Origin: Oscillospiraceae bacterium
GTDB lineage: Bacteria > Bacillota > Clostridia > Oscillospirales > Ruminococcaceae
Direction: 5' to 3'
DNA: 64,000 nucleotides
NCBI GenBank assembly: GCA_017427265.1
Contig: JAFRTG010000010.1
Location: forward strand, 1 to 64,000
Below the pieces are notes generated by a model that was given only the letters and a program-made list of their open reading frames with translations, had not been told where the DNA came from and did not search any database. Of the stretch, positions 1 to 64,000 are shown piece by piece; within the stretch, counting starts at the first letter, position 1; every line of letters begins with the position of its first letter. A program made the translations under genes and the position numbers.

Positions 1-1
1 A

Positions 2-725
2 CATACAGCCTGCGATAAATACGGCTATGTCATGGATGTTGAAGTAACAGCCGGAAATGTGCATGACAGCGTAGCTTTTCCAAAGTTATACCGTAAACTC
101 CTGAAGCGTTTTCCCGGCATTGAAAAGGTCGTTGCAGATGCCGGTTATAAGATCCCGTATCTGGCAAAGCTGATCATTGACAGCGGCAGAATCCCGGTAT
201 TTCCATATAAGAGACCGATGGGGAAAGATGATTTTTTTCAGACCGTATGAGTATGTGTATGACGAATATTATGACTGCATTCTGTGTCCGGAGCATCATA
301 TTCTGAACTACGCCACAACAAACCGTAACGGATACAGGGAATACAAAAGCAAACCGTATATCTGTGAAAAGTGTCCGTCCAGAGAACAATGTACACATAG
401 CAGATCATGCCAGAAGACTGTCACGCGGCATATCTGGGAAGACTATATGGAGTTGGTTGAGGACAATCGTCACACTCCTGAAAATCAGGTGTTATATGCG
501 CGGCGCAAGGAAACGGTTGAACGTGTCTTTGCGGATGCTAAAGAGAAGCATGGTATGCGTTATACGCCGTACAGAGGCTTGGCTCAGGTCACAAAATGGG
601 TCAGGCTTAAATTTGCTGCCCTCAATTTGAAAAAACTGGCGATCCACCTCAGAAAGGATCGTCAGCCTTCGTTGTTTTATACTGTATATATCCCATTTTT
701 GTGTTCTGATCTTGTTTTTGCCTGA
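2..725 (+). pseudogene. IS1182-family transposase, C-terminal part, frameshifted and cut by the window edge
   Basis: This is the C-terminal half of a DDE transposase of the IS1182 type. The first reading frame (2-250) carries the second catalytic region (VVADAGYKIPYL) and runs out at a TGA. The remainder continues in the next frame from about position 222 with FFRPYEYVYDEYYD, the CPEHH and CEKCPSREQC cysteine pairs, and the family's C-terminal ERVFADAKEKHGMR block. The frames meet at a run of seven T (232-238). With six T the protein would read through as DDFFRPYEY, so a one-base insertion is the simplest explanation. The start lies outside the window. The family call is confident. Whether the shift is a dead copy, an error or slippage cannot be told from this sequence. 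Confidence 0.82.
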
Positions 726-891
726 TATTCTGTGTAATTAGCCCCTCTGCGTTGCTCGCAGAGGGGCTTTGTGGACAGACTGAGGCAGCTTCTCTGGCTT
801 TTCTTTTGAAAAGTTCAACTTCTGCCTCCGTTACCCGGAGGCGAATTACTGTTGAACGTACGGTGGATGGGTCAGGAGTTTTAGTTCTCAT
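649..891 (-). pseudogene. MobC-like ribbon-helix-helix protein, truncated by the IS element
   Basis: The ATG at 891 has a strong ribosome-binding site (AAAGGAGG, about 9 bases upstream). The first ~38 residues look like the N-terminus of a ribbon-helix-helix relaxosome accessory protein (MobC type): VIRLRVTEAEVELFKRKAREA, a beta strand followed by a charged helix. Recognisable homology stops near position 775. Beyond that the frame reads antisense through the terminator and end of the IS, so the last ~40 residues are junk. In intact relatives the helix is followed by a second helix of the VSEYIR type, which is missing here. A degenerate second copy lies just upstream (1066-1236). Inference: a mobilisation module of a plasmid or conjugative element was broken by IS insertion. 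Confidence 0.5.
741..770 (+). terminator. Rho-independent terminator after the IS transposase
   Basis: A perfect 10-bp stem (GCCCCTCTGC / GCAGAGGGGC) with a 7-base loop is followed by TTT, 15 bases after the transposase stop. It probably marks the right end of the element. Confidence 0.7.
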
Positions 892-1065
892 TGATTTTGG
901 CCTCCTTTAGGCATTATGGATTTCAGACCTTCTCAAAGAAGATTTCCGGATGATTAGGATCACATTGCTCATTAGCTCAAATAACAGTCACAAGATTCTC
1001 TGTCTCAGACAGATTAATGATGATGTAAGTATAATCTGGAAGCATATGAACAGTCTGAATCTTAT

Positions 1066-1236
1066 CTATACTACACTATCATCAAGTATATATCTGGACC
1101 TAATGTACTCGCTCACAGTTTTGTCTCCTTCCTCAACAGCTTTACTTCTAAAGTTTTCAACTTCTGCTTATGTCACTCGGAGGCAGATTACATATGTCTT
1201 TATAGAAGTTAGATTGGATTGCTTGAGTTTGGATAT
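1066..1236 (-). pseudogene. Second MobC-like ribbon-helix-helix gene, dead
   Basis: Read on the minus strand, this 57-codon stretch aligns with the gene at 891: VICLRVT-stop-AEVENFRSKA against VIRLRVTEAEVELFKRKA. It then continues into the expected second helix (TVSEYIRSRYIL) and ends at a TAG. Two lesions are visible. The start position, eight bases after a good AGGAGG, is ATA rather than ATG, and a TAA interrupts the frame where the other copy has GAG. It is therefore a recognisable but non-functional RHH gene. Its preserved C-terminal half shows what the IS-truncated copy has lost. Confidence 0.55.
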
Positions 1237-1290
1237 AAGAATAGCCTCCTTAATTTTTCCGCTGGTTAGAGGGCAAATAAATGCGTAGGA

Positions 1291-2235
1291 TTATATTGAG
1301 TATTCATCAAAAACGCCTTTGAATCCACAATCTCGAATAACTGATTTATACAGAGGATACTTAGCTCTATCAAAAGTGTTTAATTTCCATATTGTATTGT
1401 GCGTTGGAATACAATCCATCATTTTGCGAATATAGGGCTCATCAATGTTGTTGAACGAGAATCCGAAAGAATATATCTCATCGGGAACTTGTGTCATCAA
1501 CATAGAAAGCCATTCTTTGAACGAAGACGACTTAATAATGTCAGCTGTTGGCTTTCTAAGAGCATCAAACAAATCACCTAAAGCAAAATCTGCTCCCCAG
1601 TATTTTGACTCATATTCTTGCTGAAACATATCTTCGTCTTCAGCATGTCCAAAAATCAAGTTATCAAAATTCACTCTTCCATGAATGTGATATACATTCG
1701 GAATGGAATAAAGTGTCTCTAAAGTATTTGTATAATTAAACGATAAGAAGAGGTTATCTGAATCTGCCAACAATTTTTGAAAGTTAGGTAGTTGAGGACA
1801 GTCTATAGATATCTGTTCAATCCATTCGGTAAAATAATCTGATAACTTGCTAAAACATTCTGTCAATGCAACCGCATTATCTTCATTACGATATATCAGA
1901 TGTGATTCTTTATCATCGTCTTGTATCTCAAATTGTTCTAAAAACCATCTAAAATCAAGACGACCAAGGGCATTTTCAAAATCAGTCCAAGTGTCATAAT
2001 CATCAATATCTTTTGCCGCAGTAGCCAATGAAATAACATTAAGGAATAGTGGAATAAGGTCATCCGGATTATAAATGTTACATCCATCTTTATCCATTAT
2101 AGGATCCGGTATCGCAAATTGATCTATCTTTGAAGGCGGGCAAATACTTATTAAATACTTGTTGAAATCAGAGTATGCTGTGGGGAGACCATGCGCTCTA
2201 TCAAATCCGTTACCAACAATAAATAACCTGTTCAT
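1291..2235 (-). CDS. AbiH-family abortive infection protein
   Basis: The 314-residue protein opens with the family signature LFIVGNGFDRAHGLPTAYSDF (residues 4-24). It also has the conserved C-terminal segments SFNYTNTLE, HIHGR and IYSFGFSFNNIDEPYI. AbiH proteins were described in lactococci as phage abortive-infection factors; their biochemical activity is not settled. The ATG at 2235 follows an AGGAGG ribosome site. It is the last gene of the minus-strand polysaccharide operon, 60 bases after galE, with MobC debris downstream. Base composition is AT-rich like the capsule genes and unlike the core genes, which suggests it arrived with the capsule cassette or by separate transfer. Family assignment is firm. 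A role in phage defence here is inference. Confidence 0.85.
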   Translation of the reverse strand: MNRLFIVGNGFDRAHGLPTAYSDFNKYLISICPPSKIDQFAIPDPIMDKDGCNIYNPDDLIPLFLNVISLATAAKDIDDYDTWTDFENALGRLDFRWFLEQFEIQDDDKESHLIYRNEDNAVALTECFSKLSDYFTEWIEQISIDCPQLPNFQKLLADSDNLFLSFNYTNTLETLYSIPNVYHIHGRVNFDNLIFGHAEDEDMFQQEYESKYWGADFALGDLFDALRKPTADIIKSSSFKEWLSMLMTQVPDEIYSFGFSFNNIDEPYIRKMMDCIPTHNTIWKLNTFDRAKYPLYKSVIRDCGFKGVFDEYSI

Positions 2236-2295
2236 AGTAACCTCCTGTCTCTTCAGATTCGCTGTTACATTTGCTAAAAAGGGAACACACTGTGT

Positions 2296-3309
2296 TTATC
2301 CATATCCATCTGGATTCTGCCGCTGCCAGTTCCAGCTATCCCGACACATCTCTTCAATGCCGTATTCTGCTTTCCACCCAAGCGCTGTCCACGCTTTACT
2401 AGGATCAGAGTAGCAGGTAGCGATATCTCCCGGACGTCTGTCATCAATCACATATGGAATCTTGACATCATTGACTCTTTCAAAGGCTTTAACGATATCA
2501 AGAACACTGTATCCTTTGCCTGTGCCGAGATTATAGACTTCCACTCCGCAATTACTCTGAATCGCATTCAGAGCCTTGACATGACCTTTTGCTAGATCCA
2601 CCACATGGATATAATCTCTTACACCCGTTCCATCCGGTGTATCGTAGTCATTGCCAAAGATGTGGAGTTTGTCCCTCTTCCCAACTGCAACCTGTGTGAT
2701 ATACGGCATGAGGTTATTGGGAATTCCGTTCGGATTTTCGCCGATCAAGCCAGATTCATGCGCTCCGATTGGATTGAAATAACGAAGAAGAACAACGTTA
2801 TAGGTCGGATCAGCTGTGTGAAGGTCAATCAGCATCTGCTCAATCATCCATTTTGTCCAGCCATATGGGTTTGTGCAGATGCCTTTTGGACAATCTTCTG
2901 TAACCGGAATGACTTGCGGTTCACCGTAAACAGTTGCGGAGGAGGAAAAGATGATATTCTTGATTCCATGCTCGCGCAATGCGCCAATCAAGGTAAGTGT
3001 ACCGGTGATGTTGTTGTCATAGTATTCATGAGGATGTGAAACAGATTCACCAACTGCTTTGAGACCTGCAAAGTGGATGCAACAGTTAATCTGGTGCTTG
3101 TCTAAAATGATATTGAGTGCTTCCTTATCTCGAATATCTGTTTCATAGAACGGAATGGAAGTGCCAGTTATCTTCTCCACACGGTTAATGGCAATCTTAG
3201 AAGAATTGCAGAGATTATCAACTACAACTACAGAATGACCGGATGCTATTAATTCAATCAGTGTATGGGAGCCTATGTAGCCTGCTCCGCCTGTAACAAG
3301 TATATTCAT
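2296..3309 (-). CDS. galE: UDP-glucose 4-epimerase
   Basis: This enzyme interconverts UDP-glucose and UDP-galactose and would feed galactose into the surface polysaccharide made by the upstream genes. At 337 residues it has the usual family length. Visible motifs are the NAD-binding GGAGYIG (7-13), the Ser-rich FSSSATVYG around 121-129, the catalytic Tyr149-x3-Lys153 (YGWTK), and the C-terminal RRPGDIATCYSDP typical of GalE. The ATG has an AGGAGAA ribosome site. It sits near the 3' end of the capsule operon, after an acyltransferase and before the AbiH gene. Confidence 0.95.
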   Translation of the reverse strand: MNILVTGGAGYIGSHTLIELIASGHSVVVVDNLCNSSKIAINRVEKITGTSIPFYETDIRDKEALNIILDKHQINCCIHFAGLKAVGESVSHPHEYYDNNITGTLTLIGALREHGIKNIIFSSSATVYGEPQVIPVTEDCPKGICTNPYGWTKWMIEQMLIDLHTADPTYNVVLLRYFNPIGAHESGLIGENPNGIPNNLMPYITQVAVGKRDKLHIFGNDYDTPDGTGVRDYIHVVDLAKGHVKALNAIQSNCGVEVYNLGTGKGYSVLDIVKAFERVNDVKIPYVIDDRRPGDIATCYSDPSKAWTALGWKAEYGIEEMCRDSWNWQRQNPDGYG

Positions 3310-3365
3310 TACTTCTCCTATAGGTTTTTATTAAGACTCCAAGCAAGACTATTCATTTTGCCTCA

Positions 3366-4367
3366 TTATTTTCCAAAAAATTTTTTTAGTCTGGTTTTAT
3401 TCACAATCATACATATAATATACAATGCTATTATGGTTAGCACTAGGATAATGATCTTTTTTAATAAGATCATTTTAATTTCTGTGGAAGGAAGAAAAGA
3501 CCCAATCCTTTCAGACAAAAGTAAAATAATAAGTTGGTTTAGACATAGAAAAACAATGGAATCACGTCCCATTATTTTAATTACCGACAATGCTCTATCT
3601 AGTACTCTTTTTCTATAAAATTTAATATGTACCAATCTGAACATATTCCAAAAAGCTAATGATAACCCTATTGCGGAAACATAGAATAATGGCCATATTC
3701 CATAATAGCCCATCCTCAAATTTACATAGTCGTTAATCAAGCCTAAACAAGAGAACAATATAATGCTTAATACTGTATAAACTAAACCAGCTTTTTCTAA
3801 TTGTGCTTGTTTTTTATGTATTATCCCGCCCACTTGATAGAAAGCGACGCCTACCATACCTGCATCAATAGCCCAAGGGAGACGGAAAGGCAAATAATTA
3901 GCACAGATTATTCCAGCGATTGAAATTGCAAAAGACGTTAATGTTTTAATAATGTCACTTTTGAAATGCGTAAAAACAAAATAGAATACTATTTCAGAAA
4001 TAAACAATGCAGAAAGGAACCATAAAGCACCTGAAATTGGTATTCCATTATCGGCAGTATTCTCCCAAAGTAAAAGATACAATGCATGAAAATCAATCCT
4101 ACCTAATCGATAATAATATATTAAAATATGCATTAATCCAAATATAAAATATGGAAGTATCAAACATTTCAGTCTTTTTCTCAATAGAATCAGGAACTCC
4201 TGTTTTTTATAGAAATACCCAGATACAATAAAAAACATAGGCATATGAAAAATATGAATCCATTTATCAAATCCTCCTCCAAACGCCACATGTCCCATAA
4301 TCATTAGTAGGATTCCCCACGCTCTAAAGAGATCAATGTAATCGATTCGTTTATTTCTATCTCGCAT
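3366..4367 (-). CDS. Acyltransferase family 3 membrane protein
   Basis: An integral membrane O-acyltransferase of the OafA/WecH/NodX superfamily, about 333 residues with roughly ten hydrophobic segments. The N-terminal signature is present: RIDYIDLFRAWGILLMIMGH, then HIFHMPMFFIVSGYFYKK, with the conserved His of the first helix (MGH). Such enzymes add acetyl or similar groups to surface glycans or their lipid-linked precursors. Its place between the Wzx flippase and GalE in the operon supports decoration of the capsule repeat unit. The acyl donor and acceptor cannot be read from the sequence. Composition is very AT-rich. Confidence 0.85.
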   Translation of the reverse strand: MRDRNKRIDYIDLFRAWGILLMIMGHVAFGGGFDKWIHIFHMPMFFIVSGYFYKKQEFLILLRKRLKCLILPYFIFGLMHILIYYYRLGRIDFHALYLLLWENTADNGIPISGALWFLSALFISEIVFYFVFTHFKSDIIKTLTSFAISIAGIICANYLPFRLPWAIDAGMVGVAFYQVGGIIHKKQAQLEKAGLVYTVLSIILFSCLGLINDYVNLRMGYYGIWPLFYVSAIGLSLAFWNMFRLVHIKFYRKRVLDRALSVIKIMGRDSIVFLCLNQLIILLLSERIGSFLPSTEIKMILLKKIIILVLTIIALYIICMIVNKTRLKKFFGK

Positions 4368-4401
4368 TTCTTCCTCTTTTCATTATTCTTTATATCTTCG
4401 T

Positions 4402-5832
4402 TTAATCATAAGCGAGAATGCTAGATTTCTTAAATATCCATCTGCGAATTGCATATATGACAGCAGAAATAGCTAAATAAATAGCGGCTCCAATAAGTGT
4501 CTTAACGATTATACATACTAATTCGCTAGAGAACTGCAATGAAAAAGATTTTAATATCACAAACATTCCGATGCCAGATAGTAAAAAAGGAATAGCACGA
4601 ATAACTGGCTTCAAATAATCTTTTTCCTTGCAGACCATGCAGAATTGATATATGCATACAACACCTTCTGCAGTTAAAGTGCCGATTGCTGCACCAGTCG
4701 CTCGAAGATATGGAATTAGTAGGATATTCATCAGTATGTTCACCCCTGCGCCTAAAAAGACAGATATAACATATATTTTATCTCTATGTTGTGGAATAAG
4801 AAACTGAGTCCTTATAACATTAGCAAGTGCAATAAATACCGTACTAGGAGCTAAAACAGCAAATATACTAATACATGGTTCAAATCCTTTGCCAAAATAC
4901 CACGGAACAAATTCAGGGCTTACTCCTGCGATTCCAAAACCGATTGAAGAAGATAAAAATGCTGCAAACAGAATAGAAAGATATATATATTTGTCTCCTG
5001 TTTTTTCGTCTTTTTTCGCAACTAAATTTGACATTCGAGGTAGCATTACTGTTCCTAGAGCCATAATGAGTGACTCTGGTATATCTATTATTTTTTCTGA
5101 ATTCTGGTAAAACCCCACTTCTTTTAAATCTGTCATTCTTCCTAACATTATTTTATCCATTGATTTATATAAACTGACTGCAATCACTGGTAAGAAAAGA
5201 ATTAGATTAGGTTTAATATGATTTAGGATTTCTGAAATCGTAGGTTTAACAAAATGAGTGTATTTCTTTACAAAAGGCCATACTGCGATTTGACTTAAAA
5301 GGAAACTAGCTCCCATTATCAAGCCATATACATAAACATCTTTTTGATCTTTAACAAATGCGAATATACAGGCAACAGATAATAATTTGATGAGAGTATT
5401 TCTAGCCACAGTAAGTTTAAATTGCTCTATGCCAAAGAAAAACCAATTGATATCAAGTCCCGCCGAAATCACATAAAGAATCAACGCAATCGCCATTTTG
5501 CTTTGATTAAATAAACAAGCATACATAATATAAAGCAATAAAGCGGCTACTGAAAATAATAATTGCATAACATAAATACTTGAAAACGTCTTAGATAACT
5601 TCTCCTGATCTTCTCTAACAGCAGCAATAGTACGATTGCCATAATTATTTAAACCAAGCATTGCAAATAAAACGAAGTATTTAGCTATAGAAAAATAATA
5701 ACCATATTCTCCTATTCCATCTGCTCCAAGAATGCGAGATAAATAAGGTGTAGTAATTAAAGGAAGAATAAGAGCTAATACTTGATACATTGAATTGTAA
5801 ATGAAATTCCTACGTAAACTACTCGTTGCCAT
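4402..5832 (-). CDS. Polysaccharide flippase, Wzx type
   Basis: A 476-residue protein of the MOP superfamily (polysaccharide biosynthesis/export branch) with about 12-14 membrane spans. The start is typical: NFIYNSMYQVLALILPLITTPYLSRILGADGIGEYGY. The internal stretch GRMTDLKEVGFYQNSEKI is also characteristic. It would flip the undecaprenyl-linked repeat unit across the membrane before Wzy polymerises it. It lies directly after the Wzy-like gene (11-base gap) in a classic Wzx/Wzy-dependent operon. The exact sugar substrate is unknown. AT-rich base use matches the neighbouring glycosyltransferases. Confidence 0.9.
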   Translation of the reverse strand: MATSSLRRNFIYNSMYQVLALILPLITTPYLSRILGADGIGEYGYYFSIAKYFVLFAMLGLNNYGNRTIAAVREDQEKLSKTFSSIYVMQLLFSVAALLLYIMYACLFNQSKMAIALILYVISAGLDINWFFFGIEQFKLTVARNTLIKLLSVACIFAFVKDQKDVYVYGLIMGASFLLSQIAVWPFVKKYTHFVKPTISEILNHIKPNLILFLPVIAVSLYKSMDKIMLGRMTDLKEVGFYQNSEKIIDIPESLIMALGTVMLPRMSNLVAKKDEKTGDKYIYLSILFAAFLSSSIGFGIAGVSPEFVPWYFGKGFEPCISIFAVLAPSTVFIALANVIRTQFLIPQHRDKIYVISVFLGAGVNILMNILLIPYLRATGAAIGTLTAEGVVCIYQFCMVCKEKDYLKPVIRAIPFLLSGIGMFVILKSFSLQFSSELVCIIVKTLIGAAIYLAISAVIYAIRRWIFKKSSILAYD

Positions 5833-5843
5833 ACAGTCTCCTT

Positions 5844-7295
5844 TTAACTAGCTTTTTTATTGTTTTTCATGGTAATTAACCCGTTAAAGTAAAGGATTAA
5901 CATCGGCGGAAGATAGTTTACAAAGAATCTTCCTGAAATTATTTGCAAATTAGAATTGATTGAAGAGGCCAATATAAAACATAGATATAGCGATTGGTAC
6001 TCGTAAATAAAATTACTGTATCGATCTTCCTTATTGTAAGTGCGACTCTCCACCCAGAAGAGAAGAATAATACATATATCGACTAAAATAAAGCTAAATA
6101 TCCAAGAAAAATAAGCGCAAGAGGAAATTGACATTGGAATGATTTGTGAAGTAGAACTTCCTCCAAGTGCATATAAATTATAGTAATAATTCAACCTATC
6201 TTCTTGATTAATAAAACCCGCAATTCCTGGTACGGCACCTAAAAAATCGTTGAAAAATGTGAAAATAGTAATAGAATTATCATAACTTGAGATTGCTTGC
6301 AACCCCACTGCCGTAGGCAATATTCCAGAAGTATATTCTTGCATACCTCTTGCAAACTCTAATAAGATTCCAGAAATTGTTGAATCTTCTACATAGCGCC
6401 AAGGATTTTTATACATTGACACAATTGCAAATACAATAAGCAAACCGACAAAAGCTACCGCATTCAAAACTGTTCCTGTTTTGCCAAATCTTTTTGAAGT
6501 TATCAATATGAAAAGTACGAATGGTATGACAATATTCATTCGACTTGTACTAATACTTAAGAATACCAGAGCTGTAATCGCTATGTATGACCATATAATG
6601 TATTTCTTCTGACGCGATTTATCATACATTACAATAAAATAATTAATAAGAAGTCCAATTATTACTACGTTCAAAGTATGAAAAATCAGTGAAAGAGAAT
6701 TGTTAATTTCTATTTTTTCCGATAAGGCGGTATTATCACTAAATATAATCATTGATCTAGCAATATACTCTTTTCGATTGTGAATTATTGTTAATCCACC
6801 ACAGCCCAAGGCTAATAACAGAATTGGGCCAAAATTTATCTTTTGATATCTTATAATTATGTTCGATTTATTCTGGTCGGATTTTTCATATATTCGATGT
6901 GCTGCAAATGAAATAGTTGCAAATACTGAACACAGTTCTATAAGAATGATGATCGTAGCCATGTGATACGAAGTTTCGATAACATTGATTTGATAGTAAC
7001 GAGCAAGTTCGTAGTTGTGATTTATACTTGTAAAAAAAATCGTAACAACATATTTTAGGAACATGAGCACATTTAGTATTAAGACGCCCGGATATCTTAC
7101 AGAATAATAATGAATATCCTTCCCTAAAGCAAAACAAACAAAATAAACAAGTGGTATAATAGGCATTAATTCATAACCTATTCCCTTGTCCACTATAAAA
7201 GATACGAAAAAGGTGATTATTGAAAAAAAACAATTTGCAAAAAAGTAAATTCTGTATATATTGGGATACACATTTTGCTTGGCACTTACATTCAT
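5844..7295 (-). CDS. Probable O-antigen/capsule polymerase, Wzy-like
   Basis: A 483-residue polytopic membrane protein with about 11-12 hydrophobic segments and a large extracellular loop in the second half, the usual shape of a Wzy polymerase. Sequence identity in this family is low, so the call rests on topology and context: it is the only such protein in an operon that otherwise has flippase, chain-length kinase, phosphatase and transferases. Its ATG overlaps the stop of the upstream glycosyltransferase by four bases (ATGA), indicating coupled translation. It would join repeat units on the outer face of the membrane. No catalytic residue can be named. Confidence 0.75.
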   Translation of the reverse strand: MNVSAKQNVYPNIYRIYFFANCFFSIITFFVSFIVDKGIGYELMPIIPLVYFVCFALGKDIHYYSVRYPGVLILNVLMFLKYVVTIFFTSINHNYELARYYQINVIETSYHMATIIILIELCSVFATISFAAHRIYEKSDQNKSNIIIRYQKINFGPILLLALGCGGLTIIHNRKEYIARSMIIFSDNTALSEKIEINNSLSLIFHTLNVVIIGLLINYFIVMYDKSRQKKYIIWSYIAITALVFLSISTSRMNIVIPFVLFILITSKRFGKTGTVLNAVAFVGLLIVFAIVSMYKNPWRYVEDSTISGILLEFARGMQEYTSGILPTAVGLQAISSYDNSITIFTFFNDFLGAVPGIAGFINQEDRLNYYYNLYALGGSSTSQIIPMSISSCAYFSWIFSFILVDICIILLFWVESRTYNKEDRYSNFIYEYQSLYLCFILASSINSNLQIISGRFFVNYLPPMLILYFNGLITMKNNKKAS

Positions 7296-8245
7296 GTTCC
7301 TAGTTTTCCTCTATTCTTTCTTTTAGAAATCAAGCAGTATATATTATTAAAAATAATCCCAAAAACTATTCTAAGATTTCTCTTATCAGTAAATCTGAGC
7401 TTGAACATTTTGTGAAGTGCATTTCCAGCTTGCTTTCGTTCCTTTAGAAGAATACACTGATGAGCAATTCTATACAAAAATTGATACTCTATTTTATTCC
7501 GCAGTGTTTCCGGAACTTTTGAACAGTTCTCCATGAATAAATCTTTGTACTGTTTCTCGGCCGCTAGCGTTTTGAGGCTTACTTTTGAAATACCACTATT
7601 AGCATCATGCCAAAAGTAATTTAACAGTATTTCAGGCACTCTAATGACCTCATATCCTTTTAAAAAGAACTTCATTAACAAAGATGCATCTTGTCTGCTT
7701 GTTATGTTTTCAAATCCACCTACGCTAATTAACTTTTCTTTAGGACAAAACCACCACGAAGTAGCGGCTATGCAATTAATAGCATTCTCAAAAAGAAGTA
7801 CCCCTTCAAGATCTTTATGGTGAATATATGTTGTCCCATCTACTCTAATCATATTTGCGTAGCAATACACCATTGCAATATTGTCATTATTAGCATTAAT
7901 ATAAGTAAGATACTGTTTTTCTACTTTTTCAGGTAGATACTCATCATCATCATCTAAAAAACATATATACTTTCCTTTGGCATTTTCCACCCCTACATTT
8001 CGGGATAATCCACCGCCAAGGTTTTTTTTATTTTCTATTAATCTAATATTGTAATCGCAATATTTTTTTATCAATAATTCATTCTGATTTCGCACATCAG
8101 GAAATTCAGCATTATCATCTACAACAATTATTTCAATAGGCGAATAAGTCTGTGCAATAGCACTTTCGATAGCACGCTTTAATGTTTCATTTCTTTTGTA
8201 AGTTGGAATAACAATACTAATAAGTTCTCTAAAATCCTGACTCAT
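7292..8245 (-). CDS. Glycosyltransferase family 2
   Basis: A GT-A fold transferase of 317 residues. Visible motifs are the N-terminal SIVIPTYKRNETLKRAIESA, the nucleotide-sugar site VVDD, and the metal-binding CFLDDDDEYLPEKVE around residues 95-110. A typical SRQDASLLMKF acceptor-side segment lies near the middle. It would add one sugar of the repeat unit on the cytoplasmic side. It overlaps the Wzy gene by four bases and starts at an ATG with a GGGAG ribosome site. Sugar specificity cannot be assigned. Confidence 0.9.
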   Translation of the reverse strand: MSQDFRELISIVIPTYKRNETLKRAIESAIAQTYSPIEIIVVDDNAEFPDVRNQNELLIKKYCDYNIRLIENKKNLGGGLSRNVGVENAKGKYICFLDDDDEYLPEKVEKQYLTYINANNDNIAMVYCYANMIRVDGTTYIHHKDLEGVLLFENAINCIAATSWWFCPKEKLISVGGFENITSRQDASLLMKFFLKGYEVIRVPEILLNYFWHDANSGISKVSLKTLAAEKQYKDLFMENCSKVPETLRNKIEYQFLYRIAHQCILLKERKQAGNALHKMFKLRFTDKRNLRIVFGIIFNNIYCLISKRKNRGKLGT

Positions 8246-8264
8246 CTAGATACTCCCTTTTAAT

Positions 8265-9392
8265 CTATTTTCGTACTTTTAAATCCAATACATATTTATA
8301 AAATGAATGATAAAAATCACTTCTTCGCTTTTCCAAAGAACTTCGATCAAATCTTAAAGCAACTTCTAGCGAATGTGTTGACATTTCGCTCAATGTATTC
8401 TTTGAGAGTTTAGCGATGATATTTGCTATGTTCTGTGCAGGCCTCTTTTTTATATCAAATATCGCAGATTCCTGAAGCAATTCAGGGATTCCACCGATTC
8501 TCGAGCCCAAACAAGGTAGTCCTCTACTTTCTGCTTCTATTAAAGCCCTTGGCAAGCCTTCTGTTTGACTTGGCTGAATATATATATCTATTGAATCTAG
8601 CCAAGAGAAAACTTTTTCATGCGGTAAGCCTCCACAAAAAACAACCCTATCTTCAACTCCGAATTTCGCTGCCAATCCCTTAAGATATGAACTATCACCA
8701 TTACCCACGAGGTGATACACATAATTTGTTATGTTCATATCCTTCAGAATACGCAATGCTTCAATTACATACTCCTGCCCCTTGTAGCGAACATCAACAG
8801 CTCCTATAGTTCCAATTATATATTTCTTAGTCGGAGCGCAACAGTATGTTTTATTACTATTTACTATATGATCTATCTCGACATCAGAACAGCTAATACT
8901 ATGTCCACCTGTGGGATACTTATTTTGAAGGTATTGTTCTGTTACATACAAAATAAACGGTGCGTATTTAACATAATGTTTGGTTTTTAGATAACAATAC
9001 GGTGCTATTATTTTACCCTTAATTCCATGGTTTACCAAACTATCCCATGCACAGCCTACTACTTCTATCATTATTGGTTTTTTATAGCGCTTAGCAAGTT
9101 TACATGCTTTTAGCCCAAGAAATGATGGAAGTCTTACTATTACTCCATCTGTTTTCTTAATTAAATCACCCAAATCATTTCCTGATAAAGTACAATCACC
9201 ATATATCTTATATTTATCATGGATTATAGACCATTGATTTAATGTATGGTTTTCATCTATAATTCTGGCATAGACACATAGTGTATCATCTAAGCGTAAA
9301 TACCGTTGCAAAACTTCATTGTTTAATCCGCCAGTAGTATATATCTTTCCATTAACTCTACGAAACTTATGATCGTGAACAAATAAAAGCAT
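8265..9392 (-). CDS. Glycosyltransferase family 4 (GT-B fold)
   Basis: A 375-residue retaining transferase. The C-terminal nucleotide-sugar domain is clear: IIGTIGAVDVRYKGQEYVIEA, then YIQPSQTEGLPRALIEAESRGLPCLGS, which contains the family's E-x7-E element (EGLPRALIE). The N-terminal acceptor domain is more divergent (LLFVHDHKFRRVNGKIYTTGG). It would add a sugar to the lipid-linked repeat. It sits between the GT2 gene and the hexapeptide acyltransferases in a tightly spaced operon. The substrate is unknown. Confidence 0.9.
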   Translation of the reverse strand: MLLFVHDHKFRRVNGKIYTTGGLNNEVLQRYLRLDDTLCVYARIIDENHTLNQWSIIHDKYKIYGDCTLSGNDLGDLIKKTDGVIVRLPSFLGLKACKLAKRYKKPIMIEVVGCAWDSLVNHGIKGKIIAPYCYLKTKHYVKYAPFILYVTEQYLQNKYPTGGHSISCSDVEIDHIVNSNKTYCCAPTKKYIIGTIGAVDVRYKGQEYVIEALRILKDMNITNYVYHLVGNGDSSYLKGLAAKFGVEDRVVFCGGLPHEKVFSWLDSIDIYIQPSQTEGLPRALIEAESRGLPCLGSRIGGIPELLQESAIFDIKKRPAQNIANIIAKLSKNTLSEMSTHSLEVALRFDRSSLEKRRSDFYHSFYKYVLDLKVRK

Positions 9393-9404
9393 GTACTCTT
9401 CCTT

Positions 9405-9974
9405 TCATTGTCTTATCTTAATTATTTTTGCAGGCACTCCAGCAACAGTAGAATTTATCTCTGTATTCTTACTTACAACAGCGCCAGCGGCAACTATAGT
9501 ACCCGTGGCTACTTTAGTTCCTCCAAGAATAGTGGCTTTAGCGCCTATCCAAACATTACTTTCAATTCTAATCGGTAAAGCTATAAGTGGCTGGTCTTTG
9601 ATAGGAGTACCCAAATCAGAAAAGCCATGATTTACAGAAAACATTGATGCACCTTCAGCAAACGATACATCATCTCCAATTTTCACTCCACCATACGCCT
9701 CAATATAAACCATAGGTTGAAAACTTACATTATTTCCAATCTCCAATTCTTGGACATTCTGTAAATAAACATCTGGAAATATAGAAACATTATCGCCCAC
9801 GCTTTTAGCCAGTGTTTTCAACAGGGCATACCTTTTAACAAGTGCTATGTTTCCAGGCTTCTTTCGTAAATTAGCCATCATCTTTAATCTGAAGCTCTTC
9901 GGAAATACTGAGTACACCTTTGTTAGAGCATTTATTAACGGCTTGAATTTTGCAAATTTTTCTCGTCCTCTCAT
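9405..9974 (-). CDS. Hexapeptide-repeat (LbH) acyltransferase
   Basis: A 189-residue left-handed beta-helix protein with repeating hexapeptides such as VGDNVSIFPDVYL, IGNNVSFQPMVYI and IESNVWIGAKATILGGTKV. The last is the conserved C-terminal coil of the maltose/galactoside acetyltransferase branch, and it contains a likely catalytic His in SVNHGFSD. It probably O-acetylates a sugar of the capsule repeat. A second, different LbH protein lies immediately upstream (9986-10531), so two modifications, or a two-part enzyme, are possible. Confidence 0.83.
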   Translation of the reverse strand: MRGREKFAKFKPLINALTKVYSVFPKSFRLKMMANLRKKPGNIALVKRYALLKTLAKSVGDNVSIFPDVYLQNVQELEIGNNVSFQPMVYIEAYGGVKIGDDVSFAEGASMFSVNHGFSDLGTPIKDQPLIALPIRIESNVWIGAKATILGGTKVATGTIVAAGAVVSKNTEINSTVAGVPAKIIKIRQ

Positions 9975-9985
9975 TGCTCTAGTTC

Positions 9986-10531
9986 CTACCTAACATCTTC
10001 TATTCTTTTTTGAAGAATAATAGAACCTTCTTTATACTTCCCTTTAATAATACAACCAGCACCTATAACACAGTTATCACCGATTTCTGATCCTCGAAGG
10101 ATCACAGTGTTTGCACCAATCCATACATTATTACCAATCTTAACCGGTGCTGTTCTGTACTTACCAGCCTTCACTCCGCCGACAACTCGAAAGTCGTGAT
10201 CATGATCATAAATTTGGACATTAGGACTCATCTGAACATCATGACCAATCTCGATTCGCTCTCTGCAAGCAATCATATTATTGCAGTTGATTGCTGTGTT
10301 GTTACCAATAATACAGGTCGCTCCTTTGCGAACTCTAATTTTAGCGCCATCACGCATCTTGAAGTTTTTGCCGATTTTCAGTTTTGCCCCTCTGTCCATA
10401 GTAATCTCTGTAAAAGGAGACACCAAACTGATAATCGGGCCTGAAAATGTAGCCGGATGGCACAGTTTAGTCCATCCCATTTTTATCATCCCGCAGGGGA
10501 CACAAATCGCTGCTCTTATATACTTATTCAA
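9986..10531 (-). CDS. Hexapeptide-repeat (LbH) acyltransferase
   Basis: A 181-residue left-handed beta-helix protein: IGKNFKMRDGAKIRVRKG, IGNNTAINCNNMI, and the catalytic-loop HDHDF, followed by IGNNVWIGANTVILRGSEIGDN. The start is a TTG that overlaps the stop of the upstream fusion gene (TTGA), with GAGG-like pairing just before it, so translation is coupled. The YDHDHDF segment places it with WcaF/LacA-like acetyltransferases. It likely decorates the polysaccharide. The acyl group and acceptor are not known. Confidence 0.83.
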   Translation of the reverse strand: MNKYIRAAICVPCGMIKMGWTKLCHPATFSGPIISLVSPFTEITMDRGAKLKIGKNFKMRDGAKIRVRKGATCIIGNNTAINCNNMIACRERIEIGHDVQMSPNVQIYDHDHDFRVVGGVKAGKYRTAPVKIGNNVWIGANTVILRGSEIGDNCVIGAGCIIKGKYKEGSIILQKRIEDVR

Positions 10532-12516
10532 ATCTTCTCAACCTCATCTACATATCTCTGGACAACAAGTTCTCTATCAAACTCTGCCTTTACCTTCTCA
10601 TGACCTGCAATTCCCATAGCACTTCTCTCCGAAGTGTTCATCGTAACTACATTTTCCATAGCAGCCGCAAGTCCTTCGACATCTTCTGATTTAAACAGAT
10701 AGCCTGTCACACCATCATCAATGACATTTGCAGTTCCAGGAATATTACTACCGATGCAGATTCTTCCCATTGCTGCACTTTCGAGAAGAACATTCGGAAC
10801 GCCTTCACCACCATGCGAAGGAAGGACAGTGCAGTTGCACTTAGCAATCCAGTCATTGATATCTTCACGGAAACCGATGTAATTTACGATCTCCTTTTCC
10901 TGATAATCAGCAACTATCTCCTGATACTCTTCTTCCTCATTAAAGCCAGCAATAATGAATTCTGTGTTAGGATACTTAGTTTTTACAATCTCAGCAGCCT
11001 TCAGATATTCATCGATACCTTTCAGCTTCATGACTCTGCCAATGAACAAGAAACGAATTACACCATCATTGGGCATTTCGGTGTATGGATGTTCTTCAAG
11101 ATTACAACCAGAACCTGGGAGCATTTCATAATTGAAACCGATCATTCTATTATCAATAAAGAAATCACGATCGCCAGTGTTCTGGAAGAAAACCTTATAG
11201 GCCTTTTTAACAGACATTCTGTACAGACTCTTACAAATTCTTGCCACAGGAGTGTCCTCTAAGAATGTCGCACCTGTTCCGGTAATATTGCAAACCTGTC
11301 TGTATTTTCCATTTGTGACAAGAGCACCATAGATGTTCGGCTTAATTGTATAGGAGAAGATAATATCAGGGTTAATCTCAGGAATCATCTTCTTATAGAA
11401 AGCAATAAGCTTCAAATCGTTCACGGGGTTTACGCCACGGCGGTCAATCTCAGTAATGATGATATGGCAACCAAGATCCTCAAAGTATTTATTATCCGAA
11501 TCTTCTGGCAACGAGAGATAGACCTCATGTCCGTCCTCAACCAATCGCTGAATAAGTTCCTTACGGAATGCGTGGAGGGTAATGAAGTGATTAGCGAGGA
11601 AAAGTACACGCTTCTTATCTACACCAATAGTATCCGCTTTTGCTTTCTCTTTCGCAATGGCACCAGTTCCGCCTTCAACTATACCTTTTCTATGTAATGT
11701 AGCTGAGATTGATCCTAAGAACATCTTGCAGTCCATGATGAATCCTGACCAACTGCTCTTTTTCAGAGCGTCAGCGTAGACTCCGTCATACTTTGCTTTC
11801 TTCTCAATCTCCAGCTCATCACGTCCACTAATCTGAGCTAGACCAGTAAGGCCAGGCTTTACATCATTAGCGCCATACTTGTCTCTCTCGGCAGTCAAAT
11901 AATCCTGATTCCAGAGAGCCGGTCGAGGGCCAATAACACTCATGTTCCCCCTGAAAATATTCCAAAGCTGTGGGAGCTCGTCGATAGACGCCTTACGGAT
12001 GAATGCGCCAACCTTAGTAATGCCGCCATTATGAAGCATATGAGTAGGAACATCCTTAGGTGTATTAACAGACATAGATCTGAATTTTAGCAGTTCAAAA
12101 TAAAACTTATCTGTTCCAACACGTTTCTGTTTAAAAAACACAGGTCCCGGATCATCAACTTTAATAGCTAGAGCAGTGACAGCATAGATCGGTGAAAGTA
12201 CAACAAGGCCACAAAAAGAGAGAACTATATCAAAACCGCGCTTAACATACTTTTCATAGAAAGTCGGAATATGCATGGTATTTGCAACAGCTTCAAGATG
12301 CCCTTGCTTACCATCGGCATTTACAGGATCAGAATCAGTTTCAACCAACACAACTTTACGTCCCTGCAGCGGATTTTGCTCTTCTGGTTGATTAGCATAA
12401 ACCGAACTCGGATACTGTTTCTTTGCGATATGACGCATAACAAGGTATGTAACTCCGAGAATAGCGCCTGAAGCGATTGAAACTTTTTTCATGTTCTTTT
12501 TAGTCTGTTCTTTCAT
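10528..12516 (-). CDS. Fusion of initiating undecaprenyl-phosphate sugar transferase with a GT4 glycosyltransferase
   Basis: One 662-residue protein with two enzymes. Residues ~85-285 are a short-type polyisoprenyl-phosphate hexose-1-phosphate transferase (PglC/WcaJ C-terminal type): KRGFDIVLSFCGLVVLSPIY membrane helix, KVDDPGPVFFKQKRVG, LLKFRSMS, KASIDELPQLWNIFRGNMS and the IGPRP motif. Residues ~303-662 are a GT-B family 4 transferase with RFLFIGRVMKLKGIDEYLKAA and LPSHGGEGVPNVLLESAAMG. A short N-terminal hydrophobic segment precedes both. The first domain would load the first sugar phosphate onto undecaprenyl phosphate and the second would add the next sugar, so the lipid-linked disaccharide could be made by one polypeptide. 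It starts the transferase block of the operon and overlaps the next gene. Both domains look complete. Confidence 0.9.
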   Translation of the reverse strand: MKEQTKKNMKKVSIASGAILGVTYLVMRHIAKKQYPSSVYANQPEEQNPLQGRKVVLVETDSDPVNADGKQGHLEAVANTMHIPTFYEKYVKRGFDIVLSFCGLVVLSPIYAVTALAIKVDDPGPVFFKQKRVGTDKFYFELLKFRSMSVNTPKDVPTHMLHNGGITKVGAFIRKASIDELPQLWNIFRGNMSVIGPRPALWNQDYLTAERDKYGANDVKPGLTGLAQISGRDELEIEKKAKYDGVYADALKKSSWSGFIMDCKMFLGSISATLHRKGIVEGGTGAIAKEKAKADTIGVDKKRVLFLANHFITLHAFRKELIQRLVEDGHEVYLSLPEDSDNKYFEDLGCHIIITEIDRRGVNPVNDLKLIAFYKKMIPEINPDIIFSYTIKPNIYGALVTNGKYRQVCNITGTGATFLEDTPVARICKSLYRMSVKKAYKVFFQNTGDRDFFIDNRMIGFNYEMLPGSGCNLEEHPYTEMPNDGVIRFLFIGRVMKLKGIDEYLKAAEIVKTKYPNTEFIIAGFNEEEEYQEIVADYQEKEIVNYIGFREDINDWIAKCNCTVLPSHGGEGVPNVLLESAAMGRICIGSNIPGTANVIDDGVTGYLFKSEDVEGLAAAMENVVTMNTSERSAMGIAGHEKVKAEFDRELVVQRYVDEVEKI

Positions 12517-12617
12517 GCTCTATTACCTTACCTCACCTTATCTAATCTTTATTTCTACAATCTCTATACCGTATTTTAGCTACGTTCAAAATACTATATA
12601 TTTTACACCGTTATTTC

Positions 12618-13160
12618 TCACACAGCAACCGGCATCTGATGCCTAACTTCCTTAACTTCAGTTTTCTCAGTATCGCACACTTCATTATATCCTGTCCGCG
12701 TTCCAGCCTTAATCTCAGCCCTTGCCTTTACTACAGAACCACAATTAATATGGCAGCCCTGATGAACCACGCAATTGTGATTCAAAATAACACCTGCCGA
12801 TAATATACATCCAACATCAACTGTCACATCTGTATGAACAACAGCCATCGGCTCAATAAAACACCCCATGCCAATTTTCGCCGACGGACTTATATAGGCT
12901 TTTTCATGAATCAGGACGGGCACATTATATCCGATCCTGCACAATGTATAAATCAATTCCAGACGCAGTTCGGGATTTCCAATCGCAACAACCGCTGAAT
13001 CATATTCACGAATCAACTTTCCAATATCACAGAGTTTCCCGACAGCAGATGCATTGGCATCATCAGCAAAATCTATCCGATCAAAACATCTCATAGATCC
13101 TGCGATTTCCTTGGCCACCATACCATACTGTCCAGCACCTATAATAAGTAAGTTTTTCAT
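12618..13160 (-). CDS. Sugar O-/N-acyltransferase, NeuD/PglD type
   Basis: A 180-residue protein with the two parts of the NeuD/PglD family: an N-terminal nucleotide-sugar-binding Rossmann-like region (LLIIGAGQYGMVAKEIA; AVVAIGNPELRLELI) and a C-terminal left-handed beta-helix (ISPSAKIGMGCFIEPMAVVH, GVILNHNCVVHQGCHINCGS) containing the conserved catalytic-type His. Such enzymes acetylate amino-sugars, for example in bacillosamine or sialic-acid-like pathways. The start was set at the ATG 13160, seven bases after AAGGAGG; a TTG two codons upstream is less likely. A 447-base non-coding gap separates it from the phosphatase gene upstream. Confidence 0.83.
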   Translation of the reverse strand: MKNLLIIGAGQYGMVAKEIAGSMRCFDRIDFADDANASAVGKLCDIGKLIREYDSAVVAIGNPELRLELIYTLCRIGYNVPVLIHEKAYISPSAKIGMGCFIEPMAVVHTDVTVDVGCILSAGVILNHNCVVHQGCHINCGSVVKARAEIKAGTRTGYNEVCDTEKTEVKEVRHQMPVAV

Positions 13161-13607
13161 AAACAAGCCTCCTTAAAAACAATTGTATGAATTGTCAAAT
13201 TGCATACAACAGCTAATATAGACCCAACGTTAGATTAGTATTACAACTTATCGTGCCGTTAATGACTCAATTACCAGATAAGCACCCCCACTCTTTATAA
13301 CACGCTACCAGCCGACATTGGCCGCGATAGCTGATAGTACAGACTCACTAATCTCAATATTCAACTTTGTCTGCACCGCTTGAGACAAAAACAAGAAAAA
13401 GATCATGTAGAAAACGGATGAATCCAAGATAAAATGCACAGAGACCGTTCGAGGTGATTCTCCAATCAGCCGCCGGTCTCTGCAATAATATACAGCAAAA
13501 TGTCCCTCAAGGACTTTACACAGTTCTATTACAGAGAAACGCGAGGTTCGCAGCCTGTGTCCATCCTTTCCTTTATAAAAAATTATTTCTAATACAAGCA
13601 GGTACTG
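13161..13607 (-). other. Long mid-operon gap with hairpin and near-palindrome
   Basis: No credible gene lies on either strand. Next to the PglD ribosome site, 13173-13205 holds an imperfect palindrome built on TTGTATG and CATACAA arms. At 13440-13481 there is an 8-bp inverted repeat (AGAGACCG / CGGTCTCT) around a 26-base interior, without a T-tract. The gap separates the regulatory phosphatase/kinase genes from the assembly genes, so an internal promoter, processing site or anti-termination element is plausible. None is proven, and no known riboswitch class was recognised. Confidence 0.35.
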
Positions 13608-14288
13608 TCATAACCGATGCCTGTCAAGTACTGCATTTGAAGTCTCAATGATCTCGCTCCTGACTTTTTTTTGCAGCAAATCCCAATTTGGTTTTCTCGT
13701 TGTCACATTATGAGCATCCGAGCCGAAAGCAAAATGCTCATATTCAGAAATGACCCGTTTCGCAATCTTTTTTTCTTTCCAGCTTGAAAACGCTTCATTA
13801 TTAAGCTGTAATATCGCTTTGGTATTCAGAATGGTTCGGATCTCATCCTTACTGTAGTATTCTAAATACCTGTGAACATGCGCCAGCATAACTGTCAGCT
13901 TATATTCAGCAGCAATATTATAGATCTCTTCTGACATCCATTTCTCATACGGACGATACGGAAACTCCAGCAAAATAAGATCCGTGCCCTCAATCGCAAG
14001 TTTTTCGATCTCCGGAAGTTCCGAAATACCGTGTTCAATCGCAATTTCAGCCCCCAGAAAGATTGTCTGAACAGCGGCACGCTGCCGAATCTTTTCATAA
14101 GCTGCCCGTCGCTTCTGCAAAAACGCAGAAACGGATTTCTCGCGGTGCGCGTAAAAATGCGGTGTAGCGCAAATCCGGGAAACGCCCTGATTCTTCATCA
14201 TTTCGATCATTTCAAGCGACATATCCGCATCTTTGGCACCGTCATCCATACCCGGAAGGATATGGCAATGATATTCTGTTACGAGCAT
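13608..14288 (-). CDS. CpsB/CapC-type PHP tyrosine-protein phosphatase
   Basis: A manganese-dependent phosphatase of the PHP fold, 226 residues. Metal ligands are visible in EYHCHILPGMDDGAKD (His7, His9, Asp15), CATPHFY, MLAHVHRY and FGSDAHN. In Firmicutes it removes phosphate from the C-terminal tyrosine cluster of the partner BY-kinase, which is encoded 12 bases upstream here, and so controls chain length and capsule amount. The order kinase then phosphatase at the 5' end of the operon is usual for Wzy-dependent loci. Confidence 0.93.
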   Translation of the reverse strand: MLVTEYHCHILPGMDDGAKDADMSLEMIEMMKNQGVSRICATPHFYAHREKSVSAFLQKRRAAYEKIRQRAAVQTIFLGAEIAIEHGISELPEIEKLAIEGTDLILLEFPYRPYEKWMSEEIYNIAAEYKLTVMLAHVHRYLEYYSKDEIRTILNTKAILQLNNEAFSSWKEKKIAKRVISEYEHFAFGSDAHNVTTRKPNWDLLQKKVRSEIIETSNAVLDRHRL

Positions 14289-14300
14289 TGTATAAAACCT

Positions 14301-15827
14301 TTACTTCTTTTGTTTATCCTTGGAATCTTCGTTATCAGCCGCATCCGGCTTTGTACCGAAGTAACCGTAGCCATCGCCGTAACCCTTTTTATAGTAGTAT
14401 TTTCCCTTATACCTGTATTTTGAATAATAGCCGGCACGCTTGGATTTAATACCGTTTATGATAAAACCGAGCAGATTCATATTCGCAAGCTCAATTCTCT
14501 TGAACACATCATCAACGTCTTCGACAGTAGTTTTCCCGTACCGCACGACCAGAATAATACCGGAAATATCCTTCGCAAGCTCCATTGCATCGGTAACGAT
14601 ATTGATCGGCGGCGTGTCAATAATAATGCAGTCATATTTCTCACTGAGTTCGGTCAGAATCTTGCTCATATTCTCACTTGCAAGCAGTTCAGAAGGATTC
14701 GGAGGAATGGGGCCTCCTGTCATGACATCGAGATTATCCATGACCTTTTTCTGAATACAGTCATCAAGCCTCGCCATTTTACTGACCGCAGTTGACAGAC
14801 CTTTTTTGTTTTTCAGACTGAAGATTTTATGCAGCACTGATTTTCGCATATCGGCATCAATCAGCAGCACTTTATTACCGCCCTGCGCCATTGCAATGGC
14901 AATATTGGCAGCCGTTGTACTTTTACCGTCGCTGGGATTTGCAGATGAAACTGCAAATATCTTCTTTTCTACGGTAGACAGAGAAAATGTGACATTGGTG
15001 CGGATTGATTTATAGCTCTCAACGACATAAAACGGAACATCGCTGTCTGTCAGTTTCATGTGCGAATCTTCATCGTTTTCCTTTTTCCGTTTTTTCTTCT
15101 TATCGTCACCAAACTGCTGAATCTCACCGATAATCGCTTTATGATACTTTTCACCGAGCGAATCGGCGTCCTTCACGGTGTTATCAAAGAAGTCAATCAC
15201 AAAGATGATGAGAACCGCAAGCATAAAGGCCGCTGCCATACCCATCATGGTATTCTTGGGAATATTCGGCGCAACAGGTGTATTGTAAACCTTTGCCGTA
15301 TCTATCGTATTAACCGAACCAACGCCGACCGCATCCTGCACGAACTGCGGCGCAACCTGCGTCAGGTCATTACAGATCGCAGCAGCGACCTTTGCATTCT
15401 TCGTTTTCGCTGTGACCTTAACAGCAGAAGTATCTGTCACAGAGGAAATCGCAAGGCATGTCCGGATAGAAGAAGGAATGATTTTTTTATCTGCAGTCAG
15501 CGAAAAATTCGCAGAAAGCGTATTCTCATCAAATTCCCGCAGCAGCCTCTCCCCCACTGCATTCATCACAGCATCGTCTTTCATCACTTCAATATAAGTA
15601 TTGACGAGCTGCTTGGAATTACTGATGTTATTAACATTATTTGCATTCTCACTGATGCCTGTGTAACTTTGCACATACATTGTTATATGAGAAGAATATT
15701 CCAAAGGCAGAATATACTTTGAAAAACCAAATGCAGCCGCTCCGCCAAGAACGATTGCCAGCAGCAGCACCCAGAGATGACTGAAAAGCAGTGTGATAAT
15801 GTCTTTAATCGAGTAGGTTTCATTCAT
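14301..15827 (-). CDS. Wzz/BY-kinase: chain-length regulator fused to bacterial tyrosine kinase
   Basis: About 508 residues. A Wzz-type N-terminal half with two membrane helices (roughly residues 13-36 and 194-215) and the proline-rich APNIPKN before the second is fused to a cytoplasmic BY-kinase. The kinase carries Walker A NPSDGKSTTA, Walker A' VLLIDADMRKS, Walker B IIIDTPP, and a C-terminal tyrosine cluster (YYSKYRYKGKYYYKKGYGDGYGYF). In many Firmicutes these halves are two proteins (CpsC and CpsD); here they are one, as in proteobacterial Wzc. ATG 15827 is preferred. The longer GTG start at 15848 would include the AAAGGA that looks like the ribosome site. Confidence 0.92.
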   Translation of the reverse strand: MNETYSIKDIITLLFSHLWVLLLAIVLGGAAAFGFSKYILPLEYSSHITMYVQSYTGISENANNVNNISNSKQLVNTYIEVMKDDAVMNAVGERLLREFDENTLSANFSLTADKKIIPSSIRTCLAISSVTDTSAVKVTAKTKNAKVAAAICNDLTQVAPQFVQDAVGVGSVNTIDTAKVYNTPVAPNIPKNTMMGMAAAFMLAVLIIFVIDFFDNTVKDADSLGEKYHKAIIGEIQQFGDDKKKKRKKENDEDSHMKLTDSDVPFYVVESYKSIRTNVTFSLSTVEKKIFAVSSANPSDGKSTTAANIAIAMAQGGNKVLLIDADMRKSVLHKIFSLKNKKGLSTAVSKMARLDDCIQKKVMDNLDVMTGGPIPPNPSELLASENMSKILTELSEKYDCIIIDTPPINIVTDAMELAKDISGIILVVRYGKTTVEDVDDVFKRIELANMNLLGFIINGIKSKRAGYYSKYRYKGKYYYKKGYGDGYGYFGTKPDAADNEDSKDKQKK

Positions 15828-16005
15828 GGTGAATATTAGTCCTTTCACAAAATTGTATATGCGCTGTAACTTACACAGAATAATAGGATAAAAGCAGATT
15901 ATCCGGAAACGGCAATCTGTTCTTCATGCTTAACCCCGGAGTTAAAATAAAGCTCCGAGAAAAAAAGACAGATTCCGAAGATAATCAGGCATAAAAGAAG
16001 GGGAT

Positions 16006-16413
16006 CTATTTACCCGCAATGAAAATCGCTGCACAGGATGCGGAAATGCCAAGCAAATTACCGTGGACACTAGAAACATAGTCTTTCAGATTGAAACACC
16101 GCCACTTTTTGCAATTTACGCCGCAGATCAACAATCCGCCGGCGCAGCCCATAACCGAAATCACAATGCTGATAATCAATGCATGGTTGCTGATTCCCTT
16201 TTGAAACGTCTATAGTATATAATTTGAAACAATTCCGGATATCCAAACAACGAACAGCTCCGAAATTGCCGGGGCATTTTCCGGAATTTGAATTTTCGTA
16301 AATACTTTTCCATTGCTTTTCACTTCCGTTCCAGCCTCAAAAAGCGCTTTTCTCAAAATTCGGCTTCCGTTCTCAAAGTCAATTTTTGTACATATTTCAC
16401 ATTCAATTATCAA
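16006..16413 (-). pseudogene. Small membrane protein ORF interrupted by an amber codon, in the capsule operon leader
   Basis: Reading the minus strand from 16413, the frame encodes 67 residues ending in a hydrophobic segment (ISELFVVWISGIVSNYIL), meets a TAG at 16210-16212, and continues in the same frame for another 67 codons with clear coding character: a membrane segment (ALIISIVISVMGCAGGLLICG), a Cys-rich patch, then a second hydrophobic stretch to a TAG at 16006. No ATG lies between the upstream TAG and the first codons; a TTG with poor spacing is the only candidate start. It looks like the remnant of a small two- or three-span membrane protein. The family is not recognised. A single stop read-through or sequencing error cannot be excluded. 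Confidence 0.4.
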
Positions 16414-16422
16414 ATCCTATTC

Positions 16423-16451
16423 AGTATATTCTATACAAAACGCGCAAACAA
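16423..16451 (-). promoter_or_regulatory. Candidate sigma-A promoter upstream of the capsule operon (proximal)
   Basis: On the minus strand TTGTTT (16446-16451) and TATACT (16423-16428) are 17 bases apart. It would read into the interrupted ORF and then the kinase gene. Confidence 0.45.
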
Positions 16452-16564
16452 ATGCGTCGTGATATACATATTTTCCACTTCGCAGTCACAAAAATTGTAT
16501 CACTTCGCTTCTTTTTAGGGCAATATAGAACAGAATAGCAATTTCAATTCATCGCCTTGTATAT

Positions 16565-16593
16565 ATAATATCACCTTATCCTCAAAATGTCAA
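16565..16593 (-). promoter_or_regulatory. Candidate sigma-A promoter of the capsule operon (distal)
   Basis: On the minus strand TTGACA (16588-16593) and TATTAT (16565-16570) are 17 bases apart. It is the best match upstream of the polysaccharide operon and would give a leader of about 730 bases before the kinase start. Confidence 0.6.
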
Positions 16594-16958
16594 TGGATTA
16601 AATGAAAATAGTTCAGAAATTGGCTCATCTGTATGTCATTGACAGTGACAGGGCATCTATCATTGTGCACATTGATGGTATCGCGATATGACTATATGAA
16701 CTAAACAAATCAGGGCCAATCTGAACGGAGCAGGAACTGATTTTTCAACAGATCAGACAGAAATTTTATAGTATGATTTAATAGCAATCTAAGATAATTT
16801 GGGGCTAACGAGATAAAATATGCCACAGGATATATTGATTTACGAGCAGCAGTGGAGATCAACGCTCACGATGCAAGCTTGCCAAAGCTGTGAAAGGCTT
16901 TGCACCAGTCATGTTTTCAGCAATGAATCGTCTAATGTCTAAAATAAATATAAGAATA

Positions 16959-17248
16959 TTGACATCTGAGCAAAAATATGATATAGTAATTTTGTGTTTT
17001 GGTTATTGCCAATCTGACCATGCTGCAGAATACCGGAGAAAATGCGGCTGTCATACACACTGTAATGAGATAAGAGGCTGGATGAGCGACCTGGTTAAAG
17101 CAAGACAACTGCACGACTGGCTGATGTTGCAAAACTGCACGAGTACGGATATGATAGTGCTGTACTGGATTTCATGCCGGTATATATCTGGTTTTTGAAA
17201 GAAGAATGGAAGATGTCACCACAGGATCTATATAATCAGTATGGCTGA
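16959..17248 (+). pseudogene. Degenerate short gene with an intact-looking promoter
   Basis: A promoter-like TTGACA (16959-16964), 17 bases, TATAGT (16982-16987) is followed by broken reading frames. The clearest protein-like piece is 17099-17248, ending in RLADVAKLHEYGYDSAVLDF and then FLKEEWKMSPQDLYNQYG before a TGA. A preceding piece in another frame starts MSDLVKARQ. Together they suggest one small protein broken by frameshifts. The family is not recognised. From 16600 to 17098 nothing else coding is visible on either strand. Confidence 0.3.
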
Positions 17249-17368
17249 TTCCTCATACAGAAATAATGTCCCGGTAATCTGGTTCACAGAATACGAAGTG
17301 CCATTTTACGCATAAAAAAGGATTGAATCTCGGTGCTTCCTTTTTAACACAGTCAATCCTCAACTCAA

Positions 17369-17396
17369 ACGCCGCCTGACAGCCATCAGGCGGCGT
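17369..17396 (-). terminator. Hairpin terminator after the 17.4 kb gene
   Basis: A perfect 11-bp stem (ACGCCGCCTGA / TCAGGCGGCGT) with a 6-base loop is followed on the minus strand by TTTGAGTTG. It lies 21 bases past the stop of the small minus-strand gene. Confidence 0.6.
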
Positions 17397-17416
17397 TCGT
17401 ATTGCAATATCCGAAT

Positions 17417-17719
17417 TCAGTCAGACAGCTTTGATCCGGTATCGTCGCTGTAAAATGAGATCTGTATACCATCCGCAAGCGTAAACACATACACGGGCGT
17501 TCCTTCCCCGACTGACGCATCCGTCCAGCGGACATCATCAGGCTCGCCGAGAGCAGAAAATTCTGTGTGCTGTACTTCAGTACCGTTCTTGCGACGGCTC
17601 CCCTGTTTCATGCGGTCCCAGCTTTTTGGATCATGCTTTTTCACCAGTATTTTTCCGATTCGTCCGCCGATAATACTGAACACCAATGCAGCAATCAATG
17701 TTACGGGACACATACACAT
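17417..17719 (-). CDS. Small predicted membrane-anchored protein, unknown function
   Basis: A 100-residue product with one N-terminal hydrophobic segment (VTLIAALVFSIIGGRIGKILV, residues 6-26), a basic stretch and an acidic C-terminal domain with alternating strands (TPVYVFTLADGIQISFYSDD). The ATG at 17719 lacks a strong ribosome site. It lies 51 bases after the ABC transporter gene on the same strand and before a terminator hairpin, so it could be the last gene of that operon. No family recognised. Codon use is similar to the ABC genes, which supports a real gene. Confidence 0.5.
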   Translation of the reverse strand: MCMCPVTLIAALVFSIIGGRIGKILVKKHDPKSWDRMKQGSRRKNGTEVQHTEFSALGEPDDVRWTDASVGEGTPVYVFTLADGIQISFYSDDTGSKLSD

Positions 17720-17770
17720 TTTCTCACAGCTTTTACAGACAAACGGTTTCCATCCATCAAGTATCTGAGA

Positions 17771-19515
17771 TCATGCGCGACTGCTGATTTTCCAGCCTGC
17801 GGCTTCTTTTCTTTCGCCAATAAAGCGTTTGTAGATTCCGTCTTCGTTCATCAGTTCGGTGTGTCTGCCGTGCTGAACGATCTTGCCGCGGTCAATCACG
17901 AAAATCTGGTCTGCATTTTCCACGGTTTTCAGACGATGCGCAATCATGATAACCGTCTTTTCTCTGGTCAGTGATGCGACTGCCTGCATCAGCAGATTTT
18001 CATTCTCCGGATCAACATTGGCGGTCGCTTCGTCAAGAATAATAATCGGCGCATTCTTCATGATTGCTCTTGCAATGGAAATGCGCTGCCGCTCACCGCC
18101 GGACAGACTTGCACCGCCCTCGCCGATCACCGTATCGTATCCGTCCGGCAGCGCTGTGATGAAATCATGGCAGCAGGCAGCCTTTGCCGCTTGGATGACT
18201 TCTTCTCTGCTTGCATCAGGCTTGCCAAAGCGGATATTATTTTCAATCGTATCATTGAACAGATAGACATTCTGAAACACAAATGCAAAATTCTTCATCA
18301 GGCTGTCATAGCTGTATTCCCGGATATCCGTTCCGCCGAGGTGAATCTGTCCCTTGTCAATATCCCAGAACCGCGCCAAAAGCTGTGTGATCGTTGTTTT
18401 TCCGCCGCCGGACGGCCCGACAAATGCAGCCGTTGTTTTCTCCGGAATCTCAAATGATACATTGTCAATGATCTTCTTGGTATCATACGAAAAATCCACA
18501 TTCCGGACTGTCAGTGTCATATTTTCCGGCGTGATGTTCTTTCCGTCAATATCCATTGTCGGGGACGAAAGTGCCTCGTTTGCCTTGTCCACGCAGTTTT
18601 CAATGGTTCTGGTCAGTCCGTTGAACGCACCGACCTGATCGAGCGACTCAAAGATCATGAATGAACAAATCATCATCATCACCGCATAGACCAGACTCAT
18701 AGAACCGTTCAGATAAAACGCAATGCTCATCAGCATCATGACAACACCGGATATTTTGTTCAGACTGCTCAGAAGGAACATTGCGATTTCGTAGGTTGTC
18801 TCCAGATGCGTACTGTAAGTTGTGAATGCGTCAATCGAATCATCCACACTTGTGATGCTCCTGCCGAACAAATTGAAATTTCTGACCTCAGCGATACCTC
18901 TCACATATTCCAGAATCCTTGATACCATTGTATCCTGTGCGGTGGTTGCTTTGTCAGAGGTTTTGCTTTCCGCCCGGATCATCAGCTCTGTGCCGAGCAG
19001 ATAAACAGCCATTGTCGCTAGTGCCACAAGTGCGATCTCTGCCTTGAAAAAGAACATAGATGCGATGATGACAAGTGTCGTGATGATTCCTTTTGTAACA
19101 ACCATGACGCATCTTGTGGCAATGCCGGCGAGATTGTCCATTGTGTTTGTTGCTATGGATGTGACCTTGCCAAGTCCCTCGGTATTAAAATAGCCCATCG
19201 GCACATAGCGCAGATGCTCAGCAATTTCCATGCGCTTGATGGACGATGTGTGATAGCCGCCTCTGGTTTGCAGCATGGTTGTTTTCAGGGATACAAGCGT
19301 CTGCAAAACAATGGAGGCACATATGATGCCTGCCGCTGAATAAGCAGTCTGCTTCGACAGCCCGCCTTCCAGAATTGCCTTGACGACAACGAAAACAGCC
19401 GGAATCCGCATAGCGACAAAGAGCGCATGAAATACGCCGAGAAAGATTGAAAAATAAAACTGCTTTCGCTCTTTTTCACCGCAGAAATCAAAGAACTTTT
19501 TAATGTACGAAACAT
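17771..19515 (-). CDS. ABC exporter subunit (TMD-NBD), frameshifted near its start
   Basis: Half-transporter with an N-terminal six-helix membrane domain and a C-terminal ATPase: Walker A GPSGGGKTT, signature LSGGERQRISIARA, Walker B IIILDEATANVD and switch His (MIAHRLKT). The upstream partner gene ends TAATG, so the natural start is the ATG at 19515, behind AAAGGAGGAGG. From that ATG the frame reads MFRTLKSS and is wrong. One extra A in the run at 19497-19501 would give MFRTLKKFFDFCGEKERK, which joins the long ORF. As written, no good start exists in the main frame. The pair would form a heterodimeric exporter of the multidrug/peptide type; the substrate is unknown. It may be a mutated locus or a sequencing error. 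Confidence 0.8.
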
Positions 19516-21065
19516 TATGCCTCCTCCTTTCGCGCCGCAATGTGATTCTCCCACATACTTCTATAGAGCGGGCTTGCTTGCAGCAGCTCCTGCTGTGTGC
19601 CGGACGCTTCAATGTTGCCGTCATGAATCAGGAAAATTTTGTCTGCATCCGCGATGGTCGAAAGCCTGTGTGCAATCACGATCAGCGTTTTTCCGGCGGT
19701 CAGTCTGGAAAGCGCATTCTGAATGACAGCTTCACTTTCGGGGTCGGTGTAGCTCGTGGCTTCATCGAGAATTACAATGGGCGCATCCTTGAGCATTGCC
19801 CTTGCGATGGAAATACGCTGCCGTTCACCGCCGGACAGATGTCCGCCCGAACCGCCGCAGATGGTCTGATAGCCGTTTGCAAGGGACATGATGAAATCGT
19901 GGCAGCCGCATTTCTTTGCCGCTTCCATCACCTCTTCGTCGGTCGCACCCTCTCTGCCCATGCGGATGTTATCCATAACGCTTTTGTCAAAGAGATAATT
20001 CTCCTGCGAGACATACGCCACATACCGATTGTATACCGAAAGCGGCATATCCTTGATATTCACACCGCCGATTGTGATTGCACCGGAATCCACATCCCAG
20101 AGCGATGCAATCAGTCTTGCAATCGTGGATTTACCCGAACCGGACGGACCGACAAGCGCATTGACCGTACCGTCTGCGATTTCCATGCTGATGCTGTGCA
20201 GAATCTCTGTATCTTTGTAAGAAAACCGCACATTTTGCAGAGAAATTGCAAAGCTGCGGGGTTTGTTCTTGCTAACCGAAGGGCGAACCATATCCTTTTC
20301 GTCCATGACATCTGCCATATCGCTGACGATTTCGCCGATTCTCGACATATCATCCGCATAGCCGAATACGGTCACAAGCGGCGCAACTGTGCCAAAGGAC
20401 AGAATAATCAGTACGATCAGATCAGCCGGCGCAAGGCTGCCGTTCAGGCAATAAAACACGCCGGACGGAAGCAGTCCGAGCATGGTTGCCGGAAAACACG
20501 CCATGCCGAAATTCTGCCAGAAATTCTGACTCTGCATCCAGTCAATGAAGCAGTCAGCGCCTTCCTTTGCAGCTTTCACAAATTTCCCGTAGGATGTTTT
20601 GCTCTGCCCGAACGCCTTGATGACTTCGATGCCGCCGATATATTCAACGGTCGCGGCATTCAGCGCCTTTGTCTTTTTGATCGTGTTGGGATAATATTTC
20701 GGCGTGGATGCCATCATAACCGCAAATGCAATCAAGCCCGCAGGAATGCAGATCAGCTGCCACAGTCCGACTCTCCAGTCAATGTGCATCATATAGATGA
20801 ACATTGCAATCGCACCGATGATATTCGCAGTAAATTCCGGAACGACATGAGCAAGCGTCGGCTCTACCTGATCGGCTCTGTCGCAGATGATATTTTTGTA
20901 TTCGCCGGAGGAGCGTGCCTGCACTGCACCGAGCGGCATCGTGTTCAGCTTTTTCAGCAGCTTTTTCCGTGCATTACCGATCAGTCCGAAGGTCGCACCG
21001 TGCGAGGAATAAGTTGAAAATCCGTGAAATGCATACCGAAGCATCCAGAGAATCCCGATCTGCAA
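19515..21065 (-). CDS. ABC exporter subunit (TMD-NBD), N-terminally truncated
   Basis: Partner half-transporter, 516 residues as it stands against about 580-600 for the family. The first membrane helix and part of the second are missing: homology begins at ILWMLRYAFHGFSTYSSH near the 5' edge. The ATPase domain is complete (Walker A GPSGSGKST, signature LSGGERQRISIARA, Walker B IVILDEATSYTDPE, His in VIAHRLST). The apparent TTG start at 21065 has no ribosome site. Immediately beyond it, the opposite strand encodes the C-terminal end of another ABC ATPase (21081-21166), so the gene was probably cut by a rearrangement. With the frameshift in the next gene, the exporter is unlikely to work. Confidence 0.8.
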   Translation of the reverse strand: MQIGILWMLRYAFHGFSTYSSHGATFGLIGNARKKLLKKLNTMPLGAVQARSSGEYKNIICDRADQVEPTLAHVVPEFTANIIGAIAMFIYMMHIDWRVGLWQLICIPAGLIAFAVMMASTPKYYPNTIKKTKALNAATVEYIGGIEVIKAFGQSKTSYGKFVKAAKEGADCFIDWMQSQNFWQNFGMACFPATMLGLLPSGVFYCLNGSLAPADLIVLIILSFGTVAPLVTVFGYADDMSRIGEIVSDMADVMDEKDMVRPSVSKNKPRSFAISLQNVRFSYKDTEILHSISMEIADGTVNALVGPSGSGKSTIARLIASLWDVDSGAITIGGVNIKDMPLSVYNRYVAYVSQENYLFDKSVMDNIRMGREGATDEEVMEAAKKCGCHDFIMSLANGYQTICGGSGGHLSGGERQRISIARAMLKDAPIVILDEATSYTDPESEAVIQNALSRLTAGKTLIVIAHRLSTIADADKIFLIHDGNIEASGTQQELLQASPLYRSMWENHIAARKEEA

Positions 21066-21080
21066 ACCTCGTTGCGCTCC

Positions 21081-21166
21081 GTTTACAGTCTGTTATAAAT
21101 GCAGATGAGATCATCGTGATGGATGACGGCAGAATCATTGAACAGGGAACGCATGGATTACAATAA
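21081..21166 (+). pseudogene. Remnant of an ABC transporter ATPase C-terminus
   Basis: The plus strand encodes LRLQSVINADEIIVMDDGRI and IEQGTHGLQ before a TAA. This is the segment that follows the switch histidine in ABC exporter ATPase domains (consensus HRLxTVxxADxIxVxxxGxIxExGTH). No other part of that gene remains. It abuts, on the opposite strand, the broken 5' end of the exporter gene ending at 21065. Confidence 0.7.
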
Positions 21167-21230
21167 TCGCAAGAAAATGATTTCGCTCTTTATTCAAAAT
21201 GATGTTTTTGCGATTTCGTTCGGTTATCAC

Positions 21231-21259
21231 TTGACAATGAAACAGAAATATGCTATAAT
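21231..21259 (+). promoter_or_regulatory. Strong sigma-A promoter without an intact gene
   Basis: Perfect TTGACA (21231-21236), 17-base spacer, TATAAT (21254-21259), preceded by AT-rich sequence. It points away from the ABC genes. No complete gene follows before the tRNA genes on the other strand. Confidence 0.8.
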
Positions 21260-21268
21260 TTCAGCATG

Positions 21269-21345
21269 GTTAGCACTCGCTAATTATCAGTGGCTTAAAA
21301 TCGGTTGCCGCTGTACCATTTTCCCATTGGTTAGTGATAGCTAAC
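21269..21345 (+). promoter_or_regulatory. Two operator-like palindromes downstream of the orphan promoter
   Basis: GTTAGCACTCGCTAAT (21269-21284) and GTTAGTGATAGCTAAC (21330-21345) share GTTAG/CTAA(C) arms. The first begins ten bases after the -10 box, at the likely transcription start, the place for a repressor operator. Paired sites of this form are commonly bound by TetR-type repressors of drug exporters; that link is inference, because no regulator gene is present. The first arm also resembles half of a CIRCE element but lacks the inverted GAGTGCTAA partner. Confidence 0.5.
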
Positions 21346-21372
21346 GTTTTTATAATACAGAAAAAGGTCAGT

Positions 21373-21402
21373 ATGAGTGTTGTGATCGTAGGCGGCCGGT
21401 GA
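21373..21402 (+). pseudogene. Start of a DUF2325-like gene, cut after nine codons
   Basis: ATG with AAAAAGG upstream encodes MSVVIVGGR and stops. MSVVIVGG resembles the usual beginning of DUF2325 proteins. Only the start remains. Confidence 0.3.
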
Positions 21403-21449
21403 TGATCCTGCAAAACTGAAAGCACCCGGCGCGATCCGGCGTAAATAAC

Positions 21450-21477
21450 AAGCGGCTGTATTGGATTGCAGCCGCTT
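21450..21477 (+). terminator. Hairpin, probable terminator
   Basis: 9-bp stem AAGCGGCTG / CAGCCGCTT with a 10-base loop, followed by TGGTTTC on the plus strand. It lies 72 bases after the truncated DUF2325-like start. Confidence 0.5.
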
Positions 21478-21489
21478 TGGTTTCAAAAT

Positions 21490-21615
21490 ATGAAGATTTT
21501 ATATTTTATTGCTTTAGCCGCAATCATTGTACAAATCATTCGCTATATTGTGCGTCATCTGAATAACGGCGGCGGGTGCTGCGGAGAGCATGAACGGAAC
21601 CGCAATCTGTATTGA
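21490..21615 (+). pseudogene. Small membrane peptide with GGGCCGEHE motif, likely truncated heavy-metal-domain protein
   Basis: A 41-codon frame encodes one membrane helix (ILYFIALAAIIVQIIRYIV) followed by NNGGGCCGEHE and a short tail. In Clostridia, membrane-tethered CopZ-like proteins start with such a helix and a Cys-Cys-Gly-Glu-His motif before a heavy-metal-associated domain. Here the frame stops right after the motif, so the metal domain is missing. No ribosome site is visible. Read as a remnant; an intact small protein is the alternative. Confidence 0.35.
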
Positions 21616-21748
21616 CTACCAGTTCTCTTATAAAGAAGCCTATTTTTGCGGCACTGGGTTTTGATTTCTCTAAACGAAATCGACAAATCCATTGAACCCC
21701 GAGAACGGCCAATCATTAAAGTGCCACGCAAGGTTGAATAAGCAAAAA

Positions 21749-21778
21749 GAGGGGTTCACCATAAACGGCGAACCCCTC
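21749..21778. terminator. Bidirectional hairpin terminator
   Basis: 9-bp stem GAGGGGTTC / GAACCCCTC with a 12-base loop. A-tract before and T-tract on the minus strand (CTTTTTGC). Confidence 0.55.
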
Positions 21779-21825
21779 AAAAATTATTTGTAGTGTCCTG
21801 ATAGAGCCCTAAACCGGTATACAAA

Positions 21826-21870
21826 CGAAATACGCCGTTTTCCTCAACTTCGGAAAACGGCGTATTTTCG
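21826..21870 (-). terminator. Terminator of the tRNA operon
   Basis: Very long stem (CGAAATACGCCGTTTTCC against its complement with one bulged A), 15 bases beyond the 3' end of the tRNA-Ala gene on the minus strand. Confidence 0.65.
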
Positions 21871-21884
21871 TGAATTTCATTGAG

Positions 21885-21957
21885 TGGAGCATACGGGATT
21901 CGAACCCGTGACCCCCACACTGCCAGTGTGGTGCGCTCCCAGCTGCGCTAATGCCCC
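21885..21957 (-). tRNA. tRNA-Ala (GGC)
   Basis: Minus-strand cloverleaf of 73 bases: acceptor GGGGCAT / ATGCTCC with one G-U pair, anticodon stem CCACA / TGTGG around loop CTGGCAG (anticodon GGC), T-loop GGTTCGAATCC. The 3' CCA is not encoded. It is second in a two-tRNA operon after tRNA-Ser. Confidence 0.95.
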
Positions 21958-21963
21958 AGATGG

Positions 21964-22051
21964 CGGAGATGGTGGGATTCGAACCCACGGAGCATTTTAC
22001 TGCTCAAACGATTTCGAGTCGTTCTCGTTATGACCACTTCGATACATCTCC
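21964..22051 (-). tRNA. tRNA-Ser (CGA)
   Basis: Minus-strand class II tRNA of 88 bases with a long variable arm (GAGCAGTAAAATGCTC). Acceptor GGAGATG / CATCTCC, anticodon stem AACGA / TCGTT around CTCGAAA (anticodon CGA), T-loop GGTTCGAATCC. Discriminator G; CCA not encoded. Confidence 0.95.
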
Positions 22052-22085
22052 GCAGATCCGGCAGTCCCATCTGCCCGACTTGAAT

Positions 22086-22114
22086 ATTATAACACATTAC
22101 CGAAAAAAAATCAA
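22086..22114 (-). promoter_or_regulatory. Promoter of the tRNA-Ser/tRNA-Ala operon
   Basis: On the minus strand TTGATT (22109-22114) and TATAAT (22086-22091) are 17 bases apart, about 35 bases before the tRNA-Ser 5' end. Confidence 0.7.
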
Positions 22115-22151
22115 GGGTTTTTCAAAAAAAATATGTTTTTTCAGGAATCAC

Positions 22152-22180
22152 TTGTTTTTTTCGGAAAGATATGCTATAAT
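22152..22180 (+). promoter_or_regulatory. Promoter of the GH9 cellulase gene
   Basis: TTGTTT (22152-22157), 17 bases, TATAAT (22175-22180). The leader that follows holds a hairpin (ATGCCC / GGGCAT, 22191-22212) just before the ribosome site. The promoter is back to back with the tRNA promoter. Confidence 0.7.
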
Positions 22181-22234
22181 ATCAGTAAGAATGCCCAGAA
22201 ACAAAAGGGCATCAATTTGAGGAGGGGTTATTTT

Positions 22235-24832
22235 ATGGGTAATTTGAAACGCAGAACAAAAAAGACACTCGCTGCGCTGCTTGCTGCCATCACGTCTGCG
22301 GCTGCGCTGCCCTACTCAGGGCCGATACAGATTTCCGCAGCGGAATCGGCACTCGACTTAAACTACGCCAAGGCGCTGCAGTATTCGATCTATTTCTACG
22401 ATGCGAATATGTGCGGAACGGAGGTCGGCGAGCACACCCGCCTTTCATGGCGCGATGACTGCCACACCTACGACGCACATGTCCCGATGGTGCCGTGGGA
22501 CGGCAACACGGTAGAAGGCGGCGGCACCAACCTTTCGCAGGCATTCATGGACAAGTACAAGGATGTCCTTGACCCGGACGGCGACGGCACGATTGACGTT
22601 GCAGGCGGTATGCATGATGCCGGTGACCACGTTGAATTCGGTATGCCGGAAAACTACGCTGCCGCAACACTCGGCTGGGGCTACTATGAGTTCCGCGATT
22701 CCTACACCGCACTCAAGCAGGACGATCACATTGAGACGGTTCTCCGCCACTTCAACGACTATCTGATGAAGTGTACCTTCCGTGACAAAGACGGCACTGT
22801 CATTGCACACTGCTATCAGGTCGGCGAAGGCGGAATCGACCACGCAATCTGGGAGGCGCCGGAGGTTGACACGATGGTGCGCCCGGCTTACTTCCTGACC
22901 GCCGAAAAGCCGCAGACTGACTACGTCGTATCTGCGTGCGCCTCGCTGGCAATCAACTACCTCAACTTCAAAGATTCTGATGCAGAATATGCAGAGAAAT
23001 GCCTTGATTATGCACTGGCACTCTGGGATTTTGCCAATGCCAATGAGAAATCGCTCTCAGACAACGGCGACGGTCCCGGACAGTTCTATAATTCAAGCAA
23101 GTGGGAGGATGATTACTGCTGGGCTGCAGCATGGCTGTACAGAGCGACCGGCGATGCCTCCGTATTTGACTACGCCTACAAGATTTTCGACTATTACGCA
23201 GCTTCCGGCTGGGTATACTGCTGGAACGATGTGTGGAGCGGCGCTTCCATCCTCTGGGCTGCGATCAATCAGGAACACCCTGAACTTGATATGGTGCAGA
23301 AGATCAGAGACGCACAGGGCAAAAACGAGTATGTATTCAAGGACTTCTGGGATGATGACTGCGTCGGCAAGATTCTGTCTACATACAAGGCAAAAACGAC
23401 GCCGCAGGGCATGGTCTTTATCGACGTCTGGGGCAGCTGCCGCTATGCTTCCGCATTTGCACTCTGCTGCGCCGTCTATGACAAGTACCATAACGACGGC
23501 AAGCCGAGCGAGTGGAGCGAGTTCGGCAAAAAGCAAATTGACTATATCCTCGGCGACAACGATATTACCTATAAGGAAACCGCAAAGCAGACGGTTCTCG
23601 CAGGCAGAAACGGCGAACACGGCAAGAGAGTGTTCCTGTGCGGCTATGACGACACCTATTCCGTCATGAACCCGCATCACCGCGCTGCTTCCGGTCTCAC
23701 AATGGCAGAGGATCCCCGCCAGCAGAAGCACACGCTCTGGGGTGCACTGGCAGGCGGACCTGACAACAAGGATGCGCACAGCGACAGCACGAATGACTGG
23801 CGCGAAAACGAGGTTACAATCGACTACAATGCAGCGTTCGTCGGCGCCTGTGCAGCAATGTACCAGTACTACGGCACGGACGATATGAAGGTCACCGAGA
23901 ATTTCCCGCCGGCCGAGCAGGTCAGCGAGGATGAGCAGAGCGGCACCGGCTACTGGGTCGAAGCAATGGGACGCGATGTCCGCAATGACGACGGCACAGG
24001 TGCTGTGGAAGTTTCCCTCAAGGTATACTCCGGCCTGCCGAAGCCCTCGAAGGACATCACAGTCAGATACTATATCGACCTTTCCGAGGTCGCAAAACCG
24101 GATATCGTAAAAGCCAAGAAGCTCTACGACCAGGCGGAAGCTGAAATCAAAGGATCTTCCATCGAAGTCAGCAATCCTGTGAAATGGGACAAGATGGATA
24201 ATGTATACTATGTTGAGCTCAAGTGGGATGGCTGCACCTTTGCAAATAGCGGCAAGAAGACGCAGTTCGAGGTCGGCTTCTACGGCATCGGTTATACCGA
24301 TCCGGACACCCACAAATATGTCGTTTACGACTGGGATCCGTCCAATGACTGGAGCTTCAAGACACTGAAGCTGGGTGAAAAGGGTGACTTCTATGAAGTC
24401 GAGAACCCGCCGGAGGTGCTCAACGAGCATATCTGCATCTATGAGAACGGCGTTCTGCTCGGCGGCACCGAGCCGGACGGCACCGTGCCTGCGGAGCCTG
24501 AAAAGACTACGACCGCACCGGTCACCACAACAGCCAAGCAGACCACCACGACCAAGTCTGTTGTCACAACAACAGATAACGGCGCTTCCGTTACGACCAC
24601 AAAGCCCGGAAAAAATGACAATATCACAATGCTGGGCGACGCAAACCTTGACAATGCAGTCGATGTATCGGATGCCGTTCTTGTCGCAAAATTCGTCAGC
24701 GGCGACAGCTCCGCTACTATCTACGATCAGGGCAGACGCAATGCTGACTGCAACAAGGATAACGATGTCACACCTGAGGACATCACGCTGATCCTCAAGC
24801 ATATTGCAAAACTCGAGCTGCTGACAAACTGA
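22235..24832 (+). CDS. Cellulosomal GH9 endoglucanase with CBM3-like module and dockerin
   Basis: An 865-residue secreted glucanase. Order: signal peptide (1-~36, cut near ISAA-ES); GH9 catalytic domain (~38-560) with DAGDH at 128-132, the catalytic-site His region NPHHRAASG (~478), and the acid Glu in ENEVTIDYNAAF (~525); a CBM3-type module (~570-740, starting GTGYWVEAMGRDV), which in GH9-CBM3c enzymes confers processivity; a Thr-rich linker; and a type I dockerin from ~798 with two Ca-binding repeats (GDANLDNAVDVSDAV and ADCNKDNDVTPEDI). It cleaves beta-1,4-glucan and is docked to a scaffoldin not encoded in this window. The start ATG 22235 follows GAGGAGGGG. It is a single-gene unit with its own promoter and terminator. 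Confidence 0.95.
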   Translation: MGNLKRRTKKTLAALLAAITSAAALPYSGPIQISAAESALDLNYAKALQYSIYFYDANMCGTEVGEHTRLSWRDDCHTYDAHVPMVPWDGNTVEGGGTNLSQAFMDKYKDVLDPDGDGTIDVAGGMHDAGDHVEFGMPENYAAATLGWGYYEFRDSYTALKQDDHIETVLRHFNDYLMKCTFRDKDGTVIAHCYQVGEGGIDHAIWEAPEVDTMVRPAYFLTAEKPQTDYVVSACASLAINYLNFKDSDAEYAEKCLDYALALWDFANANEKSLSDNGDGPGQFYNSSKWEDDYCWAAAWLYRATGDASVFDYAYKIFDYYAASGWVYCWNDVWSGASILWAAINQEHPELDMVQKIRDAQGKNEYVFKDFWDDDCVGKILSTYKAKTTPQGMVFIDVWGSCRYASAFALCCAVYDKYHNDGKPSEWSEFGKKQIDYILGDNDITYKETAKQTVLAGRNGEHGKRVFLCGYDDTYSVMNPHHRAASGLTMAEDPRQQKHTLWGALAGGPDNKDAHSDSTNDWRENEVTIDYNAAFVGACAAMYQYYGTDDMKVTENFPPAEQVSEDEQSGTGYWVEAMGRDVRNDDGTGAVEVSLKVYSGLPKPSKDITVRYYIDLSEVAKPDIVKAKKLYDQAEAEIKGSSIEVSNPVKWDKMDNVYYVELKWDGCTFANSGKKTQFEVGFYGIGYTDPDTHKYVVYDWDPSNDWSFKTLKLGEKGDFYEVENPPEVLNEHICIYENGVLLGGTEPDGTVPAEPEKTTTAPVTTTAKQTTTTKSVVTTTDNGASVTTTKPGKNDNITMLGDANLDNAVDVSDAVLVAKFVSGDSSATIYDQGRRNADCNKDNDVTPEDITLILKHIAKLELLTN

Positions 24833-24852
24833 TAACGCAAATTACGCACAAC

Positions 24853-24883
24853 GCCTGCTGCCGTTTTTCACGCGGCAGCAGGC
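24853..24883 (+). terminator. Terminator of the GH9 gene
   Basis: 11-bp perfect stem GCCTGCTGCCG / CGGCAGCAGGC, 9-base loop, then ATTCCGTTTT. Confidence 0.75.
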
Positions 24884-24913
24884 ATTCCGTTTTGAATGGA
24901 AAGGAGTCAAAAA

Positions 24914-25990
24914 ATGATGCAGATTCAAGAGATCCGTGAACTTGCAATGGACACCGGCGTATTCTTCCCGCTCGCATTTCAGGCAGATGACCTCGGAACA
25001 GCCGCAGAGCTGCACGGACATACCCTGCCGAACCGCAGCGTACTGATGATGCAGGAAGGACGTGACGGCGACGCTTCCGGCGCTCCGACCGCAAAAACGA
25101 TCGAACGCTATACGGCTGCAGTCCGCGACCGCTCCTGCAGCATCGTCTGGCTTGAGCCTGCTGCCGTTTCTCCGGAAAGCAGAAAGCACGAGAACGGTCT
25201 TGCACTGACGGAACAAACGCAGGCGGCCTTTGCGGATCTGATTGCGGCAATCCGCGCCGCCGCCCGTGAGGCGCACGGCACCGAACCGCTCATTGTTGCG
25301 CTCCTTGACCATGCGGGACATCATGCGCTGTATCCGGTCTCGATGGAGCACAGCCCGAGTCTGCCGACAGATGCACGGATCCTGACCGATGACGAGCTGA
25401 CGGCACTTGTCGTGCAGTGCGCCAATGCGGCGAAATTCGCTGCAAAGGCCGGCGCCGACGGCATCGCGCTCAACGCGGCCGACCGCAGTCTGTTCGGCGA
25501 AAGTCTGGCTGCCTTCCACCGCGACGGAAAATTCGGCGGCGATTTCGATGACCGCACCCGCTTTGTCCGCGACTGCTACACCGCCATGAAAATGCTGACG
25601 CCCGATTCCGTGTTCTACACGATCCGTCTGACGCTCAGCGACGGCATTCCGCAGCCCGACGGCTGGGGCATGGCATTTGAAGATACCGCAGCCCCCGACC
25701 TCTATGAGCCGGGACTGCTCCTGAAAATCATGCGCGCACTTTACGGCGTTGAACTTGTGCTCTGCACAATCGGCGTTCCGGATATCAACTGGCTCTGCGA
25801 ACCGGAGAAGGAAAGCGATCTGATCCGGCTCAGCAGACTGTGCACCTGCATCGCCATGCTCGACAGCGATCTGCAGCAGAATGTGCAGCTGATCGTGCCG
25901 GAGATTCCGTCTGAGGAGATTCCGTTTGCAAATCTTGCGTCCGGTATGATCGCGGGCGAATTTGCATCCTTCGGCGGTTTCCTCGGCTGA
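24914..25990 (+). CDS. Old Yellow Enzyme-like TIM-barrel protein with altered active site
   Basis: A 358-residue protein that follows the plan of FMN-dependent ene-reductases: LPNRSVLMMQEGRDGD matches the usual LKNRxxxAPM start; RYTAAVRDRSCSIVWLEPAAVSPESR matches the RY...GGxGLIIxE segment; and AAKFAAKAGADGIALNAADRSLFGESL matches the AAxxAxxAGFDGVEIHxAHGYLLxQFL segment. The His-x-x-His pair that normally binds the substrate carbonyl is replaced by Asn-x-x-Asp, and the C-terminal GRPxLADP region is shortened (GMIAGEFASFGGFLG at the very end). It may be a redox-inactive relative or use another substrate. ATG 24914 lies seven bases after AAGGAG. Followed by rqcH on the same strand. Confidence 0.7.
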   Translation: MMQIQEIRELAMDTGVFFPLAFQADDLGTAAELHGHTLPNRSVLMMQEGRDGDASGAPTAKTIERYTAAVRDRSCSIVWLEPAAVSPESRKHENGLALTEQTQAAFADLIAAIRAAAREAHGTEPLIVALLDHAGHHALYPVSMEHSPSLPTDARILTDDELTALVVQCANAAKFAAKAGADGIALNAADRSLFGESLAAFHRDGKFGGDFDDRTRFVRDCYTAMKMLTPDSVFYTIRLTLSDGIPQPDGWGMAFEDTAAPDLYEPGLLLKIMRALYGVELVLCTIGVPDINWLCEPEKESDLIRLSRLCTCIAMLDSDLQQNVQLIVPEIPSEEIPFANLASGMIAGEFASFGGFLG

Positions 25991-26027
25991 TTTCACAGCG
26001 CGTCACCAGAAAGAAAGGAGCCCTTTT

Positions 26028-27791
26028 ATGGCACTGGACGGTGCATTTCTGTTCTGCATCAGACAGGAGATTGAAACACTGATCGGCAGCAGAATCGACA
26101 AAATCTATCAGCCTGCACGGGACGAACTGATTCTCTCGTTCCGTGCAAAGGGCGGAGCAAAGCGCGTGCTGTTTTCTGTCTCGGCGGATGCAGCGCGCGT
26201 TCATATCACGGAGACAAATCCGGAAAACCCCGCGCAGCCGCCGATGTTCTGTATGCTTCTGCGCAAGCATCTGAGCGGCGGCAAGCTGGAAGCCGTCGAG
26301 CAGGACGGCCTTGAGCGCATTCTGCGCTTCCGCATCCGGTGCAGCAATGAAATGGGCGATTCTATTCTGCTGACGCTGGTTGTCGAGATCATGGGACGCT
26401 TCTCCAATGTGATTCTCGTCAACGAGCACGGCCGGATCATTGACAGTCTGCGCCGTGTCGATGAGGAAATCTCGCGTGTCAGACTGGTTCTGCCGGCGAT
26501 GGAATACACCGCACCGCCGCGCGAGGACCGCATCTGTATGCTGAACTGCACCGATGATGAAATCCGCAGAAAAATCGCTGAGCTCCCGCAGATGTCGTTT
26601 ACAAAGGCGGTAATCCGGTTGTTTGAGGGCGTCTCCCCTGTCGTTGCAAGGGAATGGGAATTCTACACCGGCCGCGGCGAGGAACTGACCTTCCCGCTGA
26701 CCGCCGAGCAGACCGAGCGCTTTCTGTTCACGGTTCATCAGACGCAGACGGCGCTGCAGCATCCTGATCAACGAAAATATACGGTTCTGCGTACAAAAGA
26801 AGGCCGCCTGAAAGAATTTTCATACCTGCATATTGCGCAGTACGGCACGCTGATGGTCACAGCAGCGTATCTGTCCGCCAGCACGCTGCTGGATGCGTTT
26901 TACGCACAGCGCGACCACTATGCAAGAATGCATCAGCGTGCAAACGATCTGTTCCGGTTCCTCGTCAACCTCTCCGAACGCACCGCAAAGCGCGTAGCAA
27001 ACCAGAAGGAGGAGCTTCTCAGCTGCGATTCGATGGAGACCGACCGCCGCCGCGGCGATCTGATCTCCGCCAATCTGTACCGCATCACACGCGGCGACAG
27101 CGTCGCAAGAGTTGAGGATTTTTATGACGAAGCCTGCCCGGTTACGGAGATTCTGCTGGATGTCCGTCTGACGCCGGCGCAGAACGCACAGGCATACTAT
27201 AAAAAGTACAGAAAAGCCTGCACGGCAAAGAAAAAGCTCACCGAGCTGATCGCAGCCGGCGAGCAGGAACAGCAATATATTGACAGCGTGTTCGACGCGC
27301 TGACCCGTGCAGAATGCGAATCCGATATTGCGCAGCTGCGGATTGAGCTGACGGAGCAGGGCTATCTGCGGGAGAACCGGAAGGCCGGCAAGCCGCCGAA
27401 GCCGATGCAGCCGCTTCATTTCCGTTCGTCAGACGGCTTTGATATCTATGTCGGCCGCAACAACAAACAGAACGATCAGCTGACGCTGAAATTTGCAGCA
27501 AAATCGGACATCTGGCTGCATACGCAGCTGGTGCACGGCGCGCATGTCATCCTCTGCACAGACGGTCAGGAGCCGCCTGACCGCACGGTCACGGAGGCGG
27601 CAATCCTTGCAGCATACTATAGTAAAGGGCGTGAGTCTGCACAGGTCAAGGTCGATTACTGTCCGGCTCGGTTTGTCAAAAAGCCGGGCGGCGCAAGACC
27701 CGGCATGGTGATCTATACGAACTATCAGACTGCGTTTGTCGATCCGGATGCCGCGCTCGCTGAGACACTGCGCGTTGCGGACGGCGGATAA
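26028..27791 (+). CDS. rqcH: RqcH (NFACT family, Rqc2 homologue), ribosome-associated quality control
   Basis: A 587-residue NFACT protein. In Bacillus subtilis, RqcH binds stalled 50S subunits and recruits alanyl-tRNA to add C-terminal alanine tails that mark nascent chains for proteolysis. Visible: NFACT-N from the start (DGAFLFCIRQEIETLIGSRIDKIYQP; MFCMLLRKHLSGG), a central coiled-coil/HhH region (~300-470), and the C-terminal NFACT-R domain (HFRSSDGFDIYVGRNNKQNDQL; KSDIWLH; HVIL; AAYYSKGR; VDYCPARFVKKPGG). Older annotation calls it fibronectin-binding protein. ATG 26028 follows AAAGGAG. It ends in a terminator shared with convergent genes. Confidence 0.93.
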   Translation: MALDGAFLFCIRQEIETLIGSRIDKIYQPARDELILSFRAKGGAKRVLFSVSADAARVHITETNPENPAQPPMFCMLLRKHLSGGKLEAVEQDGLERILRFRIRCSNEMGDSILLTLVVEIMGRFSNVILVNEHGRIIDSLRRVDEEISRVRLVLPAMEYTAPPREDRICMLNCTDDEIRRKIAELPQMSFTKAVIRLFEGVSPVVAREWEFYTGRGEELTFPLTAEQTERFLFTVHQTQTALQHPDQRKYTVLRTKEGRLKEFSYLHIAQYGTLMVTAAYLSASTLLDAFYAQRDHYARMHQRANDLFRFLVNLSERTAKRVANQKEELLSCDSMETDRRRGDLISANLYRITRGDSVARVEDFYDEACPVTEILLDVRLTPAQNAQAYYKKYRKACTAKKKLTELIAAGEQEQQYIDSVFDALTRAECESDIAQLRIELTEQGYLRENRKAGKPPKPMQPLHFRSSDGFDIYVGRNNKQNDQLTLKFAAKSDIWLHTQLVHGAHVILCTDGQEPPDRTVTEAAILAAYYSKGRESAQVKVDYCPARFVKKPGGARPGMVIYTNYQTAFVDPDAALAETLRVADGG

Positions 27792-27821
27792 GCCGACGCC
27801 CGCAGCAACGAATATGATACG

Positions 27822-27858
27822 TAAGCCCCCGGAGCAAAATACATGCTTCGGGGGCTTA
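27822..27858. terminator. Bidirectional terminator between convergent genes
   Basis: 14-bp stem with one mismatch (TAAGCCCCCGGAGC / GCTTCGGGGGCTTA), 9-base loop, between the rqcH stop and the stop of the minus-strand operon. Confidence 0.75.
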
Positions 27859-27862
27859 GGTA

Positions 27863-28195
27863 TTATTCTGTTTTGTCTGCATTCTTTTTGGATTCCCGGA
27901 TTTGCCTGCGAAGGCGTCTGGAAATCTCGCGCCAGATATCATCGAACTCGCCGTCCATGTTCATCCACTGATCGAACATGTCCGCCCGCCTTGCACATTC
28001 CGTCAGTGCCGCCTGCAGATACCATTCCTCCAGCGGCTTGCGCGAGTTGACATAGTCCAGAATATCCTCTGTTGCCTGCTGACTGAAAAACTCCGCCGCA
28101 CGCTCTTCATATGTCGTGATCTGAAACGGCCTGCTGAAATCCCTGACAACATGCGCTTCACGCCACGCATCAATGACCTCGTCTGTGATTTTCAT
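27863..28195 (-). CDS. Small acidic protein of unknown function
   Basis: A 110-residue, mostly helical, charged protein (AWREAHVVRDFSRPFQITTYEERAAEF; EEWYLQAALTECARRADMFDQW). No signal or membrane segment. Its ATG lies inside the 3' end of the mscS gene (26-base overlap), so it is the last gene of the tex operon and translationally coupled. Family not recognised. The overlap and even codon pattern support a real gene. Confidence 0.6.
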   Translation of the reverse strand: MKITDEVIDAWREAHVVRDFSRPFQITTYEERAAEFFSQQATEDILDYVNSRKPLEEWYLQAALTECARRADMFDQWMNMDGEFDDIWREISRRLRRQIRESKKNADKTE

Positions 28196-29063
28196 GCTGT
28201 TTCGTCCTTTCCGTCGGCGTTACAGGATTCGTGTGCACATCAATCTGCGGGAACGGAATCGCAATACCGGCAGCATCCAGTGCCGTTTTGGCTGTTTCGC
28301 GCAAAACAGGTGCTGCGGTAAAATAATCATTTTTGCCGACCCACGCATAGAGCATCAGCTCAACACCGTTATCGCCGAGCGCATCCACAACAACACTCGG
28401 TTCCGGCTGCTGAATGAAATCCAGCTTGTTCACCGCCGTCAGCAGCGCATAACGAACCGTATCGAGACCGGCAGAATAAGGAACCGTGACCTTCACATTC
28501 AGACGCAGCTTGCCCTTCTGCGACAGGTTGACAACCGCGCCGGACGAAACCATGCTGTTCGGCAGATACACACTGCGGTTATCGCGTGTTGTCAGCTTGG
28601 TATACAGAATTGTGACGGCTTCCACATAGCCCTCCTGCCCGTCCGCAATGATGTAGTCCCCTGCCTGAAACGGTTTCGCCAGCATCAGAATAAATCCGCC
28701 TGCCATATTGGACAGGCTGCCCTGCAGCGCCAGACCGATCGTCACACCGGCTGCACCGAGCAGCGTCACGACCGAGGCCGCCGGAACACCGAGCAGCGAC
28801 AGGCAGATCATAAGAAGAATCACAAGCAGCAGGATTCGTGCGAAAGACTGCCCGAAGCTGATTGCCGCTGCATTGACCTTTGCCCGCTTCATCGCATGGC
28901 GCAGCAAACCAACCAGAAGCCGGGCAATCAGAACGCCGATCAGAAATACGATGACAGAAATCAGCAGCGTCGGCATAAATTTTACGAGCTTTTCGCCAAG
29001 CTCATAGAGAACGCCGGTTGTATGCTCCAGCGCCTCGTGACCTGCTTCCAGCTGTTCCGCCAT
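28170..29063 (-). CDS. Small-conductance mechanosensitive channel, MscS family
   Basis: A 297-residue channel that opens under membrane tension to release solutes on hypo-osmotic shock. Three helices at the N-terminus end in the pore helix TM3 with the Gly/Ala pattern ASVVTLLGAAGVTIGLALQGSLSNMAGGF, followed by the MscS beta domain (FQAGDYIIADGQEGYVEAVTILYTKLTTRDNRSVYLPNSMV) and alpha/beta C-terminus. The ATG 29063 follows GAGGAGGG; an 18-codon longer frame has no ribosome site. It starts one base after the stop of the phosphoesterase gene. Confidence 0.92.
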   Translation of the reverse strand: MAEQLEAGHEALEHTTGVLYELGEKLVKFMPTLLISVIVFLIGVLIARLLVGLLRHAMKRAKVNAAAISFGQSFARILLLVILLMICLSLLGVPAASVVTLLGAAGVTIGLALQGSLSNMAGGFILMLAKPFQAGDYIIADGQEGYVEAVTILYTKLTTRDNRSVYLPNSMVSSGAVVNLSQKGKLRLNVKVTVPYSAGLDTVRYALLTAVNKLDFIQQPEPSVVVDALGDNGVELMLYAWVGKNDYFTAAPVLRETAKTALDAAGIAIPFPQIDVHTNPVTPTERTKQHENHRRGH

Positions 29064-29064
29064 A

Positions 29065-29808
29065 TTATCCCTCCTCTGCGGTTTCTTCGGGCTCCGCCGG
29101 AATTTCCGCCGCGTCATACTGCGCAGAGATTGCCTTGCCCTGTGTATCCTTCAGCGGATAGATCTCATCAAATACCGCATAATACTTGACCGGAACATAG
29201 CGGTTCAGATGGCACTTTCCGAAATACCACTGCTTAAAATTGCAGATCTGGGTCAGATCCTCAAAGAAGGCATGTACCTCAAGCCGCTGCATCATATCGA
29301 CGCGCAGACAGTCCTTGAGCGACGCGGGCGGCTCATGCGTAATGATGTAATCGACCGTATTGTCATGCGCCTTGAGGTTTTCAGCTGCATGAATGATTTC
29401 TTCATAGGTCGGCTGCTCGCGCTCCCACCAGTTTTCGGCGGTGCGGTATTCAAAATCCTGACTGTGTCCGCCGCCGAACGTGAAGAAGTTCTTGCCGCAG
29501 AGCGTATAGATCTCACCGCGAAGGAGATGCACAAGATTCGGTGCAATGACACGCGCCTGACCGCCGTTCCACTCTGAGACCGGGTATTCTTCGAGCATGT
29601 CAAAATTTTCGTGGCAGCCGTCCACAAAGGCAACCGTGTATTTCAGCTCCGTCAGCTTTTGGCGGAATTTCTGCTCCTTCTTGGAATCGTCCCAGAAAAA
29701 GCCGAAATCGCCGCAGACAATCAGGATATCGTTTTCGTCCGCCTTTTTGAGCAGCGTATTCTTGAAGCGTGTAAAATCGCCGTGGGTATCGCCGGTTACA
29801 TAAACCAT
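29065..29808 (-). CDS. Calcineurin-like metallophosphoesterase
   Basis: A 247-residue predicted phosphoesterase with the dinuclear-metal motifs VTGDTHGD (residues 4-11), VCGDFGFFW, DGCHENFD (the GNH motif as GCH-E-N), GGGHSQD and YIITHEPP. Substrate unknown; relatives cleave phosphomonoesters or diesters. It lies in an operon after tex and a small membrane protein and directly before mscS. The ATG at 29808 is the natural start because the motif begins at once. Confidence 0.85.
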   Translation of the reverse strand: MVYVTGDTHGDFTRFKNTLLKKADENDILIVCGDFGFFWDDSKKEQKFRQKLTELKYTVAFVDGCHENFDMLEEYPVSEWNGGQARVIAPNLVHLLRGEIYTLCGKNFFTFGGGHSQDFEYRTAENWWEREQPTYEEIIHAAENLKAHDNTVDYIITHEPPASLKDCLRVDMMQRLEVHAFFEDLTQICNFKQWYFGKCHLNRYVPVKYYAVFDEIYPLKDTQGKAISAQYDAAEIPAEPEETAEEG

Positions 29809-29828
29809 AGAGTTCTCCTTTATGATAC

Positions 29829-30239
29829 TTATATTTCACAAAAGCCGTATCCGGTTTTACGGGGACGCAGCAGCAGGAACAGCCCGCCGGAGAGCAGCGT
29901 CACACCGCCGGAAAGCAGCAAATTGCTGACCATGCCGTCCGCCTTCACCAGTTCTCCGGTATCCGGATCGTTCAGCACAGCAATCTCCGTGCCGTAATAC
30001 TGCTCAACATGGTTCCGGTCACCGAACGGAAACGGAAGTGCCGGTTCATTCTGATGCAGTGTTCCGTGCGCATCGGTATAGTCCCCGAAAACCGTGCCGT
30101 CCGGCAGCCCGATGAATGTCACGGTCAGCGTTGTGCGGTACCAGTTCCGCGTTTTCAGAAGCGACCGCGCAGACCGGACAGTCAGAAGCAGCGCACCGGC
30201 AAACACCGGCAGCATCAGGATCCGCAGCAGCTTTTTCAT
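29829..30239 (-). CDS. Small membrane protein, DUF3592-like
   Basis: A 136-residue protein with hydrophobic helices at both ends (LLRILMLPVFAGALLL and LLLSGGVTLLSGGLFLLL) and an extracytoplasmic beta-rich middle: TLTVTFIGLPDGTVFGDYTDAHGTLHQNE, YYGTEIAVLNDPDTGE. This arrangement resembles DUF3592 proteins; function is unknown. The ATG 30239 begins one base after the tex stop codon, so translation follows from tex; a start seven codons earlier would overlap tex. Confidence 0.6.
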   Translation of the reverse strand: MKKLLRILMLPVFAGALLLTVRSARSLLKTRNWYRTTLTVTFIGLPDGTVFGDYTDAHGTLHQNEPALPFPFGDRNHVEQYYGTEIAVLNDPDTGELVKADGMVSNLLLSGGVTLLSGGLFLLLRPRKTGYGFCEI

Positions 30240-30240
30240 T

Positions 30241-32421
30241 TCAGCTTGATGCCTCCACACCTTCCTGCGAAACGCCCTTCATCGTCAGGCTGATGCGCTT
30301 GCGCTTGGCATCGACCTCCATGACGCGGACGCGGACAATCTGTCCGACCTTGACAATATCCAGCGGATGCTTGATAAATCTGTTCGCAAGCTGCGACACA
30401 TGGACAAGGCCGTCCTCATGGACGCCGATATCGACAAATGCACCGAAATCAATGATATTGCGCACCGTGCCGACCAGCTCCATGCCGGGCTTCAGATCTT
30501 CAACCGTCATGATGTCGCCGCTGCGCATCAGAGGCTTGGGTAGCTCATCACGCGGGTCGCGGCCGGGCTTCTGCAGCTCCTTGACAATGTCGCGGAGCGT
30601 CGGTTCACCGATGCCGAGACGCGCTGCCATATCCCGGCAGCCCTGCTTTGTAACCGCTTCGCTCAGTCTGCCGAGATCCCCGCCGATATCGGCAAGCGAA
30701 TAGCCGCATTCCTTCAGCAGCGCTTCGGCAGCAGCATAGCTTTCCGGGTGTACACCGGTATTGTCCAGCGGATTCTTGCCGTCCCGCACGCGCAGGAAGC
30801 CCGCACAGAGCTCATAGGCCTTTGCACCGAGCTTCGGCACCTTCAAAAGCGATTTTCTGCTCGTAAATGCGCCGTTTTCCTCACGGTATGCGACAATATT
30901 GTGCGCAATGCCGCTGTGAATGCCGGAAATGTAAGAGAGCAGAGATCCGGATGCCGTATTCAGATCAACACCGACCGCATTGACGCAGTCCTCGACCACA
31001 CCGGTCAGAGACTCATTCAGTCTTGCAGGGGGCATGTCATGCTGATATTCGCCGACACCGATTGCTTTCGGCTCGATCTTGACAAGCTCTGCAAGCGGAT
31101 CCTGCAAACGGCGTGCAATGGATACTGCGCTTCTCAGCGCAACGTCATAATCCGGGAATTCCTCCGCAGCCAGCTTGGAGGCCGAATACACAGAAGCACC
31201 CGCCTCGCTGACGACCATATATGCAGCTTTGCATTCCGGCAGCTCATGCAGAATCTCTGAAACGACCTGCTCGGATTCACGCGAGGCCGTGCCGTTTCCG
31301 ATAGCAATCGCCTCAACATGATGCTGCTGAATCAGACGTTTCAGCTTGATTTTTCCGCCCTCAACAGCCTGCTTCGAGTTTGCCGTGATATACACAACAT
31401 CCGTCGCAAGTACCTTGCCGGTCGGATCGACCACAGCGACCTTGCAGCCGGTCCGGAAGCCGGGGTCAAGGCCGAGGGTAATCATGCCCTTCATCGGCGG
31501 CTGCAGCAAAAGCTGCCGCAGATTGGAGGCAAACACTGTGATCGCCTGCTCCGCCGCATCCTCTGTCAGAGAGGCTCGTACCTCACGCTGCACGGCAGGC
31601 AGAAGCGACTTTTTATATGCTTCCAGCGCAGATGTCTCCACAAGACATCCTGCCGGGCTCTGATTCTTCACATAAGCCTTTGTTACAATCTGCTCGCCGA
31701 GCCCCTCCGGCATCACAACGGAAACCTTGAGATAGCCCTCCTTCTCGCCGCGGTTGACAGCCAGCACACGATGCTTCGCAATTTTTTCGACCTGCTCTGC
31801 ATAGTCATAGTAATTCCGGTAAACACTGTCCTCATCCGGATCTGTTGCCTTGACCGTCAGGCTGCCGCGCAGTCCGAGGACATTCCGCAGCCGCTTGCGC
31901 AGATCGGCATCGTCGGAGACCGTTTCCGCAATGATATCGCAGGCGCCTGCAAGCGCCGCTTCTGCATCCGGAACTTCCTTTTCCGGATCGACAAAGGCTG
32001 CGGCCTCCTGCTCCGGATTCGTTTTCATATTCTGCTCCATGAGCAGCATCGCCAGCGGCTCCAGACCGCGTGCCTTTGCAACAGAAGCCTTCGTTTTGCG
32101 CTTCTGCTTATAGGGGCGGTAGAGATCCTCAACCTCAACGAGCGTTTTCGCCGCAGAAATCGCTGCGGCAAGCTCCGGCGTCATTTTTTCGAGCGCCGTG
32201 ATCGCATCGGTAATCTCCTGCTTGCGCTCCTCCAGCTTCCGCAGATAGTTCAGGCGGTCACTGAGCGCGTGCAGCGTCTGGTCATCGAGCGAGCCGGTCT
32301 GCTCCTTGCGGTAACGTGCAATAAACGGAACGGTCTTGCCGTCGTCAAGCAGCGCAACAGCATGTGCGACCTGTTCCTCACGCAGTTTCATTTCTTCTGC
32401 AATTTGTTTCAAAATATCCAT
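30241..32421 (-). CDS. tex: Tex-family transcription accessory protein (S1 RNA-binding)
   Basis: A 726-residue protein with the standard Tex order: helical N-terminus (DILKQIAEEMKLREEQV; TVPFIARYRKEQTGSLD), YqgF/RuvC-like domain (TLGLDPGFRTGCKVAVVD), helix-hairpin-helix repeats (NAVGVDLNTASGSLLSYISGI; LLKVPKLGAKAYELCAGFLR) and a C-terminal S1 domain (GMELVGTVRNIIDFGAFVDIGVHEDGLVHVSQL). It binds nucleic acid and affects transcription and translation of many genes. ATG 32421 follows GGAGG and was preferred over an in-frame start 42 codons upstream, which would lie before the promoter. First gene of a five-gene operon. Confidence 0.95.
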   Translation of the reverse strand: MDILKQIAEEMKLREEQVAHAVALLDDGKTVPFIARYRKEQTGSLDDQTLHALSDRLNYLRKLEERKQEITDAITALEKMTPELAAAISAAKTLVEVEDLYRPYKQKRKTKASVAKARGLEPLAMLLMEQNMKTNPEQEAAAFVDPEKEVPDAEAALAGACDIIAETVSDDADLRKRLRNVLGLRGSLTVKATDPDEDSVYRNYYDYAEQVEKIAKHRVLAVNRGEKEGYLKVSVVMPEGLGEQIVTKAYVKNQSPAGCLVETSALEAYKKSLLPAVQREVRASLTEDAAEQAITVFASNLRQLLLQPPMKGMITLGLDPGFRTGCKVAVVDPTGKVLATDVVYITANSKQAVEGGKIKLKRLIQQHHVEAIAIGNGTASRESEQVVSEILHELPECKAAYMVVSEAGASVYSASKLAAEEFPDYDVALRSAVSIARRLQDPLAELVKIEPKAIGVGEYQHDMPPARLNESLTGVVEDCVNAVGVDLNTASGSLLSYISGIHSGIAHNIVAYREENGAFTSRKSLLKVPKLGAKAYELCAGFLRVRDGKNPLDNTGVHPESYAAAEALLKECGYSLADIGGDLGRLSEAVTKQGCRDMAARLGIGEPTLRDIVKELQKPGRDPRDELPKPLMRSGDIMTVEDLKPGMELVGTVRNIIDFGAFVDIGVHEDGLVHVSQLANRFIKHPLDIVKVGQIVRVRVMEVDAKRKRISLTMKGVSQEGVEASS

Positions 32422-32463
32422 ATTCTGCCTCCGGTTCATTCTTTGCTGTATCGCATTGTTCTT

Positions 32464-32492
32464 ATTATACCAGATTTTTGAAAAAAAGTCAC
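32464..32492 (-). promoter_or_regulatory. Candidate tex promoter
   Basis: On the minus strand GTGACT (32487-32492), 17 bases, TATAAT (32464-32469), about 40 bases before the tex start. The -35 box is weak. Confidence 0.5.
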
Positions 32493-32614
32493 CCGATTCC
32501 TGTCGATTTGCGATTTTTGCGGTGCGATTTGTGTAAAAAAGCAACAAGTTTCACCGTGACAGGACGGATTCACGAATTTTTCAAAAAAATTTCTGTGATT
32601 TTGCAAAAAAACAC

Positions 32615-32643
32615 TTGCATTTTTTTGTGAAGTATGCTAAAAT
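32615..32643 (+). promoter_or_regulatory. Promoter of the ddl-like gene cluster
   Basis: TTGCAT (32615-32620), 17 bases, TAAAAT (32638-32643). The transcript has a ~185-base leader before the ATG at 32836. Confidence 0.6.
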
Positions 32644-32663
32644 AGAGGAGTAAGAAAAAATGC

Positions 32664-32703
32664 CGTGAACCCTGCTGCTTCTGCGTGTTCACGCACTTTT
32701 TTC
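32664..32703 (+). terminator. Leader terminator, possible attenuator
   Basis: A stem CGTGAAC / GTTCACG with a 16-base loop is followed by CACTTTTTTCG. It lies only ~20 bases after the predicted transcription start and ~130 bases before the ddl-like gene, so it could stop most transcripts early. A two-codon frame (ATG CCG TGA) overlaps its left arm. The rest of the 32422-32835 gap shows nothing else coding. Confidence 0.5.
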
Positions 32704-32835
32704 GTGATTTCAGCGTTTTTCATTGGTTTCTGCGCTTTCGCATCAGAATAATGCACAAATAGCAAAATGCCCAAAAGAACGAAAGAATCCAACATCAGAC
32801 GCATGATCTCATCATCTTGAAAGGGGCTGCACGCT

Positions 32836-33858
32836 ATGGCAAAACTCCGGCTGCTGATTCTTTTCGGCGGCGCAACCAATGAATATGAAAACTCATGTAC
32901 CACGGCTGTCTCGATTCTGCGCACTTTGCAGGACGAACAGTACGAGATTGTTCCGGTCGGTATCAGCAAAAAAGGCAGATGGTTCTTTTTTCCGGGAGAT
33001 ATTGACGAAATCGAAAACGGAACATGGAGCGAAAATCCCGACTGCTCCCCTGCCGTGCTCTCTCCGGATCCCGCGCACCGCGGTGTTCTGATTCTTGAGG
33101 ACGGCAGCTATACGCTCAAGCGCATCGACGTCGTGTTCTCTGTTCTGCAGGGACGCTACGGCGAGGACGGGTCTGTTCAGGGGCTCTGTGAGCTCTCGCA
33201 TATCCCGTATGTCGGAAACGGCGTGCTCGGCTCGGCAGTCTGCCGGAACAAGGCATTCACCCATGCCCTGCTGAATGCAGCCGGTATCGCAACCCCGCAC
33301 TGGGTCGCGGTCTCTCAGCGGAATTTAAGTCAGCTGGAGCATGAATACGAACGAATCGAAAACAAGCTCGAATACCCGGTCTATGTCAAGCCGGCCGGCT
33401 GCAATGATTCCATCGCGTCCGGCCCTGCAAACAGCCGCGCAGAGCTTGCAGCGCATGTCAAGCGCGCCTTTACGCAGGACAGCACCGTCCTTGTCGAGGA
33501 ATATGTCAAGGGCAGAGAGTTCCGCATCGGCGTGTTCGGCTACGATCTCCCGTTCGCGTCATTCGTCGGTGAGATCACTGCGGACGGCATGACCGTTCCG
33601 GCCGAGCTCGACGACGCAACCTCGCAGACCATCCGTGAGCTTGCAATCACAGCCTATCAGACGCTTGAATGCCGCTCGCTGGCGCTGTTTGATATCTTCT
33701 GGACAGAGCGCGGCGATATCCTGTTCGGCGAGGTCAATACCATGCCGGAGCTGACGGAAAATGATATCTATCCGGAGCTGATGTCCGATCTTGGAATGCG
33801 TTACCGCTATCTGCTCGAAAAACTGATCGAGCAGGCAGTCGAACACGCAGACCGCTGA
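32836..33858 (+). CDS. D-alanine--D-alanine ligase-like ATP-grasp enzyme, divergent motifs
   Basis: A 340-residue ATP-grasp ligase of the Ddl family, which joins two D-amino acids for peptidoglycan. Order: N-terminal LLILFGGATNEYENSCTTA (usual GGxSxEHxVS); VVFSVLQGRYGEDGSVQGLCEL (usual FPxLHGxxGEDGxxQG); YPVYVKPAGCNDSIASG (usual PVFVKPANxGSSxG); and FGEVNTMPELTENDIYPEL (usual NEINTxPGFT). The overall fold is clear, but several normally invariant residues differ: LQG for LHG, NDS for GSS, MPEL for xPGF. It may be a second, specialised ligase or one with another substrate. ATG follows AAAGGGG. Head of a cluster with a DUF1934 gene and argS. Confidence 0.8.
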   Translation: MAKLRLLILFGGATNEYENSCTTAVSILRTLQDEQYEIVPVGISKKGRWFFFPGDIDEIENGTWSENPDCSPAVLSPDPAHRGVLILEDGSYTLKRIDVVFSVLQGRYGEDGSVQGLCELSHIPYVGNGVLGSAVCRNKAFTHALLNAAGIATPHWVAVSQRNLSQLEHEYERIENKLEYPVYVKPAGCNDSIASGPANSRAELAAHVKRAFTQDSTVLVEEYVKGREFRIGVFGYDLPFASFVGEITADGMTVPAELDDATSQTIRELAITAYQTLECRSLALFDIFWTERGDILFGEVNTMPELTENDIYPELMSDLGMRYRYLLEKLIEQAVEHADR

Positions 33859-33873
33859 GACGGAGGAACGAAT

Positions 33874-34320
33874 TTGGCAGGCAAACAAAGAAATGAAAAT
33901 GCCGTACTCCGCATCATCAGCACACAGACTGCGGACGGCGAGACGGACCGTTCGGAGCTGAACACCACGGCACATTACCGGTATTCACCCAATGAAACGG
34001 AAATTGTTTATACCGAGCTCGATGAAAACGGCAACGAAAACGGCGAAACGGTCATCACGGTGCTGGCGGACAACCTTGTCACCATCCACAAAACCGGCTT
34101 CACCGAGGCCGTCATGATTCTGGAATGCGGCAAGACACATGCCGTCCGGTACAATACGATGCTCGGCACAATGGATATGCTGCTCTGCGCACTGGATGTC
34201 AAGCAGGATCTGCACAGCAGCGGCGGAAGACTGCAGCTGCGGTATCTCATTGATATCGGAGAAGCATATTCCGCACAGAATTCGATAGATCTGCGTGTCA
34301 GCCTGCGCAGCAGCCGCTGA
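33874..34320 (+). CDS. DUF1934 (YwiB-like) protein
   Basis: A 148-residue beta-rich protein, probably a lipocalin-like barrel, with the family's typical strands: SELNTTAHYRYSPNETEIVYTE and MILECGKTHAVRYNTMLGTMDM. Function unknown. In many Firmicutes this gene sits directly before argS (ywiB-argS in Bacillus), as here, which supports the assignment. The start is TTG 33874, seven bases after GGAGG; no ATG is in frame nearby. Confidence 0.8.
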   Translation: MAGKQRNENAVLRIISTQTADGETDRSELNTTAHYRYSPNETEIVYTELDENGNENGETVITVLADNLVTIHKTGFTEAVMILECGKTHAVRYNTMLGTMDMLLCALDVKQDLHSSGGRLQLRYLIDIGEAYSAQNSIDLRVSLRSSR

Positions 34321-34365
34321 CACTGCTCATATCAATCACATACAGCTACGGAAGGAGTGCTGCAA

Positions 34366-36135
34366 TTGAATCATATATCAGCATCATCGGCAGAGGCCAA
34401 AAATCTGATCATGGAAGCAATGGGACGGCTGGTCGCCGAAGGGGTATTCCCGCCGGAACCGCTCCCGGCTTTCAACATTGAGATCCCCGCTGACCGCGCA
34501 CACGGCGACTTTGCCGCAAATGTTGCGATGGTCTCCGCCAAAACCCTGCACATGGCGCCGCGCAAGATCGCCGAAGCGATCGCGGAGGCTCTGCAGCTGG
34601 AGGGAAGCTCATTCGATAAGGTCGAAATCGCAGGTCCCGGCTTCATGAATTTTTACCTTTCCCAGAACTGGTATTCCCGCGTGATCCGAAACATCAGTGA
34701 GGAAGGTGCATCCTACGGCAATTCCGATATCGGCAAGGGACAGCGCGTTCTTGTGGAATTCGTCTCCGCAAACCCGACAGGTCCGATGCATGTCGGAAAC
34801 GCCCGCGGCGGCGCAATCGGTGACAGCCTCGCGTCTGTTCTGCAGGCAGCAGGCTATGAGACCGAGCGTGAATTCTACATCAACGATGCCGGAAATCAGA
34901 TCGAAAAATTCGGCAAATCCCTTTCCCTGCGTTATATGCAGGTCTGCTCGGAAAAGGGTCAGGCTGTTTATAAGACGGCGGAAAGCACGGAGGCCTTCTG
35001 CAAGACGGTCTACGGCGCAGACGGCAACACGGCAGACTTCCCGATGCCTGAGGATGTGTATCTCGGACAGGATATCATCGCACATGCGAAGAATTACTTC
35101 GATGCAAACGGCAATTCTCTTGAAAATCTGACCGAAGAAGATCGCCGCAAGGCGCTTGTCGGCTACGCACTCCCGAAGAACATTCAGGGCCTGAAGGACG
35201 ACCTCGCACAGTACCGCATCCACTATAATACATGGTTTGCAGAGAGCACCCTGCATCAGAACGGCAGCGTCTCGCAGATCATTCAGCAGCTGAAGGACAG
35301 CGGCTATACTTACGAAAAGGAAGGCGCACTGTGGTTCAAGGCTGAAGCGCTCGGCGCAGACAAGGATTTCGTGATCGTCCGCTCGAACGGCATTCCGACC
35401 TACGTCGTGCCGGATATCGCATACCATTATAATAAACTTGTCACACGGAATTTTGACCGCGCAATCGACATTCTCGGCGCAGACCATCACGGCTATGTCC
35501 CCCGCCTGAAAGCAGCGCTGACCGCACTCGGCGTCGATGCTTCCCGCCTGACCGTCGTGCTCATGCAGATGGTTGCCGTCATGCGGGACGGCCAGCCGGT
35601 CAAGCAGTCCAAGCGGAGCGGCAAGGCGCTGACGCTTGTCACGCTGCTTGAAGATATTCCCGCAGACGCCGCAAGATTCTTCTTCAATCTGCGCGAGGCG
35701 AATTCCCACTTTGAATTTGACCTTGACCTCGCGGTGGAGAAATCCTCCTCGAACCCGGTATACTATGTACAGTATGCCCACGCGAGAATCTGCAGTCTCA
35801 TCCGGAATCTTGCCGATGCCGGCGCTGCGGTTCCTGCTGCCGGCGACGCGCAGCTCGAACTGCTCAGCACGCCCGCAGAACGCGAGCTTATCCGCCAGCT
35901 GGCGCTGATGCCGGCAGAGATCGAAGCCGCAGCAAAGCAGCTCGATCCGTCCAGACTGACCAAGTATTCCGTTGATCTTGCAGCGCAGTTCCACAAGTTC
36001 TACGACGCCTGCAAGGTTCGTGACGCGGAAACAGCGGCGCTCCGGGATGCAAGACTGCTCCTGTGCGCAGCGACCTGTCAGGTGCTCGGCAACACGCTCG
36101 GCCTGCTGAAGGTTACAGCGCCGGAAAAGATGTAA
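34366..36135 (+). CDS. argS: Arginyl-tRNA synthetase
   Basis: Class I synthetase of 589 residues that charges tRNA-Arg. The N-terminal Add-1 domain (DRAHGDFAANVAM) precedes the catalytic core with the HIGH-type motif PTGPMHVGNARGGAIGD (~residues 136-152). Then come ILGADHHGYVPRLKAAL, MVAVMRDGQPVKQSKRSG (KMSKS-like loop) and a C-terminal anticodon-binding DALR domain (VQYAHARICSL; LLLCAATCQVLGNTLGLL). The TTG at 34366, eight bases after GAAGGAG, is the best start; the GTG at 34357 overlaps the ribosome site. Confidence 0.97.
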   Translation: MNHISASSAEAKNLIMEAMGRLVAEGVFPPEPLPAFNIEIPADRAHGDFAANVAMVSAKTLHMAPRKIAEAIAEALQLEGSSFDKVEIAGPGFMNFYLSQNWYSRVIRNISEEGASYGNSDIGKGQRVLVEFVSANPTGPMHVGNARGGAIGDSLASVLQAAGYETEREFYINDAGNQIEKFGKSLSLRYMQVCSEKGQAVYKTAESTEAFCKTVYGADGNTADFPMPEDVYLGQDIIAHAKNYFDANGNSLENLTEEDRRKALVGYALPKNIQGLKDDLAQYRIHYNTWFAESTLHQNGSVSQIIQQLKDSGYTYEKEGALWFKAEALGADKDFVIVRSNGIPTYVVPDIAYHYNKLVTRNFDRAIDILGADHHGYVPRLKAALTALGVDASRLTVVLMQMVAVMRDGQPVKQSKRSGKALTLVTLLEDIPADAARFFFNLREANSHFEFDLDLAVEKSSSNPVYYVQYAHARICSLIRNLADAGAAVPAAGDAQLELLSTPAERELIRQLALMPAEIEAAAKQLDPSRLTKYSVDLAAQFHKFYDACKVRDAETAALRDARLLLCAATCQVLGNTLGLLKVTAPEKM

Positions 36136-36413
36136 CCGTTTTGTCACATTTCGGTTGCAGGCCGTAAATCGTGCCTGCTCCGGTTCGGTAAAATACACAA
36201 CCGAGGCTGAAAAAAAAGCCGATTTCACGGAATATTAACACTTTGTTCATAATTAGGTAACAATTAAGCGGAGGAAATGTGTTACAATTTGTAATAGTTT
36301 CAGATCGGGATCATTTCCTTGGGGTGAAACCTGTTTTGACAGGCATTTCCTTTCCGCTTTTCACATGGCACTCCCACTCTGAAAAATCATGAAGAAAGCG
36401 AAGGGATCAGATT

Positions 36414-37499
36414 ATGTCTAACAGACCGTTTCAGGGACTTGTCGTCCAGATGCACGACACCATCCACGCTACCATCGGCGTCGTCGATGAGACTGCCACC
36501 GTCATCGCCTGCAGCGATCCGAATAAGGTCGGCACAACCAATGAGTTCGTATCCGCGGATATGAACGAATCCGGAGATCTGTTCATCCGGGACGGTTTCA
36601 CCTATAAGCCGTTCGGTGTCCGGACCACGCCCGATTACGCGGTGTTTGTGGAAGGAACAGACGAGAATGCTGCAAAGTATGCGGATATCCTTGCAATCGC
36701 AATGTCCAGCATCAAGCAGTATTATGACGAAAAATACGACAGAAACAACTTCATCAAGAATGTTGTCCTCGACAATGTTCTGCCCGGCGATATCGTTATC
36801 AAGGCCCGCGAGCTGCACTTCAATGCTGAAATCAGCCGCGTTGTTTTCCTGATCCGGATCGTTTCCGCAAATGACATCTCCGCTTATGATGTCATTCAGA
36901 ATCTGTTCCCGGACAAGAGCAAGGATTTCGTGTTCAACATCACGGAAACCGATATCGTGCTCGTCAAGGAAATCAAATCCACGGTTGAGAGCAAGGACCT
37001 CGAAAAGCTCGCCCGCTCGATCGCAGACACGCTGTCCAGTGAGTTCTATACCCGCGTCAATGTCGGTATCGGTACCAGCGTCGTCGGCGTGAAAGAGCTT
37101 GCGCGCTCCTTCAAGGAAGCTCAGATGGCACTGGAGGTCGGCAAGGTCTTTGATACGGATAAGGTCATCGTCAGCTACGATAACCTCGGTATCGCCCGTC
37201 TGATTTATCACCTGCCGACCACCCTCTGCGAGACCTTCCTGCATGAGGTCTTCAAGCGCGGCAGCATCGAAAGCCTCGATCACGAAACTCTTTTCACCAT
37301 TCAGCGCTTCTTCGAGAACAACCTGAATGTTTCCGAGACATCCCGCAAGCTGTTCGTACACAGAAACACGCTTGTCTATCGTCTTGAAAAGATCAAGAAG
37401 CTGACCGGTCTTGACCTGCGTGAATTCGACCACGCAATCGTCTTTAAGATCGCCCTGATGGTGAAGAAATATCTGTCTGCAAGTCCTGTGAAATTCTGA
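36414..37499 (+). CDS. CdaR/PucR-type transcriptional regulator
   Basis: A 361-residue regulator. The N-terminal part (1-~130) resembles the sugar-diacid sensing region of CdaR (GLVVQMHDTIHATIGVVDETATVIACSD). The middle (~140-270) is a GGDEF-like CdaR domain. The C-terminus is the PucR helix-turn-helix (TIQRFFENNLNVSETSRKLFVHRNTLVYRLEKIKKLTGLDLREFDHA). Placed just before ftsE-ftsX on the same strand, with its own intrinsic terminator, it may control the cell-division genes or respond to a metabolite; this is inference. The 278-base gap after argS holds a TACAAT -10-like box but no good -35. Confidence 0.87.
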   Translation: MSNRPFQGLVVQMHDTIHATIGVVDETATVIACSDPNKVGTTNEFVSADMNESGDLFIRDGFTYKPFGVRTTPDYAVFVEGTDENAAKYADILAIAMSSIKQYYDEKYDRNNFIKNVVLDNVLPGDIVIKARELHFNAEISRVVFLIRIVSANDISAYDVIQNLFPDKSKDFVFNITETDIVLVKEIKSTVESKDLEKLARSIADTLSSEFYTRVNVGIGTSVVGVKELARSFKEAQMALEVGKVFDTDKVIVSYDNLGIARLIYHLPTTLCETFLHEVFKRGSIESLDHETLFTIQRFFENNLNVSETSRKLFVHRNTLVYRLEKIKKLTGLDLREFDHAIVFKIALMVKKYLSASPVKF

Positions 37500-37527
37500 T
37501 TTCACGATTGAACTGGTTACTGGGGAG

Positions 37528-37558
37528 TGCCGAACGAAGCAATTCGTCTCGGCATTTT
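37528..37558 (+). terminator. Terminator after the cdaR-like gene
   Basis: Stem TGCCGA...CGAA / TTCG...TCGGCA with small bulges, followed by TTTT. Confidence 0.55.
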
Positions 37559-37664
37559 CCATGTTCAATGAATTGATTTTCACCCCCGGAAAGATGTCCG
37601 GAAAACAGCACATGCATTGTCAAACCTTCTGCTGTTTTCAAAACGTCCAAAAGGAGGATTCTTC

Positions 37665-38357
37665 TTGGTAGAACTAAAAAATGTTTCCGTCACCTATGAA
37701 AGTACCGGTGTGGAAGCGCTCTCCGATGTCAGTCTGAAGGTTGAGGACGGAGAATTTGCTTTCGTCATCGGACGCTCAGGCTCCGGAAAAAGTACGTTGA
37801 TTAAGCTTCTCATGAAGGAACTGGATGCCAACAAGGGTGAGGTATATGTCAACGGCTATGATCTGACAAAACTGAAAAAACGCAAGATCCCGGAATTCCG
37901 CCGCACGATCGGTGTTGTTTTTCAGGATTACCGACTGATTGATAACCTGACTGTTTACGAAAACATCGCGTTTGTGCTGCGCGTGATTGACGCACCCCGC
38001 AAGCAGATCCGCAAGCGTGTCCCCTACGTGATGTCGCTTGTCGGCCTGCAGGATAAGGCAGACTGCTATCCGAGTGAGCTTTCCGGCGGCGAGCAGCAGC
38101 GCTGCGCTCTGGCGCGTGCGCTGGTCAACGACCCGGCACTGCTGATCGCGGATGAGCCGACCGGAAACGTCGATCCTGAGCTTGCCTATGAGCTCGTGGA
38201 GCTGCTGCAGGGCATCAATGCCTGCGGCACGACGATTCTGATGGTCACCCATGCACATGAGATGGTGCGCCACTTCGGCGGCCGTATCATCAATATCAGC
38301 GAGGGTGAAGTCGTATTTGATGAAGTGATTGGAGGCGCAGAAGTTGAAGCTCAGTAG
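37665..38357 (+). CDS. ftsE: Cell division ATP-binding protein FtsE
   Basis: ATPase of the FtsEX complex, 230 residues. Walker A GRSGSGKST, Q-loop VVFQDYRLIDNLTVYENIAF (the DYRL motif is typical of FtsE), signature LSGGEQQRCALARAL, Walker B LLIADEPTGNVDPE, His switch MVTHAHEMV. FtsEX does not transport; it uses ATP to switch on periplasmic or extracellular peptidoglycan hydrolases at the septum. The start is TTG 37665, seven bases after AAAAGGAGG. The 3' end overlaps ftsX by 14 bases. Confidence 0.96.
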   Translation: MVELKNVSVTYESTGVEALSDVSLKVEDGEFAFVIGRSGSGKSTLIKLLMKELDANKGEVYVNGYDLTKLKKRKIPEFRRTIGVVFQDYRLIDNLTVYENIAFVLRVIDAPRKQIRKRVPYVMSLVGLQDKADCYPSELSGGEQQRCALARALVNDPALLIADEPTGNVDPELAYELVELLQGINACGTTILMVTHAHEMVRHFGGRIINISEGEVVFDEVIGGAEVEAQ

Positions 38358-39264
38358 TTTTCGATATCTCGTCCGGCAGGGCTTCGACAATGTGTGGAAA
38401 AACCGCGTAATGGCTTTTGCGTCTTTCTGCGTCCTGCTGGTCAGTCTTTTGCTGGTCGGCATCTCGATCCTGTTCTATATCAATATCAATGTCATCATCG
38501 GCGGTATTGAGAACCGGAACGAAGCGATCATCTATCTGAATTATGAAACCCCGCAGTCGCGGATTGACGAGATCGGCGAAACACTCCGCACGATCGACAA
38601 TGTCAGCTCCGTGAAGCTCTATACCGGCGACGAGGCTCTGGACGACTACAAGAACAAAATGGACGATTTCACCGACGTGTTTGAGTCTCTCGAAAATGAG
38701 GAAGACATTCTGCCGGATGCTTATCTGATCCATGTTGCCGATATTTCCAAGATGAGCAAAACACTGAAGGCTGTCCAGGAAATTCCGGATGTGCTGAATG
38801 TCCGCTCCCCTGATGCGTTCATTGAACTGCTCACAGAGGCTCGCCGTGTCGTGACGATCGTTGCATCGGCAATCATCATTGCGCTGCTGATCGTTTCGAT
38901 GGTTATCATCTCGAACACCACCCGTGCCAGCGTGTTCTCCCGCCGCAGGGAGATCAGCATCATGCAGAGCGTCGGTGCCACGAAAAACTTTATCCGCTTC
39001 CCGTTCTTTATCGAGGGCATGATAAACGGATTCATGGCCGGTGTCTTTGCAACCCTTCTGACATGGTTCACATATAATAGTCTGGTGAAGCTCATCGGAC
39101 GCTTCGAGGTGCTGAATGTTATCGGCCTCGGAAATGTTATTCCGTACAGAAAAATCGGACCGATCGTGACACTTTCCTATGTCCTGCTCGGTTCCCTGAT
39201 CGGCGCGATCGGAAGCGTGCTCTCTACCAGAGTGCACCTCAAGTACCGTGCTGCAAACATGTAA
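38344..39264 (+). CDS. ftsX: Cell division membrane protein FtsX
   Basis: Membrane subunit of FtsEX, 306 residues with four helices: one near the N-terminus (VMAFASFCVLLVSLLLVGISILF), then a large outer loop (~45-165) that contacts the coiled-coil hydrolase, and three C-terminal helices of the MacB/FtsX type with VFSRRREISIMQSVGATKNFIR between them. Start TTG 38344 lies eight bases after GGAGG and inside ftsE. The two M23 proteins encoded downstream are the probable targets of its outer loop. Confidence 0.95.
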   Translation: MKLSSFRYLVRQGFDNVWKNRVMAFASFCVLLVSLLLVGISILFYININVIIGGIENRNEAIIYLNYETPQSRIDEIGETLRTIDNVSSVKLYTGDEALDDYKNKMDDFTDVFESLENEEDILPDAYLIHVADISKMSKTLKAVQEIPDVLNVRSPDAFIELLTEARRVVTIVASAIIIALLIVSMVIISNTTRASVFSRRREISIMQSVGATKNFIRFPFFIEGMINGFMAGVFATLLTWFTYNSLVKLIGRFEVLNVIGLGNVIPYRKIGPIVTLSYVLLGSLIGAIGSVLSTRVHLKYRAANM

Positions 39265-39276
39265 GGATGGTAGAAC

Positions 39277-40914
39277 ATGAAAAATCGTTTCAGAAGAATG
39301 CTTGCGGTTATCTTCGCGCTGACGATTACCGCAGCATCCTTCGGATGGCAAAAGCCGCAGATTCCTGCCGAAGCAAAAACAGTCGCTGAGATCGAGCAGG
39401 AGAAAAAGGAAAAACAGGCTGCGATCAATGCCAAAAAGGAACAGCTTGCCAAGCTGGCCGATGATCTCAGCCAGAAGGAAAAGTACAAGCAGACACTCAA
39501 TGAGGAGATCGAGCTCATCAACGGCAAAATGCTCCTGATTGATACGCAGCTGCAGAATCTCCATCAGGATATGGAAAAAACCGAGCAGGAGATCGACACC
39601 CTGCAGGAGCAGATTGAGGAGCAGACCGTCGAAGTCAACGAGGATCTGCAGCTCTTCAAAAAGCGTCTCCGCGTGATGTATGTCCACGGCAACGACAGCA
39701 TTCTCTCCGCACTTGTCGGTTCGTCGAGCTTCTACGATGTGCTTGCAAAAGTCGATATCATCAAGCGGATTTCCAAGCACGACGATGACCTCATCAAAAA
39801 GCTGCATGAGGAAATCAAAGCGCTGAGCAAGAATCAGCAGGATCTCACGGCCAATCTGCAGGCACTCAATATCAAGGAAACTGAGATGGGCGTGCTCTAC
39901 GATGAGTTCAAATCATCGCAGCAAGACCTGAACGCAGCTTTTGCTGCAAACGGCACCGAGATTCAGAAGATTACCAATCAGCAGTCTGATATTCAGGTGC
40001 AGATCGACACGGATCAGCAAATCATGGAAGAACTCGACGAGGAAGAGGAAAAGATCATCGCCGAGATCATTGCAAAGGCTGAAGCCGAGCGGCTTGCAAA
40101 GGAAGCGGCCGAAAAGAAGGCCAAAGAGGAAGCCGCCAAGAAGCAGAAGGAAGAGCAGGAGAAAAAGCAGCGCGAGGAAGAAGCTCGTAAGGCTGCCATG
40201 ACGACAACGGCGAAGCCGCAGCCTGTCGTGACGACCACTGCAAAGCCTGCGGCTCCTGCTGTCACACAGGCTCCGCAGCCCGCTGTAACAGCTGCGCCCA
40301 AGACAGAGCAGAAGCAGACTGTTACAACCGCTGCTCCCGCACAGAATCCGATCGTAACAACAGCGCCGCCTGCAACACAGGCTCCGGCGCCCGTTACCAC
40401 CATCGCACCGACCACCGCAGCGCCGCCTCCTGCCACAACGGCTGCACCTGCTCCCGCACAGGCAGATTACCGCGGCGGAAAGCTCGCATGGCCTGCCCCC
40501 GGATACTACCGCATCTCCAGCGGCTTCGGTCCGCGCTGGGGCACGCATCACAGCGGCATTGACATCATCGGCTCCAGCGGCCCGATCAACGGCGCTGCTG
40601 CATGTGCAGCTGCCTCCGGCTCGGTCATCTGCGTCAGAACCGGCTGCACCCATAACTTCGGCAAGAACTATAACTGCGGATGCAACGGCGGATACGGCAA
40701 CTTTGTCATTCTCAGCCACGGCAACGGTCTGTATACGCTTTATGCGCATCTGGCCAGACCGACCGTCTCCGAGGGACAGCAGGTCACAGTCGGCCAGCAG
40801 ATCGGCGTCATCGGCTCGACCGGACATTCCACCGGCCCGCATCTCCATTTTGAAGTCCGCGTCGGCGGCAACAATACCAGCAACCGCGTGGATCCGGAAG
40901 CATATCTGTTCTAA
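39277..40914 (+). CDS. Secreted coiled-coil M23 endopeptidase (FtsEX-activated hydrolase type)
   Basis: A 545-residue exported murein hydrolase. Order: signal peptide (~1-33), long coiled coil (~36-250; EIEQEKKEKQAAINAKKEQLAKLADD...) like PcsB/EnvC, a Lys/Glu/Ala-rich helix (~255-300), a Thr/Pro/Ala linker (~305-395), and a C-terminal M23 (LytM) domain with zinc ligands in HHSGIDI (H...D) and the HLHFEV motif. The insert CVRTGCTHNFGKNYNCGCNGGYGN adds cysteines not found in the next gene. It would cleave peptide crosslinks at division sites. It lies 12 bases after ftsX, so direct pairing is likely. Confidence 0.92.
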   Translation: MKNRFRRMLAVIFALTITAASFGWQKPQIPAEAKTVAEIEQEKKEKQAAINAKKEQLAKLADDLSQKEKYKQTLNEEIELINGKMLLIDTQLQNLHQDMEKTEQEIDTLQEQIEEQTVEVNEDLQLFKKRLRVMYVHGNDSILSALVGSSSFYDVLAKVDIIKRISKHDDDLIKKLHEEIKALSKNQQDLTANLQALNIKETEMGVLYDEFKSSQQDLNAAFAANGTEIQKITNQQSDIQVQIDTDQQIMEELDEEEEKIIAEIIAKAEAERLAKEAAEKKAKEEAAKKQKEEQEKKQREEEARKAAMTTTAKPQPVVTTTAKPAAPAVTQAPQPAVTAAPKTEQKQTVTTAAPAQNPIVTTAPPATQAPAPVTTIAPTTAAPPPATTAAPAPAQADYRGGKLAWPAPGYYRISSGFGPRWGTHHSGIDIIGSSGPINGAAACAAASGSVICVRTGCTHNFGKNYNCGCNGGYGNFVILSHGNGLYTLYAHLARPTVSEGQQVTVGQQIGVIGSTGHSTGPHLHFEVRVGGNNTSNRVDPEAYLF

Positions 40915-40946
40915 GGCTGTTCGTGCATATCGAAAAGGGTGTATTT

Positions 40947-42386
40947 ATGAGAAAACGATTGACCGGACTGCTTGCGGCATTTACCGCTGCGGCAGTCACT
41001 GCAGCATCATTCTCCGCGCAGACCGCCGGAATCTCCGGCACTGCGAAAACGCTCAGCGAGATTGAGACAGAGAAGAAACAAATGCAGGCGGAGATCGACA
41101 AAAAGAAAAATGAACTTGCGCAGATTGCCGATGATATCGGAAAAAAATCCCAGTATGAACAGACGCTGCGCGAGCAGGTCGGCCTTATCAGCGACAAAAT
41201 GACGCTGATCGACACACAGCTGACCAATCTTCACAGAGAAATGACGGACACCGAACTGGACATTCAAGCCCTGAAAAAGGAAATCGCCGGGAATCAGGCA
41301 GAGGTCGAAAAGGACACGGATTTGTTCAAAAAGCGTCTCCGTGCCATGTATATCCACGGAAATGACAGCCTGCTTTCCGCGCTCGTCGGCGCAAGCAACT
41401 TCTACGAAGTGCTTACCAAAATGGATCTGATCGAGCGGATTTCCAAGCATGACAATGACATCATTCTCAACCTGAGAACCGCAATCCAGACACTCAAGGA
41501 AAACGAACAGAAGCTCACGGAAAAGAAACAGGCACTCAATCTGCAGAAAACCGAGATGGACGTTCTGCACGATGAGTTCCAGAAGAACCGCAAAGAGCTT
41601 GATACTGCGATTTCCGATAACCATGCCAATATCGTATGGCTGACCGAGCAGCAGGATCAGACACAAACCGAGCTCGGCAAACAGCAGGCTGCCATGGAAG
41701 AAATCTCGGAAGAGGAACGGCAGCTGCTGATGGAGGAGATCAGAAAAGCGGAAGAGGAGCAGCGTCAGAGAGAACTTGCTGCCGCCGCCATGACCTCCAC
41801 CACCGTACAGACGACAGTTCCGGTCACGACGACCGTGACAACCGCTGCGCCCGCACCGGCTGCACAGCAGACGCCGGTTACGGCAGCGCCTGCGCCGGTT
41901 GTGACTGCGGCTCCGACCACTGCGCCGCCGCCTGTCACGCAGACCCCTGCCCCGTCCGCTACCTATAACGGCGGAAAAATGGCATGGCCGGTTCCCGGTT
42001 ATTACGGCATTTCGAGCCCGTTCGGTATGCGGCTCGATCCGTTCGGCTCCGGCAGAATGACCGGTCATTCCGGTATTGACATTATCGGTACAGTCTCTGC
42101 AATCAACGGTGCTGCCGCATGTGCTGCTGCGCCCGGAACGGTTATCCTTTCCTTCAACGGCGGCTACGGCAACGGCTACGGCAACTATGTTGTCATTGAC
42201 CACGGCAACGGTTACAAAACGCTGTACGCGCATCTGCAGAGAACCACGGTTACGGTCGGTCAGTATGTCAACACCGGCGATCAGATCGGCGTCGTTGGCT
42301 CCACCGGCAATTCGACAGGCCCGCATCTGCATTTTGAGGTGCAGGTGAACGGCGTTCCGCAGAATCCGGTCAATTATCTTCCGTAA
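40947..42386 (+). CDS. Second secreted coiled-coil M23 endopeptidase (tandem paralogue)
   Basis: A 479-residue paralogue of the preceding protein with the same plan: signal peptide, coiled coil (~30-260), Thr/Pro linker (~280-345) and M23 domain (GHSGIDIIG; HLHFEV). Shared blocks such as FKKRLRAMYIHGNDSLLSALVGASNFYEVL match closely to FKKRLRVMYVHGNDSILSALVG upstream, showing tandem duplication. It lacks the extra Cys-containing insert. The start ATG 40947 follows AAAGGG; an upstream GTG lacks a ribosome site. Confidence 0.92.
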   Translation: MRKRLTGLLAAFTAAAVTAASFSAQTAGISGTAKTLSEIETEKKQMQAEIDKKKNELAQIADDIGKKSQYEQTLREQVGLISDKMTLIDTQLTNLHREMTDTELDIQALKKEIAGNQAEVEKDTDLFKKRLRAMYIHGNDSLLSALVGASNFYEVLTKMDLIERISKHDNDIILNLRTAIQTLKENEQKLTEKKQALNLQKTEMDVLHDEFQKNRKELDTAISDNHANIVWLTEQQDQTQTELGKQQAAMEEISEEERQLLMEEIRKAEEEQRQRELAAAAMTSTTVQTTVPVTTTVTTAAPAPAAQQTPVTAAPAPVVTAAPTTAPPPVTQTPAPSATYNGGKMAWPVPGYYGISSPFGMRLDPFGSGRMTGHSGIDIIGTVSAINGAAACAAAPGTVILSFNGGYGNGYGNYVVIDHGNGYKTLYAHLQRTTVTVGQYVNTGDQIGVVGSTGNSTGPHLHFEVQVNGVPQNPVNYLP

Positions 42387-42496
42387 TCATCCGTCATGAA
42401 CAAAAAGAAAGTAAAATCAGGATTATCCGGGACAACGGCAGGGAGCATTTGCGCTTCTTGCCGTTTCCGGTATTCCAACCGGAAGGAGTTTCGACA

Positions 42497-43681
42497 GTGA
42501 GAAAACGGTTCTCTCCGGGAACTGTCCTCAGCATGATGGCGCTGACAGCCGCGGTTACATTTGTAATCACGCTTTCCGTCAGCCGCAGGACGTTCAACCG
42601 GAAGATCACAGAGGTTGACCGCATGGCCGAAAACTATACCCGACTCAACGAACTGGACGCAAAGGTGCGCGAGCATTTTTACCGCGAAGTGCCGGAGGAG
42701 GATGTCACGGACGGACTGCTGGACGGCTATGTCCGCGGACTCGGCGACCGCTACAGCACCTACCGCAGTGCACGCGAGCTCTCAGACTATGAGGAGAGCA
42801 ACGCGGGTGTCTATACCGGAATCGGTATTTCCGTGCAGCAGGATGAATCCGGCGATGTTGTGATTATGGACGTCACTGAGGGCGGATCGGCCGCCGAAGC
42901 AGGCATCACGGCAGGCGATCTGCTGATTGAGGTGGAAGGCATCTCTGTCCGAGAAAACTACCGCGAAGCCATCAACCTGATTGACGGCGAGGTCGGTACG
43001 ACAGTCAAAATCCGGATTCAGAAGCAGGATTCCGGCCAGCAGCAGAATCTCTCGCTCCGCCGCGTGCAGATCGACGAGGTGACGGTGCGCGGTCTGATGC
43101 TCGAAAATAAAATCGGCTATATCCGCATTGCAAAATTCCGCTCCGTTACTGCGCCGCAGTTTGAATCTGCGCGTCAGCAGCTGCTGAAGGAAGGCGCAAA
43201 GGGCTTCATTTTTGATGTACGTGCAAACGGCGGCGGTGTGCTCTCCGCACTGGAACAGCTTGCGGATCCGCTTCTGCCGGAGGGTGACCTTGCCTTTTCG
43301 ACAGATAAGGACGGCAACTCCACGCCGATTCTGCATTCTGATGCGAACTGCGAAAAAATGCCGTATATCGTTCTGGTGGACGGCAATACAGCAAGCGCCT
43401 CGGAGCTGTTTGCCTGCCTGCTGCGCGACTATGCCGATGCAAAGCTCGTCGGTGAAAAGACATTCGGAAAAGGCATCATGCAGTCTACATTTGATCTGAC
43501 AAACGGCGGCGTCACACTGACCGTCGCAACCTATGAAACCGGCATCACGCCCTGCTACCACGAAATCGGTCTTGAGCCGGATATCCTCAGCGTATTCGAT
43601 CCGGAATCTGAGGAGGATGTGCAGCTCAAGGCGGCGCAGGAGGCTATGCTGGATATGCTGAAAACGCAGGATGCAGCATAA
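42497..43681 (+). CDS. S41 carboxyl-terminal processing protease
   Basis: A 394-residue membrane-anchored CtpA-type protease. An N-terminal helix (~8-28) is followed by a cap, a PDZ domain (~95-175; GIGISVQQDESGDVVIMDV, GGSAAEAGITAGDLLIEVEG) and the S41 core with the Ser-Lys dyad in DGNTASASELFACLL (Ser) and GEKTFGKGIMQS (Lys). GTG 42497 is eight bases after GGAAGGAG. It follows the M23 genes closely; Ctp proteases in other bacteria degrade or activate peptidoglycan hydrolases, so control of its neighbours is a reasonable inference. Confidence 0.92.
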   Translation: MRKRFSPGTVLSMMALTAAVTFVITLSVSRRTFNRKITEVDRMAENYTRLNELDAKVREHFYREVPEEDVTDGLLDGYVRGLGDRYSTYRSARELSDYEESNAGVYTGIGISVQQDESGDVVIMDVTEGGSAAEAGITAGDLLIEVEGISVRENYREAINLIDGEVGTTVKIRIQKQDSGQQQNLSLRRVQIDEVTVRGLMLENKIGYIRIAKFRSVTAPQFESARQQLLKEGAKGFIFDVRANGGGVLSALEQLADPLLPEGDLAFSTDKDGNSTPILHSDANCEKMPYIVLVDGNTASASELFACLLRDYADAKLVGEKTFGKGIMQSTFDLTNGGVTLTVATYETGITPCYHEIGLEPDILSVFDPESEEDVQLKAAQEAMLDMLKTQDAA

Positions 43682-43726
43682 TCTGCTCCTGATACGGCCA
43701 TAAGCAACACCACGGTTCCCCCTGTC

Positions 43727-43742
43727 TGCGGGATATCCCGCA
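43727..43742. promoter_or_regulatory. Perfect 16-bp palindrome upstream of the mannanase gene
   Basis: TGCGGGATATCCCGCA, about 120 bases before the GH26 start. It could be an operator; no A/T tracts of a terminator are present. Confidence 0.35.
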
Positions 43743-43801
43743 ATGAAACGAACACAGCTGCCGGACAGACTGCGTCCCACTGAAAGGAGGCGGATGGATT
43801 C

Positions 43802-43852
43802 ATGAACTGCGAAACCGTCCGGAACGGTGCCAAATACCTGACCGCAAATTGA
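43802..43852 (+). CDS. Possible 16-codon leader peptide overlapping the GH26 start
   Basis: ATG 43802 lies 11 bases after AAAGGAGG and encodes MNCETVRNGAKYLTAN. Its TGA overlaps the TTG start of the GH26 gene (ATTGA). The GH26 start itself has no ribosome site, so ribosomes finishing this frame could restart on the TTG. No relative is known. The alternative is a frameshift between the ATG and the main frame. Confidence 0.35.
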   Translation: MNCETVRNGAKYLTAN

Positions 43853-45477
43853 ACCGGAAACCCGATCCACACGTTTTTTCCCGTCCACTGATTATTCTGC
43901 TTTCCGTTTTATTCACGTCGATGATGTTCCTGTATACGCCGCTGCAGCCATGGTCTGCGCCCCGCACGGCAACAGGCGGATACTATCAGTATCTCTCCGG
44001 CAGTGCGCTGTCAGAGCAGCCGCGTTCAGCAGATGAGCTGCCCCCTGACCGCTGTGCACTGTCCGTGCCTGCGATCACGCAGATCCCGTTCGCAGAACAG
44101 ATTGAGGCAGAAACGCTCAGTCTGCAAAAGCCAATGAAAATTCTTGACACGAGACCCGGATTCAGCGGCACCGGATACATCGGAAAGCTGCCGGAAAATA
44201 CTGTCTCTGCGGTGACTGTCCCGCTGGAGATCAAAGCGACGCAGCACTATGACATTACGCTCTGCGCTGCGGCCGATCAGGATACTGTCAATGCAATCAG
44301 CATTGAAAACAACATGATTTCGCGTTTCTCGCTGGAAGGCTCCGGAAACTTTACGAAAATCACCTTTTACGGTATCTTTCTGGAAGAGGGACAGCGCACT
44401 CTCACACTCGACGGCATCGACGGCGGTCTTGATATTGACTACATCCTGATTACCGATGACAAGACCGAATACCGTCCGGAGTTTGCCGTCGCAGAGCACC
44501 CCTGTAATCCAAATGCAGATGCAGAGACCGAAAAGCTCTATCAGTTTCTGCGCGGACAATGGGGCAAAACAATCCTGACCGGGCAATATGCCTCGAACAG
44601 CCGGAACCCGGAGCTCAACCTGATCTATCAGATCACAGGGCAGCTTCCTGCAATCCGCTTCGGAATGCTCGGCACGGGTCACGACCGTGAACAGATCAAT
44701 GCGGCAATCGACTGGAGCGTTTACATGCACGGCATCGTCGGACTGATGTGGGAATGGAACGCCCCCGGCACGGATTCCGTCTATGCAGAGGATGCAGATT
44801 TCAGCTTCCATGCGGCGCTGCGGCGCATCAAGCCCGAAAAGCTCGCCGCCATGACGCCGGAGGAATTGCAGGAAGCCGTCGAAAGCGGCGCGGTTGCAAA
44901 AGAAGTACAGATGCTCCTGAACGATATTGACGAAACCGCCGGTTCTCTGCAAAAGCTCGCAAATATGCGCATTCCGGTTCTGTGGCGTCCGCTGCACGAA
45001 GCAAGCGGAGAATGGTACTGGTGGGGCGCTTCCGGCCGTGATGCCTATCAGAAGCTCTGGGTACTGCTCTATCACCGCCTGACGGATTACCATAAGCTGA
45101 ACAATCTGATCTGGATCTGGAACGGGCAGAGCGGTTCGTATCTGGTTCCGGAGGACACCTACGATATCGCATCCGCAGACGTCTATCTGGACGAGCGCAT
45201 GGAATTCGGCAGCCGCTACGAACAGTTTGTATCGCTCGCGCAGATCACCGGCGCAAGAAAAATGCTTGCACTGAGCGAATGCAGTGCGCTGCCCGATCCT
45301 GAGATGATGCAGGTCGATGCGTCCGTCTGGTCGTTCTTCGGGCTCTGGTACGGCGATTATCTCATGAAGCCGGACGGCACGCTGAACGATGCGGTTTACA
45401 CAAGTAACGATTTGTATAATCTATACAACTCTGAATTAGCTTTATCGCTCAATGATTTTCTGTCATTATATCAATAA
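43849..45477 (+). CDS. GH26 beta-mannanase with N-terminal carbohydrate-binding-like domain, membrane-anchored
   Basis: A 542-residue protein. An N-terminal hydrophobic helix (~12-32) without a clear cleavage site may anchor it. Residues ~80-205 form a beta-sandwich like CBM35 (IEAETLSLQ ... YDITLCAAADQDTVNAISIEN ... LDIDYILI). The GH26 barrel follows (~225-540) with the acid/base Glu in WRPLHEASGEWYWWG (~383) and the nucleophile Glu in LALSECSALPDPE (~477). It would cut beta-1,4-mannan at the cell surface. Unlike the GH9 enzyme it has no dockerin. The start TTG 43849 is inferred from coupling with the leader frame. Next gene is GH130. Confidence 0.9.
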   Translation: MNRKPDPHVFSRPLIILLSVLFTSMMFLYTPLQPWSAPRTATGGYYQYLSGSALSEQPRSADELPPDRCALSVPAITQIPFAEQIEAETLSLQKPMKILDTRPGFSGTGYIGKLPENTVSAVTVPLEIKATQHYDITLCAAADQDTVNAISIENNMISRFSLEGSGNFTKITFYGIFLEEGQRTLTLDGIDGGLDIDYILITDDKTEYRPEFAVAEHPCNPNADAETEKLYQFLRGQWGKTILTGQYASNSRNPELNLIYQITGQLPAIRFGMLGTGHDREQINAAIDWSVYMHGIVGLMWEWNAPGTDSVYAEDADFSFHAALRRIKPEKLAAMTPEELQEAVESGAVAKEVQMLLNDIDETAGSLQKLANMRIPVLWRPLHEASGEWYWWGASGRDAYQKLWVLLYHRLTDYHKLNNLIWIWNGQSGSYLVPEDTYDIASADVYLDERMEFGSRYEQFVSLAQITGARKMLALSECSALPDPEMMQVDASVWSFFGLWYGDYLMKPDGTLNDAVYTSNDLYNLYNSELALSLNDFLSLYQ

Positions 45478-45481
45478 TCTA

Positions 45482-45510
45482 TTGTATTTCCGGCGCATTT
45501 ATGATATAAT
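45482..45510 (+). promoter_or_regulatory. Promoter of the GH130 gene
   Basis: TTGTAT (45482-45487), 17 bases, TATAAT (45505-45510), between the GH26 stop and the GH130 start. Confidence 0.65.
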
Positions 45511-45560
45511 ATTACCAGAAATCTCCGCTGCTGCGGCGCGGATGAAAGGCGGACAATATC

Positions 45561-46550
45561 ATGAATGTGAAGATCATAAACGGTACATCAATCCCCAATC
45601 TGCCGTGGCAGGAAAAACCGGCTGACTGTACGGATGTCATCTGGCGTTATGCGGATAACCCTGTCATCGGGCGGAATCATCTTGCGATGTCAAACAGCAT
45701 CTTCAACAGCGCCGTGGTGCCGTTTGCGGACGGATTTGCAGGCGTGTTCCGCGTGGATGATAAAGCACGGAACATGGAACTGCACGCAGGCTTCTCGAAG
45801 GACGGCATCAACTGGGACATTTCCCCGGAGCGCATCGAATTCATCCGGGAAAACGATGAAATCCAGCCGTTCCAGTACGGCTATGACCCGCGTGTCTGCT
45901 TCATCGGGGACCGCTACTATGTCACATGGTGCAATGCACTTGACTGGAAGCCGACAATCGGCATGGCGTACACCTTTGATTTCAGAACATTCTATCAGAC
46001 GGAAAATGCATTTCTGCCGTTCAACCGGAACGGTGTGCTGTTTCCGCGGAAGATCGGCGGCAGCTATATGATGCTCAGCCGTCCGTCTGACAGCGGGCAT
46101 ACGCCGTTCGGCGATATCTTTCTTTCGCAGTCCCACGATCTGACCTACTGGGGCAAGCACCGCCATGTGATGGCGCCTGCCATGCCGTGGGAATCGACCA
46201 AGATCGGTGCAGGCCCTGTCCCGATTGAAACAGAACGCGGCTGGCTGCTCTTCTATCACGGCGTGCTGACCTCGTGCAACGGCTTTGTGTACAGCTTTTC
46301 GGCTGCACTCCTCGATCCTGAAAAGCCGTGGAAGGTGCTCAAACGCGGCCGGGAGTATCTCCTGAGCCCGCAGCTGCCCTATGAATGCGTCGGCGATGTC
46401 CCGAATGTGACATTCCCCTGCGCATGCCTGACCGATGCCGATACCGGCCGCATTGCGATCTACTACGGCTGCGCGGATACCTGCACGGCACTCTGCTTCA
46501 CAATCGTTGACGACGTCATCGCGTGGCTGGATACGCATTCTCAAATCTGA
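45561..46550 (+). CDS. GH130 mannoside phosphorylase
   Basis: A 329-residue five-bladed beta-propeller phosphorylase. It splits beta-1,4-linked mannosides with phosphate to give mannose 1-phosphate. Motifs: [45 protein letters not shown] with the catalytic-site Asp (YDPR), [19 protein letters not shown] and WLLFYHGV. No signal peptide, so it acts in the cytoplasm on imported oligosaccharides. Ruminococcus albus has two characterised enzymes of this family (mannosylglucose and mannooligosaccharide phosphorylases); the short length and position beside a mannanase favour the mannooligosaccharide type. Confidence 0.9.
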
Positions 46551-46556
46551 GTACAA

Positions 46557-46587
46557 AGCGGAACTTCTCCGGAAGCTCCGCTTTTTT
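46557..46587 (+). terminator. Terminator of the GH130 gene
   Basis: Stem AGCGGA-CTTC / GAAG-TCCGCT with single bulges, followed by TTTTTT. Confidence 0.75.
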
Positions 46588-46678
46588 CATAAAACCGGCA
46601 GGATGCTGTAATATTTTTGCCGCTGCGGGTACTAATTTACAAATCCGGATTTCATCATCAATGAGGAGGTGATCGCGC

Positions 46679-47179
46679 ATGGACGAGTTTGAGGACATTT
46701 ACCGGCTGTATCAGCCGGATGTCTACCGGTTTCTGCTCCGGCTGACCGGCTACGAACAGGCAACCGCTGAGGAACTGACGCAGGAAACCTTCTATCAGGC
46801 ATTTCTCTCCTTCGGCAGATTCCGCGGCGAATGCGGTCTGCGGACATGGCTTTACCAAATCGCCAAAAATGTGTACGGCAAATACATCCGGCGCGAGAGC
46901 AGACAGCGCAGCATCAAGCTGCAGCAGGAAAGTCCGCATGTATCAGCTCCGGCGGAATTGATCGAAAACCGGGAAATGCTGCGTGCATTCCGCGATCTGA
47001 TCGAGGCACTTGACGAGCCTGTCCGTTCGGTCATGGAATACCGGCTGTATACTGATACAAGCTATGCGGAAATTGCGCGCCTGCTGAATATCCGCTCCGG
47101 CACAGCAGCGGTCATCTACAACCGCACACTGGCCAGACTGCGCAAATCCATGAAAGAGAGGTATGGTTATGAAATATGA
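46679..47179 (+). CDS. ECF-type RNA polymerase sigma factor
   Basis: A 166-residue group 4 sigma factor. Region 2 (~5-70) has AEELTQETFYQAFLSFGRFRGECGLRTWLYQIAKNVYGKYIRR; region 4 (~105-160) has the helix-turn-helix YTDTSYAEIARLLNIRSGTAAVIYNRTLARLRK. The ATG follows GAGGAGGTGAT. The next gene overlaps its 3' end by 11 bases and encodes a zinc-finger anti-sigma factor, a standard SigW/RsiW-like pair. Target genes are unknown. Confidence 0.92.
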   Translation: MDEFEDIYRLYQPDVYRFLLRLTGYEQATAEELTQETFYQAFLSFGRFRGECGLRTWLYQIAKNVYGKYIRRESRQRSIKLQQESPHVSAPAELIENREMLRAFRDLIEALDEPVRSVMEYRLYTDTSYAEIARLLNIRSGTAAVIYNRTLARLRKSMKERYGYEI

Positions 47180-48119
47180 GCACGAAGTCATCCGCGACCT
47201 GATGCCCCTGTGTATAGACGGAATAGCCTCCCCGCAGAGCGAACAAGCTGTGCAGGCACACATCAGGGAATGCCCTGACTGTGCAAAGGAATGGGCACAG
47301 ATGAACACCGGCGCTCCGGTACAGGAAGCAGAACCACTGCCGGAATCAACTGAAAAATATCAGGAAACCGCTGCACGGGTGCGGAAAAAAACGCGCTGGC
47401 GGCTGCTGAAATCTGTTCTGCTGACGCTTGCATGTATCCTGGTGATCGTGATACTCGGAAATCTGTATATCGGCAACCGTTTTTCCACACGAACACTTGC
47501 AAAACGGTTTGCACGCGAGGACTGGGATTCCCTTCAGGATTCAATTCTTGCCGTGGAACCCGGTATAGCAAGCACATGTTCCTTCTCCGATCTGGAGCTC
47601 CGGATCCTTGGAGAAATGATTACACCTGACCGCAAAACCAAATCCACGTTTCTCATCGCTGACGTTCCAAATACGAACATCACAGCCTTCTGGGAGAGCA
47701 TCGCAGAACGGAACAATCCGCTGCAGCTCGGCATGTGGGAGGACGGCGGCGGCAGTGCCGGGCATTTCCCGGCCGAAAAAACAATCCGGATGACAGAGGG
47801 CAGTCTGCATTTTGACAACGGCGGCAGCATCATGGACTATTTCATATTCTATGTGACAGATGAAGCCGTCAAAAAAATCACGGTTGAAGCATTCGGCCAA
47901 TCCCATACAATCATACCGGATGAAAACGGATTCGGCTACATCTCGAATACTGAGCTTATGTCAGACCGCCTCAGGCAGAAAAAGCCGCCGGAAGAAATCT
48001 GTACGGGCGAAGCCTTTGACGCAAACGGCAAACTGCTTCACCGTATCGAAGCACCGGGATTCCGGCTGCAGGACGGCACGCTTCTGACGTACTACGGATG
48101 GGTACCGGTCACAGAATAA
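47169..48119 (+). CDS. Membrane anti-sigma factor with zf-HC2 domain
   Basis: A 316-residue protein. The cytoplasmic N-terminus carries the zinc-binding anti-sigma motif HIRECPDCAKEW (His-x3-Cys-x2-Cys). One membrane helix (~78-100; LLKSVLLTLACILVIVILGNLYIG) and an outer domain of ~215 residues follow, which could sense an envelope signal. The ATG 47169 (MKYEHE) is preferred; a start two codons earlier is possible. It would hold the ECF sigma factor inactive until released. The outer domain is not recognised. Confidence 0.85.
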   Translation: MKYEHEVIRDLMPLCIDGIASPQSEQAVQAHIRECPDCAKEWAQMNTGAPVQEAEPLPESTEKYQETAARVRKKTRWRLLKSVLLTLACILVIVILGNLYIGNRFSTRTLAKRFAREDWDSLQDSILAVEPGIASTCSFSDLELRILGEMITPDRKTKSTFLIADVPNTNITAFWESIAERNNPLQLGMWEDGGGSAGHFPAEKTIRMTEGSLHFDNGGSIMDYFIFYVTDEAVKKITVEAFGQSHTIIPDENGFGYISNTELMSDRLRQKKPPEEICTGEAFDANGKLLHRIEAPGFRLQDGTLLTYYGWVPVTE

Positions 48120-48127
48120 TTCATCAG

Positions 48128-48160
48128 ACAGCCTGTGTCAAAGCGCAGGCTGTCTTTTTG
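48128..48160 (+). terminator. Terminator of the sigma/anti-sigma pair
   Basis: Perfect 9-bp stem GACAGCCTG / CAGGCTGTC, 10-base loop, then TTTTTG. Confidence 0.85.
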
Positions 48161-48174
48161 TTTATATATGCACT

Positions 48175-48203
48175 TGACGTTTCCGCCGAAAAAAGGTATA
48201 ATA
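48175..48203 (+). promoter_or_regulatory. Promoter of the ppk operon
   Basis: TTGACG (48175-48180), 17 bases, TATAAT (48198-48203), 30 bases before the ppk ATG. Confidence 0.75.
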
Positions 48204-48234
48204 AATATAACTACACTCAGATAGGAGTGACAAT

Positions 48235-50301
48235 ATGAAATTATCCTGCTTTGAAAACCGTGAGCTTTCATGGCTGCGTTTCAATGCCCGTGTTCTGGAG
48301 GAAGCCCGCACGGAGAGCAATCCCCTGCTGGAGCGCCTTTGCTTTACCGCAATTTTCCAGAGCAATCTCGATGAGTTTTTCCGCGTCCGCGTCGGAAACC
48401 TCGTCCGGAAGCAGAAGGAGGAGCCGAAAAAGGCCGATTCCCTCTCCGATATGAAACCGAAAGAGCAGCTGCGCGCGATCTTTGAACAGGTGCGCACGCT
48501 GACCCCTGAACGCGATACTGCCTATCACGAGATTATGGCTGCACTGCGTTCCGAGGGACTTGAACAGATCTCTGTTTCTTCTGCGACGGCTGCCGAACAG
48601 AATATTCTTTCCGACTGGTTCAAGCGGGAGATCCGTCCGCTGAGCCTGCCGGTCATTGTTGACAAGGGAAAGCCGTTCCCGTTCCTGCGCGACCGTGCGC
48701 TCTATATCATTCTGCGGCTGGAATCCAAATCCGGCATCCGGATGGGCATTCTGCCGGTCTCCGATCAGTGCCAGCGCATCATCCGGCTGGGCAGCGGCGG
48801 CAGATTCGTACTTGCAGAGGACGTCATTCTGGCCTATGCGCACACCGTATTCGGCAATTCGCGCGTCATTGACCGCACGATTCTGCGCGTCACGCGGTCG
48901 GCAAGCATTTCGCCGGAGGACATCGGCGATATGCGCACCGGCGATACCAGAGCCGATATGGAACTGATGCTGCAGGAACGCAAGCGTCTGCCCGTTGTAC
49001 GCGCAGAGCTTTCCGAGACCTTCTATCAGCCCGCGCTCGAATATCTCTGCAAAAAGCTAGAAATCACACAGGAGCAGGTATTTTATGCAAAGGCTCCGCT
49101 GGATCTTTCCTTTGCGTATGAATGCAAGAATCTTGCACCGAATCCGGCTTTACAATATGCACGCATGGTGCCGCAGAAATCTGCTATGGTCGCAGAGCAC
49201 GGATCCATGTTCCCGCAGATCCGCAAGAAGGATATTTTGCTGAGCTACCCGTATGAAAGCATCCGGCCGTTCCTGCGTCTGCTCGACGAGGCGGCCGACG
49301 ATCCCGCCGTACTGAGCATTCAGATCACGCTCTACCGTATGGCACGCGACAGCCGCGTGATCGCGGCGCTCTGTGAAGCGGCAGGCCGCGGCAAGGAGGT
49401 CACCGCGCTGACCGAGCTGCGCGCCCGCTTCGACGAGGAAGGCAATATCAAATGGTCAAAGGCGCTTGAACGCGCAGGCGTCCATGTGATCTACGGCCCG
49501 GAAAACTTCAAGGTACACTCCAAGCTGCTGCTGATTACCCGCAAAAACCGCGGACGCATCGAATCCTTTACGCAGATCGGTACCGGAAACTATAACGAAA
49601 AAACAGCTGCGATGTATACAGACTACTGCCTGATGACCGCAGATAAGCAGATTGCCGCAGATGCTGCAAATATCTTTGATGCACTGAAGGCCAATCAGCT
49701 GCCGCAGCCGCAGACCGATCTGCTGGCAGCACCCTACGGGCTGCTTGATCCCGTACTCAAAATGATTGACAACGAAATCGAATATGCACAAAACGGCGAG
49801 GATGCATACATCGGCCTGCGCATGAACGGCCTTTGCGATAAGACAATCATGAAAAAGCTGGCGGAAGCATCCTGTGCCGGCGTAAAAATCGAACTGCTTG
49901 TCCGCGGCGTCTGCTGCCTGATTCCGCGCATCCCGGAGCAGACCGAAAATATCGAGGTCCGCAGCATTGTCGGGCGCTACCTTGAACACGGCAGAGTCTA
50001 TTTCTTCGGTACGCCGGACAGAATGCGCGTCTATCTCGGCTCCGCGGACTTTATGCCGCGCAACACAGTCAAGCGCGTGGAGATCTGCGCACCTGTCAAG
50101 GATGCCGCACTGCGTACCCGTCTTTACGATGAATTCTGCCTGCAGTTCCATGACCCGGTCAAGGCCAGATACCGCACTGCAGACGGTGACTATCACCTGC
50201 CGGAAGGCGGCAACCCTGCGGAAAATTCGCAGGAAGCTCTGCACCGCGCAGCCTATGAACGTGCACACGAAATGGAACATGCAAAAAACGATGAAGAATA
50301 A
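48235..50301 (+). CDS. ppk1: Polyphosphate kinase 1
   Basis: A 688-residue enzyme that makes polyphosphate from ATP, reversibly. The four Ppk1 domains are visible: N-terminal FENRELSWLRFNARVLEEA, the head domain, the first catalytic part with SYPYESIRPFLRLLDEAADDPAVLSIQITLYR and the phosphohistidine in KVHSKLLLI, and the second with FGTPDRMRVYLGSADFMPRN. ATG follows AGGAG. It is followed 13 bases later by the AI-2E-type exporter gene, so the two form an operon. Confidence 0.95.
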   Translation: MKLSCFENRELSWLRFNARVLEEARTESNPLLERLCFTAIFQSNLDEFFRVRVGNLVRKQKEEPKKADSLSDMKPKEQLRAIFEQVRTLTPERDTAYHEIMAALRSEGLEQISVSSATAAEQNILSDWFKREIRPLSLPVIVDKGKPFPFLRDRALYIILRLESKSGIRMGILPVSDQCQRIIRLGSGGRFVLAEDVILAYAHTVFGNSRVIDRTILRVTRSASISPEDIGDMRTGDTRADMELMLQERKRLPVVRAELSETFYQPALEYLCKKLEITQEQVFYAKAPLDLSFAYECKNLAPNPALQYARMVPQKSAMVAEHGSMFPQIRKKDILLSYPYESIRPFLRLLDEAADDPAVLSIQITLYRMARDSRVIAALCEAAGRGKEVTALTELRARFDEEGNIKWSKALERAGVHVIYGPENFKVHSKLLLITRKNRGRIESFTQIGTGNYNEKTAAMYTDYCLMTADKQIAADAANIFDALKANQLPQPQTDLLAAPYGLLDPVLKMIDNEIEYAQNGEDAYIGLRMNGLCDKTIMKKLAEASCAGVKIELLVRGVCCLIPRIPEQTENIEVRSIVGRYLEHGRVYFFGTPDRMRVYLGSADFMPRNTVKRVEICAPVKDAALRTRLYDEFCLQFHDPVKARYRTADGDYHLPEGGNPAENSQEALHRAAYERAHEMEHAKNDEE

Positions 50302-50314
50302 CTGAGGGGTACGC

Positions 50315-51703
50315 ATGAATAAGGAACACAAAACGCGCGTCAAATCGTCCTTTATGCTTGTCACATACGGGATTTTGCTTTACCTAGGACTGCAGAATTT
50401 TTCTTTGATCAAAAAAGCCTTTGTCTGGCTCTTTGCCATTTTGCAGCCGGTTGCTTACGGTATCTGCATCGCATTTGTCATCAATCTGTTTCTGAATCTG
50501 TTTCAGAACAAAATCTTCCGCGGGATGTCAAACTCCAAGCACCAGCTGGAACGGAAGCTCGCGCCGGTTCTGAGCGCAGTCTGTACGGTTCTTGTCGGGC
50601 TGATTCTCGTTGCGGCTGTGATTTTCCTCATTATCCCGCAGATTACGACGGCAATCAACATGCTGATCGAGAAAATGCCGGACAGTCAGGAACAGGTACT
50701 CGCAATGGTCGAGGCCAAGCTGACCTCATGGAACGCGCCGCCCTTCCTCATGGAGAAGCTGCGCGAAATCGACATCAACTGGGATACCGCATATGACTAC
50801 GTCATCAATTTTTTGGACGGCAAAATTGAAATCACATCCGTGCTCGGCACGGCATTCTCTGCGACGGCATCCGTCCTTTCAACCGTTACCAATCTCCTGC
50901 TCGGCCTGATTATTGCAGTTTATCTGCTGCTGCAGAAGGAGCGCGTGCTGTTTCTCCTGCACAAGCTGATCCAACTGATCTCTCCGAAGCGCTATCACGA
51001 CAGAGTTTTCCGGATCCTGCATCTGGCAAATATCTCATTCTCCAATTTTCTGACCGGCCAGTTCATTGAAGCCATTATCATCGGCTCACTCTGTGCCATA
51101 GGTCTTTCCGCCTTCCGGTTTCCCTATGCCGCTACCATCGGCATTCTGACCGGCATCACGGCCCTGCTCCCGATCATCGGTGCATGGATCGGCGGCGGTA
51201 TCGGCGCGCTGCTGATTCTGGTGGAATGCCCAGAGAAAACCATCTGGTTTCTGGTGTTTATCTTCGCGCTGCAGCAGCTGGAAGGCCAGCTGATCTATCC
51301 GCGTGTCGTCGGTACCTCCATCGGTCTGCCCGGCCTGCTCGTGCTGATTGCTGTTATTCTCGGCGGCGGATTTGGCGGCATTCCCGGCATTCTGTTCGCC
51401 GTTCCGGTCTGCGCAATCCTTTATCAGCTGCTGAAGGAGGCCATCGACAACATGGATGAGGAGGAACCGCAGACAGAAGCAGAGACAGCTTCCACGCCTG
51501 TGAACCGTTCACCGCATCTTCCTGCGATGGAGTCACTTGCCGAAGGAACAACTGCTGAAATACCGGAAGCAGTTTCTGACAGGCTTTCGGAATCTGCTGC
51601 AGAACCCGCTGAACCGGAACCCCCGGCAAAACCCGCACCGAATCCTGCCGCGGTTCAAAAGCCGAACAGCAGCGGCCGCCGGAAAAAGAAAAAGCGCCGG
51701 TAA
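50315..51703 (+). CDS. AI-2E family transporter (PerM-like)
   Basis: A 462-residue membrane protein with about seven to eight helices and the family's C-terminal signature: SFSNFLTGQFIEAIIIGSLC, PYAATIGILTGITALLPIIGAWIGG, EGQLIYPRVVGTSIGLPGLLVLIAVILGGGFGGIPGILFAVPV. Members include exporters of autoinducer-2 and sodium/proton antiporters, so the substrate is open. The last ~110 residues are a Pro/Glu-rich, then Lys/Arg-rich tail, unusual for the family and probably disordered. A terminator follows. Confidence 0.87.
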   Translation: MNKEHKTRVKSSFMLVTYGILLYLGLQNFSLIKKAFVWLFAILQPVAYGICIAFVINLFLNLFQNKIFRGMSNSKHQLERKLAPVLSAVCTVLVGLILVAAVIFLIIPQITTAINMLIEKMPDSQEQVLAMVEAKLTSWNAPPFLMEKLREIDINWDTAYDYVINFLDGKIEITSVLGTAFSATASVLSTVTNLLLGLIIAVYLLLQKERVLFLLHKLIQLISPKRYHDRVFRILHLANISFSNFLTGQFIEAIIIGSLCAIGLSAFRFPYAATIGILTGITALLPIIGAWIGGGIGALLILVECPEKTIWFLVFIFALQQLEGQLIYPRVVGTSIGLPGLLVLIAVILGGGFGGIPGILFAVPVCAILYQLLKEAIDNMDEEEPQTEAETASTPVNRSPHLPAMESLAEGTTAEIPEAVSDRLSESAAEPAEPEPPAKPAPNPAAVQKPNSSGRRKKKKRR

Positions 51704-51716
51704 TATACAAATACCA

Positions 51717-51749
51717 AAGCACACAGTTACGGGCTGTGTGCTTTTTCTT
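51717..51749 (+). terminator. Terminator after the AI-2E transporter gene
   Basis: 10-bp stem AAGCACACAG / CTGTGTGCTT, 7-base loop, then TTTCTTTT. Confidence 0.85.
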
Positions 51750-51758
51750 TTATGATAC

Positions 51759-51787
51759 TTGACAAAAGGAAGCAAATGTGCTATACT
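51759..51787 (+). promoter_or_regulatory. Promoter of the ECF S component/coaX operon
   Basis: TTGACA (51759-51764), 17 bases, TATACT (51782-51787). A leader of about 130 bases follows with weak local stems (CAGCA / TGCTG, TCCCG / CGGGA). No known riboswitch class was recognised in it. Confidence 0.75.
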
Positions 51788-51922
51788 TGTTGCAGCATAC
51801 AGTGTGCTGAGACAGATACGCTGCCGCGGTCTGATCGAAGCCGTCCGCAATGTATGCCGCTCGGCAATGTCCGAACTTGTATTGTATCCCGCACGGGAAT
51901 AATAACAGGAGGAGGCATTTTT

Positions 51923-52525
51923 ATGTCAAATGAAACTCTCGCATCATCCAAGAAACTGAGCATTCAGGCCATCGTCGGAATGGGCGTGCTCACCGCACTT
52001 GTCATTGTTCTGCAGTCGCTCGGCAGCGTCATCCGGTTCGGTACGTTCAGCATTACGCTGGTTCTCGTCCCGATCATCGTCGGCGCAGCGCTCTACGGCT
52101 GGAAGGCCGGTGCATGGCTCGGCTTCGTATTCGGCGTTGTCGTGCTGGCAACAGACGCCGGTGCATTTCTTGCAATCAGCGTTCCGGGCACGGTCATCAC
52201 CTGCATTATGAAGGGCGTTCTTGCAGGCGCAGCGGCCGGCGGCGTCTACCGTCTGCTGGAAAACAAAAGCAAATGGGCAGCCGTCATCTGCTCCGGCATT
52301 GTGTGTCCGGTGGTCAATACCGGCGTATTCCTGCTCGGCTGTCTGCTGTTCTTCCTCGATACCGTCCGAAACTGGGGCGCCGCAAGCGGATACGAAAATG
52401 TCGGCGCGTACTTCCTGTTCGGCTTTGTCGGACTGAACTTCGTCGTCGAGCTCTGCATCAATCTGGTGCTCAGCACCGCTATTGTCCGCATCCTGAAAAT
52501 CGTCAAAAAATCCGAAGCAGCATAA
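51923..52525 (+). CDS. ECF transporter substrate-binding (S) component, probably for pantothenate
   Basis: A 200-residue membrane protein with six hydrophobic segments, the form of an S component that docks onto the shared EcfA-A'-T module: IQAIVGMGVLTALVIVLQSLG, ITLVLVPIIVGAALYGWKAGAWLGFVFGVVV. The start ATG 51923 follows GGAGGAGG. It lies 16 bases before coaX, whose product phosphorylates pantothenate, so the likely cargo is pantothenate (PanT-like). That is inferred from context only. Confidence 0.82.
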   Translation: MSNETLASSKKLSIQAIVGMGVLTALVIVLQSLGSVIRFGTFSITLVLVPIIVGAALYGWKAGAWLGFVFGVVVLATDAGAFLAISVPGTVITCIMKGVLAGAAAGGVYRLLENKSKWAAVICSGIVCPVVNTGVFLLGCLLFFLDTVRNWGAASGYENVGAYFLFGFVGLNFVVELCINLVLSTAIVRILKIVKKSEAA

Positions 52526-52541
52526 CGAAAGGCAGCAGCTT

Positions 52542-53327
52542 ATGAAAATTCTGACCGTTGATATCGGAAACTCCAATATCTGCATCGGCTGCGCGAATGA
52601 CCACAAGGTTGAATTCGTCGAGCGGATGCATTCTGACCGCAACAAAACTGATCTGGAATATGCCGTGCTCGTCAAGATGGTGCTGGATCTGCATCAGATC
52701 GACATTACCGCTCTGCACGGCGCGATCATTTCCTCTGTTGTGCCGCCGCTGACCGATCTGCTCTCCAATGCAGTCGAAAAGCTGACCGGAGTCCGCCCGA
52801 TGATTGTCGGACCCGGCATGAAAACCGGCATCAATATTCTCCCGCAGGGCGTCGGTGCAGACCTCGTGGTCGGCGCTGTTGCTGCAATCGAAGATTACGG
52901 TGCTCCGTGCATCATCATTGATATGGGCACCGCAACGACGATGACCGTCGTGGATAACAAGAAGAACTTTATCGGCGGCATCATTTTTCCCGGCGTCGCC
53001 ATCGCACTGCAGTCGCTGGAGTCCGGCACGGCTCAGCTGCCGCATATTCAGCTGAAGGCTCCGGCCAAGGTCATCAATATGGATACCATCGACAGTATGC
53101 AGGCCGGTGTCGTCTACGGCAATGCAGGCGCAATGGATGCGCTCATCGACAGAATGCTTGCAGAGCTCGGCTATCCGGCAACCGTCATTGCAAGCGGCGG
53201 ACTTGCCCCGCTGATTGTGCCGCACTGCAAGCACGATGTCATCATTGACGACGAACTGCTGCTCAAGGGTCTTGACACCCTGTTCTACAGAAACTATAAA
53301 CCGAATGAAACGAAACGAGCCGATTGA
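52542..53327 (+). CDS. coaX: Type III pantothenate kinase
   Basis: A 261-residue ASKHA-fold kinase for the first step of CoA synthesis. Motifs: VDIGNSNICIG (ATP site, residues 5-15), SSVVPPLT, GVGADLVVGAVAA (the GxDR/K region as GADL), IIDMGTATTMTVVD (phosphate-binding) and GGIIFPGVAIALQSL. CoaX uses a monovalent cation and is not inhibited by CoA in characterised members. A terminator hairpin overlaps the stop codon. Confidence 0.95.
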   Translation: MKILTVDIGNSNICIGCANDHKVEFVERMHSDRNKTDLEYAVLVKMVLDLHQIDITALHGAIISSVVPPLTDLLSNAVEKLTGVRPMIVGPGMKTGINILPQGVGADLVVGAVAAIEDYGAPCIIIDMGTATTMTVVDNKKNFIGGIIFPGVAIALQSLESGTAQLPHIQLKAPAKVINMDTIDSMQAGVVYGNAGAMDALIDRMLAELGYPATVIASGGLAPLIVPHCKHDVIIDDELLLKGLDTLFYRNYKPNETKRAD

Positions 53328-53339
53328 TATCGGCTCGTT
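53314..53339 (+). terminator. Terminator hairpin overlapping the coaX stop
   Basis: Perfect 10-bp stem AACGAGCCGA / TCGGCTCGTT with a 6-base loop; little T-tract of its own. A stronger terminator follows at 53359. Confidence 0.6.
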
Positions 53340-53358
53340 CCATTTATCTGCAAACTGC

Positions 53359-53398
53359 GGCTGCATAACCTGAACGGTTACGCAGCCTTTTCTTTTTC
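53359..53398 (+). terminator. Strong terminator after coaX
   Basis: 12-bp stem GGCTGCATAACC / GGTTACGCAGCC with one mismatch, 5-base loop, then TTTTCTTTTT. The remaining gap to 53608 holds nothing coding. Confidence 0.8.
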
Positions 53399-53608
53399 CA
53401 TACTTTTTTCCGGCAGTGTACCGCGCAGAAGTTGTCTGATTGGCTTTCAAACGGATTTGTGGATTATTTTGCGGATGCTACAATTTTGTGCATATCACCC
53501 CTTCTGTTTTGTTAACAATATAAGCAACAGAATGAATAATAGTTCCTCGCCCATCACCCCATTATTGGATATTATTGCAGAATAAGATTAAGATATTCTT
53601 ATGATCGC

Positions 53609-53636
53609 TTGACTTTTCATCGTAAATGTGTATAAT
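53609..53636 (+). promoter_or_regulatory. Promoter of the LRR/transglutaminase-like gene
   Basis: TTGACT (53609-53614), 16 bases, TATAAT (53631-53636). A perfect palindrome GTTTGCGCAAAC (53644-53655) sits at the expected transcription start and may be an operator. The leader to the ATG is about 90 bases. Confidence 0.6.
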
Positions 53637-53729
53637 AGAGCATGTTTGCGCAAACAGAAAAATTAAAAAGACCAATGATGCTGAGCAGAATTTGTATGCT
53701 CAAAAAAGTATCGTTGCGGGAGGAAAAAA

Positions 53730-55811
53730 ATGAAACAAATTGCAAAAAGAAGATTTTTATCTGTCTCAGCAGCTGCGGTTGCACTGCTGTCCCTGCAGAG
53801 CGGCATGATCACCGCTTCTGCTTTCACGGAGCCGAAGCATTTTAACTGGGAATACTTTTCCTATGTTCCGTCCGATCTTGAAGACGTCAATGAAGTGATT
53901 GCAAAGTTCCATGTTTCACATGATCTTGATTTTAACGGAGACACTGTTATTGACGTCAAGGATTTCTATGAACTGGAAAAAACGATCAATGATTTGTACA
54001 AAGCGAACGGCTATACGCTGGCAACAGCACAGCAGGCAAACCCGGCCAACGACATTGACGGCGACGGTCTTGCCACCCCGAAGGATTACTGCTATCTTCT
54101 GAAGTATTTCCAGAAGGATTTTGATTGTGATATCAATGCCTCTGAAATGACAGCTACAATCACAAAATACAACGGCAACCTGCCTACGGTGGTTGTCCCT
54201 TCCAAGGTATTCAAATACGGCCGTATTTTCCCGGTCAGCCGTATCAGCTCCGATGCTTTTAAGGGCAACAAAAAGATTGAAACGATTGTATTCTCGGATT
54301 ACGTCCAGCCGTTCTGGAGCGCAAGACGTGCAAGCGGTGTGAATCTTGACGGCTACAAGCTCATTCCGACTGCGGGAACCGTCACGGCATGCACAAATCT
54401 CTGGCTCGGTGACGACGCATTCAAAGGCTGCTCCAACCTGAAAAATGTCTATCTGCCGACGCATATTGAGCTGAGCAACAGCGATGTTTTCGCAGATACA
54501 GAGTTCATCAAAACAGGCCAAGACATTATAGACGGCGTTTGCTATATCAAAGACAGCAGCGGAAAGGTTTACGTCGCTTACGATATCGAGGACAGCATGA
54601 AGAATGCTTCAAGCATCACCTTCCAAAACAAAACAACCGCCATCTGCACGAATGTCACCAAGAAGCTGAATAAGGAGACGCTGACCGATATTCAGATTCC
54701 GTCCGGACTTGAATTCATTGAAGATTATGCATTCAACGGCTTCAAAAATCTGGAAACCATCTGCGGAGAGTCCTATGCATCCTTTGAACAGAACCAGGAT
54801 GCAAATCACCAGAAGATCCTGAAAACGATCAAGCGTTATAACTGCGCATTTAATAACACAAGCTTCCTTGCTACTGCAACGCAGGAAAAGGTGAAAACAT
54901 TTGCAAATGCAATCAAGGATAATTGTAAGGATCCGACAAATGAGAAGGAACTGCTTCTCCAGCTTGGAAAGAAGTTTGCAAAGGATACCGAGTACAGCAC
55001 ATACCACAGCCTCGACCGCTTGAATGTAAATCTCCCCGAATCGGACTCCAATCCGTTTATCTTTACCAATCAGTTCTTCCTGTATCCGTGCGATCTGTAC
55101 AATACCAATGATATCTGCCGCGGCAGCGTTTATTCTGCAAGCACTGCATTCATCGAGGGTGATGCCAATACACCGGCCTATACAGAATGCGCGTCCTTCT
55201 CGCTTGCAGGTTCTCTGGTGATGGATCAGCTCGGAATCAGAAACTATTTCTGCGGCGCTCCCGGTCACGCATTGAATATGGTCTTCGTCAAAGACAAAAA
55301 TGACCCCAATGACAACGGCAAGTGGTATAAGACAGATCTTTCCGGCGTAAGCATCTGTGACTATTCCACATTGGATTACAATAACGGTTGGCTGTTCGGT
55401 GGACAGGATGGTGAAGGAAACACATGGATCAGCTTCAACGATCAGTTTGAAATGTTCCCGAATTCCTGCAACCGTCAGGCAATCTCCGGCTGCTTCCACC
55501 AGATCTACAATCAGTACGAAGACGGTACTCTGAGTGCAAAGTATGAAAAGGACAAAGAAGATACCAGAATCAAGAACCCTGAAGAACTGGTGGTCGAAAT
55601 GTACAAGCCACTGACGGTTTCCGAACAGCAGGCTCTCCAGAATGCACCGATCCGGACACAGTTAAGACTGCTGGAGCGCAATGCATGGAACACGATTTGT
55701 GGAACAGAATACTATGTCGGCGAAAACGGCGGTTTTCTCTCTAACTGCATTGCACCGGACGGCTACTGGGTAAATGCAGACGGCTCGAAGGGTGACAAAA
55801 GAGCAAAATAA
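53730..55811 (+). CDS. Secreted protein: N-terminal dockerin-like repeats, BspA-type LRRs and transglutaminase-like domain
   Basis: A 693-residue exported protein. Order: signal peptide (~1-31, cut after TASA); two EF-hand-like repeats (~64-135; DLDFNGDTVIDVKDFYELEK and DIDGDGLATPKDYCYLLKYF) spaced like a dockerin but placed at the N-terminus; LRR_5 repeats (~140-350; ISSDAFKGNKKIETIVFSD, DDAFKGCSNLKNVYLP, EDYAFNGFKNLETI); and a C-terminal papain/transglutaminase-like domain with a plausible Cys (~487, TECASFSLAGSL), His (~512, GHALNMVF) and Asp (~535, WYKTDLSG). It could be a cellulosome-bound peptidase or crosslinking enzyme. ATG follows GGGAGG. Substrate unknown. Confidence 0.75.
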   Translation: MKQIAKRRFLSVSAAAVALLSLQSGMITASAFTEPKHFNWEYFSYVPSDLEDVNEVIAKFHVSHDLDFNGDTVIDVKDFYELEKTINDLYKANGYTLATAQQANPANDIDGDGLATPKDYCYLLKYFQKDFDCDINASEMTATITKYNGNLPTVVVPSKVFKYGRIFPVSRISSDAFKGNKKIETIVFSDYVQPFWSARRASGVNLDGYKLIPTAGTVTACTNLWLGDDAFKGCSNLKNVYLPTHIELSNSDVFADTEFIKTGQDIIDGVCYIKDSSGKVYVAYDIEDSMKNASSITFQNKTTAICTNVTKKLNKETLTDIQIPSGLEFIEDYAFNGFKNLETICGESYASFEQNQDANHQKILKTIKRYNCAFNNTSFLATATQEKVKTFANAIKDNCKDPTNEKELLLQLGKKFAKDTEYSTYHSLDRLNVNLPESDSNPFIFTNQFFLYPCDLYNTNDICRGSVYSASTAFIEGDANTPAYTECASFSLAGSLVMDQLGIRNYFCGAPGHALNMVFVKDKNDPNDNGKWYKTDLSGVSICDYSTLDYNNGWLFGGQDGEGNTWISFNDQFEMFPNSCNRQAISGCFHQIYNQYEDGTLSAKYEKDKEDTRIKNPEELVVEMYKPLTVSEQQALQNAPIRTQLRLLERNAWNTICGTEYYVGENGGFLSNCIAPDGYWVNADGSKGDKRAK

Positions 55812-55852
55812 TCCCACACCAAAGCCTGATTTTTTCATAACCGCATAACAAA

Positions 55853-55887
55853 AACAGCGCTCCGGAATCCTCAGCCGGAGCGCTGTT
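55853..55887. terminator. Bidirectional terminator between convergent genes (first hairpin)
   Basis: Perfect 13-bp stem AACAGCGCTCCGG / CCGGAGCGCTGTT; a T-tract follows on the minus strand. Confidence 0.75.
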
Positions 55888-55940
55888 CTGTCGGGATGCA
55901 GCAAGGATCCTGCCGCAGAATCACAGGAATATTTGCAAAG

Positions 55941-55970
55941 GCCGCCGGTATGCGATTGCACACCGGCGGC
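55941..55970. terminator. Second hairpin between convergent genes
   Basis: 9-bp stem GCCGCCGGT / ACCGGCGGC with a 12-base loop, 38 bases from the stop of the minus-strand dockerin gene. Confidence 0.55.
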
Positions 55971-56007
55971 TGCTTTCAGGATGAATTGTCTTGAAGATGC
56001 GGCATGT

Positions 56008-57240
56008 TCAGATCAGCTTTGCGATCATTTTCAGGATCACAGTCACATCGTCAAGGTTGATGTCTCCGTCACTGTTGAGGTCTGCGTTCTGTTTGCCGAG
56101 ATCGGTAACGGCAGCGCTGCTGTCTCCGCTGACGAATTTTGCAGCGAGCACCGCATCAGAGATATCAACCGTGCAGTCGATGTTCAGGTCTCCGGGCGAT
56201 GCAAGGGCGTTCTGACCGATCAGCGGCGCAGCGGCAGATGCCGGACAACTCCATTCAGATGCGATTCCGAATTTTTCATAAAGCTCTGCTGCAATCGCAA
56301 AATGCTCCGGGAATGTTATTCTGTCCGGCGGAATCACAGCATACATTTCGTCCCGATCGTCAAAGTATGCTTTGTTCTGTCCGTAAAGATAGCGTCCGAT
56401 TTTTTTGGCAAGCTCCGTATCTTCGAGCGTTACGCGGACAAATTCGCATTCGGGATGATGCACCTGTACCCACGCTTCAATGGATGTCCAGTCGTATGTG
56501 ATTTCTTCCGGCGCAGTATGGTCACTGTTCCATTTCTGGCGAGTGGGAAAATATGCTGTGGGATAGCCGTACCAGACTTCCTGATAATTTGCAGTTTCTC
56601 CCCATGTATAGAATTCGGAGATCAGCTCTGCTTCTGCAAGATCACGCAGAATGCCGTCAGAGATTTCGGGAGAGCCGGCAGTCTTTGCTTCTTCCGTCGA
56701 ATCATATTTGCTCCTGTCACAAAGATCATAGTAGTATTCAAGGTCAGACACGCCTTCTGTTACCTGATAAACATAATACCTTTGGGGTGCTAGGGGCGTT
56801 GTGATCCGGGAGAATTCGGTAATCCCAGGATAGTATTTCTCCAGAATCTCAAACATTTTTTGTTCTGCTTCATCGTGGTCAAGCTCCTTGCGCAAGCCAA
56901 TCCGCAGTTCATTCTCCCGCGGACAGACCACATAAACCGGATTGCCTTCATGATGACGCCGTTCTGTTTTCGTTTCGCCGGTGTCAAGGTCGGTCCATGT
57001 TTCATCCCGGTCATACGAATAGTGATAGGTGTAAACCTGATAATTGTCAGCAGTTCCGATCCCTTCGCCGCGGGGTATCGCTGCAAACATCCCCTTGTCG
57101 TCCAGCAGCGTCATATCGTGGAATTCCGCACCGGATGCGCTTCCCCAGCAATGCAGGGCAGAAACCGGCGCTGCGGGAATTGCGCCGCACAGCATGACTG
57201 CGCCTGCAAGCATCGCAGCAAATCTCATGCGCTTTTTCAT
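56008..57240 (-). CDS. Secreted dockerin-bearing protein of unknown function
   Basis: A 410-residue exported protein: signal peptide (~1-29, cut after PVSA), an unrecognised ~310-residue region rich in Tyr, Glu and Asp (ETWTDLDTGETKTERRHHEGNPVYVV; YYYDLCDRSKYDSTEEA), and a C-terminal type I dockerin (~350-410: GDLNIDCTVDISDAVLAAKF and ADLNSDGDINLDDVTVILKM). The dockerin is almost the same as that of the GH9 enzyme, including VSGDSSA between the repeats, so both should bind the same cohesin. Its ATG overlaps the upstream anti-sigma-like gene by four bases, making it the third gene of a sigma factor operon. Confidence 0.85.
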   Translation of the reverse strand: MKKRMRFAAMLAGAVMLCGAIPAAPVSALHCWGSASGAEFHDMTLLDDKGMFAAIPRGEGIGTADNYQVYTYHYSYDRDETWTDLDTGETKTERRHHEGNPVYVVCPRENELRIGLRKELDHDEAEQKMFEILEKYYPGITEFSRITTPLAPQRYYVYQVTEGVSDLEYYYDLCDRSKYDSTEEAKTAGSPEISDGILRDLAEAELISEFYTWGETANYQEVWYGYPTAYFPTRQKWNSDHTAPEEITYDWTSIEAWVQVHHPECEFVRVTLEDTELAKKIGRYLYGQNKAYFDDRDEMYAVIPPDRITFPEHFAIAAELYEKFGIASEWSCPASAAAPLIGQNALASPGDLNIDCTVDISDAVLAAKFVSGDSSAAVTDLGKQNADLNSDGDINLDDVTVILKMIAKLI

Positions 57241-58211
57241 TGTAATCCCTCCTGTTCCCGGATTTCGATGGTCAGGCTGTCTGTCAGCATTGCCTGATAT
57301 TCGGTTTCATCTGTCAGAATCAAATACTCTGCGGTGCAGTTTTCCGGTTCCATTACAAGATCATCCGGAATCGGCAGCGCAAAATGGAAAGTAGAATTCT
57401 CCATATTCTTTTTTTTCAGGCAAGCGATTTTCAGCTGCAATCCATTGTCTGTCAGAGTGCCGCCGATCACCGCTGCATCCTGATACATAAATGTATCCAG
57501 TACGATCAGCAGACATTGATGCTGTGTCAGATCATATTCCGTCGGTATGCCATATGCTTTACGGTAATATTCGCGCTGTTCATCATCTGAAACGGGCGGA
57601 CAAACGGTGATTTTGCCTGAAATCATCGGCTTGGGTTCTTCCGGATAATCATCCTGATGCATCGGGATTCCTTTCCAGAGCGGAACCCTGATTGCCGTAG
57701 TCTGCGGTTCGGTTGTAACCGGTGAGTCAACCGGAACAACTGTTGCAGTTGCAGTGCGTTCAGTTTTCGGCGGCTCTGTAGATACAGCCGCATCCGTCCG
57801 AATGGGTGCAGCTTCGGTGATGGTATTTGTCTGAATCGGTGTGTCCGCTTCAGTAACAACAGCTGAAACCGGAACATTTGTCGATGCAGGCACGGGTACA
57901 GTTACGGAAGATTCTGTTGTCTGCACCGGCAAAGTTACAGTTTGTGTTTCAGCATAGCAGGATAAATCGGGGGGATCTGTCGCTGCAGTGATAACTTCCG
58001 CCGATGCCGCCGTTGATTCAGACAGCTCCGCAATCTCCGGTGTTTGTATCCGCAGCTTCGGATAAACAACCGCCGCAATCAGCAGAACGATCGCCGCAGC
58101 AGCCGCAGAAATCTGATACCAATGGACAGGCTTGCTGCGCGGTTTTGCAGCAGATACGATGTATTCATCCGAAATATCAGTCAGCAGTTCCGAAAATGCA
58201 GTTGGATTCAC
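57237..58211 (-). CDS. Membrane anti-sigma-like protein with Thr/Pro-rich outer linker
   Basis: A 324-residue single-pass protein. A short cytoplasmic N-terminus (FSELLTDISDEYIVSAAKPRSK, ~5-27) could bind the sigma factor. One helix follows (YQISAAAAAIVLLIAAVVYP, ~32-51), then a Thr/Pro/Val-rich linker (~70-185) and an outer domain (~195-320; KITVCPPVSDDEQREYYRKAYGIPTEYDL; TAEYLILTDETEYQAM). No zinc-finger motif is present, unlike the other anti-sigma factor in the window. It overlaps both neighbours by four bases, an arrangement like sigma/anti-sigma pairs such as SigI/RsgI. The anti-sigma role is inferred from position and topology. Confidence 0.65.
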   Translation of the reverse strand: MNPTAFSELLTDISDEYIVSAAKPRSKPVHWYQISAAAAAIVLLIAAVVYPKLRIQTPEIAELSESTAASAEVITAATDPPDLSCYAETQTVTLPVQTTESSVTVPVPASTNVPVSAVVTEADTPIQTNTITEAAPIRTDAAVSTEPPKTERTATATVVPVDSPVTTEPQTTAIRVPLWKGIPMHQDDYPEEPKPMISGKITVCPPVSDDEQREYYRKAYGIPTEYDLTQHQCLLIVLDTFMYQDAAVIGGTLTDNGLQLKIACLKKKNMENSTFHFALPIPDDLVMEPENCTAEYLILTDETEYQAMLTDSLTIEIREQEGLQ

Positions 58212-58774
58212 AGCAGTCCCTCCTTTCCAAGATGCTTCTGCAGCCGTTTGCGCAGGCGCGAAAGCGTCACAGTTACGTGATTTTCCGTCATATGAAACCT
58301 GTCAGAAAGCGCTGCAATGCTGTCCGCATACCAATACCGGCGGACGAACAGATCGCGCTGTTTTTGCGGCAGTCCTTTCAGAAAGGCATTGACCGCATCC
58401 AGCATCTCGCGGCGTTCGATTTCGCTGATGACATCACCTCTGTCCGGAATAATCTCTTCCAGTTCGTCGATCGAACCGGCAAGATTTGCTGCGCTGCGCT
58501 TTTCCGTGTGGGCTGCACGGTAGCGGTCATGCGCGGCATTGCGTACCAGACGCAGCAGATACGCGCAAAAGTTCTTTGGCTTAGCAGGCGGAATCGCATT
58601 CCATGCGGCAAGCATCGCGTCGTTCAGACATTCTTCGGCATCCTCATCGCTGCCGGTGATATTGCGCGCAACAGACCGGCAGAGCGCTCCGTACTGCCTG
58701 CTGCTTTCGGAGATCGCCTGCTCGCTTCGCTGTTCAAATAGCCGGATGATTGCCTGATCCTTCACGGCTGCCAC
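58208..58774 (-). CDS. ECF-type sigma factor heading a dockerin-protein operon
   Basis: A 188-residue group 4 sigma factor. Region 2 (~20-90) shows EDAEECLNDAMLAAWNAIPPAKPKNFCAYLLRLVRNAAHDRYR; region 4 (~125-180) shows LPQKQRDLFVRRYWYADSIAALSDRFHMTENHVTVTLSRLRKRLQKHL. The start is GTG 58774 or GTG 58765; the second has better distance from AAGGG. Its stop overlaps the anti-sigma-like gene (ATGA). Promoter at 58855-58883. Confidence 0.9.
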   Translation of the reverse strand: MAAVKDQAIIRLFEQRSEQAISESSRQYGALCRSVARNITGSDEDAEECLNDAMLAAWNAIPPAKPKNFCAYLLRLVRNAAHDRYRAAHTEKRSAANLAGSIDELEEIIPDRGDVISEIERREMLDAVNAFLKGLPQKQRDLFVRRYWYADSIAALSDRFHMTENHVTVTLSRLRKRLQKHLGKEGLL

Positions 58775-58854
58775 CGCCCTTCGTGTCCGCCTTCATACAT
58801 AAGAACGTGATAGATGCAAAAATACAACACACTGCAAAAAAATTTTCTGTTTTT

Positions 58855-58883
58855 ATTATAGATGATTTCCGGGCGTTTTGCAA
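58855..58883 (-). promoter_or_regulatory. Promoter of the sigma/anti-sigma/dockerin operon
   Basis: On the minus strand TTGCAA (58878-58883), 17 bases, TATAAT (58855-58860), about 80 bases before the sigma gene. It is vegetative in type; no separate ECF-type promoter was recognised. Confidence 0.65.
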
Positions 58884-58964
58884 GCAGCAGACTTATCCCT
58901 GACCTTGCCGCACTGATTCTTTTTCCGCTGCCTGCTGCATATGCTGTCAGCAAGGGGGCGGATC

Positions 58965-60296
58965 ATGCGGCTGCTGACATTCTGGAACGAAATACTCTGG
59001 CAATGGCTTCTGCCGGTTTTGCTGACGCTGACGGCATTGGTCTGCTGCATCCGGCAGCGCGGATATCCCGTGCGCGGAATCGGCGGGGTTCTGAAACGAA
59101 CATACGGAAGCCTGCTGCGGCGGGGCTGCGGACGCGAACAGCACAGAATCTTTGCCTCTGCACTGGCGGCAACAATGGGAACCGGCAATCTCGTCGGGAC
59201 AGCGCTGGCAATCATAACAGGCGGAGCCGGCGCGCTGTTCTGGATGTGGATTTCTGCGCTGCTCGGCATGATTCTTGTGTATGCTGAGAATATGCTTTGC
59301 AGCCGGTTCCGGCAGACACACCCGGACGGTACTGTTACCGGCGGGCCTGCCGCGGTTCTGCGCCGCGGTCTGCACAGCCGCTTTGCCGCGGGATGCTTCT
59401 CCGCATGCTGTATCGCCGCAGCGCTCGGTATGGGCAATCTTGCACAAAGCAGCACGATCGCGCAAACCGCACAGGAATTCGGGATTCCTCTGCCCTGCAC
59501 GGCACTCCTGACAGCACTGCTGCTCGCAGTCATTCTGCACGGCGGCCGAAACCGCATCGGTACCGTTACAGCATACCTGATGCCGCTGCTCTGCGGCGGA
59601 TATCTGCTTGGATGCACTGTCATCATCGTTCGGCAGATATATGCCGTACCGGACGTTCTCCGGCAGATTCTGCGCGAGGCATTCGGCTTCCGTGCTGCCG
59701 GCGCCGGTTTCTGTGCCTGTATGCTCCTGCGAACTGTGCGCACAGGATTCTGCCGCGGAATCTTCTCCAATGAAGCCGGACTCGGAAGCTCTCCGCTGCT
59801 GCATCTGAATGCGTCTGCCGATGACGCGCCTCATCAGGGCGAATGGGCGGCAGCAGAGGTCTTTGCGGATACGCTGGTCAGCTGTACGGCAACTGCGCTT
59901 GTCATCCTGACCGCACCGGCCGATGCACACTCCTGCAAGGACGCCGCTGCCTTGCTCCTGCAGGCATTTGCTTCGGGTCTGGGCGGCACTGCACGGGGAT
60001 TTCTCGCAGCCTGCATGATTCTGCTTGCATTTGCAACCATGATCGGCTGGTTTTCCTGCGGCGCTGCCGCCTGCCGTGATCTGCTTGGAAAGCGCGCAGC
60101 AGCGTGCTTCCCGTTTGCTTATCTGCTCGCAGCTTTTGCCGGTGCGCTCTGGAATCCCGCATGGATCTGGACCCTCTGCGACTGCGCAAACGGCATGATG
60201 GCGCTGCCGAATCTATATGCGCTGCTCCGTCTTTCCGGCACGAATGCTCCCGTGCAGAAAAAATTTCTCCGCCGCCGCCAGTTCGACAAATTTTGA
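58965..60296 (+). CDS. Sodium:alanine/glycine symporter (AGCS family)
   Basis: A 443-residue transporter with about 11 helices that imports alanine or glycine with sodium. Family blocks: FASALAATMGTGNLVGTALAIITGGAGALFWMWISALLGMILVYAENML and FCRGIFSNEAGLGSSPLLH. Both contain the GTGN and SNEAGLGS motifs of the substrate/sodium site. Unusually rich in Cys and Ala. ATG 58965 follows AAGGGGG; an in-frame start eight codons upstream lacks this. It stands alone between divergent and convergent genes. Confidence 0.88.
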   Translation: MRLLTFWNEILWQWLLPVLLTLTALVCCIRQRGYPVRGIGGVLKRTYGSLLRRGCGREQHRIFASALAATMGTGNLVGTALAIITGGAGALFWMWISALLGMILVYAENMLCSRFRQTHPDGTVTGGPAAVLRRGLHSRFAAGCFSACCIAAALGMGNLAQSSTIAQTAQEFGIPLPCTALLTALLLAVILHGGRNRIGTVTAYLMPLLCGGYLLGCTVIIVRQIYAVPDVLRQILREAFGFRAAGAGFCACMLLRTVRTGFCRGIFSNEAGLGSSPLLHLNASADDAPHQGEWAAAEVFADTLVSCTATALVILTAPADAHSCKDAAALLLQAFASGLGGTARGFLAACMILLAFATMIGWFSCGAAACRDLLGKRAAACFPFAYLLAAFAGALWNPAWIWTLCDCANGMMALPNLYALLRLSGTNAPVQKKFLRRRQFDKF

Positions 60297-60370
60297 ACAT
60301 CTCATATGCTATACTTTTCATTGTCAGATCGACATTGTGTTCTCCTAACACGCGACTGATTTCATGTAAA

Positions 60371-60406
60371 ACGCCCCGCAGACGACAACTGCAGGGCGCA
60401 TTTTTT
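60371..60406. terminator. Terminator between the symporter and the convergent glycosyltransferase gene
   Basis: 10-bp stem CGCCCCGCAG / CTGCAGGGCG with one mismatch, followed by CATTTTTTT on the plus strand and TTTT on the minus strand. Confidence 0.75.
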
Positions 60407-60413
60407 TATGATA

Positions 60414-61508
60414 TTACTGTTCGCCGGATTCTTCCGCTTCCTTCCCGGCAGCGGGCTTGAACACCCATGCCTGCTGAATCCGGAAGCTGACAAAATACAG
60501 CAGGAAATCAACAAACGGCTTGATGATCGTCGGCTTGACCGGCAAAATCTTTGAGAGCAGATACACGGCTCCGATGGACGTCAGCAGCTGACAAGCCCAC
60601 AGGATATAGTATTTTGCCATGGTCAGGGCAAGCGGCGCATCGCTTTTGAACACCGCCTTGCGGTTCATCGTGAAATTAAACAGCGAGCTGATAATACGCG
60701 CAAGCGTGCTGGATGCAAACTGTCTTGCGCCCTCGGCAAAGAGCTTGAACAGGAAATTGTAGCCGAGAATATTCAGCAGCTGGTCGATCAGGAAGGACAG
60801 CACCGAGCTGATGAAGAACTTGATGATAATACCGTAAACACGCAGCGAATCCTTAATCGGATGGAAATGCGTCGTTTCATTGGCGTTGATATAAACGGTT
60901 TCGATGGTCTGCTCCACCAGCGGAATATCCGACTGCTTGCAGACCAGCAGCATATTGGTCTCATACTCAAAGCGCTCGCCGGAGACCTCGATCATCTTCG
61001 GGATGATGCCGCGCGGGAACACGCGCAGACCGGTCTGCGTATCGCTGACCTTCAGGCCGCAGAACAGCCGGAATACCGATGAAGTCAGCTTGTTGCCGAA
61101 GCGGCTTTTCGGCGGAACATGCGGCAGATTGAAGTCCCGCACGCCGAGAACCAGAGAATCCTTCTCCTGCTTGAACATCAGATCAACACAGGCTGCAATA
61201 TCCTTCGGCAAATGCTGATTATCACCGTCGATGGTCACGACGCCCGCGGCATCCGGACGGTTCTTCATAAACCATTCAAATGCTGTTTTGAGTGCGCGGC
61301 CCTTACCCTTGTTTACCTCATGATGCAGCACTGCGCAGCCGAGCGCTGCGCCCTCATCAAAATAATGCTGGTTTTGATCTGCGGAACCGTCATCCACCAG
61401 CAAAATATCAGTAAAGCCTTTCTCCTGAACGCCGCGGATCACTTCCAGCAAGCGCTCGTCCGGATCCAGCGACGGAATTACAACAAGGATCTTCTGAAAA
61501 TCAGACAT
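60414..61508 (-). CDS. GT2 glycosyltransferase fused to a GtrA-like membrane domain
   Basis: A 364-residue protein. Residues ~1-215 are a GT-A transferase of the dolichyl/undecaprenyl-phosphate sugar synthase type: VVIPSLDPDERLLEVI, DILLVDDGSAD, GKGRALKTAFEW, VVTIDGDNQH and SDTQTGLRVFPRG. Residues ~225-350 hold four helices of the GtrA fold (SVLSFLIDQLLNIL; LARIISSLFNFTMNRKAVF). The two domains are often separate proteins (GtrB and GtrA) that make and flip a lipid-linked sugar; here they are joined. ATG 61508 follows GGAGG. It may glycosylate a wall polymer. Confidence 0.88.
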   Translation of the reverse strand: MSDFQKILVVIPSLDPDERLLEVIRGVQEKGFTDILLVDDGSADQNQHYFDEGAALGCAVLHHEVNKGKGRALKTAFEWFMKNRPDAAGVVTIDGDNQHLPKDIAACVDLMFKQEKDSLVLGVRDFNLPHVPPKSRFGNKLTSSVFRLFCGLKVSDTQTGLRVFPRGIIPKMIEVSGERFEYETNMLLVCKQSDIPLVEQTIETVYINANETTHFHPIKDSLRVYGIIIKFFISSVLSFLIDQLLNILGYNFLFKLFAEGARQFASSTLARIISSLFNFTMNRKAVFKSDAPLALTMAKYYILWACQLLTSIGAVYLLSKILPVKPTIIKPFVDFLLYFVSFRIQQAWVFKPAAGKEAEESGEQ

Positions 61509-61669
61509 GTTTTCTGCTTCCTCCATTTGTTCACGATCTGCCGGCTTTTTGCCGTCACTCTATATTATAGCATGAATGCAGCAGGAATGCAAGAGTCAAG
61601 CCGAAAGATTTTATGAAGTTCTGGAACAGAATTGCGGCAGACCGCAATAAGCAGCCTGCCGCTGAAAAA

Positions 61670-63532
61670 TCAGACACCCCAGAACCGGATCAGCTCCAGT
61701 GCAACCACTGCAAAAATGGAACCGCCGTTTGCAATCAGATTGATGAGATACTTGCCGGCGCCGGCTTTCTCCTCAGATTTGGAGAACAGTCCGCGCAGAT
61801 CCGTACATACGGCAAGCACGTAGATCAGCAGACAGAGCGCCTGAATGCCGACGCCGATCATGCCCTGCAGCTTCGGCAGGCCGTAATATATACCGTAAAT
61901 AGATGAAAACCAGATCAGAACACCGACCGATGCAAGTCTTGCAAGCTGCGCCAGCGTCATGATGCCTCTGCCGATGAACTTTTTACGCTTTTTGGCAATC
62001 AGCAGAATCAGCTTGACAAAGAGCATCACCGCACTGATGACCGTGAAAAGAACCAGCACGATCAATCCGGCCATGCCGACCATGTTTTCCGTCTTGCTGA
62101 TATAGCTCTGTTCGCCGAGCGTCATCATTCTGCCGCCGTCTGACAGGTTTCTCACAACCAGCGGTATCTGGTACCCATTCTGATTCAGCCGCAGCACATC
62201 ATCTGAGATGCGGTCGATCGTTGCGATGCCGACAACATTGAAGCTGTCTGCACCCGCAGGAAGAATCGGCAGCACACCGGCAATTCCCATCCAGCGCATC
62301 GGGCCGTGCAGTATGCTTCGCACGCCGTGATACAAGCCGCTGATATCCTCATGCTTTTTGATATCACCGCCCAGATCCTTCGTGTCGGGCATTTCCTGCT
62401 CCCCGTAGATCAGCTCGGTCATTTTTTCGAGGGCTGCACCGCCGCCGCTTGTCATTGCAGCAACTCCGATACCGGATACCGGATCAAACTGAAAAACCGA
62501 GCTGCAGCCGTTCGTGCCGCCGTCATGTCCGTATGTCTTTGTTGTTTTGTAATCCGTATCCCAGAAGCCGTGATAGCAGTATGCAATATCTGTACCCGGA
62601 AGCTCCGCGGACTGCGTCAGCAGCAGATCAAGTGTCTCCTGCTTCTCAAAAAGCGGACATTTCTCTGCAAGAAATGCCTGACCGTATTTGGCCATATCCG
62701 TGATCGAGCTTGTGACGGCGCCCGCAGGATACAGATTGATGTAGATCAGCTGCTTGCCTGCGGAAACCCAGTTGTCTCCGGCAGGGTTATAGCATTCGAG
62801 CTTTTCGCGCTGCTCTTTGACCCATTCGTTGTCGCTGTGCGTCGGATTGACGGCGGTCTCCTCCATGCCGAGCGGTTCGAGAATATGCTTGTGCACATAG
62901 TCGCAGTAATCTTCGCCGCTGATGCATTCGACCACATAGCCCGCCAGTGCTGCGCCCCAGTTGCAATAGGAGCTCATTTCGCCGGGGCGGTAAAGCTGAT
63001 ACGGCTCGGAATTGCGGAGCGCATCATGCAGACTCACAATGTCCCCGGTATTCGGTGTCTGGATGCTCCATGTATTCTCGCACCAGCCGCCCGTATGGTT
63101 CATCAGGTTCAGCATCGTAATTTTGTCGTCATAGCGCAGATGCTGAAAGAACCCCTCCGGCAGATAGCCGCGGACATCCGCTTCCAGATCCAGCTTGCCC
63201 TGCTCGTAAAGCTGCAGCGCACTGACCCAGACCATCGTCTTGGATACGCTGCCCCATTCGTAAACAGTGGAAGCATCCGCTTTCTGACCGCCGCCGGCAT
63301 CTCCGAAGCCGTTTGCATACAAAATGCCGTTGCGGTCAAACACAGCAGCAGAAAAACAGGCATAATCGCTCTTGTTCTGCTCTGCGTAATCTTCAATCGT
63401 TTTCTGAATGTCGGTTATTTTCACACCCGACGGCGTTTTCTCCGTTTCTGCGGCAGCAGCCTGCACCGGCATCGAAACGGTCAGCAATGCAGCACAGCAG
63501 AATACAGAAAGCACTTTTGTTATGATACGCAT
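61670..63532 (-). CDS. Secreted serine hydrolase (S12/beta-lactamase family) with C-terminal membrane domain
   Basis: A 620-residue protein. Signal peptide (~1-28), then a penicillin-binding-protein/beta-lactamase domain (~40-375) with the catalytic SxxK in WGSVSKTMV, the YxN motif YCNW and the HxG motif YGHDGG. A ~110-residue linking region and four to five C-terminal helices (~475-620; LIVLVLFTVISAVMLFVKLILLIA; IQALCLLIYVLAVC) follow. Such enzymes include D-aminopeptidases and esterases acting on peptidoglycan or D-amino acid peptides; the substrate is not known. Start ATG with GGGAGG, own promoter. Confidence 0.87.
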   Translation of the reverse strand: MRIITKVLSVFCCAALLTVSMPVQAAAAETEKTPSGVKITDIQKTIEDYAEQNKSDYACFSAAVFDRNGILYANGFGDAGGGQKADASTVYEWGSVSKTMVWVSALQLYEQGKLDLEADVRGYLPEGFFQHLRYDDKITMLNLMNHTGGWCENTWSIQTPNTGDIVSLHDALRNSEPYQLYRPGEMSSYCNWGAALAGYVVECISGEDYCDYVHKHILEPLGMEETAVNPTHSDNEWVKEQREKLECYNPAGDNWVSAGKQLIYINLYPAGAVTSSITDMAKYGQAFLAEKCPLFEKQETLDLLLTQSAELPGTDIAYCYHGFWDTDYKTTKTYGHDGGTNGCSSVFQFDPVSGIGVAAMTSGGGAALEKMTELIYGEQEMPDTKDLGGDIKKHEDISGLYHGVRSILHGPMRWMGIAGVLPILPAGADSFNVVGIATIDRISDDVLRLNQNGYQIPLVVRNLSDGGRMMTLGEQSYISKTENMVGMAGLIVLVLFTVISAVMLFVKLILLIAKKRKKFIGRGIMTLAQLARLASVGVLIWFSSIYGIYYGLPKLQGMIGVGIQALCLLIYVLAVCTDLRGLFSKSEEKAGAGKYLINLIANGGSIFAVVALELIRFWGV

Positions 63533-63560
63533 TCAGATTCCTCCCGAAATCATTTTTTAT

Positions 63561-63589
63561 ATCATAACACAATTCACAAATCCTGTCAA
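63561..63589 (-). promoter_or_regulatory. Promoter of the serine hydrolase gene
   Basis: On the minus strand TTGACA (63584-63589), 17 bases, TATGAT (63561-63566), 29 bases before the ATG. Confidence 0.75.
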
Positions 63590-63631
63590 TAAAAACATTC
63601 TGAAGATTTGTAAAGCAAGCGCACATGCATT

Positions 63632-64000
63632 TCAAATATTTTCATCATCGAAGTATCCGATATACGAAATGCGGTATCCGCTCTTCGGGAAAAGATAGTT
63701 ATAGTAATCCACGAAATAATCGTCTGTCATGGCTGCAATAAAATCCATCGTCAGATCATCCGGGTCGGAATCCTCGTAGCCGGTTTTCGCAGGATACCAC
63801 TGCTGCTTTTCCAGCACGGACGCGATATGATGCCGGTAAAGGCACGAGCTGCGGTTGTGTTCGCAGGCATCGCGGTAAATCTGCTGATACAGCTGCTCCA
63901 TCATCGGTACGACGCTTTCGCGCACCTGCTTCTGTACGGCCTCCTGCAGATAGATTTTCTCGTAGTTGTCCTTTTTGAGCTGTTCGAGCGTGGAAAAATG
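63632..64000 (-). CDS. HD-type phosphohydrolase, C-terminal part (cut by window end)
   Basis: The frame is open to the window edge and encodes the last 122 residues of a helical protein: STLEQLKKDNYEKIYLQEAV ... MEQLYQQIYRDACEHN ... DLTMDFIAAMTDDYFVDYYNYLFPKSG. The DxxMDFIAxMTDxYF pattern is the C-terminal helical part of dGTPase-like HD proteins. The metal-binding HD motifs would lie upstream, outside the window, so the call is tentative. It ends about 50 bases upstream of the serine hydrolase promoter, on the same strand. Confidence 0.6.
   Translation of the reverse strand, partial: HFSTLEQLKKDNYEKIYLQEAVQKQVRESVVPMMEQLYQQIYRDACEHNRSSCLYRHHIASVLEKQQWYPAKTGYEDSDPDDLTMDFIAAMTDDYFVDYYNYLFPKSGYRISYIGYFDDENI

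Follow-up and report, generated by a model that had tools for sequence, protein, structure and literature searches.

The window analysed here, a 64,000-nucleotide stretch of DNA from an Oscillospiraceae bacterium, carries on its minus strand three consecutive genes encoding an ECF sigma factor (positions 58208-58774; 188 amino acids, start uncertain by a few codons), an anti-sigma-like protein with one transmembrane (TM) helix (57237-58211; 324 amino acids, GTG start) and a secreted dockerin protein (56008-57240; 410 amino acids). Both junctions are overlaps of exactly 4 bases (58208-58211 and 57237-57240, minus strand), as a first-pass annotation of this DNA had described. The best NCBIfam match of the sigma factor was the sigma70-ECF model TIGR02937 (E 6.8e-24, 84.4 bits against a cut-off of 42.9), with no SigI-type model among the best 25 of its 53 NCBIfam matches, in agreement with the earlier statement that the pair is of another type than SigI/RsgI. 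In Pfam, Sigma70_r2 scored over its cut-off (E 4.4e-13, 49.3 bits) and Sigma70_r4_2 just under it (25.4 bits, cut-off 25.7). Having regions 2 and 4 only, and matching the ECF model over its cut-off, the window sigma belongs to the ECF sigma-70 factors, and its genome encodes 18 full-length copies of the family, the window copy included.

The second protein has the architecture previously ascribed to it, namely a short cytoplasmic tail of about 30 residues, a single TM helix near residues 34-52 (58056-58112, minus strand, from hydropathy), a Thr/Ser/Pro-rich extracellular linker read from the sequence (57699-58049, minus strand) and an outer, putative sensor domain of 150 amino acids (57240-57698, minus strand). 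No Pfam or NCBIfam model matched it over cut-off and no known anti-sigma domain was found in either library. The libraries include a model of the RsgI N-terminal domain, which gave no match at E up to 1. The tail holds a conserved motif, MNPTAFSELLTDISDEYIVSAA (58146-58211, minus strand), as a putative sigma-binding segment. Among 46 unique trios, obtained from 62 trio rows by removing those with an identical second gene and distinct from the 46 sigma-clade loci described below, the motif was present in all 46 TM proteins, as scored with a regular expression written after the sequences had been viewed; the zinc motif HxxxCxxC occurred in none of the 46, and the juxtamembrane string YPKLR directly following the TM helix was exact in 19 of them. 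From this conservation we infer that the N-terminal 30 residues bind the sigma factor; gene position and the short motif together make an anti-sigma role of the TM protein probable.

The third protein ends in a type I dockerin (residues 350-408; 56017-56193, minus strand), recognized by our own HMM and, slightly under the cut-off, by Pfam Dockerin_1 (E 2.7e-4, 21.5 bits against 22.9). Over about 60 residues it shows the two calcium-loop repeats of that type, DLNIDCTVDISD and DLNSDGDINLDD, read from the sequence, and a profile built on 46 third-gene proteins matched solved dockerins, including 5m2o, a 'Group I Dockerin' (E 3.8e-13). The dockerin had been called nearly identical to that of the GH9-CBM3 cellulase of the window (GH9 E 6.6e-112), which was too strong for a measured identity of 63% over 60 residues. 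Pfam, NCBIfam and PDB sequence searches of the third protein returned with confidence only the dockerin, and its body (56206-57156, minus strand) belongs to no known family. This body is rare: of 396 sampled genomes from the bacterial family 6 had a match, and among the seven same-genus genomes of that sample two did; the secreted protein family also occurs at two loci lacking a sigma neighbour (L050 and L113). Structure prediction, which the first-pass annotation had proposed for this body and for the outer domain of the TM protein, yielded a ferredoxin-like alpha/beta arrangement in part of the former and, for the latter, with confidence, a compact fold rich in beta-strands into which a single helix is inserted. 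Foldseek and VIA searches gave no convincing match for either model, and no cohesin was among the fold matches listed for the outer domain, for which there was likewise no PDB match and no result from Pfam, NCBIfam or PDB sequence searches.

The gene order is kept well beyond this strain. The sigma clade of the window has a support of 100/100 and is represented by 46 loci from 17 genomes (the three of this genome plus the 43 best matches outside it). A dockerin third gene was present at 39 of these loci, at 38 of them no more than 100 bp away; of 19 other family members, 15 of them paralogues from the same genome as the window, 2 had one. Three loci of the clade set (L108, L109 and L112, with sigma identities of 57, 78 and 60%) had first been fetched for their third gene, as had L114 outside the clade. 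Seven of the 46 loci lacked a dockerin third gene, among them L123, where no second gene was found either. In named genomes, with loci that share contigs with the 46-locus set, the dockerin third gene was present at 23 of 26 close loci and at none of 54 distant ones, 6 of which had fewer than 900 bases available after the second gene. The exact 4-base overlap between the sigma and TM genes was seen in all 18 copies of the genome and in 45 of the 46 clade loci. The first-pass annotation had named a lack of conservation beyond this strain as one objection to its reading, and since the order is kept, that objection is removed; the link that it drew to the cellulosome through the dockerin protein is supported.

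A predicted ECF-type promoter, TGTTGTATTTT-N11-CGTTCTTAT (58799-58829, minus strand), was recognized by eye in the upstream regions and scored 24.4 with a position weight matrix (PWM). Such promoters precede 45 of the 46 clade sigma genes with scores above the 95% point of shuffled sequences, a count somewhat flattered by fitting the PWM on the same sequences and scoring the shuffles with the final PWM; the spacer was 11 in 45 of 46. The real median was 23.8, and the shuffled sequences had a median of -1.9, a 95% point of 7.2 and a maximum of 20.6. The regular expressions replaced by the PWM had been too narrow, detecting 20 of 46 promoters or, in a looser form, 35 of 46 against 1.97 in shuffles. 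With up to 3 mismatches allowed, a search of the whole 3.82 Mb genome matched the window promoter at a single place, before this operon (reversed-pattern control, 0). A two-part promoter, presumably autoregulatory, precedes the sigma factor's own gene.

A wider regulon of the window promoter was not apparent in its genome, where the search gave three sites, one of them its own, against seven in the reversed control; a general promoter pattern found only the promoter of a sister sigma on contig C48, at 3 mismatches, and when a mixed pattern was relaxed, 7 sites appeared, with 6 in the control, and only the two sigma promoters among them were meaningful. For the window copy, whose promoter was found only here, a single dockerin gene supports the proposed link to the cellulosome. 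The C48 promoter had two other sites in the same genome with no more than 2 mismatches, located 55 and 120 bp ahead of genes for dockerin proteins, and a third, with 3 mismatches, that does not precede such a gene. Across eight other genomes, 25 C48-type sites were detected against 2 in the control, eight of them at the sigma genes themselves, and 14 of the remaining 17 sites in trans precede dockerin proteins. Of the other three, one precedes a non-dockerin membrane protein (L288, judged by eye), one precedes another sigma of the family (L292) and one is cut by a contig end (L293). Control dockerin genes mostly had no promoter, with best PWM scores of -0.8 to 6.5 at four loci; a fifth, L051, reached 12.4, above the shuffled 95% point, at a TTGACA/TATAAT-like site with a spacer of 10.

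We therefore read the operon, with a probability of about 0.78, as one copy of a large family of ECF switches in cellulosome-making bacteria of the Ruminococcus type, in which a sigma factor held by a TM protein would, once freed, transcribe its own operon with dockerin proteins as the output. Because of the conserved order, the promoters of their own and the sister sites in trans, the sigmas of the clade most likely activate genes for dockerin proteins that belong to the ruminococcal cellulosome. The membrane protein would keep the sigma inactive through its short N-terminal tail until the outer domain receives a signal, or the outer part is lost, and the sigma is released; the free sigma would then transcribe the operon from the dedicated promoter, a conserved and correctly placed sequence, so that sigma, anti-sigma and secreted dockerin protein would rise together, the last being expected to dock into the cellulosome. 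Sister sigmas of the clade probably act likewise, at least one sister type having additional promoter sites in front of dockerin genes at other places in the genome. In part of the family the sensor contains a duplicate of a domain of its partner, and the two then probably encounter a common ligand or one another.

As to the signal, an RsgI-like reading, in which a glycan from plants or another source is the ligand of the outer domain and the dockerin protein is one regulated product, is compatible with this explanation and stands slightly below even odds. SigI/RsgI of Clostridium thermocellum is described as working that way in the cited accounts (PMC6056542, PMC12484212), and the Ruminococcus albus 7 pair Rumal_2572/Rumal_2573, a candidate relative of the window family, is reported in the cited data to be higher on cellulose (PMC4300822). 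Against it, Pfam detected no CBM, GH or other sugar-binding family in the window TM protein, nor in the 46 trio proteins at E up to 0.1, and the outer domain had no structural match.

Also compatible with the preferred explanation, and likewise concerning the signal, is the proposal of the first-pass annotation of a pathway that may sense cellulosome occupancy or adjust it. In this reading the outer domain would bind or compete with the dockerin protein, and the sigma pathway would gauge free or built-in partner and adjust its supply by feedback. We consider this unlikely, and the window operon gave no support for it: by profile, its outer domain resembles neither the eight cohesins of its own genome (hhalign 0.1%, fold searches without match) nor its dockerin partner, homology to which was rejected (hhalign 0.3%). 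The idea would stand only through relatives of the window operon. Within the operon, the outer part of the sensor is homologous to the body of the partner in 11 of the 46 unique trios (permutation control: mean 1.07, maximum 5 in 5000), the 11 falling, by our own grouping, into four unrelated domain types with six of one type. In one of the loci, L122, the outer domain is cohesin-like and shares 50% identity over 211 columns with the cohesin-like region of its partner, a Doc-Coh protein laid out like an adaptor scaffoldin. Pfam Cohesin gave E 0.0011 and 0.0055 for this pair, both below cut-off, the best PDB match of the domain was a cohesin (E 0.019), and hhalign against the eight cohesins of the window genome reached only 40%. 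As a control of the cohesin search, 14 well-known genomes were included, 2 of which also gave matches. Cohesin-like outer domains considered in L031 and L042 were unsupported (hhalign 2.3% and 8%, no cohesin hit). In addition, an anti-sigma-like protein of the window genome beside a distant sigma (L049) has a dockerin at its own C-terminus (E 2e-8). A domain found in both proteins could just as well reflect a ligand common to them. Extended to the ruminococcal cellulosome makers at large, the idea becomes a battery of ECF switches, some with sensors derived by copying from the cellulosome (a cohesin, a dockerin or the partner domain), each of which would read the assembly state and order exactly the missing dockerin protein; we regard this as unlikely. 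If true, the connectors of a self-assembling machine would provide its quality control, through contacts of the cohesin-dockerin type or of like to like. Overall, the evidence favours the simpler direction, in which the sigma controls the dockerin protein, over one in which the dockerin protein informs the sigma.

A general envelope-stress ECF pair, with the dockerin gene carried along by neighbourhood and playing no part in the circuit, would fit the sigma/TM pairs without a dockerin third gene at the 54 distant loci (from records titled Oscillospiraceae, Lachnospiraceae and other Clostridia) and the 15 of 18 copies in the window genome with no dockerin third gene within 400 bp, but it is rather improbable given the retention of that gene in the clade and the sister promoters before dockerin genes in trans. 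An annotation accident, through overlapping frames or chance neighbourhood, is hardly credible with order, overlap and promoter all conserved across genomes, and no points in its support were found.

The proposed switch resembles SigI/RsgI of Clostridium (Acetivibrio) thermocellum and relatives, for which the cited accounts describe multi-copy pairs of sigma and membrane anti-sigma controlling cellulosome genes, an extracellular sensor part on the membrane protein, and autoregulation (PMC6056542, PMC12484212). It differs in a sigma matching TIGR02937, in a TM protein whose tail is a short motif, in that no CBM was seen and in having a dockerin protein as third operon gene; judged by sequence, the window system would operate in the manner of SigI/RsgI while falling outside that group. 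With other ECF/one-TM pairs of Clostridia, whose second gene begins roughly MKKEEhhExhGxIDxxYhxEA, it shares the sigma family, mostly the 4-base overlap, and a similar N-terminal motif. In contrast to these, a dockerin third gene was regular, among the loci examined, only in the ruminococcal clade, a member of which also had the dockerin sites in trans. The third genes of the trios are of the kind of the function-unassigned dockerin proteins of Ruminococcus flavefaciens, and the L122 partner has the layout of its adaptor scaffoldin ScaC (Doc-Coh; role described in PMC3573020); unlike those proteins, to which the cited portions of the literature attach no regulator, they lie within sigma operons.

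In the R. albus 7 RNA-Seq data cited, the ECF sigma Rumal_2572 (8.82-fold) and the TM protein Rumal_2573 (8.18-fold) appear in the list of genes whose levels on cellulose exceeded those on cellobiose by more than 4-fold (PMC4300822), and dockerin expression in R. flavefaciens FD-1 is reported to vary with substrate: on cellulose, 56 of its 225 dockerin ORFs were raised and 14 lowered (PMC2721979). A 2024 survey, in the part cited here, places a dedicated suite of RsgI receptors only in cellulosome makers of the Acetivibrio type (PMC11557425), and therefore leaves open how Ruminococcus cellulosomes are controlled. The operon family offers a concrete and testable candidate for that control, with promoters, first target genes and matched sensor/partner pairs, in hosts related to bacteria that play a central part in breaking down fibre in the rumen and gut.

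The operon consists of three minus-strand genes, in order those of an ECF sigma factor (58208-58774), of a protein with one TM helix (57237-58211) and of a secreted protein with a dockerin (56008-57240); the four-base overlaps reported by the first-pass annotation are exactly 4 bases at both junctions. The sigma factor scored 84.4 bits against TIGR02937 (cut-off 42.9), and a Pfam/NCBIfam search with the one-TM protein gave zero matches above cut-off. The third protein comprises a signal peptide (recognized by eye and from hydropathy), a body without family assignment and a C-terminal dockerin; this dockerin and the one in the window's GH9-CBM3 cellulase share 63% identity over 60 residues, so that calling them nearly identical was too strong. 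Tail to tail with the operon, at 53730-55811 on the plus strand, lies the gene of a protein of 693 residues that combines LRR_5 repeats with repeats of the choline-binding type and, at its N-terminus, gave a weak dockerin match (E 0.0072, below cut-off); no ECF promoter was found upstream of this gene (best PWM score 3.3).

The 3.82 Mb assembly of the same organism contained 24 cohesin matches at E <=0.1 (22 at E <=0.001), in a search that also matched 2 of 14 control genomes, and 48 matches to the third protein, mostly via the dockerin alone, from which we infer that the organism is a cellulosome maker. The search for the sigma family in this genome returned 20 matches, namely 18 full-length sigma factors, one partial and one distant. 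All 18 full-length genes are followed by that of a one-TM protein with the same four-base overlap, and the N-terminal motif of these proteins is alike, their outer part highly variable. Three of the 18 copies have a dockerin gene in third position: that of the window, one on contig C49 (at 60 bp) and one on contig C25 (at 130 bp, a GH26-CBM35-dockerin protein). A partial sigma match on contig C30 (locus L048, near 9912-10124), confined to residues 4-73 of the window sigma and with large dockerin proteins nearby, looks like a decayed copy.

Outer parts of other sensors were also inspected. The anti-sigma-like TM protein beside a distant sigma on contig C22 (L049, 3189-4565) has an outer part ending in a dockerin (Pfam E 2e-8), so that this sensor could itself dock to a cohesin, and a clade sensor (L146, 4800-6107) shows what look by eye like dockerin repeats in its outer part, with a Pfam Dockerin_1 match that stays below cut-off (E 0.012). 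As read directly, outer parts resemble PASTA repeats in the second gene of L033 and L036, and beta-propellers in the sensors of L035, L038, L040, L041 and L043.

The sigma family was present in 30/30 genomes searched in the genus, with 3 to 37 matches per genome. Regions were fetched for the 43 best matches outside the own genome (40 plus three taken earlier), and these, together with three own-genome sigmas including that of the window, formed one clade of 46 from 17 genomes (support 100/100) in a sigma tree with 65 rows. The four-base overlap recurs in 45/46 clade rows and a dockerin third gene in 39/46, 38 of them within 100 bp; the three-gene order is thus kept beyond the window's strain. 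Outside the clade a dockerin third gene occurs in 2/19 rows; 15 of these rows are paralogues from the own genome. Named genomes were scanned with an alignment of 18 sigmas; among the best 80 of 572 loci, the third gene carried a dockerin in 23 of the 26 closest (L155-L180) and in none of the 54 more distant (L181-L234), a count not independent of that for the clade, because the loci partly lie on the same contigs. The third-gene body varies between loci, and the window's body type was found in 6/396 genomes of the family. A related body with a dockerin also occurs at L114, a locus of another genus with a sigma of another group, picked for fetching on account of its third gene.

Clade sigma genes are preceded by a two-part ECF-type motif, TGTAACCTTTT-N11-CGTTCTTAT. 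With a PWM seeded with short motifs, refitted, and scored on the data used for fitting, 45/46 clade sigmas exceeded the 95% point of shuffles, and the spacer was 11 in 45/46. The window promoter, TGTTGTATTTT-N11-CGTTCTTAT at 58829-58799, occurs once in its genome at <=3 mismatches, and the only strong target seen for the window sigma would therefore be the operon in which it lies, with the genes of the sigma, of the presumed inhibitor and of the dockerin protein. At 46607-47176 (+) the window contains another ECF-like sigma, less closely related (E 2e-7, family HMM), and after it the gene of a 318-aa TM protein; a promoter-like site lies just upstream, at 46607 (PWM 20.9, spacer 10).

The sigma on contig C48, a clade member without a dockerin third gene, has a promoter of the type TGTAACCTTTT-N11-GGTCTWTAT, which gave four matches in the own genome at <=3 mismatches (control 2). 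One is the promoter of this sigma itself, two lie 5' of dockerin proteins, at 55 bp for a protein of 352 aa and at 120 bp for one of 911 aa (dockerin E 9.2e-13), and the fourth, with 3 mismatches, lies 5' of an unrelated regulator. Over residues 246-409 the window's third protein and the 352-aa protein share 30% identity; the latter gave no match when the body alone was the query. In eight other genomes, hand-picked from the 30, the promoter occurred at 25 sites at <=2 mismatches vs 2 for the reversed pattern. Eight of the 25 lie upstream of sigma genes themselves, and 13 of the remaining 17 lie 22-261 bp (distances that vary with the choice of start codon) 5' of dockerin proteins with signal-peptide-like starts; a 14th proved likewise once the full gene was read. 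The trans site at L293, kin of L291, is truncated by a contig end, that at L292 precedes another sigma of the family and that at L288 a non-dockerin membrane protein. Grouped by near-orthology, with the sigma omitted, the targets are dockerin proteins in 11/12 groups. Against the rate in R. flavefaciens FD-1, for which a passage of PMC2721979 gives 225 dockerin ORFs among 4,339, the binomial probability of 13/14 targets with dockerin (as counted before the 14th was added) is 2.6e-16, the sites being not fully independent. Control dockerin genes scored <=6.5 with the PWM at four loci and 12.4, with a different spacer, at L051. These trans sites are the strongest evidence that clade sigma factors would express dockerin proteins. 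The sister-sigma promoter often precedes large dockerin proteins of one family, in which a 'W-V-P-x-D-F'-like module recurs and of which eight members fall into a single homology cluster (L280, L283-L286, L289, L290 and contig C18 of the own genome, 82714-85600).

The sequences themselves show the operon with its overlaps, the promoter, the conservation and the trans sites. In the mechanism that we propose, the N-terminal tail of the one-TM protein would bind the sigma factor, an outside signal or proteolysis would release it, and the dockerin protein would join the cellulosome. For the window's copy, polysaccharide sensing of the RsgI kind is ranked first as the signal, at roughly 45%; that the outer domain reads its dockerin partner, and so cellulosome occupancy, is unlikely here, and is favoured in trios with shared domains.

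Searches of the open PMC library turned up no paper linking ECF sigma factors to Ruminococcus dockerin genes. A passage of PMC11557425 assigns a dedicated receptor suite to Acetivibrio-type cellulosome makers only, and passages of PMC4300822 include among the cellulose-induced genes of R. albus 7 an ECF sigma and a TM protein with the next locus number, on which pair those passages make no comment. Like the SigI/RsgI pairs of Clostridium (Acetivibrio) thermocellum (PMC6056542, PMC12484212), the window's family is multi-copy, with a putative membrane anti-sigma and predicted cellulosome targets; unlike them, the window's pair shows, among the Pfam and NCBIfam matches listed, neither the SigI sigma type nor the RsgI inhibitor domain. 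The window's system appears to work like SigI/RsgI without being a member of it.
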